DNA from: Saprospiraceae bacterium
Lineage (GTDB): Bacteria > Bacteroidota > Bacteroidia > Chitinophagales > Saprospiraceae
Assembly (NCBI GenBank): GCA_025056735.1
Contig: JANWVR010000056.1
Span: forward strand, 1-38,401
Direction: 5' to 3'
Length of the DNA: 38,401 bases
In this document: positions 1-38,401 of the stretch, piece after piece
Layout of the letters: the number at the start of each line of letters is the position of its first letter
Numbering within the stretch: the first letter of the stretch is position 1
Position numbers and translations under genes: made by a program
The notes under the pieces: model-generated
What the model was told of the DNA's origin: nothing
The model's input: only the letters and a program-made list of their open reading frames with translations
Databases searched by the model: none

Positions 1-517
1 AGAAGGATACAAGTATGTGGACAAGACAGAATACGTGTACCGTCTCGCCACGTTGGGCAAATTTTACTTTTTATCTCGTCCGCGTCGTTTTGGCAAGTCT
101 CTGACGGTTTCGACGTTGCAGGAGTTGTACTCGGGCAGTCGGGAGTTATTCGAGGGTTTGTGGATAGCGGATAGGTGGGACTGGACTCGGCGGCATCCGG
201 TGGTGCGGTTGACACTGACAGGTATCGGTTTTCCGAAGGTAGGTTTAGAGTCGGCGTTGCATTATGCACTCAATAAAGTTTTTGCCGCGCATGGTATTCC
301 GGTTATAGAGAATGGTTCGGCTACACAGAAATTTGATTACCTGCTCAATGCGTTGGCCGACAGGGGTGAGAAGGTGGTCGTGCTGATAGACGAGTACGAT
401 GCGCCGATAGTGCATTACTTGGTAGAAGATATTGATCTGGCGCGCCGCAACCGCGATGAGTTGCGAGAGTTTTACACCGTGATCAAAAACGTCGGCGTGC
501 CCGTGGCAAACCAGTAG
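1..517 (+). pseudogene. AAA-ATPase-like (DUF1703-associated) protein, fragment
   Basis: The frame is open from the left edge and encodes the N-terminal ATPase part of the AAA-ATPase-like family (PF09820 type), which usually ends in a PD-(D/E)XK nuclease-like DUF1703 domain. Visible motifs are a Walker A-like RPRRFGKS and a Walker B-like VVLIDEYD. Family resemblance stops at FYTVIKN; the last eight residues (VGVPVANQ) come from reading the antisense of the neighbouring paralogue, so the C-terminal half is missing. It is about 95% alike the minus-strand gene that follows, but its N-terminal 15 residues differ (KTEYVYRLATLGK here, KTRYIYELASAPM there), so these are two paralogues and not one copy read twice. 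Probably a non-functional remnant. The real start lies outside the window. Confidence 0.75.
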
Positions 518-1374
518 TTCTGAAACTTCTGAAAAGAAAAGAAATTGTTGATAGAAACCGGGTTGTAAACCGTCTCGGCCCGTTCATCAAACCGATAGCC
601 GTTGTACCAATAGCGCAACTGTTCCAGCAACTCCTCCTCCGTCTGCTTCAGATACTTCGCCGTTTGAGCAATCTCCTCTGCAAAGTTCACCTCTAACTCC
701 GCCTGGGTGTAGCCCAGCATCGTAGCGTATGCCGGGTGCATCGTGATGTCTTGCAAGTTGTTCAAACCCGAAAAAATGCCCACCTTCGAGAACTTGCTTA
801 CCCCCGTAAGGAAAACCAACTCCAACACGTGGTCGTTGTTTTTGAGCACGGTGTAAAACTCTCGCAACTCATCGCGGTTGCGGCGCGCTAGATCAATATC
901 CTCTCCCAGGTAGTGCACTATCGGCGCATCGTATTCGTCTATCAGCACGACCACCTTCTCGCCTCTGTCAGCCAACGCATTGAGCAGGTAATCAAATTTC
1001 TGTGTAGCCGAACCATTCTCTACGACCGGAATACCATGCGCTGCAAAAACTTTATTGAGTGCATAATGCAACGCCGACTCTAAACCCACCTTCGGAAAAC
1101 CGATACCTGTCAATGTCAGCCGCACCACCGGATGCCGTCGAGTCCAGTCCCACCTATCCGCTATGCACAAACCCTCAAACAACTCCCGACTGCCCGAATA
1201 CAACTCCTGCAGCGTCGAAACCGTCAGAGACTTGCCAAAACGACGCGGACGAGATAAAAAATAAGACATGGGAGCGCTGGCCAGCTCATAAATGTAGCGG
1301 GTTTTGTCTACGTATTTGAAGCCATTCTCCCGAATCTTCCGAAAATCCTGTATGCCTATGGGCAGTTTGTACAT
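472..1374 (-). pseudogene. AAA-ATPase-like (DUF1703-associated) protein, C-terminally truncated
   Basis: About 300 residues starting MYKLPIGIQDFRKIRENG, the usual start of this family, so I use the ATG at 1374 and not the longer frame to 1488. Walker A-like RPRRFGKS and Walker B-like VVLIDEYD are present, followed by the family segment LVFLTGVSKFSKVGIFSGLNN and the YWYNGYRF motif. The protein ends at YWFATGTPTFLI plus TV, exactly where intact members continue into the nuclease-like C-terminal domain, so 150 to 200 residues are lost. The stop comes from the inverted junction with the opposite paralogue. A Bacteroidota -7 element (TATCTTTG on the minus strand) lies at 1394-1401, so the fragment may still be transcribed. 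The function of the family is not established; it is often multi-copy in Bacteroidota. Confidence 0.75.
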
Positions 1375-1393
1375 CCCACTATCGCTTTTTGGG

Positions 1394-1401
1394 CAAAGAT
1401 A
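1394..1401 (-). promoter_or_regulatory. Bacteroidota -7 promoter element
   Basis: TATCTTTG on the minus strand matches the Bacteroidota consensus TAnnTTTG, 20 bp upstream of the ATG at 1374. No convincing -33 TTTG is seen at the expected distance. Confidence 0.45.
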
Positions 1402-1427
1402 GCGTCTCAAGCAACAAGTTGGCTGCA

Positions 1428-1443
1428 TTTTGCACGTGCAAAA
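1428..1443. repeat. 16-bp perfect palindrome (possible operator)
   Basis: TTTTGCACGTGCAAAA is a perfect palindrome 26 bp upstream of the -7 element of the truncated ATPase gene. Its position would suit a dimeric regulator. No trans-acting partner can be named. Confidence 0.4.
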
Positions 1444-1540
1444 CCCTATCCGCTTTGCACTTAGTGAGGCTTCTGTCCTGCTGGGCATATCCTAACTGGC
1501 GTTACGAAGGCAGGGCAGAATGCCGCTCGACTAAGGTCGA

Positions 1541-1658
1541 GCCGTTACAAGTTTGGCGGATGTTGAGCATACCGACCAAGCGAGTTTGGTGGATATTGGG
1601 CATACCGACCAAACAAGTTTGGTCGGTACTGGGGCCAAACAAGTTTGGCCGCTACGGG
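1541..1658. repeat. Tandem palindromic intergenic repeats
   Basis: Four imperfect units of about 26 to 34 bp follow one another, each with a core resembling CCAAACAAGTTTGG, itself an inverted repeat. The third and fourth units have the clearest hairpins (cores near 1608-1625 and 1634-1650). They are preceded by a separate hairpin, CTCGAC-TAAG-GTCGAG, at 1526-1541. A diverged single unit (CCGAACAGGTTTGG) occurs in another intergenic gap at 18717-18745. They may be terminators or a dispersed REP-like family; the sequence alone does not decide. Confidence 0.6.
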
Positions 1659-4600
1659 GCGTGCGTTAGACGCATCTTCCAGTGCTGAACGCCCTGCCGC
1701 ACGTCCAACCAATAAGCGCCGGCTGTCGGGAAGAGTGCTGACGGCAGATGGAGGCGCGTTTCGGCGGTAGTAGTGGCCCAGAGTAGGCGTCCATGGACGT
1801 CGAAGAGGCGCACCTCGGCAGGCGGATTGGCGTTGGAGAGGTGCAGGTACAACCCACTGGCGCCAAAGGGATTTGGAAACGCCAAAGGCTGTGCAGGCGC
1901 CTGGTTTTCAGGCATATATGACCAACGCAATACGGGTTGTAATGCGCGTCCATCGGCGGCGAAGGCGGCAGAAGGCGTAGGGCTGTCGGTCAGCGAGAGC
2001 GTCTGCTGTAGCTCGCCCGCCCGGCGCGCGCGAAAGCGCACAGCAAATAGCGGCATGGGGTCATCGGTCGTCTCCATATGGGCCGGCCGTCTCAAATAGC
2101 GCGCATTTTCTATACAAGCCGTCAGACAGGGTCGCCCGCCTGGACGCAGCGCGAAGTGCTCGGCGAAGAGGCCTTCGGCTAAAGGTTCTATACTTAGCAA
2201 TTCCAGCACCGTTAGGTCGAAACCAACGCCGAATTGGGCAGCGGCGACTGTTTGCCAGTCCGCCGAGAAGACGACGCGCACCGTTTCACTGGCCCGGAAA
2301 GCCTGGTTGGCGGCGTTGAGCGCCCAGGGCTGACGCGGTAGAGCAGGCGGGCCGCCCAGCTGAGGGCTGGCGCTGCCGTTGACGTCGCCGATGCGGATAC
2401 CGATAAAGTTGGCCTGTTGCGGTTGTAGGCCCGAAGTAATAGCAATAGCCTGAGGGAATGAGGTCTGGAATGGATTATCCGGGTTTGGGAACGAGAAGTT
2501 CTCCGGCACAAATCGCCACAGCGGGCTTTGGGTGAGCGTGGTATCCATCCCCAGAATGAGTCGGCGCAACAGAACGATGTCAAACGTGGTAACAGACATG
2601 GAGCCGTTGGCGTCGGCGGCTATAATCTTATAGGGTGAAGGTAGGCGTTCGAGGTTGAGGATGTGTTTGTTGATGAGCAGCAGGTCGAAGGTGCTTACGC
2701 CGTTGAGCGGGTCGTCGTTGCGCGTAGGTCGTAGGCTGTCGGTCAGGCAAGGCGCGCCGGCGGGTATCTGATAGGCGCCAGTAGCCGCGCTCAGCACGGG
2801 CGGGTTGTTGCACAGGCGGGTGTTGGCGATGCCCTGGCCATCTTCTGTGCGCACCAAGCCCTGTACTGCCACGGCAGGTGCGCCAGGCAGCAGGTGGAGA
2901 GAGTCCAAAGGGAACGTCCACAGTCCGCGCGCGTAAGAAGCAGCCAGGAGCTGGTTGCGCACTAGATTAAATTCTAAGTCGAACACCGGCACGAAAGGCA
3001 GTTTGGTACCCAATCGCAGCCAATAGGCGCCGCCGTTTTTGGTGTAATAGACACCCGCGTCGGTGGCTACGAACAGGATACTGTCGGCGTGGCCCGGCAG
3101 CACTAAGATGTCGTTGACCGGGATGTTAGGCAGGTTGTTGCTGATGTCCGTCCAGGTAGCGCCGTCGTTATCGGAGCGGTGCACATGGGGAATGCGTTCA
3201 TTGTCGCGGAAACCCGAGTGCGTTACAAACATTCGCGTTGGGTGCGAAGGCGAGCCGGTTACTGAGGTTACGTACCGATTGGGCAGGCCGGCGCTGACGT
3301 TTACCCAGGTACCCGACGGCGTGCGCCGCCACACCAGCCCGTCAGAAGTGCCTGCATACAGTTTTTCGGCCTGCAGCGGCGACTCGTCTAAGCAAGAGAT
3401 GGTGTGGAAGCGCGGCCCAAAGATGATGCCGCGCGTCAGGTCGCCAGAAATGACGCCCCAACCTGCGCCTCCTTCGGAGAAATAGACACGGTAGGTGCCG
3501 GCGAAGAGGCGTTGCGTCGAGTGTCGGCTGCGGAAATAAGGCATGTCCCAGTTGCAGCGGTCGGGCGTGCCGATACAGCGCGAGCCGAATTGCCACGTCT
3601 GGCCACCATCGGTGGTTTTGTGAATCTCACCGTTTTGCGTTTCGACCCAGAACGTCAGGGAGTCTGTTGCATGAAAGGCGCATCGGAAGCCATCGGCTGG
3701 GAAAACAGCCTCCCAGTTATTGTAGCGCTGGGCGTTGCCGCGCTGAATGCCGTTGTCTTGTGCTCCTGCATAGTATAGGTGCGGGCGGTGATGGTCGTAG
3801 GACGTTCGATAAAACTGGGTGGTAGGCAGATTAAGGCTTTTAATCCACTGCTGTTGGCCCGGGCTGTGGCGATATACGCCGCCATCGCAGCCCAAATAGC
3901 GCTTGCCTGAGGGCGCAAACTGCAAATCGTGAATGTCGGCGTGCGAATTGGCCGCCATGAGCCACTGGTTCGACCCTGCTGGCTTGCGCCACAGCACAAC
4001 GCCGAGGAAATAGATCTCCTCGTCGTTGTTTGGATCTACCCGAATTTTTCCAAAATACCAGCCAAAATCAGCCACAGCCGTTTCTAAAGCCGTAACGTCA
4101 ACAGGCGTCCACGTCTGGCCGCCGTTTTCCGTTTTGTAGAGCCCGCCCGTGGTGGCTAAAGTGTCAATGTAGACCACGTAGAGTTTGTCCGGATTTTGGC
4201 GCGACATGGCCAGGCCCGTGCGACCGTTGCGGCCGGTAGGCAGGCCGCCGGTGAGTTGTGTCCACGTCTGGCCGCCGTCGGTGGTTTTGTACACCCGCGC
4301 GTGTGGGCCGTCAATGATGGACTCCTGATTGCTGCGCACCCGATCCCAGAACGAGGCGTATAGGATTTGCGGGTTGTTGTAGTTGATAATCAAGTCGCTG
4401 GCCCCCGCCTGGTTGCTGACGAAAAGCACCTGCGTCCACGTTTTGCCGCCGTCGGTGCTTTTATAGATGCCGCGTTTTTGGGTGCGCACATATGGATTGC
4501 CCATTACAGCGGCATACATAGTGTTCGGATTAAATGGGTCTATTTGAATTTTGGAAATGATGCCTTCATCGCCCAACCCCCAATAATGCCACGACTCTCC

Positions 4601-5149
4601 GCCATCCGTGCTGCGGTAAATACCGTGGCCATTGAACACATAGGCCGGTACGTTAGGGTCGCCCGTGCCGGCGTAAACGATGTTCGGGTCGTGTGGGTGA
4701 TACACGATGTGGCCCACCGCTAACTCCGGGTGGTCATCGGCTACCGGGCGCCAGTTGACGCCGCCGTCGGTGGTTTTGAAGATGCCGCCTGCTGAAAAGC
4801 CGGCCAGCACAATATTGTCGTTTTGTGGGTGAATGGCGATGGTATTCACGCGCCCGGCCGCATTGCCGGGCCCTTGGAGCGTCCAGTCCGGCTGACTGCC
4901 GCTCTCCGCGTCCGAATGGCGCGGTCGGCTGCGCTCGAAAGCCGTCCGAAGTGCCGTTACATTGCGCCGCCAGCCGTCGGCGTCGAAGGTTGCATCCGGG
5001 TAGGATCGCTGAAATGCAAAGTACTCAAAAGGGCGCATCTTGCGCTCGATGGCCGCCGCCTTGCCCCTTGAAGAAGAATGCCAGCAGGCAAAAAACAGCG
5101 CTGCAACAGCCATTATACCCATCCACATCCATAAAATTCTTCGAGCCAT
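1652..5149 (-). CDS. Secreted Asp-box repeat protein with dockerin-like and T9SS sorting domains
   Basis: About 1165 residues, taking the ATG at 5149 (MARRILW), which directly precedes a hydrophobic signal segment; the longer frame needs a TTG. The first 700 residues hold many sialidase/BNR-type Asp-boxes (S/T-x-D-x-G-x-x-W, such as STDGGKTW and TTDGGQTW), as in VPS10/sortilin-like beta-propellers. Then comes a dockerin-like pair of calcium-binding segments (DDPLNGVSTFDLLLINKHIL and AADANGSMSVTTFDIVLLRR), a cohesin-like beta domain, and a T9SS type A sorting tail starting PLAFPNPFGASG and containing VRLFDVHGRLL. The product is probably exported by T9SS and anchored to the surface or released. 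No sialidase catalytic residues were identified, so an enzymatic role is not claimed; a binding or structural role is more likely. Confidence 0.85.
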   Translation of the reverse strand: MARRILWMWMGIMAVAALFFACWHSSSRGKAAAIERKMRPFEYFAFQRSYPDATFDADGWRRNVTALRTAFERSRPRHSDAESGSQPDWTLQGPGNAAGRVNTIAIHPQNDNIVLAGFSAGGIFKTTDGGVNWRPVADDHPELAVGHIVYHPHDPNIVYAGTGDPNVPAYVFNGHGIYRSTDGGESWHYWGLGDEGIISKIQIDPFNPNTMYAAVMGNPYVRTQKRGIYKSTDGGKTWTQVLFVSNQAGASDLIINYNNPQILYASFWDRVRSNQESIIDGPHARVYKTTDGGQTWTQLTGGLPTGRNGRTGLAMSRQNPDKLYVVYIDTLATTGGLYKTENGGQTWTPVDVTALETAVADFGWYFGKIRVDPNNDEEIYFLGVVLWRKPAGSNQWLMAANSHADIHDLQFAPSGKRYLGCDGGVYRHSPGQQQWIKSLNLPTTQFYRTSYDHHRPHLYYAGAQDNGIQRGNAQRYNNWEAVFPADGFRCAFHATDSLTFWVETQNGEIHKTTDGGQTWQFGSRCIGTPDRCNWDMPYFRSRHSTQRLFAGTYRVYFSEGGAGWGVISGDLTRGIIFGPRFHTISCLDESPLQAEKLYAGTSDGLVWRRTPSGTWVNVSAGLPNRYVTSVTGSPSHPTRMFVTHSGFRDNERIPHVHRSDNDGATWTDISNNLPNIPVNDILVLPGHADSILFVATDAGVYYTKNGGAYWLRLGTKLPFVPVFDLEFNLVRNQLLAASYARGLWTFPLDSLHLLPGAPAVAVQGLVRTEDGQGIANTRLCNNPPVLSAATGAYQIPAGAPCLTDSLRPTRNDDPLNGVSTFDLLLINKHILNLERLPSPYKIIAADANGSMSVTTFDIVLLRRLILGMDTTLTQSPLWRFVPENFSFPNPDNPFQTSFPQAIAITSGLQPQQANFIGIRIGDVNGSASPQLGGPPALPRQPWALNAANQAFRASETVRVVFSADWQTVAAAQFGVGFDLTVLELLSIEPLAEGLFAEHFALRPGGRPCLTACIENARYLRRPAHMETTDDPMPLFAVRFRARRAGELQQTLSLTDSPTPSAAFAADGRALQPVLRWSYMPENQAPAQPLAFPNPFGASGLYLHLSNANPPAEVRLFDVHGRLLWATTTAETRLHLPSALFPTAGAYWLDVRQGVQHWKMRLTHAP

Positions 5150-5339
5150 ACCGGTTTCTGTTTTGATAAAAGTCAAAATCGCTCCTTTGCAGCCACCTCG
5201 TGTCTTAGTAATGAAGTTTTAATGGCGCAAATATCGCACCATTCGCCAGGGGCGTTTTGCCAAAACTGTCCGACGCTTTAGAAAACTCCAGCGCTGCGCT
5301 GCATCTTTGCGCGCCAATTAACACGCGAAACAACACCGT

Positions 5340-6650
5340 ATGGCATACGAATATAAGCTGCCGTCGCTGGGCGATGGCGTCACAGGAAAGGTTACTGAAA
5401 TCCGCGTACAGCCCGGGCAGACCGTAGCGAAGGAGGATATCGTCATTGTAGTGGGCACGGACAAGGTGGACGCCGAAATGCCCATAGATGTGGACGGCGT
5501 CGTCGAGGAGGTCTTAGTGAAAGTGGGCGACGACGTTACCGAAGGCACGCCTGTGCTGCGCATCCAGGTGAGCCATGGCGCTGCAGCGGAGACGCCCTCG
5601 CCAGCGCCCAGTACGGACGGCGAAAAACGCATTGTTGCTGAGAAGGGCGACAGCGGCAAGGCGGAAATCGCCGACAACAATAGCAGCCAATCTGCACCGG
5701 CACCCGCTCCCGCTCCTGAAAAACCCGCACCTTCCCTGCCTAAAGGTCACCTGCGCGCCAGCCCGCTGGCCCGAAAGCGGGCCAAAGAGCTGGGCATCGA
5801 ACTCGCAGACATCACGCCCGCTCCTGGTAGCGAACGCATCTCGTACAAAGACGTGCTGGACTACGTGAAGCGCAAAATGGATAGCGCTGGCGGAACTGCC
5901 GTGGCTACCGGCGCAGGCATCGCCCACAGGCCCTTGCCCAATTTCGACAAATTCGGCCCTACCGAGCGCCAGGCGCAAAGCCGCATTGGACTCATTACCG
6001 CCGAAAACATGGTGTACGCTTTCAACGCTATTCCGCACGCCTGGATATCCGAAAAAGCCGATATCACCCGCCTTGAGCAACTGCGCCAGCAATACAAAGA
6101 ACAGGTAAAAGCCGCCGGCGGCAATCTGACCACTACAGCCATCCTGGTCAAAGCGGTAGCGGTTCTACTCCGCAAAATGCCGCAATTTAATGCCAGCTAC
6201 GACCCTGAAAAGCGCGAAATTGTCTTCAAAAAATTCTACAACATCGGCGTCGCCGTGGATACTCCGCGTGGCCTGCTGGTACCTGTTATCAAAAACGCCG
6301 ACCAGAAAAACCTCACCGAGATTTCCGTGGAACTCACCGAGCTGAGCGCTCGCACCCGCGACGGTAAGAACAAGATTGAAGACTTAGAAGGCGGCACGTT
6401 CAGCATCTCGAATATCGGCGGCATCGGCGGCACCAACATGCATTCCATCGTCAACTGGCCCGAGGTGGCCATCCTGAGCGTTACCGCCGCCCGTCATGAA
6501 GCCGTCTGGAACGGCAGCGCCTTCGAGCCGCGCCTCCTCATGCCCATGACGATTGGCTGGGACCACCGCGTCATCAACGGCGCCGACGCCGCGCGCTTCC
6601 TGCAGCATCTGAAAGCCATCTTGGAGGAGCCGTTCTTGGGGCTGCTCTGA
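5340..6650 (+). CDS. 2-oxo acid dehydrogenase E2 (dihydrolipoamide acyltransferase)
   Basis: 436 residues with the classic E2 order. Residues 1-80 are a lipoyl domain with the modified lysine in GTDKVDAEMP; an Ala/Pro-rich linker follows; a peripheral-subunit-binding domain (RASPLARKRAKELGIEL) lies around 140-175; and the rest is the acyltransferase catalytic domain with the active-site signature DHRVINGADAARF near the C-terminus. The enzyme transfers the acyl group from lipoyl-lysine to CoA in a pyruvate, 2-oxoglutarate or branched-chain 2-oxo acid dehydrogenase complex. Which substrate cannot be fixed from sequence; the single lipoyl domain and length fit the branched-chain type common in Bacteroidota. 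E1 and E3 genes are not adjacent. A weak -7-like CATCTTTG lies about 20 bp upstream of the ATG. Confidence 0.92.
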   Translation: MAYEYKLPSLGDGVTGKVTEIRVQPGQTVAKEDIVIVVGTDKVDAEMPIDVDGVVEEVLVKVGDDVTEGTPVLRIQVSHGAAAETPSPAPSTDGEKRIVAEKGDSGKAEIADNNSSQSAPAPAPAPEKPAPSLPKGHLRASPLARKRAKELGIELADITPAPGSERISYKDVLDYVKRKMDSAGGTAVATGAGIAHRPLPNFDKFGPTERQAQSRIGLITAENMVYAFNAIPHAWISEKADITRLEQLRQQYKEQVKAAGGNLTTTAILVKAVAVLLRKMPQFNASYDPEKREIVFKKFYNIGVAVDTPRGLLVPVIKNADQKNLTEISVELTELSARTRDGKNKIEDLEGGTFSISNIGGIGGTNMHSIVNWPEVAILSVTAARHEAVWNGSAFEPRLLMPMTIGWDHRVINGADAARFLQHLKAILEEPFLGLL

Positions 6651-6753
6651 GGCCCTCCTTTAAAACGGAGCTCACGCTTGGCCAATGCGAAACCGCAAGG
6701 GCTTGCCTTCATATCACCGCTTTTAACTCCTTTTCTGGAAGAAGCAGCGGCTT

Positions 6754-7848
6754 TTATTGCTTTTGGAACAACTGCGTCACAGGCCGCCCTGCCAGGTTGC
6801 AGTGCAATAAATAGCTGCCCGCCGGCAAATCGTGCACGGCAATTTCCCACGCGGCGCCGTTGGCAGCATTCCCCTGGAGCCACACGCGGCCCAGCAGGTC
6901 GAGCACCCGCCAGCGCACCGCCTCATCACCTTCAGCGGTCTGGCGAACGACGCGCAGGAAGTCTTGCGCCGGCGAAGGGAAGACCCGCAATTCACCGCCC
7001 GGTCGCGAAGCGTACACCTGGCGGATGGGGCTGTAGGAGAAGGAACCATCGGCGTCGGTCAGGCGCAGGCGGTAATAATTGAGGCCCGGCAAGGGCTTAG
7101 TGTCGAGGAATTCGTATTCGCGAGCCTCGCGGGCATACCCTTTGGCAGCCACCCGGCCAATGGGCACAAAGCGGTTATCCGGCCCACTGCGCTCTACCTC
7201 AAAATAGGCGCTATTAAATTCAACAGCGGTGGCCCAGTGCAGATGCGCCCGGTCGCCTTCGGCCCGCGCCTCGAAGCGGAGCAGTTCTATGGGTAGAGAG
7301 AAGTTTTGGCCTACGGCGAAGTCGTCTATGCGGAAGTTGGGAGGCGCTGTGCAGTTTATATTCTCCTGAGTGACATAGGAAAATCGGAAGCGCAGGTTGG
7401 AGACATTTTCTGCACCAGAAGGCAGGTCAAAGGAAACGGCCTCCCAAACATCACCCGCAACCGGAGTTACGTCACTCGAAATAGTTGTCCAGGTCGTGCC
7501 GTTGTTGCTCCAGGCGAACGTTACCGGGGTATCGAACGCATTAGAGCGCCGGCGTCCGAAGCCCACGCGAATGCCCGTGCGGCCGACAGTGTTGATTACG
7601 CCGTTGACATTCAGTTGCACCGTTTCGCCCAAGGGCAGGCAGTCTTGCATACGCATGTTATAGCCACCCGATGCAGGCGGCGGGTTGTACCCGCTGCTAA
7701 CTGCCTGATTATTTGGCGTTACTCGGCTGTTGTTGGCCGACCAGCCCGTAGGGAAATTTTCATCTGGAAAAGGCTGCAGGTAAAAAATCTGACCCCACGC
7801 CGGGGAAGACAGGAACAGAACCAAAGCAACAAGCGCAGTATTTCTCAT
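6754..7848 (-). CDS. T9SS type A sorting domain-containing secreted protein
   Basis: 364 residues with the ATG at 7848 chosen because it begins a clean signal peptide (MRNTALVALVLFLSSPAWGQ). The N-terminal half is a beta-rich, probably jellyroll-like domain (YNPPPASGGYNMRMQDC; WSNNGTTWTTISSDV). It is followed by the segment LPIELLRFEARAEGDRAHL and ATAVEFNSAYFEVERS, the fibronectin-like stretch that often precedes T9SS tails, and a C-terminal type A sorting domain (VFPSPAQDFLRV, then YLLHCNLAGRPVTQLFQKQ). No catalytic motif was recognised. It is the tandem paralogue of the next gene, about 60% alike along its length. It faces the E2 gene tail to tail across a 103-bp gap. Confidence 0.85.
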   Translation of the reverse strand: MRNTALVALVLFLSSPAWGQIFYLQPFPDENFPTGWSANNSRVTPNNQAVSSGYNPPPASGGYNMRMQDCLPLGETVQLNVNGVINTVGRTGIRVGFGRRRSNAFDTPVTFAWSNNGTTWTTISSDVTPVAGDVWEAVSFDLPSGAENVSNLRFRFSYVTQENINCTAPPNFRIDDFAVGQNFSLPIELLRFEARAEGDRAHLHWATAVEFNSAYFEVERSGPDNRFVPIGRVAAKGYAREAREYEFLDTKPLPGLNYYRLRLTDADGSFSYSPIRQVYASRPGGELRVFPSPAQDFLRVVRQTAEGDEAVRWRVLDLLGRVWLQGNAANGAAWEIAVHDLPAGSYLLHCNLAGRPVTQLFQKQ

Positions 7849-7999
7849 AGCAAAAAGCCAGAAAAGGGTGAGAGAATGGGCAAAGCAGGCTTTGATGGAA
7901 AGAGTCGGTAAAGTTTGCACATTCTATCCCATTTCTGAACGCCTCGCACTAAATTTCAAATTGGCTTAACGCTGTGCAGCGGCTGCAGCGCTGAGGCGG

Positions 8000-9100
8000 C
8001 TACTGTTTTTGAAATCGCCGGGTTTGCTGCTGGCCGCCGATGGAGCATTGCAGGAGGTAGTGGCCCGGCGGCAGGTCATGTACGGGAATATCCCAGCCAC
8101 TGCTATCAGCGGCGGCGCCCTGGCGCCAGATGCGCCCCATCAGGTCGCAGATTTGCCAGCGCACGTCTGGCTCGGCAGCGCTGTGGGCGCCAGCAACGTG
8201 CAAAACCTCTCGTGCGGGCAAAGGGAAAACCCTCAGCCCACTTTCTGCAGCTGCCTGTGCCTGTCGAATAGGGCTGTAAGAAAATGAGCCATCGGTGTCG
8301 GTCTGACGCAAGCGGTAGTAGTTGAGGCCGGGTAGCGGGCGCGCGTCGAAGAACTCGTATCGGCGCTCTTCGAGCGAGTGGCCAGCGGCAGCGATGCGGC
8401 CAATGGGTTCGAAGCGCGCGTCTGAACCGCTGCGCTCGATGTCGAAATAGGCACTATTATGCTCCGAGGCTGTTGCCCAGGTCAACCGGATGCCTTCGCG
8501 CTCGGCACGAACGTCGAAATGGGTCAGTTCTACGGGAAGGGAGAAATTTTTGCCTACGGCAAAGTCATCTACCCGGAACGCCGGCGACGCGGTTGTGCAG
8601 CTCGCGTTGGTTTGTGCCACATAGGAAAATCGGAAGCGCAAGTTGGGCACATTTTGAGCGGTAGGGGGCAGGTCGAAGTAAATTAACTTCCAGGTAGTAC
8701 TGGCGCTGTCGGTGATGCCGTTCGAGACGGTATTCCAGGTCGTGCCGTTAGCACTCCAGCGAAGCGAGATGGGGCGATTAAAGTCGCTGGATCGCCACAC
8801 GCCAAAGCCTATGCGGATGTCTGTGTAGCCGACGGTGCTGATGACACCGCTAATGTTGAGGGTAATCGTGTCGCCCGCAGGTTCACAGTCCCACATGCGC
8901 ATGTTGTATCCGCCCGAAGCAGGTGGTGGATTGTAGCCGCTACTCGTAACCGCATCGTTGGGCGTTACACGGCTACTGTTAGTAGACCATCCCGTAGGAA
9001 AAGATGCTGAAGGGAAGTCTTGAAGATATATGATCTGGCTCGAAGCAAAAGTATGCCATAGAATCAGGAAGAATACGGGTAGTACAACATTATTTCTCAC
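8000..9100 (-). CDS. T9SS type A sorting domain-containing secreted protein (tandem paralogue)
   Basis: 366 residues if translation starts at the GTG at 9100. That start is supported by alignment with the paralogue at 6754-7848: the bases around both starts are TTGCTRTGAGAAATA, with ATG in one and GTG in the other, and a signal peptide (VRNNVVLPVFFLILWHTFASSQ in two pieces, hydrophobic core VVLPVFFLILW) follows directly. The longer frame to 9265 has no signal peptide at its start. Domain order matches the paralogue: an N-terminal beta domain with YNPPPASGGYNMRMWDC, a fibronectin-like segment LPVELTHFDVRAEREG, and a T9SS tail ending IGGQQQTRRFQKQ. The function is unknown; it probably binds something at the cell surface. 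Confidence 0.82.
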   Translation of the reverse strand: MRNNVVLPVFFLILWHTFASSQIIYLQDFPSASFPTGWSTNSSRVTPNDAVTSSGYNPPPASGGYNMRMWDCEPAGDTITLNISGVISTVGYTDIRIGFGVWRSSDFNRPISLRWSANGTTWNTVSNGITDSASTTWKLIYFDLPPTAQNVPNLRFRFSYVAQTNASCTTASPAFRVDDFAVGKNFSLPVELTHFDVRAEREGIRLTWATASEHNSAYFDIERSGSDARFEPIGRIAAAGHSLEERRYEFFDARPLPGLNYYRLRQTDTDGSFSYSPIRQAQAAAESGLRVFPLPAREVLHVAGAHSAAEPDVRWQICDLMGRIWRQGAAADSSGWDIPVHDLPPGHYLLQCSIGGQQQTRRFQKQ

Positions 9101-9288
9101 AGCAAGTAACTCGGCGCGGTGACTCAAATTAAAAAACGTTAGGAGAGACTCCGTGCGATGTTTAGCAAATTTCTTGCCCATTTTTTGCGCCTTTGCCAAA
9201 TGTGGACAGTTACTGCTTGAAACTCGCGGATGAATAGAATTCCTTTCTCCGGTGACGACGGTCACTAAGGCGCGTTTTTTCGGTTTAT

Positions 9289-9296
9289 TACCTTTG
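9289..9296 (+). promoter_or_regulatory. Bacteroidota -7 promoter element
   Basis: TACCTTTG matches TAnnTTTG, 24 bp upstream of the ATG at 9321 of the zinc-ribbon gene. No good -33 TTTG was found. Confidence 0.45.
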
Positions 9297-9320
9297 TTTT
9301 AAATTTAAATAGAAGTGTCT

Positions 9321-9587
9321 ATGCTGTGTCCATCCTGTCAGGTGCCGTTGGTTACTGCGATACGCCATGAAGTTGAGATTGATTTCTGCCCGCGATGTCG
9401 AGGGGTATGGCTCGACCGTGGCGAATTGGACAAGATCATTGCCCACTCGTTACAGCATCATGAGGAGGAAGCCGCCAATGCGGAAGCATCAACCTCGCGT
9501 CCTCTTCAACCAGGAGAACGGAGACACATATACCCGCCGACCAATCTGCGCCGCCGTTTTCAACTGGAGCGATATTTTGACTTTTAA
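9321..9587 (+). CDS. Small TFIIB-type zinc-ribbon protein
   Basis: 88 residues starting at the ATG at 9321; a GTG two codons upstream (9315) is also possible. The protein opens MLCPSCQVPLV and continues EIDFCPRCRGVWLDRGELDKII, giving two CxxC pairs for one zinc ion and matching the zf-TFIIB family (PF13453) together with its typical LDRGEL tail. The remainder is His/Glu-rich (SLQHHEEE) and basic at the end. Members are small cytoplasmic proteins of unknown biochemical role. It stands alone, with the divergent T9SS gene on the left and a convergent lipoprotein gene on the right. Confidence 0.85.
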   Translation: MLCPSCQVPLVTAIRHEVEIDFCPRCRGVWLDRGELDKIIAHSLQHHEEEAANAEASTSRPLQPGERRHIYPPTNLRRRFQLERYFDF

Positions 9588-9620
9588 TTCGCCTATCTCA
9601 GCCCTAATGCCCCGGCTCTC

Positions 9621-10037
9621 TTAGAGGCGCGAGAAGTGTAGTATTTCGGTATCTCTGCCGCCGCCACTTCGATGTTCTAACCGCATGAGTGTATCTGTCA
9701 TACTCAGGATGTGCCAATCTTCGGCGAGTTCGCGCAAGAGACTGGGAGCAGCGACCTCAAACGTGAGGCAAAGTTTGGGCGTGCTGTCGTCGCAGGCCGT
9801 TGACCAGGTGCCGCTCCAGGTTTGGGTGTCAGTACGCACAAATAGCTGCCCTCCAGGTTTAAACTCAAAAATGTATGGTGCATAAAAAGCCGTCTTATCG
9901 GTGCGATCAAAATAGTAGGAGACCTTCCACTCGCCTGTTTTAACCGTAGGAACTGAGGGGTCTTTGCTGTTTTTGCAGGTGAAATACGCCAACGAGAGGG
10001 CGATTAAAGCAAACCAGGAAATACGCTTGAACAACAT
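9621..10037 (-). CDS. Putative lipoprotein, lipocalin-like
   Basis: 138 residues beginning MLFKRISWFALIALSLAYFTC, a signal sequence with a plausible lipobox ending at Cys21, so probably a lipid-anchored envelope protein. The mature part is short and beta-rich (GEWKVSYYFDRTDKT, YIFEFKPGGQLFV, TWSGTWSTACDDS), with the pattern of small lipocalin-like domain lipoproteins common in Bacteroidota. No ligand is suggested. It is transcribed away from the SusC gene, with which it shares a 342-bp upstream gap. Confidence 0.75.
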   Translation of the reverse strand: MLFKRISWFALIALSLAYFTCKNSKDPSVPTVKTGEWKVSYYFDRTDKTAFYAPYIFEFKPGGQLFVRTDTQTWSGTWSTACDDSTPKLCLTFEVAAPSLLRELAEDWHILSMTDTLMRLEHRSGGGRDTEILHFSRL

Positions 10038-10379
10038 GGCTACAGGTTTCAGTGAATTAGCTTCAGATAGGTGTACCCATACTGATAGAGGTAACCTTGA
10101 GCAGGCATCTTAAACGCTAAATTTCTAAAAAAATTAGCTTTCAGGCAACGTTCCTCTTTGGTATTTTAAAAATATGCAGATATTTCGGCCCGAAAACCGC
10201 CACCACCTCTGCCACGCGGTTTGGTCTGGCTCTGACCTGGCATTACCGAATTATCTGCTGTTTTAGCCGGAAAACGCCCTTTCCCTGTTATTTTTTTTCC
10301 ACTATTTTGCTTACCTGCTCTTCTGGAAGGGAAAGGCTTTAGATTTAAAGAAAGAGTCACCAAACCTAATTTCGTTTGT
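10038..10379. other. Intergenic region between divergent lipoprotein and SusC genes
   Basis: This is a 342-bp divergent gap that should hold promoters for both flanking genes. I see an AT-rich imperfect hairpin at 10116-10138 (GCTAA...TTAGC) and, just before the SusC ATG, TTCGTTTG, which differs from TAnnTTTG at one fixed base. The 77-codon minus frame inside it is low-complexity and was not accepted as a gene. Confidence 0.4.
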
Positions 10380-13328
10380 ATGAGGTATTTTATGCTCAAA
10401 CCAGTTTTAGTTCTGCTTGCTGTGTTTTTGGCCTACTCGGGCTGGTCTCAGCGGCAGATTAGCGGGGTGGTTACCGACGTTGAGTCGGGTGAGCCGCTCA
10501 TTGGCGCCAGCGTGCGCGTGCTGGGCACGTCAATAGGCGCCGTTACGGATTACGAAGGGCGTTTTGCCTTTGAGGTTCCTGAAGGCGCTACGCAACTTGA
10601 AGTAACGTACACCGGTTATGCCTCTCAAGTAGTCAATATTGGCACTTCGAGCGTACTCACGATTGCGCTTTCGCCTGGAGTACTGCTGCAAGAGACGGTC
10701 GTTATCGGTTATGGCACAGTGAAGCGCGAGGATGTAACCGGCGCGTTGTTGGCGGTTGGCCCTCAGCAATTTAACAAAGGCGCTATCAACTCGCCGCAGG
10801 AGCTCATCGTGGGCAAGATTGCCGGCGTGCAGGTAACGCCCAGCCCTGACCCGGGTGGCGGAGCGGTTATTCGCATTCGAGGCGGCTCGTCGTTGAGCGC
10901 CAGTAACGATCCGCTCATTGTTATTGATGGCGTGCCTGTAGGCAACGAAGGCATCGGCGGCGAGCGCAACCCGTTCAACATCGTGAACCCGAACGACATC
11001 GAGACCTTTACGGTGCTGAAAGATGCTTCCGCTACTGCCATTTATGGCTCACGCGCCTCGAATGGCGTGATCCTTATCACCACGAAGAAAGGCTCACTTA
11101 AGCGCAAGATCGGGGTAGACTACACGAACAACTTCTCGTTCGCTAATGCGGCCAACCGCATTGAAGTGCTCTCGGCCGATGAATTTCGCCGGCTCATCAA
11201 CCAGCGGTTCCCCGATGGGCACCCGGCTCGCAGCATTGTGGGCACGGCCAACACCGACTGGCAGGACCAGATTTACCAGACCGCCTTCGGTATGGACCAT
11301 AACTTAGCCATTTCGGGCGGCGTGGGTTCTTTCCCCTATCGCGTCTCGGTAGGTCTGACTGACCGCGACGGCATTCTGAAGACGGATAATTTTAACCGCT
11401 TGACGGGCGCCGTGAACCTAAGCCCTACCTTTTTCAATAACACGCTGCAAGTGAATGCCAATGCGAAGCTTATGCAGACGCGCAACACCTTCGCCAACCG
11501 CGGGGCCATTGGCGCAGCGCTGTTCTTTGACCCAACGAAGCCCGTCCGCGACCCGAATAGCCGCTTTGGAGGGTTCTACACGCCTACCGGCCCTGATGGC
11601 AACCCACTGGGCCTGGCGCCTGTCAACCCAGTTGCCCTACTCGAAATGCAAAGCGACAAGTCCACTGTAAACCGTTTTATTGGAAACATTCAGCTGGATT
11701 ATCGCCTGCCGTTCCTGCCTGACCTGCGCGCGAACCTGAACTTAGCGTACGATCAAACAAACGCTGAAGGCGAGGCCAGCGCGCCAGCCAACTTTCCGGC
11801 CGGCTATCGCCGCGATGCACAGGGCCAGGATGACGGCGGCTTTAAGCGCACCTACGAACAAAAGCGCACCAACGAACTGCTCGAATTCTACCTGAACTAC
11901 GTCAAAGCGCTGGGATCAACGCAGTTAGACCTCATGGGCGGCTACTCGTGGCAGCACTTCTATTTTGAAGACACCTCGCGCACCGTCAGCGCGCGTGGTA
12001 CCCGCGTCCTTGACCCAGGGCTGTTCTTCCCACGCGAATACTACCTGCTGTCGCTGTTCGGACGCCTGAATTTCAGCATCCAGGACCGCTACCTGTTCAC
12101 CTTCACGCTCCGCCGCGACGGCACCTCGCGCTTCGGGCCCGACAACCGCTGGGGCCTCTTCCCGTCGGCTGCCTTTGCCTGGAAGGTAATTGACAACCGC
12201 GACGGCATTCTCAGCCGCCTCAAGCTGCGCGTCAGTTACGGCGAAACCGGTCAGCAAGACCTCGGTGGCGACTTTTATCCGTATCTGGCCCGCTACCAGT
12301 CGAGCCTGCCCACAGCAGATTATCAATTGGGTGATAACTTCTATACCACCATTCGCCCTAATGGCTACAACGCCAATCTGAAGTGGGAGCAAACGGCTAC
12401 CTACAATGCTGGCTTTGACTACGAGCTCGTCGGCGGACGCATCTACGGCTCGGTGGACTACTATATCCGCAAGACGACTGACCTGATCAACTTCGTGCCC
12501 GTACCGGCAGGTACCAACCTGACCAACTTCATCACAGCCAATGTGGGCGACTTAGAAAACCGCGGCGTCGAGGTCGCCATCAACACCATCCCGGTGCAGC
12601 GCAACAAATTCAACTGGGAACTGGGCGCCAACTTCACCGTCAACCGCAATAAGATCACGCGCCTGACGGCCACCGACGACCCGGATTACCGCGGCGTGGC
12701 CGTGGGCGGCATTTCCGGCGGCGTGGGCAATACCATCCAGATCCACAGCGTGGGCTTCCCGGCCAACTCATTCTACGTGTTTGAACAGGTCTACGACGAA
12801 GACGGTAAACCCATCGAAGGTCTGTTCGTTGACCGGAATGGTGACGGCCAGATCACACCTGCTGACCAGTACCGCTTCCGCAGCCCATTCCCTGATCTGC
12901 TCGTGGGCTTCTACACCGGCTTCACCGCCGGCCGCTTCGACATCTCCGCTGGCGGGCGCATCAGCCTGGGTAATTATGTGTACAACAACAACGAGTCGAA
13001 CCAAACAGCCTTCAATAACCTCTATCATCCCACGGGTTATCTCACGAACCTGAACGCTGACTATACGCGCACACAGTTTACAGTACCGCGTTATTTTAGC
13101 AACTACTTCGTTCAAGACGCCTCTTTCCTTCGCTTCGATCACATCACTGTAGGCTATAACTTTTCTAAACTCGGATTTATCCGCAACCTCCGCCTGTTTG
13201 GCTCTGTTCAGAACCCTATCCTCGTAACTAACTATCGGGGCATTGACCCCGAAGTGTTTGGAGGCATTGACAACAACGTCTATCCGCGCTCCGTCACGTA
13301 TCTCTTCGGTCTGAACGCCAGTTTTTAA
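10380..13328 (+). CDS. SusC/RagA-family TonB-linked outer membrane transporter
   Basis: 982 residues; a second ATG at 10392 is an equally good start (MLKPVLVLLAVFLAYSGWSQ is the signal peptide). Right after the signal comes the carboxypeptidase-D-like domain (ISGVVTDVESGEPLIGASV), then the TonB box region (LLQETVVIGYGTVKREDVTGA), the plug domain with SPQELIVGKIAGVQV and PLIVIDGVP, and a long beta-barrel ending in Phe (TYLFGLNASF). SusC proteins form a TonB-dependent pore capped by the SusD lipoprotein and import oligosaccharides or peptides. The SusD gene follows after 21 bp, so the two are surely co-transcribed. The starch-type modules downstream suggest a glucan substrate, but no glycoside hydrolase is in the window. 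Confidence 0.95.
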   Translation: MRYFMLKPVLVLLAVFLAYSGWSQRQISGVVTDVESGEPLIGASVRVLGTSIGAVTDYEGRFAFEVPEGATQLEVTYTGYASQVVNIGTSSVLTIALSPGVLLQETVVIGYGTVKREDVTGALLAVGPQQFNKGAINSPQELIVGKIAGVQVTPSPDPGGGAVIRIRGGSSLSASNDPLIVIDGVPVGNEGIGGERNPFNIVNPNDIETFTVLKDASATAIYGSRASNGVILITTKKGSLKRKIGVDYTNNFSFANAANRIEVLSADEFRRLINQRFPDGHPARSIVGTANTDWQDQIYQTAFGMDHNLAISGGVGSFPYRVSVGLTDRDGILKTDNFNRLTGAVNLSPTFFNNTLQVNANAKLMQTRNTFANRGAIGAALFFDPTKPVRDPNSRFGGFYTPTGPDGNPLGLAPVNPVALLEMQSDKSTVNRFIGNIQLDYRLPFLPDLRANLNLAYDQTNAEGEASAPANFPAGYRRDAQGQDDGGFKRTYEQKRTNELLEFYLNYVKALGSTQLDLMGGYSWQHFYFEDTSRTVSARGTRVLDPGLFFPREYYLLSLFGRLNFSIQDRYLFTFTLRRDGTSRFGPDNRWGLFPSAAFAWKVIDNRDGILSRLKLRVSYGETGQQDLGGDFYPYLARYQSSLPTADYQLGDNFYTTIRPNGYNANLKWEQTATYNAGFDYELVGGRIYGSVDYYIRKTTDLINFVPVPAGTNLTNFITANVGDLENRGVEVAINTIPVQRNKFNWELGANFTVNRNKITRLTATDDPDYRGVAVGGISGGVGNTIQIHSVGFPANSFYVFEQVYDEDGKPIEGLFVDRNGDGQITPADQYRFRSPFPDLLVGFYTGFTAGRFDISAGGRISLGNYVYNNNESNQTAFNNLYHPTGYLTNLNADYTRTQFTVPRYFSNYFVQDASFLRFDHITVGYNFSKLGFIRNLRLFGSVQNPILVTNYRGIDPEVFGGIDNNVYPRSVTYLFGLNASF

Positions 13329-13349
13329 CTTCCAAAACTTCTTTTCGTT

Positions 13350-15545
13350 ATGATGTTCTATAACAGCAATAAAATAGTCGCCCTGCTGCTCTTGGGGGTT
13401 ACGCTGTTCGCCGTATCGTGCTTCAAGGACTTAGATACGGTACCGCTTAACAAGAACGAGGCCACTTCGGCCAACGTTTACGACGATCCCTCAGCTTACA
13501 AAGGCGTGTTAGCGAAATTGTACGCGGGCTTAGCCTTAAGTGGTCAGCAAGGCCCCGCTGGCCAACCCGATATCAGCGGCATTGACGAGGGCTTCTCCAC
13601 TTATCTGCGCCAGTACTGGAAGGCCCAGGAGCTGACCACCGATGAGGCCGTTATCGCCTGGAACGACGGCAACATTCAGGACTATCACCAGCAAGACTGG
13701 GATGCCAACAACGAGTTCATCACGGCCATGTACAACCGGATATTCTATCAGATATCCTTGTGCAACGAGTTCATTCGCGAGACTACTGATGAGAAATTAA
13801 ACAGCCGCGGCGTAACGGGCGCTCTGCGTTCGGAGATTGCCACCTACCGCGCGGAGGCTCGTTTCCTACGTGCGTTGAGCTACTGGCACGCCTTAGACAT
13901 GTTCCGCAACGTTCCGTTTGTAACGGAAAACGATAAGGTGGGCGCTTTCTTCCCGCGCCAGGCTTCGGCCCAGGAAATCTTTAACTATGTGGAAAGTGAG
14001 CTAAAAGCCATCGAGACGCAACTGCGCCCGCCGCGTCAAAATGAATATGGACGTGCCGACCAGGCAGCTGCCTGGATGGTATTGGCCAAGCTGTATCTGA
14101 ACGCACAGGTGTATGTGGGCCGCGAACGCTACACCGACTGCATCACGTACTGCAAGAAGGTTATTGACGCGGGCTACGCGCTCGAACCCAACTATGCCAA
14201 CCTGTTTAAGGCCGACAACCACAAAGCGAAAGGCGCCATTTTCTCGGTGCTTTTTGATGGCCTGCGCAGCCAGACATATGGCGGTACCACGTTCATCTGC
14301 CACGCGGCCGTGGGCGGCAGCATGAACCCAGCCGACTTTGGTCTGGACTTTGGCTGGGGCGGCACGCGCGTTACCAGCGCCTTAGTGGCCAAATTCCCAG
14401 CCACGGGCGGAAGTGTGGTGGTAGCGCCTAATCCGGGCGGAACCTATCCCGTAATTTACGTACCCGGTGCCTACCAGGGGTGGAACCCGGCACAGGCGCG
14501 CCAGTTGTCGTCGAAAAACAACGACAACACGTATGAGGGTTACATCTTCTTCCCTGACGCCAATTCGGAGTTCAAGTTCACCCTCGGCCCCAATTGGGAC
14601 AACAACTACGGCGACAACGGGGCCGACGGTATCCTCGACAAGAACGGAGCCAACATTAAAGTCAGCGAAGCGGGCTTCTATAAAATCAACGTGAACTTGA
14701 ACAACCTCCGATACACCCTGCTGAAGACCACCTGGGGCCTTATTGGTTCGGCCACTCCAGGCGGCTGGAGCACTGACCAGGATATGACGTATAGCCCAAC
14801 TGAGGGTGTCTGGCGCATCCAGCTCAACCTGACCCAGGGTGAAATCAAGTTTCGCGCCAATGACAGCTGGGACCTCAACTACGGCGATGACGGCGCCAAT
14901 GCCATCTTAGAGCAAAACGGCGCCAACATCGCGATTCCATCGGCGGGCACCTACCTGATCAAACTGTTCTTGAACAAGCCCGACTACACCTACTCCATTG
15001 AGCGACCGCTGTTCGACCGCCGCGCCATGTTCTGGACGCAAGGGCAGTCTCTGGAGATTGACGACATCTCGCAGTTCACCAATGGCTATGCCGTAACGAA
15101 GTTCACCAATATCCGCTCCGACGGCACGCCAGGCTCGGATAAAACCTTCGTGGATACCGACTTCCACATGTTCCGCATCGAGGATGCCTACCTGATGTAT
15201 GCTGAGGCCGTACTCCGCGGTGGCCAGGGCGGCGACATCAACACCGCCGTCAACTTAGTGAACCGCCTCCGGGAGCGCGCCTATGCTGGCACGGGGGGCA
15301 ACATCACTGCTAATCAATTGACGCTGGACTTCATTCTGGACGAACGCGCTCGCGAACTGTATTGGGAATGCCACCGCCGCACCGACTTAGTGCGCTTCGG
15401 CCGTTTCAGCAACACCACCTACTTGTGGCCCTGGAAGGGTGGCGTCAAAGGCGGCGTGAGCCGACCGCAGTTCTACGACGTGTTCCCAATTCCGAACTCC
15501 GATATTGGCGCTAACCCGAACCTGCGTCAAAATCCGGGCTATTAA
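13350..15545 (+). CDS. SusD/RagB-family lipoprotein with inserted SusE/SusF-type glycan-binding modules
   Basis: 731 residues, about 200 more than an ordinary SusD. The signal ends in a lipobox (LFAVSC). The TPR-like SusD scaffold runs through roughly residues 20-350 (ARFLRALSYWHALDMFRNVPF) and resumes at about 555 (FTNGYAVTKFTN, DTDFHMFRIEDAYLMYAEA, LDERARELYWECHRRTDLVRFG). Between them, around 355-552, sit two tandem SusE/SusF-type modules: VPGAYQGWNPA with NYGDNGADGILDKNGANI, then WGLIGSATPGGWSTDQDMT with NYGDDGANAILEQNGANI. The same pair forms the C-terminal half of the next gene product. SusD normally caps the SusC barrel and binds the ligand; extra modules would extend the binding surface. 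Confidence 0.93.
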   Translation: MMFYNSNKIVALLLLGVTLFAVSCFKDLDTVPLNKNEATSANVYDDPSAYKGVLAKLYAGLALSGQQGPAGQPDISGIDEGFSTYLRQYWKAQELTTDEAVIAWNDGNIQDYHQQDWDANNEFITAMYNRIFYQISLCNEFIRETTDEKLNSRGVTGALRSEIATYRAEARFLRALSYWHALDMFRNVPFVTENDKVGAFFPRQASAQEIFNYVESELKAIETQLRPPRQNEYGRADQAAAWMVLAKLYLNAQVYVGRERYTDCITYCKKVIDAGYALEPNYANLFKADNHKAKGAIFSVLFDGLRSQTYGGTTFICHAAVGGSMNPADFGLDFGWGGTRVTSALVAKFPATGGSVVVAPNPGGTYPVIYVPGAYQGWNPAQARQLSSKNNDNTYEGYIFFPDANSEFKFTLGPNWDNNYGDNGADGILDKNGANIKVSEAGFYKINVNLNNLRYTLLKTTWGLIGSATPGGWSTDQDMTYSPTEGVWRIQLNLTQGEIKFRANDSWDLNYGDDGANAILEQNGANIAIPSAGTYLIKLFLNKPDYTYSIERPLFDRRAMFWTQGQSLEIDDISQFTNGYAVTKFTNIRSDGTPGSDKTFVDTDFHMFRIEDAYLMYAEAVLRGGQGGDINTAVNLVNRLRERAYAGTGGNITANQLTLDFILDERARELYWECHRRTDLVRFGRFSNTTYLWPWKGGVKGGVSRPQFYDVFPIPNSDIGANPNLRQNPGY

Positions 15546-15554
15546 TTCCCTTGA

Positions 15555-15597
15555 GCGACGTGTTGGCGCCGTCCGTCAGACAGCGCCAACACGTCGC
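15555..15597 (+). terminator. Strong hairpin between susD-like and susE-like genes
   Basis: A perfect 15-bp inverted repeat (GCGACGTGTTGGCGC at 15555-15569 and its complement at 15583-15597) with a 13-nt loop begins 10 bp after the SusD stop. Only a short CTTTT follows, so it may terminate, attenuate or protect the upstream SusC-SusD message from 3' decay. Confidence 0.65.
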
Positions 15598-15708
15598 CTT
15601 TCACTGGCATTTCATTCAACAAGAAAACACAGGCAGCGCTTTCTCTCGGTAACGCCATTTACGAAATTCAGTTGAGCGCCGCTATCTTAAAAAAAACACA
15701 CTTTGGCT

Positions 15709-16755
15709 ATGAATATCAGACTGCTTCCTCTTATGGCCGCTCTGTTGCTGTTCGCGATGAGTGGCTGCGAAAAACAGGGAGATTTCAACCCCTCGCCCGC
15801 GTTGCGGCTTCGGGCACGCCCTGTCATCACAGCACCTGCCAATGGCAGCTCCATAGAACTTAAAGCAAGCCAGGCAAGCAATCCCTTTGTGGTTACCTGG
15901 ACGCCCGCAGACTTTGGCTTCCAGGCTGCTGTTACTTATTCCGTTGAGATTGCCCGCGCCGGCACCAAATTCAAAGACCCCGTTGTGCTGGGAACCAGCA
16001 ACGGCACATCTTTAGCCTCCACGGTAGAGAAGTTCAATACTGCGCTCTTCACTACCCTTGAGTTGCCCGGCGAGGAGCCTTCTAACATCGAGATGCGGCT
16101 GGCCGCAAGCGTCAACCCAAACGTAGATGTGGTGTACTCTGACCCGATTACCCTGCGCGTAACGCCTTACACCATCGTCATCGTATATCCACAACTGCAA
16201 GTGCCTGGCAGCTACCAGGGTTGGAATCCTGCCGACAACAACACCGTCATCTTCTCGGCTAAGAGCAATAACCGCTACGAAGGGTACATCTACTTCAAGG
16301 ACAACAACACTGAGTACAAGTATACCGTAGGCCCCAGTTGGGCCGAAAACTATGGCGACAATGGGGGTGACGGCACCTTAGAGCGCGACGGCGCCAACAT
16401 TAAAGCCGGCCCAGCAGGCGTCTACCGTCTCCGCGTCAACCTCAACGATAAAACACACGACAACCTGCGCACCGTGTGGGGCCTCATCGGCTCTGCCACG
16501 CCCAACGGCTGGAACAGCGACCAGGATATGACCTTTGACCCCGTCGCCAACAAGTGGACGATCACCCTCAACCTCGTCGCAGGCGAAATCAAGTTCCGCG
16601 CCAACGACGACTGGGGCGTTAACCTCGGCGACGACGGCCTAAACAAGTCGTTAGAGTACAACGGCGCCAACATACCCATCGCCGCTGCCGGCAACTACAC
16701 GATTGACCTGATCCTGAACCGGGCCATTTACACGTACACTATCAAGAAGAACTGA
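15709..16755 (+). CDS. SusE/SusF-like outer membrane glycan-binding lipoprotein
   Basis: 348 residues from the ATG at 15709; an in-frame TTG two codons earlier is less likely. The signal peptide ends in a lipobox (LLFAMSGC). Residues 30-150 are the SusE N-terminal fibronectin-like domain (PVITAPANGSSIEL, FVVTWTPADFGFQAAVTYSV). Residues 157-348 hold two starch-binding-type modules: VPGSYQGWNPADNN with NYGDNGGDGTLERDGANI, and WGLIGSATPNGWNSDQDMT with NLGDDGLNKSLEYNGANI. Known SusE and SusF proteins are surface lipoproteins that hold starch near SusC/SusD. The gene is 163 bp after SusD with a strong hairpin between them, so it may be expressed at another level from susC and susD. Confidence 0.9.
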   Translation: MNIRLLPLMAALLLFAMSGCEKQGDFNPSPALRLRARPVITAPANGSSIELKASQASNPFVVTWTPADFGFQAAVTYSVEIARAGTKFKDPVVLGTSNGTSLASTVEKFNTALFTTLELPGEEPSNIEMRLAASVNPNVDVVYSDPITLRVTPYTIVIVYPQLQVPGSYQGWNPADNNTVIFSAKSNNRYEGYIYFKDNNTEYKYTVGPSWAENYGDNGGDGTLERDGANIKAGPAGVYRLRVNLNDKTHDNLRTVWGLIGSATPNGWNSDQDMTFDPVANKWTITLNLVAGEIKFRANDDWGVNLGDDGLNKSLEYNGANIPIAAAGNYTIDLILNRAIYTYTIKKN

Positions 16756-16783
16756 CGACACCAACTCTTCGCTTTACCTTTGA

Positions 16784-16821
16784 ACGCCCTGCCCCGGCCT
16801 CGCTGTGGCAGGGTGTTTTTT
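16784..16821 (+). terminator. Rho-independent terminator after the susE-like gene
   Basis: Arms ACGCCCTGCC (16784-16793) and GGCAGGGTGT (16807-16816) pair with one G-T wobble around a 13-nt loop and are followed by a T run through 16821. This closes the Sus locus. A TACCTTTG promoter-like match sits just before it (16775-16782) but would have to read through the hairpin. Confidence 0.8.
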
Positions 16822-16892
16822 CTATGAAATAAAAAAATGCACCAGATATGAAACCTTTGGCCAATGGGCAGCCTCAAATGAAGGGCACAAGC

Positions 16893-18713
16893 ATGGTAAG
16901 AGTCGTTTTTTTATCGTTAGTACTCACACTGTGCGGCATACGCGCGCATTTGCTGGCCCAAAAGAGCCTCTCCGCTGCCGACCCGCGCTTAACAGGCATG
17001 GACTCTGTTGTCCAGCGCGTATTGAACAACTGGCATGCACCCGGTTGCGCGATTGCCGTAGTCGAAAAAGGCCGCATCCTTTTTGCCGGCGGCTTCGGCT
17101 ATCGCGATTACCCGGCGCGCCTGCCCGTAACCGATCAGACGCTCTTCCAAATCGGCTCCTGCACCAAAGCCTTTACCTGCGCCTTAGCCGGTCTGCTGGC
17201 CAACGACGGTCTGCTCGACCTCGACGGCAAGGTGCAGGCTTATTTGCCTGAGTTTCGCCTGCAGAACAACGAACTGACAGGCCACGTCACCCTGCGCGAT
17301 TTCATGTGCCACCGCAGCGGCCTGCCGCGACATGACCTGTCGTGGTTGCACAGCCCCACCACCCGCGACAGCTTCATACGGCGCATGGCTTACTTGGAGC
17401 TAAGCGCTGACTTGCGCGAGCGCTGGCAGTACAACAACTTCGGCTACACGGCCGTGGGCGCCGTGCTCGAGCGCGTCAGCGGTAAATCGTGGGAGGCGCT
17501 CACGCGCGAACGCCTCTTCGAGCCCTTGGGCATGCGCACGGCCCGCTTCGACCTCTGGACGCTACCTGCCAAAGCTGACTTTGCCCGCGGACACCGCCTA
17601 CATACCGATACCATCCGACGCATGGACTATCTCCATATTGAGGGCATGGGACCCGCCGGAAGCATCTGCGCCAATGCTGCCGACATTGCCCGATGGCTGC
17701 TGATGTGGACCCAAGGCGGGCAGATAGAGGGCCGCACCCTTTTGCCCTACTCCTTCGTGCGTGAGGCACTATCGGCTCAAATGGCCATGGACGGCTCGTT
17801 GCCCGGCGCCGAAAACCCCTCCATTTTCACCTTCGGTTACGGATTAGGCTGGGTACTGTCCAACTACTACGGCCACTACCGGGCGGCGCATGGCGGCGGT
17901 ATCCATGGCTTTACGGCTGAGGTGTGCCTGTTTCCGGCCGACAGCATTGGTATCGCTGTTTTTGTCAATCAAAATCGCTCGCAGGCGCCAGCCGTCCTGC
18001 GTAATCTGATCGCTGACCGGCTTTTGCAACTGCCCTATCGCGACTGGGACGCCGAGCTGCGCCGCCAATATGCGAGCGAGCGCCTGAGCCTGCTCACCGC
18101 CCAGCAGGGCCTCGCTGCCGAACGTAAAACCGGAACCTCACCCACACAGCCGCTGCCCGCATACGCCGGACGCTACTACCACGGCGGATACGGCGCCTTC
18201 GAGGTCGTCTGGCGCAACGACTCGCTCCTCGCTCTGACGCCCGGCCTCGCCTATCACCTGACGCACTTCCACTACGACGTTTTCCGCGCTGTACCCCTGT
18301 CGGAAGAAGCGCGCGAGGACTTAGCCGGCTTCGGTATGCGCTTCCAGTTCATCGCCAACCTGCGCGGCGAGATGAGCGAACTACACGCCTATGGCATCGA
18401 ACCCGGCGTCGAGAAAGTCGCCTTCAAACGCAAGACCCTCACTGTAGAAATACCGCTGGCCCAATTGGAACGCTACTGCGGCAAATACGCCATAGGCGGC
18501 ACGGAGGCAACGGTTTTTCTAAAGGGCAAAACGCTTACTGTCTCTCTGCCCGGCCAACCCGAATACGAGACCGTGCCCGTGGGCGAGCACACCTTTAAAT
18601 TGAAAGCCCTTGAGGGCTACAGCGTTCGCTTTGAAATGAAGGAGGATGGCATTACTCCTAACGCCATGCTGTTTATCCAGCCCAACGGCACGTTCCGGGC
18701 AACCCGCCAATAG
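16893..18713 (+). CDS. Serine hydrolase, class C beta-lactamase/penicillin-binding-protein family
   Basis: 606 residues using the ATG at 16893, which begins a signal peptide (MVRVVFLSLVLTLCGIRAHL); ATGs at 16848 and 16878 would put charged residues ahead of it. The serine beta-lactamase-like fold is shown by the SxxK motif SCTKAF (catalytic Ser about residue 89), the YxN motif YNNFGY (about 179) and a C-terminal HGG (about 333). The last 200 residues form a DUF3471-like beta domain (YAGRYYHGGYGAFEVVWRND) and a further lipocalin-like piece, usual in Bacteroidota members. Such enzymes are mostly periplasmic D-amino-acid peptidases or esterases; true beta-lactam hydrolysis is not implied. It lies alone after the Sus terminator. 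Confidence 0.88.
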   Translation: MVRVVFLSLVLTLCGIRAHLLAQKSLSAADPRLTGMDSVVQRVLNNWHAPGCAIAVVEKGRILFAGGFGYRDYPARLPVTDQTLFQIGSCTKAFTCALAGLLANDGLLDLDGKVQAYLPEFRLQNNELTGHVTLRDFMCHRSGLPRHDLSWLHSPTTRDSFIRRMAYLELSADLRERWQYNNFGYTAVGAVLERVSGKSWEALTRERLFEPLGMRTARFDLWTLPAKADFARGHRLHTDTIRRMDYLHIEGMGPAGSICANAADIARWLLMWTQGGQIEGRTLLPYSFVREALSAQMAMDGSLPGAENPSIFTFGYGLGWVLSNYYGHYRAAHGGGIHGFTAEVCLFPADSIGIAVFVNQNRSQAPAVLRNLIADRLLQLPYRDWDAELRRQYASERLSLLTAQQGLAAERKTGTSPTQPLPAYAGRYYHGGYGAFEVVWRNDSLLALTPGLAYHLTHFHYDVFRAVPLSEEAREDLAGFGMRFQFIANLRGEMSELHAYGIEPGVEKVAFKRKTLTVEIPLAQLERYCGKYAIGGTEATVFLKGKTLTVSLPGQPEYETVPVGEHTFKLKALEGYSVRFEMKEDGITPNAMLFIQPNGTFRATRQ

Positions 18714-18742
18714 CCGCCGAACAGGTTTGGTGGCTGCTGGGG

Positions 18743-19708
18743 TCAGAACAGTTGGCTGTAGTCGCTGCGAGGCGGCGCGAGCGGGTCGGGGGTGGGTGGT
18801 TCGTTGGATTTGGTCTTTGAGGACGTTTTCGCGCTGCTTAAGGTTTGTTTTTCCCATTGTTCGAGCAGGCGGAGACCTTCGTCCTCGAAGACGCCGTTTT
18901 GCAGGTCAATGGAGTCCATGAGGTGGCGGGTGGTGTCGGTGAAGCGTTCGAGGCTGCCGACTTTTTGGCTGACTTCTTCGGCCAGTTGCTCTAAGGCGTG
19001 GTCGAAGAGGGCGCGCTGGTCGGGGTTGCCTTTGAGGATGCTTTGGGCCGAGCGCATAGCCGAGTGGCTGGCCTTGATGGCCTGGTATTCCTGTTCTTTG
19101 AGGGCGATCTGGTCGCGCGTATCCTCGATGACGATTTCCGAGTGTTCGTACATGCGCCGCAGAACGCGGTAGAGGTTGTCCATTTTCCGATAGAGTTCGG
19201 CGTATTTGGCATTGGCCTCTTGCAGTCGTCCGGCTTTTCGGGTGGCGAGGGTGAGGTTTTTATCGTCGTTTTGGCGTTTGGCTTCGTTGGCAATGGTCAT
19301 GTTTTTTTCGATATCAGCGGTGTTGCCGTCCATGATACCTTTCAGGTCGCGCATTTGCTTGCGCAGGACGCCAATCTGGCGGCTGAGTGCGATGAGGTTT
19401 TTCTCTAAATGTTGGATGTGGTCTTTGAGCACGCTGATGGGGTCAATGTGCACAAACAGGCCGGTGATCCATCGCATGGCTGCTTTGTAGAAGTACCACA
19501 GCAGGTTTCGCGTGTGGGGGTCGAGCAGGAGGTAGAGGACTCCGCCCAGCGCTGCCAGCATAGCAGCTAAGGCGGCGGGGTCTTCGGCCCAGGCGACGAG
19601 GGTGCTGCCAAAGCGAAGGAGAAGCCACGCGCCGCCACCAATTAAAGCGGCCAGCACTATGGCGCCTGTAACGCCTTCGGGGCGTCGCCAAAAGGACTTA
19701 GATGTCAT
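18743..19708 (-). CDS. Membrane-anchored coiled-coil protein of unknown function
   Basis: 321 residues. After a short basic start (MTSKSFWRRPEG) there are two predicted membrane segments, GAIVLAALIGGGAWLLLRFG and AALAAMLAALGGVLYLLL. From about residue 95 to 270 the chain is charged and helical (HLEKNLIALSRQIGVLRKQM, RKMDNLYRVLRRMYEHSEIV), typical of a long cytoplasmic coiled coil, and ends in a Ser/Thr/Pro-rich tail (PPTPDPLAPPRSDYSQLF). I do not recognise the family. The architecture resembles envelope-stress or scaffold proteins, but no PspA or TelA motif is clear. It is the second gene of a two-gene operon with the coiled-coil gene at 19760-20305, 51 bp upstream, so the two proteins probably work together. 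Confidence 0.75.
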   Translation of the reverse strand: MTSKSFWRRPEGVTGAIVLAALIGGGAWLLLRFGSTLVAWAEDPAALAAMLAALGGVLYLLLDPHTRNLLWYFYKAAMRWITGLFVHIDPISVLKDHIQHLEKNLIALSRQIGVLRKQMRDLKGIMDGNTADIEKNMTIANEAKRQNDDKNLTLATRKAGRLQEANAKYAELYRKMDNLYRVLRRMYEHSEIVIEDTRDQIALKEQEYQAIKASHSAMRSAQSILKGNPDQRALFDHALEQLAEEVSQKVGSLERFTDTTRHLMDSIDLQNGVFEDEGLRLLEQWEKQTLSSAKTSSKTKSNEPPTPDPLAPPRSDYSQLF

Positions 19709-19759
19709 GGTAAATGCGCGTGAGTAGGCTACTGGGCAAAAATAGAATTTTCAGCGGAC

Positions 19760-20305
19760 TTACAAGTAGCGATGGAGGCGTTCGATGTCTTGTTCGATGC
19801 TGCGCAGGAGAGCCTGGCGTGTCTGGTCGAAGGCAGCCTGAGCGCGCGCCAGTTTTTGTTCTTCGGATTGGCGAGCGGCTTCGGCGCGCTCGATGTCGTT
19901 CAGGTAGCGGCCCAATTCGTCTTGGAGGCGGGCGATTTCGGCGCGGTGGCGCTCTATTTGATCCTTTAAGCGGGCTATCTCGCGTTCGCGGGCGGTTACC
20001 TCGCGTTCGCGCCGGCTCTGGAGCGCTGCCTCGAATTGCGCCTGTTCCTGCTCGATGAGGTTGCTGTAATACTTTGCCGACTCGAGCAGTTTTTCTTTGG
20101 AAAGGCCCACGGTTGCTGCCGTGGTGAAGGCGCTTTTGTACGCGGTGGCTTCGTCTAAGTCCATGCGCTGCAATGCGACGGCCGCCCGCTTGAATTCGAT
20201 GTAGTCGAAGCCCGGAAGGTTGTTTTCTTCCAGAGCGCCCAGAAGCAGCTCTAAGCTGCGCTCGTCGGCGTCTTGTAGTGGGAAGAGTGCTTTTGTTGGT
20301 ATCAT
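19760..20305 (-). CDS. Coiled-coil protein of unknown function
   Basis: 181 residues starting MIPTKALFPLQDADERSL. The first 90 residues form a helical domain (FDYIEFKRAAVALQRMDLDE, AFTTAATVGLSKEKLLES). The rest is one continuous coiled coil rich in Glu, Arg and Gln (REREIARLKDQIERHRAEIA, LQDELGRYLNDIERAEAARQ). No signal peptide or membrane segment is seen, so it is cytoplasmic. It precedes the membrane-anchored coiled-coil gene in the same direction with 51 bp between, which suggests a soluble partner binding a membrane scaffold. Family and function are not recognised. Confidence 0.75.
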   Translation of the reverse strand: MIPTKALFPLQDADERSLELLLGALEENNLPGFDYIEFKRAAVALQRMDLDEATAYKSAFTTAATVGLSKEKLLESAKYYSNLIEQEQAQFEAALQSRREREVTAREREIARLKDQIERHRAEIARLQDELGRYLNDIERAEAARQSEEQKLARAQAAFDQTRQALLRSIEQDIERLHRYL

Positions 20306-20556
20306 AGAAGGGATACGTCAAGTTATGTGCATGAAAAACGCCTGCAAGGTAGTGGGAAGTTCGTCGTGCGTGTTGTGGCGAAGGGTGTTTTTCTCAACAA
20401 TTTAAAGGCGCGTGCCTATTATGCAGTTTTTTTGCAAGGACTTTGGCACCAGCCTGCGCATTTTGGCGAGAGAGAATGCTTCTGGTGGGTGGTGAATAAA
20501 AAATGCCGCTATCTGTCGTACTTTGCAGCCAAATTTGGGCAACCGATCACCCAAAG

Positions 20557-22455
20557 ATGTCTTCGACGAACACTTTATCCGCATCGCCCAGAGTGGAATG
20601 GGCGTCGCTGCGTGCCCAATGCAACGAATTGGAGCGGTGGGCTTTTACCGACTTTTCGCAGGCGCGCCGGGCGATGGAGGCCATAGAAGCGGTGCTGGCC
20701 CCAGATACGCCCTTAGATATTCAGGCGGCATACTTCAGTCAGCGGGCATTTCTGGAAAACCAGTGGCGCCGCTTTGAGCCAGCGCTGCGGTATTTAGAGC
20801 AGGCACTGGCCGCATGGGAGCGTTTGAATGACGACGAGCAGGTGGCGGAGACACATCTGGATATCGCGGCTGTGCATATCAATCGGCGCGAGTGGCAGGC
20901 TGCTGAGCAAAGCTTAGAACGCGCGCGCCAGCGGCTGAGTAAGCGCCCAGAGTGCGCGCGCCTGCATGGGCAGCTGGCCTGCCGCGAGGGTTTTCTGCAC
21001 CTGCACCTGTCGAATCACCGCAAGGCGTTGGAAAAGTTGCAGGAGGCAGAGCGCGTCCTGATGGCGCTGGGCGAAGCAGCAACGCTTAAGGATTTTTACA
21101 TCCTAACCTTAGTCATCAGCGGCTTAGGCGACCTGTACGAGCGCATGGACGAGCGGGAAAACAGCTTAGACGCTTATCTGCGCGCGCTGCCACTGGTGGA
21201 GGAGCACCGCTTGCGCCCGCGTCTGCCCTGGCACTACCTGAACGCTGGGCGGGCTGCTGTCGCGCAAAACGACACCGACTATGCGCGCGAATGCTTCGAA
21301 CATGTGCTCGAATTTGCCGACGAAGAGGAAGTCGAGGCTAAAGCGCACGCCTTAGCTAACCTCGGCATCTTAGACCTGCTCCAGGGCGAAAGCCAGCGTG
21401 CAGCAGCACTCTTCGACGAAGCAGCTGCGCAATTTCCAAACCCGTCGGCACCGTCGGACTTCACGAACCTGTCCAAAATACAGGCCTGGCGCGCCGAACT
21501 GCTGTGGCAACTCAACGAAACGCAACAGGCAGAGACGCACTTTGAGCAGGCCTACGCCTTCGGCAAGCGCGGGCACGACCTTAACCACTTGGCGCACGTG
21601 TGCCAGGCGCTGGCCCAATTGTGCGCCGCCCGCGGCGACTACCAGCAGGCCTATCACTGGCAGCAGCAAAGCACTGAAACCATCGAACAACACTACCTGC
21701 AGGTGCGCGACCGCGAACGCCAGGAAATCGAAACCCGCCACAACTTAGAGCGCATCCGCCAGGAAGCCCAGATGGCCAAACTCCGCGTAGCCAGCCTGCA
21801 ACAGCGCGCCTTACGCGCCCAAATGAACCCGCATTTCCTCTTCAACGCGCTCAACGCCATTCAGGGCCTCATCACCTCGGGCCGCAACGACGAAGCCGAA
21901 ACCTACTTAGCCCGCTTCGCTAAATTCATGCGCCACACCTTGGAGTATTCTGACCTAGAGGTGGTTACTTTAGAGCAGGAAATCGAGTTCTTAGAGCGCT
22001 ATTTAGAACTCAACCGCCGCCTGCGCTTCCGCGATCGGCTGAACTACCGCATCGTGCAGCCCACGAGCGTGGACTCCGCAGAACTATTCATCCCGGCCAT
22101 GATCGTGCAGCCCTTTGTCGAAAACGCCATTGAACACGGCTTGCGCCCGCGCTTGGAGGGCAACCTGACAGTAGAATTCCGCCTGACGGACGATGAAAAC
22201 TCGCTCCTGTGCTTAGTCGAGGACGACGGTGTCGGCTTCAATAAAGGCCGCGAAAAACAAAAAGCGCAGCCCCCCTCCTACCAAAGACATCGTTCGCGCG
22301 GCATGGACATCACGCGCGAACGCCTGCATTTGCTGCATCAATTGCGCAAAAACCCGGGCATGCAGTTCATCAAAATATCGGACTTGAGCGACAAAACCAA
22401 CGGAGAACGCACAGGAACCTTAGTTGAGGTCCTGCTGCCCATCCTCGAACTCTGA
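20557..22455 (+). CDS. LytS/YehU-type sensor histidine kinase with TPR domain
   Basis: 632 residues from the ATG at 20557; the longer frame to 20503 adds a cysteine-containing leader with no family resemblance. Residues 1-390 are tetratricopeptide-like helices (FLENQWRRFEPALRYLEQAL, AERVLMALGEAATLKDFY). A short coiled coil (RDRERQEIETRHNLERIRQE) leads into the His_kinase domain, whose phospho-acceptor lies in QMNPHFLFNALNAIQGLI (His near 426). The HATPase domain shows the N box VQPFVENAIEHGLRP and G box VEDDGVGF. No membrane segment or signal peptide is present, so sensing is likely cytoplasmic through the TPR region. Partners of this family are usually LytTR response regulators, but none is adjacent, so it is an orphan kinase here. 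Confidence 0.9.
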   Translation: MSSTNTLSASPRVEWASLRAQCNELERWAFTDFSQARRAMEAIEAVLAPDTPLDIQAAYFSQRAFLENQWRRFEPALRYLEQALAAWERLNDDEQVAETHLDIAAVHINRREWQAAEQSLERARQRLSKRPECARLHGQLACREGFLHLHLSNHRKALEKLQEAERVLMALGEAATLKDFYILTLVISGLGDLYERMDERENSLDAYLRALPLVEEHRLRPRLPWHYLNAGRAAVAQNDTDYARECFEHVLEFADEEEVEAKAHALANLGILDLLQGESQRAAALFDEAAAQFPNPSAPSDFTNLSKIQAWRAELLWQLNETQQAETHFEQAYAFGKRGHDLNHLAHVCQALAQLCAARGDYQQAYHWQQQSTETIEQHYLQVRDRERQEIETRHNLERIRQEAQMAKLRVASLQQRALRAQMNPHFLFNALNAIQGLITSGRNDEAETYLARFAKFMRHTLEYSDLEVVTLEQEIEFLERYLELNRRLRFRDRLNYRIVQPTSVDSAELFIPAMIVQPFVENAIEHGLRPRLEGNLTVEFRLTDDENSLLCLVEDDGVGFNKGREKQKAQPPSYQRHRSRGMDITRERLHLLHQLRKNPGMQFIKISDLSDKTNGERTGTLVEVLLPILEL

Positions 22456-22530
22456 AGTCTCGGAATTTAATACAGGTTTAACCTTGCCTCTACTACCCCA
22501 CCCTACCTTCGCCCTTATTTTTAGGAAAAT

Positions 22531-23706
22531 ATGGCAAAAACGCAACGGAAAAACCTGCCTCAGCCCGGCATACGTCGAAGGGCATTCTATTTAGACGTTC
22601 TCGATGCGCTCACCCAGGAACGCACCTTTCTGGCGATTGTGCTGGTGGCATTCTTAGCCGCTGCAGCCTTTTACCAGGACCCTCAAGCAGCCATGTGGAT
22701 TGGCTTTGTGCTGGCGGCTTATTCGGCTGTGGCCAACGATAGCATCCAGTCGCTGGGAACTTTCATCGAGAGTAACAAGCACCGTCCCTGGTGGGTCTTG
22801 TGGCTCTTTACTGGCGGTATCTTTCTGGTAACCATTGTCGCCAGCTGGCTCGTTTTCAATGGCGATGTTACGTATCAGCGTCTACTCAACGACGCAGGTG
22901 AGACTAAATACCCGCATCCAAAGGAGTTTTCTTTCTTCCAGGTTATAGCGCCTTTAGTACTACTCATTCTCACGCGCCTGCGTATGCCGGTATCCACCAC
23001 CTTCTTGCTGCTCAGCGTATTCAGTGTGGACTCCTCCGGCGTTACCTCCATTGTCGGCAAGAGCATGTCGGGTTATGTTCTGGCCTTTGCCGTGTCGTTT
23101 GTTATCTGGTATTTCGGCTACGAAATTATTCGACGGTATTTCCGGCACCGCAAAGCGCATTTTTCCTGGGTATTTATCCAATGGGCCATCAGTGGTGCGC
23201 TCTGGTCGGTTTGGCTCATGCAGGATGGCGCCAATATTGCCGTGTTTCTACCCCGGCGTCTGGATTTGGGTATGCTGCTGATATTCCTATCCGTAATTTT
23301 CTTCGGGATGGGAATCCTCTTCTACCTTCGCGGCGACAAAATTCAGGAGGTTGTCAGTGAAAAGGTACGCATCTCGGACGTTCGCGCAGCCACGTTGATA
23401 GACTTCACCTATGTCTTGCTTTTGCTCTACAAGCTACTCATCAGCACGATACCTATGAGTACGACCTGGGTTTTTCTTGGGGTCATCGGTGGGCGTGAGA
23501 TTGCCATCAGTCTGGCACGCAAGAAGAGCGGCTACAAGCATCGCTTCAAAGCGCTTCGTTTGGTTGCGCGCGACGTGCTATACGCTACCATTGGTCTCGT
23601 CATCTCAGTGGCGCTGGCTTCGGGCGCCAATCCCAAAATTCGCGCCGCTCTTGCGCAGTCTTTCCACGACCTTTGGCTGGGCTTAGTCGGCCTGGTCAGC
23701 TACTGA
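22531..23706 (+). CDS. PiT-like inorganic phosphate transporter family membrane protein
   Basis: 391 residues with about nine to ten hydrophobic segments. The motifs SAVANDSIQSLGTFIESN and RMPVSTTFLLLSVFS in the first half, and QDGANIAVFLPR and IPMSTTWVFLGVIGGREI in the second, resemble the repeated GANDxxN and PxSTT signatures of the PiT (Pho-4) phosphate permease family, including the internal two-fold repeat. The match is distant, with the canonical histidine after the STT motif missing, so another anion or a divergent role is possible. It is the first gene of a likely operon with cdsA (24 bp later) and a glycosyltransferase. A -7-like TACCTTCG lies about 30 bp upstream of the ATG. Confidence 0.7.
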   Translation: MAKTQRKNLPQPGIRRRAFYLDVLDALTQERTFLAIVLVAFLAAAAFYQDPQAAMWIGFVLAAYSAVANDSIQSLGTFIESNKHRPWWVLWLFTGGIFLVTIVASWLVFNGDVTYQRLLNDAGETKYPHPKEFSFFQVIAPLVLLILTRLRMPVSTTFLLLSVFSVDSSGVTSIVGKSMSGYVLAFAVSFVIWYFGYEIIRRYFRHRKAHFSWVFIQWAISGALWSVWLMQDGANIAVFLPRRLDLGMLLIFLSVIFFGMGILFYLRGDKIQEVVSEKVRISDVRAATLIDFTYVLLLLYKLLISTIPMSTTWVFLGVIGGREIAISLARKKSGYKHRFKALRLVARDVLYATIGLVISVALASGANPKIRAALAQSFHDLWLGLVGLVSY

Positions 23707-23729
23707 CAGCCCCCGCTTGACTCGGGGAC

Positions 23730-24614
23730 ATGAAACAACGCATCATTTCGGCCATCCTCTTTGCGGTGGCTATGCTCGCAGGCGTTTTTGGAGGCGCCGC
23801 CGCTTTTTACGCGCTCTTTGCATTCATCACCGCTGGATGCGTGTGGGAACTCATGGGCCTGCTCTTTCAGCCGGGCCATGACCACCGCCTCTGGCGGCGT
23901 CTATCGGGCGTCGCACTCGGCACGGCACCGTTCCTTATCTTTGGCAGCAAACTCTTCGGCGTTTTTCCAAGCCTGGGAGCGGCCTCAGAAATCTCTTATG
24001 GCCTGTTCAAAGCCAATCTCATGGAAAACGCCATCCCCATCCTGATGACCATCACCTTACTGCCTTTAGCCATCTTTCTATTGCTTATTCTGGAGCTTTC
24101 CCTCAAATCGGAACGCCCTTTTGATAACATCGGGCATTACTTAGTCGGTATTGCGTACATAGGCGTGCCCTTTGCTTTACTCATTAACATCTCTTACTGG
24201 CACGATGATTACGCCCCTCTGCGCGTCTTTGGCCTGCTGCTGCTGACCTGGACAAACGACACTATGGCCTATTTTATCGGCACGTTTATCGGGCGAACCC
24301 CCTTCTTCACTCGCATATCGCCTAAGAAAACCTGGGAGGGCACGCTGGGCGGTATCGGCTGCACCTTCCTCGTGGCTTATGCGCTTTCGCGCTGGATTTC
24401 AGACTTTACGCCTGCCGAGTGGTTCCTCATAGCCGCCTGCGTAGCCGTCTTCGGTACCTTAGGCGACTTAGTGGAAAGCATGCTCAAGCGCAGCGTGCAC
24501 ATCAAAGACTCTGGCTCCGTCCTGCCCGGCCACGGCGGCTGGCTCGACCGCTTCGACTCCTTTATCTTCGTACTGCCCTTCGCCTGGTTAGCGCTCATGA
24601 TCTGGGAAGGATAG
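23730..24614 (+). CDS. cdsA: Phosphatidate cytidylyltransferase
   Basis: 294 residues with about eight membrane segments. The family signature is complete near the C-terminus: SMLKRSVHIKDSGSVLPGHG followed by GWLDRFDS, including the KD, HGG and DR residues used to bind metal and CTP. An upstream TWTNDTMAYFIGTFIGRTPF and SPKKTWEG also fit CdsA. The enzyme makes CDP-diacylglycerol from phosphatidate and CTP at the inner membrane, the branch point of phospholipid synthesis. It sits between the PiT-like gene and the glycosyltransferase with very short spacers (24 and 8 bp), so all three are probably one transcript of envelope genes. Confidence 0.95.
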   Translation: MKQRIISAILFAVAMLAGVFGGAAAFYALFAFITAGCVWELMGLLFQPGHDHRLWRRLSGVALGTAPFLIFGSKLFGVFPSLGAASEISYGLFKANLMENAIPILMTITLLPLAIFLLLILELSLKSERPFDNIGHYLVGIAYIGVPFALLINISYWHDDYAPLRVFGLLLLTWTNDTMAYFIGTFIGRTPFFTRISPKKTWEGTLGGIGCTFLVAYALSRWISDFTPAEWFLIAACVAVFGTLGDLVESMLKRSVHIKDSGSVLPGHGGWLDRFDSFIFVLPFAWLALMIWEG

Positions 24615-24622
24615 ACCGAAAT

Positions 24623-25384
24623 ATGCCCATTTCCGCTGTCATTATCACCTACAACGAAGCGCGCAACATCGAACGCTGCATCACCTCGCTCCAGGGCGTC
24701 GCCGATGAAATCATCGTGCTCGACAGCTATTCTACCGACGAAACGCCCGACCTGTGCCGCCAATTGGGCGTGCGCTTTCTCCAACACCCTTTCGACGGCT
24801 ACGGCCAACAGAAAAACCGCGCCAACGCCATGGCCCAGCACCCGTGGATCCTCTCCTTAGACGCCGATGAAGCCCTCAGCGCCCCACTGCGCGAAGCATT
24901 GCTGGCGCAACGCGAACGCTTAGACGACGCCGATGCCTACGCTATGCACCGCCGCACCAACTACTGTGGCCACTGGGTGAAACACTGCGGCTGGTACCCC
25001 GACCGCAAAGTGCGCCTCTTCCGCCGAGACCTCGCCCAATGGAACACCTCGCCCGTACACGAACAACTCCTATTGCCGCCCAATGCCCGCATCGGATTCC
25101 TCAACGGCGACCTGCTCCACTACAGCTACTACTCTACTGACGAACACCGCGAACGCGCCCGCAAGTACGCCCGCCTCAGCGCCCAAGCCATGAAACAGGC
25201 CGGCAAACGCGCATACCCCTGGACACCCTACCTCCGGGCCGCCTTCAAATGGCTGCGCAACTATATCCTCCTCTCAGGCTTCTTAGACGGACGCACCGGA
25301 TGGGACATCTGCCGCATCAGCGCCATGGAGACGTTCTGGAAGTATCGGTTTTTACAGCGCGACAACCACCCTGAGGACGCATAG
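24623..25384 (+). CDS. Family 2 glycosyltransferase, WaaE/KdtX-like
   Basis: 253 residues from the ATG at 24623, 8 bp after cdsA. A GT-A fold is shown by SAVIITYNEARNIERCITSL at the start, VLDSYSTDETPDL, and the metal-binding DxD-like ILSLDADEALS. The later GGHW-type region (CGHWVKHCGWYPDRKVRLF) and LLHYSYYSTDEHRERARKYA are typical of the small lipopolysaccharide-core glycosyltransferases related to WaaE/KdtX. The reaction is probably transfer of a sugar from a nucleotide donor onto a lipid-linked or core acceptor at the cytoplasmic side of the membrane. The acceptor cannot be named. A longer frame starting at 24419 overlaps cdsA and is not used. Confidence 0.88.
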   Translation: MPISAVIITYNEARNIERCITSLQGVADEIIVLDSYSTDETPDLCRQLGVRFLQHPFDGYGQQKNRANAMAQHPWILSLDADEALSAPLREALLAQRERLDDADAYAMHRRTNYCGHWVKHCGWYPDRKVRLFRRDLAQWNTSPVHEQLLLPPNARIGFLNGDLLHYSYYSTDEHRERARKYARLSAQAMKQAGKRAYPWTPYLRAAFKWLRNYILLSGFLDGRTGWDICRISAMETFWKYRFLQRDNHPEDA

Positions 25385-25426
25385 ATGTGCTGTATTTGTA
25401 CCTCCTGCTATTTTACAAAATCACAC

Positions 25427-25434
25427 TACTTTTG
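25427..25434 (+). promoter_or_regulatory. Bacteroidota -7 promoter element for the methyltransferase
   Basis: TACTTTTG matches TAnnTTTG, 17 bp upstream of the ATG at 25452, in an AT-rich stretch after the glycosyltransferase gene. No -33 TTTG is seen at the usual distance. Confidence 0.45.
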
Positions 25435-25451
25435 AGGGCAAAATCCGACCC

Positions 25452-26306
25452 ATGGAAATACTGGGTAACGAACACTGTACGATCATTCACGGAGACGCTT
25501 TAGAGGCACTCCAAACGCTGCCCGATGGCAGTGTGGATCTAATCTTTGCTGACCCGCCATATAATATCGGGAAAAGCTTCCATGGCCAGAAAGACAAATG
25601 GCCAAGTGAGGAAGCGTACCTCCAATGGTGCTATCAGTGGCTTGACCTTTGTATTCAAAAAATAAAGCCGAATGGCAGCTTTTATGTGATGACAGCCACA
25701 CAATTTATGCCATTCTTCGATCTGTATCTTCGGAACAGGCTCTTCATACTCTCCCGAATTATCTGGTATTACGACAGTTCTGGCGTGCAAGCCAGAAAGT
25801 ATTTTGGCTCACGCTACGAACCTATTCTCTTTTGTGTAAAAGACAAAAACAACTACACCTTCAACGCAAACGACATCTTAGTAGAAGCTAAGACAGGCGC
25901 CCGGCGGAAACTCATTGATTACAGAAAACCCATTCCAACAATTTACAACTCGGAAAAGGTGCCGGGGAACGTCTGGGAATTCCCCAGAGTACGCTATCGA
26001 ATGGATGAATACGAAAATCACCCTACGCAAAAGCCCGTGGCCCTCATGGAGCGGATCATTAAAGCCAGCTCGAATGTCGGCGACTTAGTGCTAGACCCGT
26101 TTTCGGGCGCCTTTACCACTGCTTTTGTCGCTCAAAAGCTGGGCAGAAGGTCTATTAGCATCGAGCTACAGGAAGAATATGTGAAAATTGGCCTGAGAAG
26201 GCTTCAATTAGCCACAGAATATAAGGGCCAAAAGCTGCTCAAACCCGTACGCAGCTTTGAAACAGAAAAAAACCTTTACCAGAGTGCCCTGAAACTATTT
26301 GATTAG
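25452..26306 (+). CDS. YhdJ-type DNA adenine-N6 methyltransferase
   Basis: 284 residues of an amino-methyltransferase with the catalytic DPPY motif (FADPPYNIGKSFHG, about residue 35) before the AdoMet-binding motif (LDPFSGAFTTAFVAQKLG, about 215), the beta-class order. From memory it is closely alike Escherichia coli YhdJ over nearly its whole length, sharing SSGVQARKYFGSRYEPIL, FNANDILVEAKTG and KVPGNVWEFPRVRYRMDEYE. YhdJ methylates adenine in ATGCAT, so the same site is a fair prediction. It is followed 5 bp later by a putative endonuclease, so this is probably the protecting half of a restriction-modification system and not an orphan. GC content is clearly lower than the neighbours. Confidence 0.92.
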   Translation: MEILGNEHCTIIHGDALEALQTLPDGSVDLIFADPPYNIGKSFHGQKDKWPSEEAYLQWCYQWLDLCIQKIKPNGSFYVMTATQFMPFFDLYLRNRLFILSRIIWYYDSSGVQARKYFGSRYEPILFCVKDKNNYTFNANDILVEAKTGARRKLIDYRKPIPTIYNSEKVPGNVWEFPRVRYRMDEYENHPTQKPVALMERIIKASSNVGDLVLDPFSGAFTTAFVAQKLGRRSISIELQEEYVKIGLRRLQLATEYKGQKLLKPVRSFETEKNLYQSALKLFD

Positions 26307-26311
26307 CAGAG

Positions 26312-27421
26312 ATGACCCACGCATTCACGAATAAAATTGAAGAGATTCTCTTTCGCTACTTTGAAAAAAATGCGCAAGAGATATTTAAAAAAAGCGTGTT
26401 GCTCCAGTACTTGAACTATAAAACCCGATCGGCCAACAGAGGCTCCAAGTCTCGCGCCAGTTTTGCCAATCTTTATGCTATCTACGTTCTAATAAAGGAC
26501 TATCTCGAAAAAGGATTTGACAAAAACGAAGGATACTCGAATTATGAAGGCGCACTGTTTTCAAATTTACTAACAAAACAGCGCCAGCTTCCTTTTGGTG
26601 AAAAACTGCAAAATCACGCCCTCAACAACAGAGTAAATTCAGAGTTTCAGCGCCTGTTTCCAGAAACTGAATGGACGCCTATCCTTAGAAATCTTAGCAC
26701 CAATCGCTATTGGATCAATGAAAACCTGCTAAAGGTACATATCTCAAATGCAGAGCACAATATTGCAAGAGCGATTGCTGAAATTATAGAAGAGTATATC
26801 AAGGCAAAACAAACTGCCCTCCAGAACTTTTTGGAAGCATGCAAAAAACTACAAAATATAACTGCACATACAGAATTAGAAATCCAGGACTTCATACGCA
26901 GTTTATTGTCTCCTGAAACCGACGCCAGGCTGTTTGAAATAGCCAGCTATGCCATTTTGAAGTACTTCTATCACGGGCAAATCATCATCTGGGGCTTTGA
27001 CCTGAAAAAACTAAAAGAAGAGAACCTGAAACTATACAAGACTGGCCGAACAAATGCCAATGATGGCGGCATTGACTTCGTCATGCGACCTATCGGAAGA
27101 TTTTTTCAGGTTACCGAGTCTTTAGATGTCAAGAAGTACTTCCTGGACATAGATAAAATTCAGCGATATCCGATTACTTTCGTCATAAAATCTAATGATA
27201 CCGCTGAGGCCATACAACTAAAAATCAAGGAAAAAGCGCTTAAAGCTTACCCGGTGCATGCCATAGTGAGCCGATACATGGATTGCATTGAGGAAATCAT
27301 AAGCATACCCTTACTTCTGGAGCGCTTCCATGCCGCTGTAAAGCGGGGCCATCTGAAGGAGATATTGGATGAAATAATTTTACAAAGCACTATAGAGTTC
27401 AATTATAACCCAGACGCATAG
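26312..27421 (+). CDS. Putative type II restriction endonuclease
   Basis: 369 residues, 5 bp downstream of the methyltransferase and on the same strand. The C-terminal third has a PD-(D/E)XK-like core: [19 protein letters not shown] then [18 protein letters not shown]. The DGGID stretch resembles Mrr-like nucleases, but where these have QxK the present protein has QVT, so the catalytic lysine is either replaced or supplied by the nearby KK. The N-terminal two thirds is helical and gives no match I know. Function is inferred mainly from the neighbour: the partner methylase predicts ATGCAT as the site. The gene is AT-rich, uses codons unlike the surrounding genes, and was probably acquired with the methylase. 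Confidence 0.7.
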
Positions 27422-27443
27422 ACGAAATCGCAATAATCTTCTC

Positions 27444-28388
27444 ATGTCCACCATCATCGAAACCCATTTCCACCTGCCCGGCCAGACGGCCTTCTATCGC
27501 GGTAAGGTGCGCGATGTGTACACCTTGGGTGACCACTTAGTCGTGGTGGCTACCGATCGCATATCGGCGTTTGACTGTATTCTTCCCCGGCCCATTCCGT
27601 ACAAGGGCGCCGTGCTCAATCATCTGGCGGCCTACTTTTTGGAAGCCACGCGCGACATCTGTCCGAACTGGCTTATTCGCACGCCGCATCCGAATGTGTC
27701 CATAGGCTACCGCTGCGAACCGCTGCGCGTTGAGATGGTCATTCGCGGCTATTTAGCCGGCCATGCTGCGCGCCAATACGCCGCTGGACATCGCACTCTG
27801 TGCGGCGTGCCTTTGCCCGACGGGCTGCGCGAAGGCGACCCTTTCCCGGAGCCTATCATCACGCCTACGACAAAAGCAGCCGCTGGACACGACGAGGACA
27901 TTTCGCGCGAGGAAATTCTGGAGCGCCGCATCGTCGCGCCCGACGACTATGCCCGGATGGAAGCCTACACCCGCGCCTTGTTCCAACGCGGCACAGAAAT
28001 GGCTGCCCGGCGCGGATTGATCTTAGTGGACACCAAATATGAATTCGGCCTGTGGAACGGCCAGATCATGCTCATGGACGAGGTGCACACGCCCGACAGC
28101 TCGCGCTACTTCTACGCCGAGGGCTACGCTGAGCGCCAGGCCCGCGGCGAACGCCAGCAGCAATTAAGTAAAGAGTTTGTCCGCGAGTGGCTGATGGCGC
28201 ACGGCTTCCAGGGCAAAGAAGGCCAGCAAATGCCCGACATGCCCGACGAGTTTGTCCACGAGGTTTCGGAGCGCTATATCGAGCTCTACGAACGCATGAC
28301 AGGGCTGACTTTTGTGCGTAACACCTGTGACGACCCGCTTGCGCACATCGAGCAAAGTATCCTGCAGGCGCTCTCCTCTGCAGGATAA
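27444..28388 (+). CDS. purC: Phosphoribosylaminoimidazole-succinocarboxamide synthase
   Basis: 314 residues, the longer form of SAICAR synthase. It opens with [20 protein letters not shown] and [18 protein letters not shown], the ATP- and CAIR-binding start of the family, and contains [36 protein letters not shown] and [10 protein letters not shown] followed by [14 protein letters not shown]. The enzyme joins aspartate to carboxyaminoimidazole ribotide in de novo purine synthesis in the cytoplasm. It stands alone: the restriction-modification pair is 22 bp upstream but differs in base composition, and the subtilase gene converges from the right with a 32-bp gap. GC content returns to the window average here. 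Confidence 0.96.
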
Positions 28389-28420
28389 AGCAACGGGAGG
28401 TGTTGCTGCGGCGGCTTAAC

Positions 28421-30463
28421 CTACACGATTTGGATGTACGAACCCAGCACCCACCGATTGGACCCGATGCGGTGCCAGCCGTCGCGGTTAGTTTCAAAAA
28501 TGTCCACGATGTCGTTCTGGTTGAGTCGGCCCACGACGCTAAAAGACGTGGACGGCCCGGAGCGCACATTCAGAAACGCATAATTGACGCGCCCTTTGCG
28601 CGCGGCCACAGGCGCTGTGGGTATGGCCGGGAGGACGCGAATGTGGTCGGCGCTGACGAATTCGCCCTGGCCGATGCGCCAGAAGCCCGACACACGTTCA
28701 AAGAGCGGCACGATATCGCCCTGGTTGAGCTGGCGCAGAACGGCAAACGACGTACCCGGCCCGGAGCGCACATTGAGAAAGCGCGACTCGACACGGCCGC
28801 GCTGGGCGGGCGCTGCCGAGGTGTCGCCCGGCGTAGGCGTGGGAGTGGTGAGTGCTGTAGCACTGCCCCCCTGTCGCAGAGCGGCGGCCATTTGCACAGC
28901 ACGCAAAGCGTTGACGCGCCCAAACCCGTAGTAAATCGAATGGCCATTGGCGTCATAGGCATTAGCCGGCCCAATTTTATCGGCGCTGCGCCGGAGGATT
29001 TCTTTGATTTGTGGCACGGTCAGGTCTGGGTTGGCCGTCAGCATGAGAGCGCATACGCCAGCAACAAGCGGAGCGGCGCTAGAGGTGCCGCCGAATCCGC
29101 TGGTGTAGCCCAGCACGACGGAGCGTCCGTCGCGCCCTAAATCGCAGGTGGCAGTGGTGATGCCCACGCCGCCATCGCCGTTGGAGGGCGCGCAGATGTG
29201 TGCCTGCCGCCCGAAGAACGAATAGCTCGAGCGCAGGTCGAGGCTGTTGGAGGCCGTTACGCAGATGCCGTCGGGGTGGGCCGCAAAGTCGCTCACTTCG
29301 CGCGGCTGGTTGTTGGAGGCCGGGTTGGCATTGCCGGCGGCGAAAAACATCGGAATGCCGCGCCCGCCGCGCCCTTCGCGGGCCACGCGGGCCAGATAGT
29401 TGGATACAAACGTGGACAGCGGCACAGGCGTCGGATAGCCCAGACTGCAGGAAATGATGTCGGCGCCGTTGATCATGGCGTGCTCGAAGGCGTTACGAAT
29501 GGCCTCGTCGGTCAGCACGTCCAGTTTGATGAGCATGAGTTTGGCGGTTGGCGCTGCGCCCAAGATGCCCTGCCCATCGAGGGCGCCGGCGGCCACAGCA
29601 GCACACGAGGTGCCGTGGCTCATGACGCCCACCGAGCCGTTGCTCATGCGCACAAACGGCGACACGTCAGTAGTGCGCGCAGCGGCATTGAGCGGGTTAC
29701 GCAGCTTTTGGCCGTTGCCGCGCAACTGCGGGTGATCGGCGGCAAAGCCCGTGTCGATGACAGCAATGCAGAGATTGGGATTGCCCAGACTTCCCAGAAA
29801 CTTCCAGGCTTCCACCACTTTAGCATCCGCCCCGCGTTTGAAATAGGAAGCATCGTACAGGGCGTTGGGCACATCCACGGCGGGAATCGGACCGCCGGTA
29901 TTTTCCAGATGCCATTGCGAGGCAATGAAGCGACCGGTGGGCACGGCAAAGTTCCACGTCATGGGAGGCGCGGCAAATTCCGGCTCGGCTACGGCGATTT
30001 CGGCCATAGCCTGGAGCGCCACGGCGCATTTGATGGGATTGGGCGATGCCGGCGTAACGTTGACGCGGAACGCCCCCGGGCCGACAATTTCGCGGATGTT
30101 GAGCGCCAGTTCGTTCAGGATAGCCAGCTGGCGCTGGTCGTCCACACCGGGCTGAAATTCGATGTACAGGTTGCCCGTAGGTACCAGCGGATTGCCCTGC
30201 TGATCCCCGACGTTCCACACGTGGGTACCCACAGCCACCTCGGGTCGGCGGCGCAGCTCGTCTAACGTTTGACCAACGTTTTCGGAGACGCGCACCATAT
30301 CGAAGCCCTCTACAGCCAGCGGCGCCCCAACAAGACTGCGGCGAGCCGGCGTCGCTCCGTGCATGGGCGTGTGCTGCACAGCCGCTTCAGTATCGCTCTT
30401 CGTCAGCGTGATTTGTTGACCACCGTAGTTCAGGGTTACTTCACGGACCTCCTTCTTTGCCAT
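28421..30463 (-). CDS. Subtilisin-like serine protease (S8) with two C-terminal SH3b domains
   Basis: 680 residues from the ATG at 30463 (MAKKEVREVTLNYGGQ). The catalytic triad is visible: Asp in IAVIDTGFA (about 237), His in MSHGTSCAAVAAG (about 283) and Ser in GFGGTSSAAPLVAG (about 461), with the oxyanion Asn in FFAAGNANPAS. The N-terminal 200 residues form a separate domain ending near the cleavage-like stretch before SQWHLENTG. Two SH3b repeats follow a Thr/Pro linker (FLNVRSGPGTSFAVLRQLNQ and FLNVRSGPSTSFSVVGRLNQ). No signal peptide or T9SS tail is present, unusual for this architecture. It begins 13 bp after the NUDIX-type gene, so the two are co-transcribed. Confidence 0.9.
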   Translation of the reverse strand: MAKKEVREVTLNYGGQQITLTKSDTEAAVQHTPMHGATPARRSLVGAPLAVEGFDMVRVSENVGQTLDELRRRPEVAVGTHVWNVGDQQGNPLVPTGNLYIEFQPGVDDQRQLAILNELALNIREIVGPGAFRVNVTPASPNPIKCAVALQAMAEIAVAEPEFAAPPMTWNFAVPTGRFIASQWHLENTGGPIPAVDVPNALYDASYFKRGADAKVVEAWKFLGSLGNPNLCIAVIDTGFAADHPQLRGNGQKLRNPLNAAARTTDVSPFVRMSNGSVGVMSHGTSCAAVAAGALDGQGILGAAPTAKLMLIKLDVLTDEAIRNAFEHAMINGADIISCSLGYPTPVPLSTFVSNYLARVAREGRGGRGIPMFFAAGNANPASNNQPREVSDFAAHPDGICVTASNSLDLRSSYSFFGRQAHICAPSNGDGGVGITTATCDLGRDGRSVVLGYTSGFGGTSSAAPLVAGVCALMLTANPDLTVPQIKEILRRSADKIGPANAYDANGHSIYYGFGRVNALRAVQMAAALRQGGSATALTTPTPTPGDTSAAPAQRGRVESRFLNVRSGPGTSFAVLRQLNQGDIVPLFERVSGFWRIGQGEFVSADHIRVLPAIPTAPVAARKGRVNYAFLNVRSGPSTSFSVVGRLNQNDIVDIFETNRDGWHRIGSNRWVLGSYIQIV

Positions 30464-30476
30464 GTTTATCGTGTGT

Positions 30477-31166
30477 TTATAGATAAAAACTGAAACCTTC
30501 CGCCACGAATTGCTGGTAGGTTTGCCGGTCAAAACGATACAATCGGGCCGGGCGATGCGCCACGCCCTCCTGCATCTCGTTGAGGTCGTGCAGCAAGTTC
30601 ATTGAGAGGATTTTTTTGCGGAAATTGCGCTTGTCCAATTTTTCCCCCAGGATGGACTCGTACAGGTGTTGCAGTTCGGTCAGCGTGAATTTGGGGGGCA
30701 GCAGTTCAAATCCGATGGGCGCCATGCGCACCTTCAATTTCAGGCGGCGGAAGCAGGTGTCTAAAATTTCGTTGTGGTCAAAGGCCAGTTCGCCTACCTT
30801 CGACACTGCGTGCCAGCGCGCCGAATGCGCAAACGAGGCGGGAGTGACGGTATAGTCGCTGATTTTCACTAACGAATAATAGGCTATGGTGATAACGCGC
30901 CCCAACGGATGCCGATTGACCGCGCCAAAGGTCTTGACCTGCTCTAAGTACACACCGCGCAGGCCGGTTAGCTGCTCCAGCACGCGCTCGGCGGCAGCGT
31001 CTAAATCTTCATTGGGGTATACCAAATCGCCGGGCAAGGCCCATTTACCCCGATACGGCGCTGCGCCCCGCTGGATGAGCAGCACCTTGAGTTCGCCCCC
31101 ATCAAAGCCGAAGATGACGTTGTCAACAGAAAATGCGGATTTAAAAAAGCTTTCAAACTCGCTCAT
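30477..31166 (-). CDS. NUDIX-domain protein with winged-helix C-terminus, NrtR-like
   Basis: 229 residues from the ATG at 31166; the longer frame to 31280 lacks family resemblance at its start. The NUDIX fold is recognisable (VDNVIFGFDGGELKVLLIQR, YRGKWALPGDLVYPNEDLDA), but the Nudix box is degenerate: the expected REUxEE is read here as ERVLEQL, so hydrolase activity is doubtful. The C-terminal 80 residues (FTLTELQHLYESILGEKLDK, NFRKKILSMNLL) are the winged helix typical of the NrtR family, in which the NUDIX domain senses ADP-ribose or related nucleotides and the wing binds DNA. It precedes the subtilase gene by 13 bp and may regulate it, which is inference. Confidence 0.82.
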   Translation of the reverse strand: MSEFESFFKSAFSVDNVIFGFDGGELKVLLIQRGAAPYRGKWALPGDLVYPNEDLDAAAERVLEQLTGLRGVYLEQVKTFGAVNRHPLGRVITIAYYSLVKISDYTVTPASFAHSARWHAVSKVGELAFDHNEILDTCFRRLKLKVRMAPIGFELLPPKFTLTELQHLYESILGEKLDKRNFRKKILSMNLLHDLNEMQEGVAHRPARLYRFDRQTYQQFVAEGFSFYL

Positions 31167-31291
31167 GTCCCTCAAGGGTGGTCGGTTATTCCGGGCCAAA
31201 ACTACGGCTACATTGGCCTTCTTTTTGCAACATTTGTCAACGGCAGCCCTGAGCGTCCGCACTCTATCCGCATCACCCATCCGATTTATTC

Positions 31292-31299
31292 TAATTTTG
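31292..31299 (+). promoter_or_regulatory. Bacteroidota -7 promoter element
   Basis: TAATTTTG fits TAnnTTTG. It predicts a transcript start near 31305, only a few bases before the ATG at 31308, which favours the later ATG at 31356 as the true start of the downstream gene. Confidence 0.5.
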
Positions 31300-31355
31300 C
31301 ATTCAAAATGGCTCCTTTAGCAACATTCCCAAAGGCTCCGCATCGCGCACAAATC

Positions 31356-32513
31356 ATGAATATAGACATTGCTAAACACATAGAGCGCCTCCTCTTTTTG
31401 CACGATACGCTGGTCATCCCCGGGCTGGGCGGCTTCACCGCCACGCGCGCCTCAGCCAGCGTGGACTACGCTACCAACACCATCCATCCGCCATCAAAAA
31501 CGCTGACCTTCAGCGAAAACCTCGCCACCGACGACGGCCTCTTAGTGGAAGACCTCGCCCACACCTACGGACTCTCCTTAGAAGAAGCCCGCCGCATTTT
31601 GGACGAATTTGTGCAGCAAACGCAGGCCAAACTCGACCAGCGCGACATCGTCAACCTGCCGGGCGTAGGGCGTCTTTACAAGAACTACCTGCAAAAAATC
31701 CAGTTCCTGCCCGACGCCACCAACTTCAATGCTGGCGCTTACGGCCTGCCGCCGCTCCAGTTCTCGCCCATCGCCCGCTCGCGCGAGACGGCTGTCGCTG
31801 AGCCTGCCTCCGTCACCGCAGCCAGCGCCGCAGCCCCGACAGAAACCGCCACGCCCTTAGTGCCGCCCATGCCGCCACTGCCCAACCCACCCGTGTTCGA
31901 CAGCACCACGCCGCCCCCACCGCGCGCCTCCGCCAGCCGCTTCGGACTGGGCATCGGCATCGGCCTCATCCTCTGCACTGCCGTCTTCGGCCTGTGGTGG
32001 TGGCAATACCGAAAAGACCGCCCAACGCCTACCCTCCAGCAGCAACTGACCGAAATGGAACAGGCCAAACCCATCTCTCCCCTGCCCGACATCGCCGGGC
32101 TGGGGCAAGCCGCCGAAAACGCTCAAAAACAGCAACAGCCCAAAGCGTCGCCTGCCCTGCCCGAAATCGAAGAGCCTGACCTCGACGACGAAGTCAGCGC
32201 CAACGCCGAAGAACGCCGCCAGGCGCTGGAACGCCTCCAAAAAGAAGACCAGCGCCCACCCAAAAACCAACCCGCCAGCCCCCGCAGCCGCCAGTGCGTG
32301 CTCATCGTGGCCACCCTCTCCAATCCGGAAAACGCCGACCGCCTCGCCGCCCAACTCCAAAACGCCGGCTACAACGTCTATGACCAGCCCAAAGGCCGCG
32401 CCCGCCAGGTTGGCATCTCCTTCTCCTACACCGACCCGCGCGAAATCGAACAGCGAAAAGCCGAACTCCAGCAACTCACCGGCGAAAAGAACATCTACGT
32501 CAAAGCCAAATAG
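31356..32513 (+). CDS. HU-like (CCDC81-type) and SPOR domain membrane protein
   Basis: 385 residues from the ATG at 31356 (MNIDIAKHIERLLFLHDT). The first 80 residues look like the CCDC81-type HU-like domain of Bacteroidota (LVIPGLGGFTA, HPPSKTLTFSENLATDDGLL). A Pro-rich linker is followed by one membrane segment (FGLGIGIGLILCTAVFGLWW). The C-terminal 80 residues are SPOR-like (CVLIVATLSNPENADRLAAQ, LQNAGYNVYDQPKG). The domain order suggests a protein tying a cytoplasmic DNA- or protein-binding HU fold to peptidoglycan at the division site, since SPOR domains bind denuded septal glycan. No known partner gene is adjacent; mce follows 43 bp later on the same strand. Confidence 0.82.
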   Translation: MNIDIAKHIERLLFLHDTLVIPGLGGFTATRASASVDYATNTIHPPSKTLTFSENLATDDGLLVEDLAHTYGLSLEEARRILDEFVQQTQAKLDQRDIVNLPGVGRLYKNYLQKIQFLPDATNFNAGAYGLPPLQFSPIARSRETAVAEPASVTAASAAAPTETATPLVPPMPPLPNPPVFDSTTPPPPRASASRFGLGIGIGLILCTAVFGLWWWQYRKDRPTPTLQQQLTEMEQAKPISPLPDIAGLGQAAENAQKQQQPKASPALPEIEEPDLDDEVSANAEERRQALERLQKEDQRPPKNQPASPRSRQCVLIVATLSNPENADRLAAQLQNAGYNVYDQPKGRARQVGISFSYTDPREIEQRKAELQQLTGEKNIYVKAK

Positions 32514-32556
32514 CCCTCCTCTTCTCGTGCCTTAGTGGTAAAAAAACGCCATACAA

Positions 32557-32961
32557 ATGCTGCTCAAAATTGACCATATCGGCATCGCTGTGCGCAACAT
32601 GGCCGACAGCAACGAGCTCTTCCAGCGCCTGTTGGGCGAGGCCCCCTATAAAATCGAAACCGTCGAAACCGAAAAGGTCGCCACCTCCTTCTTCCGTATC
32701 GGCGACAGCAAGATCGAGCTGCTTGAAGCCTCCGACCCGGAAAGCCCCATCGCTAAATACATCGAAAAACGCGGCGAAGGCATCCACCACATCGCCTTCG
32801 AGGTGGACGACATCCGCGCCGCCATCGAACACTTAGAGCAGCAAGGCTTCACGCCCCTCAACCGCGAACCCCGTCGCGGCGCCGACAACAAATGGGTCGC
32901 CTTCTTCCACCCCAAATCGTGCAACGGGGTGCTGGTGGAATTGTGCCAGAGCATTGCGTAA
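32557..32961 (+). CDS. mce: Methylmalonyl-CoA epimerase
   Basis: 134 residues of the vicinal-oxygen-chelate (glyoxalase) family. It opens KIDHIGIAVRNMADS, with the first metal-ligand His, and continues FFRIGDSKIELLEASDP, GEGIHHIAFEVDDI with a second His, and ends VLVELCQSIA with the last Glu ligand, matching mce in length and pattern. The enzyme interconverts (2R)- and (2S)-methylmalonyl-CoA between propionyl-CoA carboxylase and methylmalonyl-CoA mutase. The mutase genes are not in this window. Its last 113 bp (including the stop) reappear at 34240-34352 beyond the Fic gene. Confidence 0.94.
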   Translation: MLLKIDHIGIAVRNMADSNELFQRLLGEAPYKIETVETEKVATSFFRIGDSKIELLEASDPESPIAKYIEKRGEGIHHIAFEVDDIRAAIEHLEQQGFTPLNREPRRGADNKWVAFFHPKSCNGVLVELCQSIA

Positions 32962-32969
32962 GGGCTGCC
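32857..32969 (+). repeat. Direct repeat, copy 1 (3' end of mce)
   Basis: This 113-bp segment covers the last 35 codons of mce and 8 bp beyond. It recurs in the same orientation at 34240-34352 with five mismatches and no gap by my alignment (about 96% identity). The two copies bracket the Fic gene. Confidence 0.9.
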
Positions 32970-33021
32970 GTTCAGGAAGAGGACTTGAGTACCTCACCTT
33001 GCCAGGGCGGCAAAAAAATCC

Positions 33022-34104
33022 CTATCCTTTCAGCCGCTGTAAAAGTGCTTGATGGATAAACAAAGTTTCTTTCCAGACGCGATGCGTTCTCAATACGCCA
33101 ATCTCGCACAATCCATGCAAATAGCGGGAGGCCGTAGGGCGTGATACATTCAATTGCTCTACCAGCATTTCAATACGGCAATAGGGTTGTACAAAAAGCA
33201 GCTCCAGCAAATCCTTGCTGTATATCTTCGGCTTCTCAAGTTTTACCTTGTGTGTAGTCTGGTGGAACAGGTCATTTATTTCAACAATCTTTCCAATCGT
33301 TTCCCTGGCTGTTGTCTCAACAGCCCTGATCATATAGAGTATCCATGCCTCCCAATGGCCGTGGACGTGTACCTCTTGCAATAGTCGGTAATAATCCGCT
33401 TTGTGTTCTATAATGTATTTGCTTAGATAAAGCACCGGGCGATCGATCAAACCGTTTAGAATCAGGAAGAGGACGTTTAAGATACGCCCTGTCCGACCAT
33501 TCCCATCGTAAAAGGGGTGGATGCTCTCGAATTGATAATGTTGCACTGCCAATCGGATTAGGGGAGAGAGGTCATCGTTTTGGTTCAAGTATTCCTCTAA
33601 GTTTTTCAACAGCCGAAGGATGCACTCATGATCATCCGGAGGGGTGTAAAGAGTTTCTCCGGTTAAGGCATTCCGGAGCGCGGTACCTGGCAGACGGCGT
33701 ATTCCTGCACTGTTTGCCTCTAAGACCTGCTGAATACTAACTATGGCGTTTGTGCTTAGAAAGCCCTTTTCTTTTAGAAAGCGAAAGCCCATCAACAAAG
33801 CTTCGCGATACCGAAGTACTTCTTTGGTGGCTGGGTCCGCCTCTCTCCCTTTGAGTAGAAGGGCCTGGTAGAGCCTGTCTTGTGTGGTAACGATATTTTC
33901 AATTTCGGAGCTGGCTGCCGCTTCCCTCAAAATAGCGGCGTTGAGCAAGATATCCGGATTGGGCAGCGTGTAGGCCAGCCCTTTCAACTCGCCTAAGGCC
34001 GACGCCGCCCTTTCTGCCTGTCGCAACACGGCAACGGTCTCGATCTTCTCCCTCGGAGGAGGCAACAGGGCGAGTGCGTTGTTGGGCTGCGTTGGATGAA
34101 ACAT
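33022..34104 (-). CDS. Fic family protein (AMP transferase-like)
   Basis: 360 residues. The Fic core motif HPFYDGNGRTGR is complete, with the catalytic His in VQHYQFESIHPF. An N-terminal inhibitory helix is visible (AASSEIENIVTTQDR; S/T-x-x-x-E-N pattern), the type that blocks ATP binding until released. A winged-helix domain closes the protein (VEQLNVSRPTASRYLHGL). Fic proteins of this class transfer AMP to protein hydroxyl groups; the target is unknown. Lower GC than the flanks and the flanking direct repeat of the mce 3' end point to acquisition. A full Bacteroidota promoter abuts the ATG, so the message may be leaderless. Confidence 0.92.
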   Translation of the reverse strand: MFHPTQPNNALALLPPPREKIETVAVLRQAERAASALGELKGLAYTLPNPDILLNAAILREAAASSEIENIVTTQDRLYQALLLKGREADPATKEVLRYREALLMGFRFLKEKGFLSTNAIVSIQQVLEANSAGIRRLPGTALRNALTGETLYTPPDDHECILRLLKNLEEYLNQNDDLSPLIRLAVQHYQFESIHPFYDGNGRTGRILNVLFLILNGLIDRPVLYLSKYIIEHKADYYRLLQEVHVHGHWEAWILYMIRAVETTARETIGKIVEINDLFHQTTHKVKLEKPKIYSKDLLELLFVQPYCRIEMLVEQLNVSRPTASRYLHGLCEIGVLRTHRVWKETLFIHQALLQRLKG

Positions 34105-34108
34105 CGTG

Positions 34109-34140
34109 CAAATATACCCGGATCATTCCTCATAACCAAA
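34109..34140 (-). promoter_or_regulatory. Complete Bacteroidota promoter for the Fic gene
   Basis: On the minus strand TTTG (34137-34140) lies 20 bp before TATATTTG (34109-34116), matching the consensus TTTG-N19-21-TAnnTTTG. The -7 element ends 4 bp before the ATG at 34104, so the predicted transcript starts at or next to the start codon. Confidence 0.7.
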
Positions 34141-34239
34141 AAAAGCGCCTTTTTTGCCATGACAGGCGCCTCATGTAAAAAGGCTTCATGCGAGCGCGCC
34201 AGTGTAAGACAGGCCTCAAGCCGGCAGTCGAGTGAGCTA

Positions 34240-34352
34240 CTCAACCGCGAACCCCGACGCGGCGCCGACAACAAGTGGGTCGCCTTCTTCCATCCCAAAT
34301 CGTGCAACGGGAGGCTGGTGGAATTGTGCCAGAGCATTGCGTAAGGGCTGCC
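34240..34352 (+). pseudogene. Duplicated 3' fragment of mce (direct repeat, copy 2)
   Basis: It encodes LNREPRRGADNKWVAFFHPK and SCNGRLVELCQSIA, the C-terminus of methylmalonyl-CoA epimerase, with one changed residue (Val to Arg before LVEL). It is identical to copy 1 at 108 of 113 positions. No start, no N-terminal half and no metal-binding first His are present, so it cannot make an epimerase. Confidence 0.85.
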
Positions 34353-34573
34353 TTCTTTGGGGGAGACCCGGGAAATAGGCTTTGAGCGAGGCGAGCCCTC
34401 GCAGCCTCTTGTCTTTGCTTATCCATCCATAGGCATACCTTTGATATTTCAGGAGAATGCCCGGAACCTTCGACGACGAACATCCATTCGTCTCTACCAG
34501 CGCCGGACATCGCGTACTGGTATTCGCCCTGAGGAGTCAGGGACAGGGTCGCCCATCTGTTCAGCAGAGGCCG
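34353..34573. other. Region between the mce fragment and the DGR template repeat
   Basis: About 220 bp lie between the mce remnant and the 21-bp inverted repeat at the end of the template. The minus frame that runs out of the template stays open here (GRPLLNRWATLSLTPQGEYQ, GRDEWMFVVEGSG) but resembles nothing I know. It may be part of the template RNA or the remnant of a coding gene. Confidence 0.35.
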
Positions 34574-34594
34574 TCCGGCCTTATGCATGGACTG
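34574..34594 (+). repeat. 21-bp inverted repeat, arm A (3' edge of template repeat)
   Basis: This 21-bp segment, with ATGCAT in its centre, is the exact reverse complement of 36329-36349, which lies just past the variable repeat. Its last 4 bp overlap the end of the template homology. Confidence 0.85.
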
Positions 34595-34723
34595 CGGGAC
34601 GAACGCCAGGCGGAAGCCAATGTCGTGGTTGCGGTTGTCGGGGGCGTTGGCGTTGCGGTTCGCCGTCCGGCAATTCGCCGCGTCGTTGTTCCACGACCCG
34701 CCGCGGAGCACACGGTTCGTTCC
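34591..34723 (-). repeat. DGR template repeat (TR)
   Basis: 133 bp, on the coding (minus) strand from 34723 to 34591, 21 bp after the stop of the reverse transcriptase gene. It aligns without gaps to 36365-36497. Twelve positions differ and all twelve are A in this copy on the coding strand, marking it as the template. Read in the target frame it encodes NRVLRGGSWNNDAANCRTAN and so on, with many AAC codons placed at exposed positions; random change of the two adenines in AAC gives many residues but never a stop. The RNA copied from it is the substrate of the reverse transcriptase. Confidence 0.95.
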
Positions 34724-34744
34724 CTCGATGAGCGCCCGTTTTTT

Positions 34745-35746
34745 TCAAGGTAGGCGTTCCGCCTGTTGAATGACTTTTCGCCGGAATGCCTTTGCATCGG
34801 CGTGCAGCGTAAACGCTGTCAGCGCTTCAGCGTGGCGCTGATACGTTTTTTGTGTCCATTCACCTTTGTCGAGGCGGAGTACATATTCGCGAGTCTTATA
34901 GATGAAACGCTTGCGGCTTTTCGAGGCGAGGCGGATGCGGTTGGGGTATAGCAGATAGCCTAAAAACGGGAGCCCCCGTGTGTGCTCATTCAAGCAGAAG
35001 GGCTTGAGTGTCAGGTGTAAACGATGCTCTACAAAATCTCGATAGCGGTAACCGGCCTCTAAGAGGGCCGTTTTGTCGGTGTGCCACAGGACCATGTCGT
35101 CCATGTAGCGGATGTACGCCGGGAGGCGTAGCACTTCTCGGGCGAAATGGTCTGCTGCTGACAGATAGTGGTTCGCGAAATACTGACTTGTCAGGTTGCC
35201 GATGGGCACGCCTCGACCCGATGTTACGCAATAGCTGTCAATAATCTGGTCGAAGATGCGCAGCAGACGGGCGTCTTTGAACATGCGGCATAGCTGGCGC
35301 CGCAGCACGCCGTGGTGAATGCTGTCGAAATACTTTCGGACGTCCAGTTTGAGAAACCAGCGGCAACGGCGATGGTGCTCATTAGCCTTCTGAAGCGCTG
35401 CGTGAGTCCCCCGGCCGATACGACTGGCATAGCTATCGGCTGTTTGTACCCGCTCAAAATAGGGATGGCATACATTCATCAGAGCGTGATGCAACACCCG
35501 CTGAGCAAAGGGTGCAGCGCATATCTGCCGCTTCTTAGGGTCGTATATCGTAAAAAAGTGGTAGCCGCCAACTTCCACTTCGCCTGAAAGGAGCTGGCGC
35601 TGCAGCGCCCGCAAATTCTCCTCCAAGTTTTGGCTAAAGGCCCAAACACTCGCCTTGCAGAGTTTGCCCTTGCGCGCTTTGTAATAGGCCATTTCCAGAT
35701 TGCTCCTTTCTGCAATCGCTTCAATCAGATGTCCCTGGCGTTTCAT
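34745..35746 (-). CDS. DGR reverse transcriptase
   Basis: 333 residues from the ATG at 35746, which overlaps the end of the HRDC-like gene by 26 bp (a longer frame begins at 35779). Reverse transcriptase motifs are in order: LKLDVRKYFDSIHHGVLRRQ (motif A), SGRGVPIGNLTSQYFANHYL (the IGNxxSQ motif 4 typical of diversity-generating retroelements), IRYMDDMVLWH (catalytic YMDD) and GLPFLGYLLYP. No maturase or integrase domain is present and the length fits the group. The enzyme copies the template RNA with errors at adenines, and the cDNA replaces the variable repeat. The downstream template lies 21 bp after the stop. Confidence 0.95.
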   Translation of the reverse strand: MKRQGHLIEAIAERSNLEMAYYKARKGKLCKASVWAFSQNLEENLRALQRQLLSGEVEVGGYHFFTIYDPKKRQICAAPFAQRVLHHALMNVCHPYFERVQTADSYASRIGRGTHAALQKANEHHRRCRWFLKLDVRKYFDSIHHGVLRRQLCRMFKDARLLRIFDQIIDSYCVTSGRGVPIGNLTSQYFANHYLSAADHFAREVLRLPAYIRYMDDMVLWHTDKTALLEAGYRYRDFVEHRLHLTLKPFCLNEHTRGLPFLGYLLYPNRIRLASKSRKRFIYKTREYVLRLDKGEWTQKTYQRHAEALTAFTLHADAKAFRRKVIQQAERLP

Positions 35747-36185
35747 CGCTCTCCGGCAGATGGATAAAGTATCGAGCATAACGCTCTACCTTCTTTTCGC
35801 CAATGCCTTTGATGCCCAGCATGGCCTTCTCGGTAATCTGTTCCAACTTCGCCATTTCGGCTAACTCCTCATCGGTAAACACTAAAAAGGCTGAAATACC
35901 TTCCTGCGTGGCGATCTTCTTACGAACCTCGCGCATCCGGGAAAACCGTTTAAATGCCGCTTCATCTAACACCTGGCGATAATCTATTTTACCGGCTTTC
36001 TTCTCCGCTATTTCAGCAGCGCTGCGCTCGATGTAACTCACGCAAAAACACCAGTAAGCGCCGTGATCGTTGCGAATGAGCTGCTTCTCCACTTCCAAAA
36101 TTTTGTTGCTTCTCAGAAAAGCATTCATCTCCTGAACGGCTCCACCGCCATCGCCTATCGGAATCGTAAACAAGCGAATCTGCAT
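35721..36185 (-). CDS. HRDC-like DGR accessory protein
   Basis: 154 residues starting MQIRLFTIPIGDGGGAVQEM. It continues MNAFLRSNKILEVEKQLIRN and YWCFCVSYIE, the N-terminal part I know from accessory proteins found beside some diversity-generating reverse transcriptases. The C-terminal 80 residues resemble an HRDC nucleic-acid-binding domain (LDEAAFKRFSRMREVRKKIA, FTDEELAEMAKLEQITEKAM, GIKGIGEKKVERYARYF). It takes the place of the Avd protein of other systems, helping the enzyme to bind the template RNA. The stop overlaps the start of the reverse transcriptase, so the two are translated together. Confidence 0.85.
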   Translation of the reverse strand: MQIRLFTIPIGDGGGAVQEMNAFLRSNKILEVEKQLIRNDHGAYWCFCVSYIERSAAEIAEKKAGKIDYRQVLDEAAFKRFSRMREVRKKIATQEGISAFLVFTDEELAEMAKLEQITEKAMLGIKGIGEKKVERYARYFIHLPESDETPGTSD

Positions 36186-36201
36186 AAAACCTTATTTTCT
36201 C

Positions 36202-36227
36202 AAAAAAATTCGACCGCCTTCGGCGGT
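36202..36227 (-). terminator. Intrinsic terminator-like hairpin on the minus strand
   Basis: The perfect stem ACCGCC/GGCGGT (36213-36218 and 36222-36227, loop of 3) is followed on the minus strand by a T run at 36202-36208. It lies between the target gene and the HRDC-like gene, 17 to 42 bp before the latter's start, so it may uncouple the two. A -7-like TACCTTTA overlaps its upstream edge. Confidence 0.65.
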
Positions 36228-36270
36228 AAAGGTAAAGTGCTTTTCTGGCGCCATCGCTCCTTGCCGTGAA

Positions 36271-36311
36271 AAATGGGCAGAAGGCTACGTCCCTCCGCCT
36301 TCTTCCCATTT
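36271..36311. other. Long hairpin downstream of the DGR variable repeat
   Basis: Two 15-bp arms (36271-36285 and 36297-36311) pair at 14 of 15 positions around an 11-nt loop. On the minus strand the hairpin starts 43 bp after the target stop codon and is followed by five T, so it may be a terminator. It could also be the structure that favours retrohoming downstream of variable repeats in other elements. Confidence 0.7.
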
Positions 36312-36328
36312 CCCCCGGCAACTCGCTC

Positions 36329-36349
36329 CAGTCCATGCATAAGGCCGGA
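36329..36349 (+). repeat. 21-bp inverted repeat, arm B (just past the variable repeat)
   Basis: Exact reverse complement of 34574-34594. It lies 15 bp beyond the end of the variable repeat and just after the target stop, whereas arm A touches the template end directly. Confidence 0.85.
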
Positions 36350-36353
36350 AAGG

Positions 36354-38401
36354 CTATCTGCTAAACTGCGGGACGAACGCCAGGCGGAAGCCAATGACGC
36401 GGTTGCGGGCGACGGGGGCGTTGGCGTTGCGGAGCGCCGTCCGGCAATTCGCCGCGTCGTTGAACCACGACCCGCCGCGGAGCACACGGTGCGAGCCGCT
36501 TTCTGGGCCAGCAGGATTCTCTACGAGACCTTGCTCCTGGCAAAGGCTGTAGTAATGCGGGTCATACCAGTCCTCGCACCACTCCCACACGTTGCCGCTC
36601 ATGTCGAACAAGCCGAGGCAGTTGGGCTTCAGTCGGCCAACGGGTTGAACGCCGACGTGGTTTCTATCGGCGCCGCTGTCCCGAAATTTTTCAAAATGCC
36701 AGGCGACTTCGGCCGCTTCATCGCTGCCGGCAAACTCAAATTCCCGGACTACGCTGCCGTCTTCATCCCGACGCCCTGACAACGGACCGCCGATGGCAGC
36801 GTATTCCCACTCGGCTTCCGTGGGTAGGCGATAGGCGTCTCCTGTCTTCTGGCTGAGCCAGTCGCAATAGGCTTTTGCGTCGTGCCAGCTGACGTGGACG
36901 ACTGGATGCCGGGCAGAGCGTTCATCCATCGGATAGCCATACGCATCGCAAGTCCAGTCTACGCCAGTCCGAAGGAAATCGGTAAGGATATCGCCGCGCC
37001 AGATAGCGACCGGGCTCCATCCTTCTCGCTCTGCCTGAGTAACGTAGCCCGTCTCGAGCACAAAGCGGGCAAATTCACCCACCGTTACGGGATACTTGCC
37101 GATACAGAAATCCGCGACTTCCACTAAGTGGCAGGGCATCTCATCAGGATTGGCGGCGGGAGCGTCACTCTCGCTGCCCATCCAGAAGCGTCCGCCGGCC
37201 ACCTTTACCATTTCTGGGAACGCGGGAGCGTTTTTGGCCAATCGGGCCACTTTTTCTTCTCGGACGATGACCTCGCCCCGAAAATTTTTCGGAACTGCGG
37301 ATGCCTCCTGCCGGGTCGAGATGACGATGCGCTGGAGCGAAGCGGGCAGTTTGGACAGACGCAAGCCCGGATTACCTTCTAAGTGAAGGGTTTTGAGTTG
37401 GGTAAAGTTTTCCAGCGTCAGTTCACCCTGCAAATCACAATGAGCCAGATTCAACTCCTGCACCTCCCCGGCATAGGGAATGTATTTGAAAAAGCTGAGG
37501 TCGGCCGGATGTCGGCTCCGGATAGTCAGCCTGCCTTCGCTTTGCTGCAAACGCGAGAAAAAATCGTAGAAACCCGTCTCGACTTTCTGGGATGCGTAGT
37601 CGTACCAGCTGGAATAGACCTTCTTGATAACATCCTCTTGCGACGGCTCCGCGCTTTCGCCAAAGGCGCCCCGAAAGAATTCCTCTCTTGACCAATCGCT
37701 GTCCAACAGCAAAGAGACTTCGCTCCAGTAGGGCAAGAACTGCAGCCATCGGATTTCTTCGGCAAACAGGTGTCGAAAGCGCAATTTATGGAAGGGGAAG
37801 GCCGGCGCTTTTTCCACGACGTCTTCCTGAAAGAAGAGGTCTCGCAGGCAAAGGAACTCTGCAAATGAACGGTGTATGAAGTGGTACTGGCCGTTGGTCT
37901 CGCAGAAGTAGAAGAACTCAAGCAGGGCGGTTGTCATTACATCGTGTTTTTCGCAAAGACTTTGGAGGAAATCGTCGCCAGCGGTTCCGCGTTCTTCTTC
38001 TATGAGATAGCGGGCCAGATGGGTCAGGCAGTTGTTGTGGGCATCATCCGGTTCGCCTTTGGCGAGTAGCAGCGAGAAAGTATCCCAGGTGCTGTTGGAG
38101 AGTCCTATGTTTTCGAGCTGACAGAATGCCTGCACGGGTATGGGTAGTCGCGTATCTAAGGAGAAGGAAAGCTGGCCTGGCGGAGGTACCCGAGCGCGGT
38201 TCGATGAGTAAAGGCTTCGGAAGTACTTCACCTCGCCCATCTGCTGGTAAAAAATTCGAACATCTTCGTAATCATCAAAAGGAAATTCGTTTTCAGGAAT
38301 CCGCCCCTCATAAAGCAGTTGTGCAAAGAAAAATTCTTTGAACGTGCGGTGCGCGAAGTAGTAGTATCCCGCCTCGTTGCGCTTTAGGAGCGACCGGGCG
38401 C
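36354..38401 (-). CDS. DGR target: STAND/NACHT-like NTPase arm, leucine-rich segment and FGE-sulfatase/C-type-lectin domain (partial)
   Basis: The frame is open to the right edge, so the N-terminus is missing; an internal Met at 38240 is not the true start. The visible part begins with YYYFAHRTFKEFFFAQLLYE and later repeats the theme in YHFIHRSFAEFLCLRDLFFQ, the helical-arm motif found after the ATPase of NACHT/STAND proteins. A short leucine-rich stretch follows (VQELNLAHCDLQGELTLENF, TQLKTLHLEGNPGLRLSKLP). The C-terminal 270 residues are a formylglycine-generating-enzyme-like domain (VKVAGGRFWMGSESDA, RLPTEAEWEYAA, LFDMSGNVWEWCEDWYD, VLRGGSWFNDAANCRT) that folds as a C-type lectin. Its last 45 residues are the variable repeat. 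The likely role is a cytoplasmic sensor with a diversified ligand-binding face. The ATPase itself lies outside the window. Confidence 0.92.
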   Translation of the reverse strand, partial: ARSLLKRNEAGYYYFAHRTFKEFFFAQLLYEGRIPENEFPFDDYEDVRIFYQQMGEVKYFRSLYSSNRARVPPPGQLSFSLDTRLPIPVQAFCQLENIGLSNSTWDTFSLLLAKGEPDDAHNNCLTHLARYLIEEERGTAGDDFLQSLCEKHDVMTTALLEFFYFCETNGQYHFIHRSFAEFLCLRDLFFQEDVVEKAPAFPFHKLRFRHLFAEEIRWLQFLPYWSEVSLLLDSDWSREEFFRGAFGESAEPSQEDVIKKVYSSWYDYASQKVETGFYDFFSRLQQSEGRLTIRSRHPADLSFFKYIPYAGEVQELNLAHCDLQGELTLENFTQLKTLHLEGNPGLRLSKLPASLQRIVISTRQEASAVPKNFRGEVIVREEKVARLAKNAPAFPEMVKVAGGRFWMGSESDAPAANPDEMPCHLVEVADFCIGKYPVTVGEFARFVLETGYVTQAEREGWSPVAIWRGDILTDFLRTGVDWTCDAYGYPMDERSARHPVVHVSWHDAKAYCDWLSQKTGDAYRLPTEAEWEYAAIGGPLSGRRDEDGSVVREFEFAGSDEAAEVAWHFEKFRDSGADRNHVGVQPVGRLKPNCLGLFDMSGNVWEWCEDWYDPHYYSLCQEQGLVENPAGPESGSHRVLRGGSWFNDAANCRTALRNANAPVARNRVIGFRLAFVPQFSR
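36365..36497 (-). repeat. DGR variable repeat (VR)
   Basis: 133 bp at the 3' end of the target gene, on the coding strand from 36497 to 36365, aligned without gaps to the template at 34591-34723. Twelve positions differ, all where the template has A: AA to TT, AA to CT, A to T, A to G and A to C are all seen. They change eight residues (Thr to Ser, Asn to His, Asn to Phe, Asn to Leu, Asp to Val, Asn to Ala, His to Arg, Asp to Val) and one codon silently. The fixed residues between them are the structural core of the lectin fold. Confidence 0.95.

What the first reader, a model, noticed from the sequence alone, without database searches (positions are those of the whole stretch)
34591..36497. 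Complete diversity-generating retroelement with adenine-only TR/VR differences
The 133-bp segments 34591-34723 and 36365-36497 align without gaps and differ at 12 positions. On the coding strand every one is an adenine in the copy next to the reverse transcriptase, and the VR has T, G or C there. No non-adenine change is seen. Chance cannot reasonably give this. Seen directly: the repeats, the YMDD reverse transcriptase with IGNxxSQ and the HRDC-like gene between the two repeats. Established: this is the hallmark of mutagenic retrohoming. Inference: the element is or was recently active, since no neutral substitutions have accumulated.
Basis: partly seen in the sequence, partly recalled or inferred. 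Interest (0 to 1): 0.9.

Follow-up and report, generated by a model that had tools for sequence, protein, structure and literature searches.

The report
Mutating retroelement with RNA guide arm
The window holds a genuine gene-diversifying retroelement, and next to its template lies a stretch that can base-pair with the DNA just behind the target site, a feature kept by changing both sides together in many related elements, which suggests how these elements find their target.

Summary
It is an HRDC-type diversity-generating retroelement (DGR), a known kind. In relatives this complementarity recurs with other sequences: 44 of 59 HRDC-type TR/VR clusters, 0 of 21 Avd-type, 2 of 69 untyped. Pairing beyond the anchor is 81% (shuffled 49%, maximum 57% in 2000). 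Mismatching transitions are 39 to 4 of the G-U-compatible kind. So the TR RNA's 3' flank probably base-pairs with the target's coding strand just 3' of the VR; the VR hairpin known from BPP-1 is absent here. A conserved RNA element (GUAG/CGAA) follows; Rfam has no match. I found no description of the pairing in the papers I could see, but key DGR papers were not held. That it guides retrohoming, and how, is inference; the VR-proximal half of the pairing is weak.

The parts
34591..34723 (-). Template repeat (TR), 27 adenines
36365..36497 (-). Variable repeat (VR), 3' end of the target gene; 12 changes, all at template adenines
36354..38399 (-). Target gene, 5' end cut by the contig end; C-terminal FGE-sulfatase (C-type-lectin-like) domain
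35721..36185 (-). Accessory protein with HRDC domain (154 aa); predicted N-terminal strand-helix-strand-strand part plus HRDC fold
34745..35779 (-). Reverse transcriptase, YMDD, IGNLTSQ
34574..34594 (-). Arm a: last 4 nt of the TR plus 17 nt of its 3' flank, perfect 21-nt complement of arm a'; weaker, gapped pairing continues to about 34556
36329..36349 (-). Arm a': 21 nt, starting 15 nt behind the end of the VR homology and lying after the target's stop codon; the whole stretch 36329-36364 can pair with the TR flank with gaps
34559..34563 (-). Box TGAAC; similar boxes lie 26-32 nt behind the TR end in 40 relatives; here it can pair with the TR end (one mismatch) and the VR end (one G-T wobble); proposed priming box
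34456..34511 (-). 3' RNA element: 9-bp stem enclosing GGUAG and UCGAA

Best explanation
This is an HRDC-type diversity-generating retroelement that mutates the C-terminal face of an FGE-sulfatase-fold protein. Its TR RNA carries, directly behind the TR, an arm of up to about 36 nt complementary to the coding strand directly behind the VR. I propose that this arm base-pairs with the target and brings the TR RNA and its cDNA to the VR. Shown by sequence: the adenine-only TR/VR differences; the complementarity, its covariation, its G-U bias and its concentration in the HRDC lineage. Inferred: that the pairing occurs between TR RNA and target DNA, and that it guides homing. More speculative: cDNA is primed inside the arm (at the GAAC box, as BPP-1 primes from an adenine in its spacer), so that arm and cDNA form one continuous RNA-DNA strand complementary to VR plus the DNA behind it, which anneals to single-stranded target, for example at the replication fork.
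For: Observation. Cassette. Perfect 21-nt inverted pair in the window, about 8e-6 such pairs expected in 8.4 kb. In relatives: score >=11 in 44 of 59 HRDC clusters, 0 of 21 Avd, 2 of 69 untyped; cross pairs of all clusters reach it in 0.93%. Anchored test of positions +4..+15 in 43 of 59 HRDC clusters: 81.4% paired; 2000 permutations mean 48.9%, max 57.2%; slid by 1-3 nt 35-47%; swapped with the nearest RT relative 65.5% (Watson-Crick 55.0% against 74.8%). Transitions within the pairing in 45 clusters: 39 of G-U type against 4 of the opposite type, p 3e-8; per locus 16 against 3, p 0.004. Multi-VR loci L037 (2), L038 (2), L045 (4), L055 (2): all ten VRs carry a'. Conserved 3' RNA element. BPP-1: spacer segment AGGTGGTCA is a perfect complement of VR TGACCACCT, while TR TGCCCATCA differs at 3 of the 9 positions; PMC3240598 (passages) says that the mismatched 21 bp of IMH set the direction of transfer.
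Against: 15 of 59 HRDC clusters do not reach the threshold, among them the four multi-VR loci L057, L067, L131 and L132. The VR-proximal half of the pairing is weak and gapped: with strict scoring its end lies within -6..+2 of the VR boundary in 17 of 44, beyond +2 in 23, inside the VR in 4; looser scoring put it within -5..+2 in 9 of 44. The GAAC box pairs worse with the VR than with the TR in the strong set: VR +1 paired in 22 of 40 and +2 in 17 of 40, TR +1 and +2 in 38 of 40 each. The longer-window test reaches p<=0.05 in 38 of 59 HRDC clusters, 3 of 19 Avd, 0 of 9 Avd/HRDC-ambiguous and 5 of 62 untyped (first typing); the VR-versus-TR comparison gave Avd 9 to 6. An exact-match test at the VR boundary was negative for the strong set (2 of 44 against 10% in cross pairs). 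Self-hairpins (stem >=7) are rare in all groups by my criterion (HRDC 1 of 59, Avd 4 of 21, untyped 4 of 69), so 'pairing instead of a hairpin' rests on little. PMC12875486 (passages) changed primase activity without effect on homing, which they call inconclusive. Sequence alone cannot tell RNA-DNA from RNA-RNA pairing. Clusters share ancestry, so counts are not independent.
Confidence: 0.72

Rival explanations
1. RNA-RNA pairing: the TR RNA pairs with the 3' end of the target mRNA (same operon), for processing, regulation or tethering of the RT complex to the nascent transcript, not with target DNA.
For: a' lies behind the stop codon and would be transcribed; VR, HRDC, RT and TR lie on one strand in one direction; the G-U bias fits RNA-RNA at least as well.
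Against: In four multi-VR loci each VR has its own a', including VRs about 4.5 kb behind the TR in L037 and L038, and in BPP-1 the element behind the VR works at DNA level (PMC3240598, passages). Neither excludes it.
Confidence: 0.2
2. Target-primed variant: the coding strand is nicked at the 3' end of a', and its 3'-OH, paired to the TR RNA at the TR boundary, primes cDNA synthesis into the TR.
For: Pairing is best next to the TR boundary and starts at TR -1 (median) in 44 clusters. TPRT at the VR was proposed for BPP-1 (PMC3240598, passages).
Against: Here the cDNA would be attached in inverted orientation and form a fold-back with the VR that needs further resolution (reasoning); I saw no nuclease gene in the cassette; BPP-1 cDNA is primed by an adenine of the RNA spacer (PMC12875486, passages).
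Confidence: 0.12
3. Relic: TR and VR descend from a copy that included one arm of an ancestral hairpin behind the VR; the complementarity has no function now.
For: Arm a begins where the TR/VR homology ends, and some other DGRs (for example L078, L079, L081) have self-hairpins behind the VR.
Against: Pairs change on both sides together across lineages, and mismatches are biased to G-U.
Confidence: 0.04
4. Ordinary DGR with a chance inverted repeat.
For: All cassette parts are standard.
Against: Expected 8e-6 such pairs in 8.4 kb and recurrence in 44 of 59 clusters.
Confidence: 0.01

Closest known systems
HRDC-accessory DGRs such as those of Treponema denticola (PMC4891356, passages)
   Same: RT plus HRDC accessory gene, adenine-specific TR/VR
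   Different: TR placed behind the RT here; TR-flank/VR-flank pairing is not mentioned in the passages I saw; the Treponema sp. locus found here (L064) shows only a 7-nt pairing of the TR flank with the VR end
BPP-1 DGR of Bordetella phage (PMC3240598, PMC12875486, passages)
   Same: Adenine mutagenesis, TR to VR transfer, an element directly behind the VR, structured RNA behind the TR
   Different: Avd instead of HRDC; an 8-bp hairpin/cruciform within the VR flank, where the HRDC lineage has pairing with the TR flank
DGR-diversified conflict-system sensors (PMC10907252, PMC7159879, passages)
   Same: NTPase conflict systems with a hypervariable FGE/C-type-lectin domain; relatives L034 and L040 have EAD11, nSTAND1 and FGE genes in a row
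   Different: Those passages concern Thiohalocapsa, cyanobacteria and gammaproteobacteria; the window's target is cut, so its N-terminal domains are unknown
Group II intron target recognition by EBS/IBS pairing (recalled)
   Same: RNA of a retroelement pairs with the sense strand of the target DNA
   Different: No ribozyme; the arm lies 3' of a template and the outcome is copy-in of mutated cDNA

Membership tests
Diversity-generating retroelement | Two near-identical repeats differing only or mainly at template adenines | tested here: met
   12 of 12 differences at template A
Diversity-generating retroelement | RT with YxDD and the DGR motif IGNxxSQ (motifs recalled) | tested here: met
   YMDD and IGNLTSQ; I193 to Q199 invariant in an alignment of 10 RTs, the window's included
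Diversity-generating retroelement | VR at the 3' end of a gene with C-type-lectin/FGE fold | tested here: met
   FGE-sulfatase E 2.8e-64 at residues 395-674, which covers most of the VR
Diversity-generating retroelement | Accessory gene (Avd, HRDC or other) | tested here: met
   HRDC E 4.7e-16
Diversity-generating retroelement | Hairpin/cruciform of 7-10 bp behind the VR (described for phage DGRs; not required of all DGRs) | tested here: not met
   Longest perfect stem 3 bp with loop 3-9 in 60 nt behind the VR
Diversity-generating retroelement | Adenine-specific variation within the population | not testable with these tools
   No reads; nearest RT relative found is 75% identical
HRDC-type DGR lineage | RT groups with RTs of HRDC-carrying DGRs | tested here: met
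   In the tip order of a midpoint-rooted FastTree of 133 RTs all HRDC-typed tips are contiguous (with one untyped tip, L066, among them); support values were not examined
Rfam RNA family | Match to any Rfam 15 family | tested here: not met
   0 matches at E<=1 in 34200-36600

The most novel reading that the evidence does not exclude
DGRs use RNA-guided retrohoming: the RNA segment behind the TR, inside which the cDNA is primed, is complementary to the target, so that primer RNA and mutated cDNA form one strand matching the target's coding strand across the VR border. In the HRDC lineage the guide is up to 36 nt and is reprogrammed in evolution; in BPP-1 it is 9 nt within IMH, and its poorer match to the TR explains why information flows from TR to VR only.
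Probability: 0.3. Interest if true: 0.9.

Novelty: new variant of a known kind. Interest (0 to 1): 0.72.

Why it matters
How DGR cDNA finds and enters its target is described as unknown in a 2026 study (PMC12875486, passages). A covarying pairing between the template RNA's flank and the target gives a direct, testable proposal for the HRDC lineage: compensatory mutation should break and restore homing. If right, it also gives a simple rule to predict the targets of such elements and a possible reason why the template itself is not mutated.

Tried and rejected
Chance or artefact: rejected by cross-pair, permutation, slide and nearest-relative controls. Direct repeats, 5' flanks and mixed flanks gave no comparable signal (longest 12 nt apart from two split alignments, L052 and L061). 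A hairpin within the VR flank of the window: absent. Remote VRs in the own genome: none found; one 23-nt match on another contig (C23) corresponds to the TR's 3' part and was not examined further. In the genome of L045 nine places matched its TR: the TR, its four VRs, two reverse-strand matches at a' sites, and two places on other contigs (C225, C159) that I did not examine. Rfam: no match. PADLOC: the target ORF has no hit; the HRDC protein's hits are DpdF models and the RT's best is a generic RT model. An exact-match test at the VR boundary did not support a sharp junction for the strong set, and loose alignment over long windows was uninformative about the ends. In one search the box was located by a motif that forces C at its last position and A or C before it, so the pair at -1 and the mismatch at 0 with the TR are partly built in, and +1 is restricted too; +2 and +3 (TR paired in 38 and 33 of 40) are free of this; three of the 44 strong clusters had no box and one no AG anchor. 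The MAFFT alignment of the 3' RNA domain (22 sequences) misaligned the 3' part between two subgroups, so the 3' element was tested by anchored stems. Extension to Avd-type DGRs: weak. The first accessory typing counted any hit in the locus; the stricter one (same strand, near the TR) is. The Fisher p of 1.1e-10 refers to the first typing (44 of 59 against 1 of 28), as do.

Papers: searches. Seen as passages only: PMC3240598, PMC10907252, PMC12875486, PMC4891356, PMC3521204, PMC7159879, PMC10743442, PMC10053308, PMC4372165, PMC6642488, PMC8867640; PMC8144416 was searched for six terms with no occurrence. None of what I saw describes TR-flank/VR-flank complementarity. Not held: the 2018 DGR survey of Wu et al., two mechanistic papers of Handa et al., Naorem et al. 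2017, Arambula et al. 2013 and Guo et al. 2008 (authors recalled for those not cited in papers I saw), so it may be in print there. The BPP-1 details A56 and G117 are recalled, not read.
Full report
CHECK. The two 133-bp segments differ at 12 positions, all template adenines on the coding strand (P 4.5e-10). On the minus strand the order is target gene with VR, HRDC gene, RT, TR. Pfam confirms FGE-sulfatase, HRDC and RVT_1. The window is the whole of contig C106 of a 3.7-Mb genome, and the target's 5' end runs off it. The RT's nearest named relatives are in Saprospiraceae MAGs (75 and 74% identity). A DNA search found one VR for this TR in the held genome. RT matches, own genome included: 21 of 150 genomes of the family (E<=1e-20), 28 of 396 of the order and 39 of 395 of the phylum (E<=1e-60), 20 of 42 of the genus (E<=1e-20).

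WHAT WAS MISSED. A repeat scan gave a perfect 21-nt inverted repeat between 34574-34594 and 36329-36349. The first is the last 4 nt of the TR and its 3' flank; the second begins 15 nt behind the end of the VR homology, after the target's stop codon and before the HRDC gene. In relatives found by RT similarity the same geometry recurs with other sequences.

STATISTICS. From 249 sequences a detector gave 213 TR/VR pairs in 191 of them, 182 distinct, 180 with enough flank, in 149 flank clusters. With accessory genes typed near the TR: 59 HRDC, 21 Avd, 69 untyped. Complementarity score >=11 in 44, 0 and 2 of these; cross pairs 0.93%. The two untyped cases are L072 (17 nt exact, also a 9-bp self-hairpin) and L029. 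An anchored test that leaves out the anchor positions could use 43 of 59 HRDC clusters (16 were dropped for lack of an anchor, among them the window itself, whose TR lacks the AGC anchor): 81.4% paired at +4..+15 against 48.9% in 2000 permutations (max 57.2%), 35-47% when slid, and 65.5% with the VR flank of the nearest RT relative (Watson-Crick 55.0 against 74.8%). In 45 clusters with a pairing, mismatches of the transition type are 39 G-U-compatible against 4 not, with 30 transversions; L045 and L055 each count twice there. This is expected if the TR's sense RNA pairs with the VR's coding strand, and not if the complementary strands do.

EXTENT. Gapped alignments suggest pairing over the whole stretch from the VR end to about +36, but with strict scoring only the TR-proximal half is firm. 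In the window the gapped alignment covers TR -4..34 against VR -4..36 (both windows were clipped at -4).

SECOND BOX. A GAAC-like box sits 26-32 nt behind the TR end in 40 of 44 strong clusters. It can pair with the TR end with one mismatch, with some covariation (GCTCA/TGAAC, GCTTA/TAAAC, GCTCG/CGACC, GCACA/TGTAC), and at +0, where the TR does not pair in 39 of 40, the VR pairs in 36 of 40. Against a perfect box-VR fit: VR +1 pairs in 22, +2 in 17 and +3 in 35 of 40 (see the caveat on how the box was found). Two loci below the threshold show a short complement of the VR end: L064 (HRDC) GCAGAAC and L066 (untyped) TCCACCGAAC. In BPP-1, AGGTGGTCA of the spacer is the exact complement of VR TGACCACCT, from which the TR differs at 3 of 9. 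Recalled: its last A is the priming A56. A symmetric comparison of spacer pairing with VR against TR favours VR 26 to 7 (strong HRDC, n 41), 8 to 2 (weak HRDC, n 14), 22 to 9 (untyped, n 31) and 9 to 6 (Avd, n 15), ties left out; 48 of 149 clusters had no discriminating position and were dropped.

3' RNA ELEMENT. About TR+80 to +165 lies a stem of about 9 bp around (A/G)GUAG and CGAA; stems >=7 bp with these anchors in 28 of 53 HRDC loci, 3 of 21 Avd, 2 of 59 untyped; 28 of the 35 HRDC loci with anchors, against 14% for cross-combined arms (examples). No Rfam family matches.

PROTEINS. The HRDC protein models with mean pLDDT 80.6 and pTM 0.48: the C-terminal part matches RecQ HRDC domains (E 2.3e-4), the N-terminal strand-helix-strand-strand part has no convincing match in the 50 listed. 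In L034 and L040 the target stands behind EAD11 and nSTAND1 genes, as in the conflict systems described in PMC7159879 and PMC10907252 (passages).

MECHANISM. Shown: the complementarity, its covariation, its wobble bias and its lineage. Inferred: RNA-DNA pairing that guides homing. Speculative: a continuous RNA-cDNA strand annealing to single-stranded target; PMC12875486 (passages) reports higher efficiency when the strand complementary to the cDNA is the lagging-strand template, calls the integration step unknown, and saw no effect of altered primase activity, which it calls inconclusive.

NOVELTY. The element is a DGR. The pairing is not in any passage that I saw, but several key papers were not held, so its novelty is provisional.

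Noticed in passing
32857-32969 and 34240-34352: A 113-bp direct duplication (96%) covering the 3' end of the small gene 32557-32961 (glyoxalase/epimerase-like, by recall, no family search) flanks a SoFic-type Fic gene (33022-34104), as if that segment had been inserted or duplicated next to the DGR.
   Followed up: no
L072: A DGR from a Riflebacteria MAG whose RT groups away from the HRDC lineage also shows a 17-nt exact TR-flank/VR-flank complement; accessory gene not identified.
   Followed up: no
L034:3269-7424, L040:1403-7396: EAD11 (in L034 with SIR2-like), nSTAND1 and FGE target genes upstream of the relatives' DGRs, which looks like a diversified conflict system (in L040 a further ORF lies between them).
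   Followed up: partly
35721-36185: The HRDC accessory protein has a conserved N-terminal strand-helix-strand-strand part without a convincing match among solved structures.
   Followed up: partly
genomes behind L115 and L007 (G697, G093): Single genomes of the window's family with four DGR-like RT matches each.
   Followed up: no
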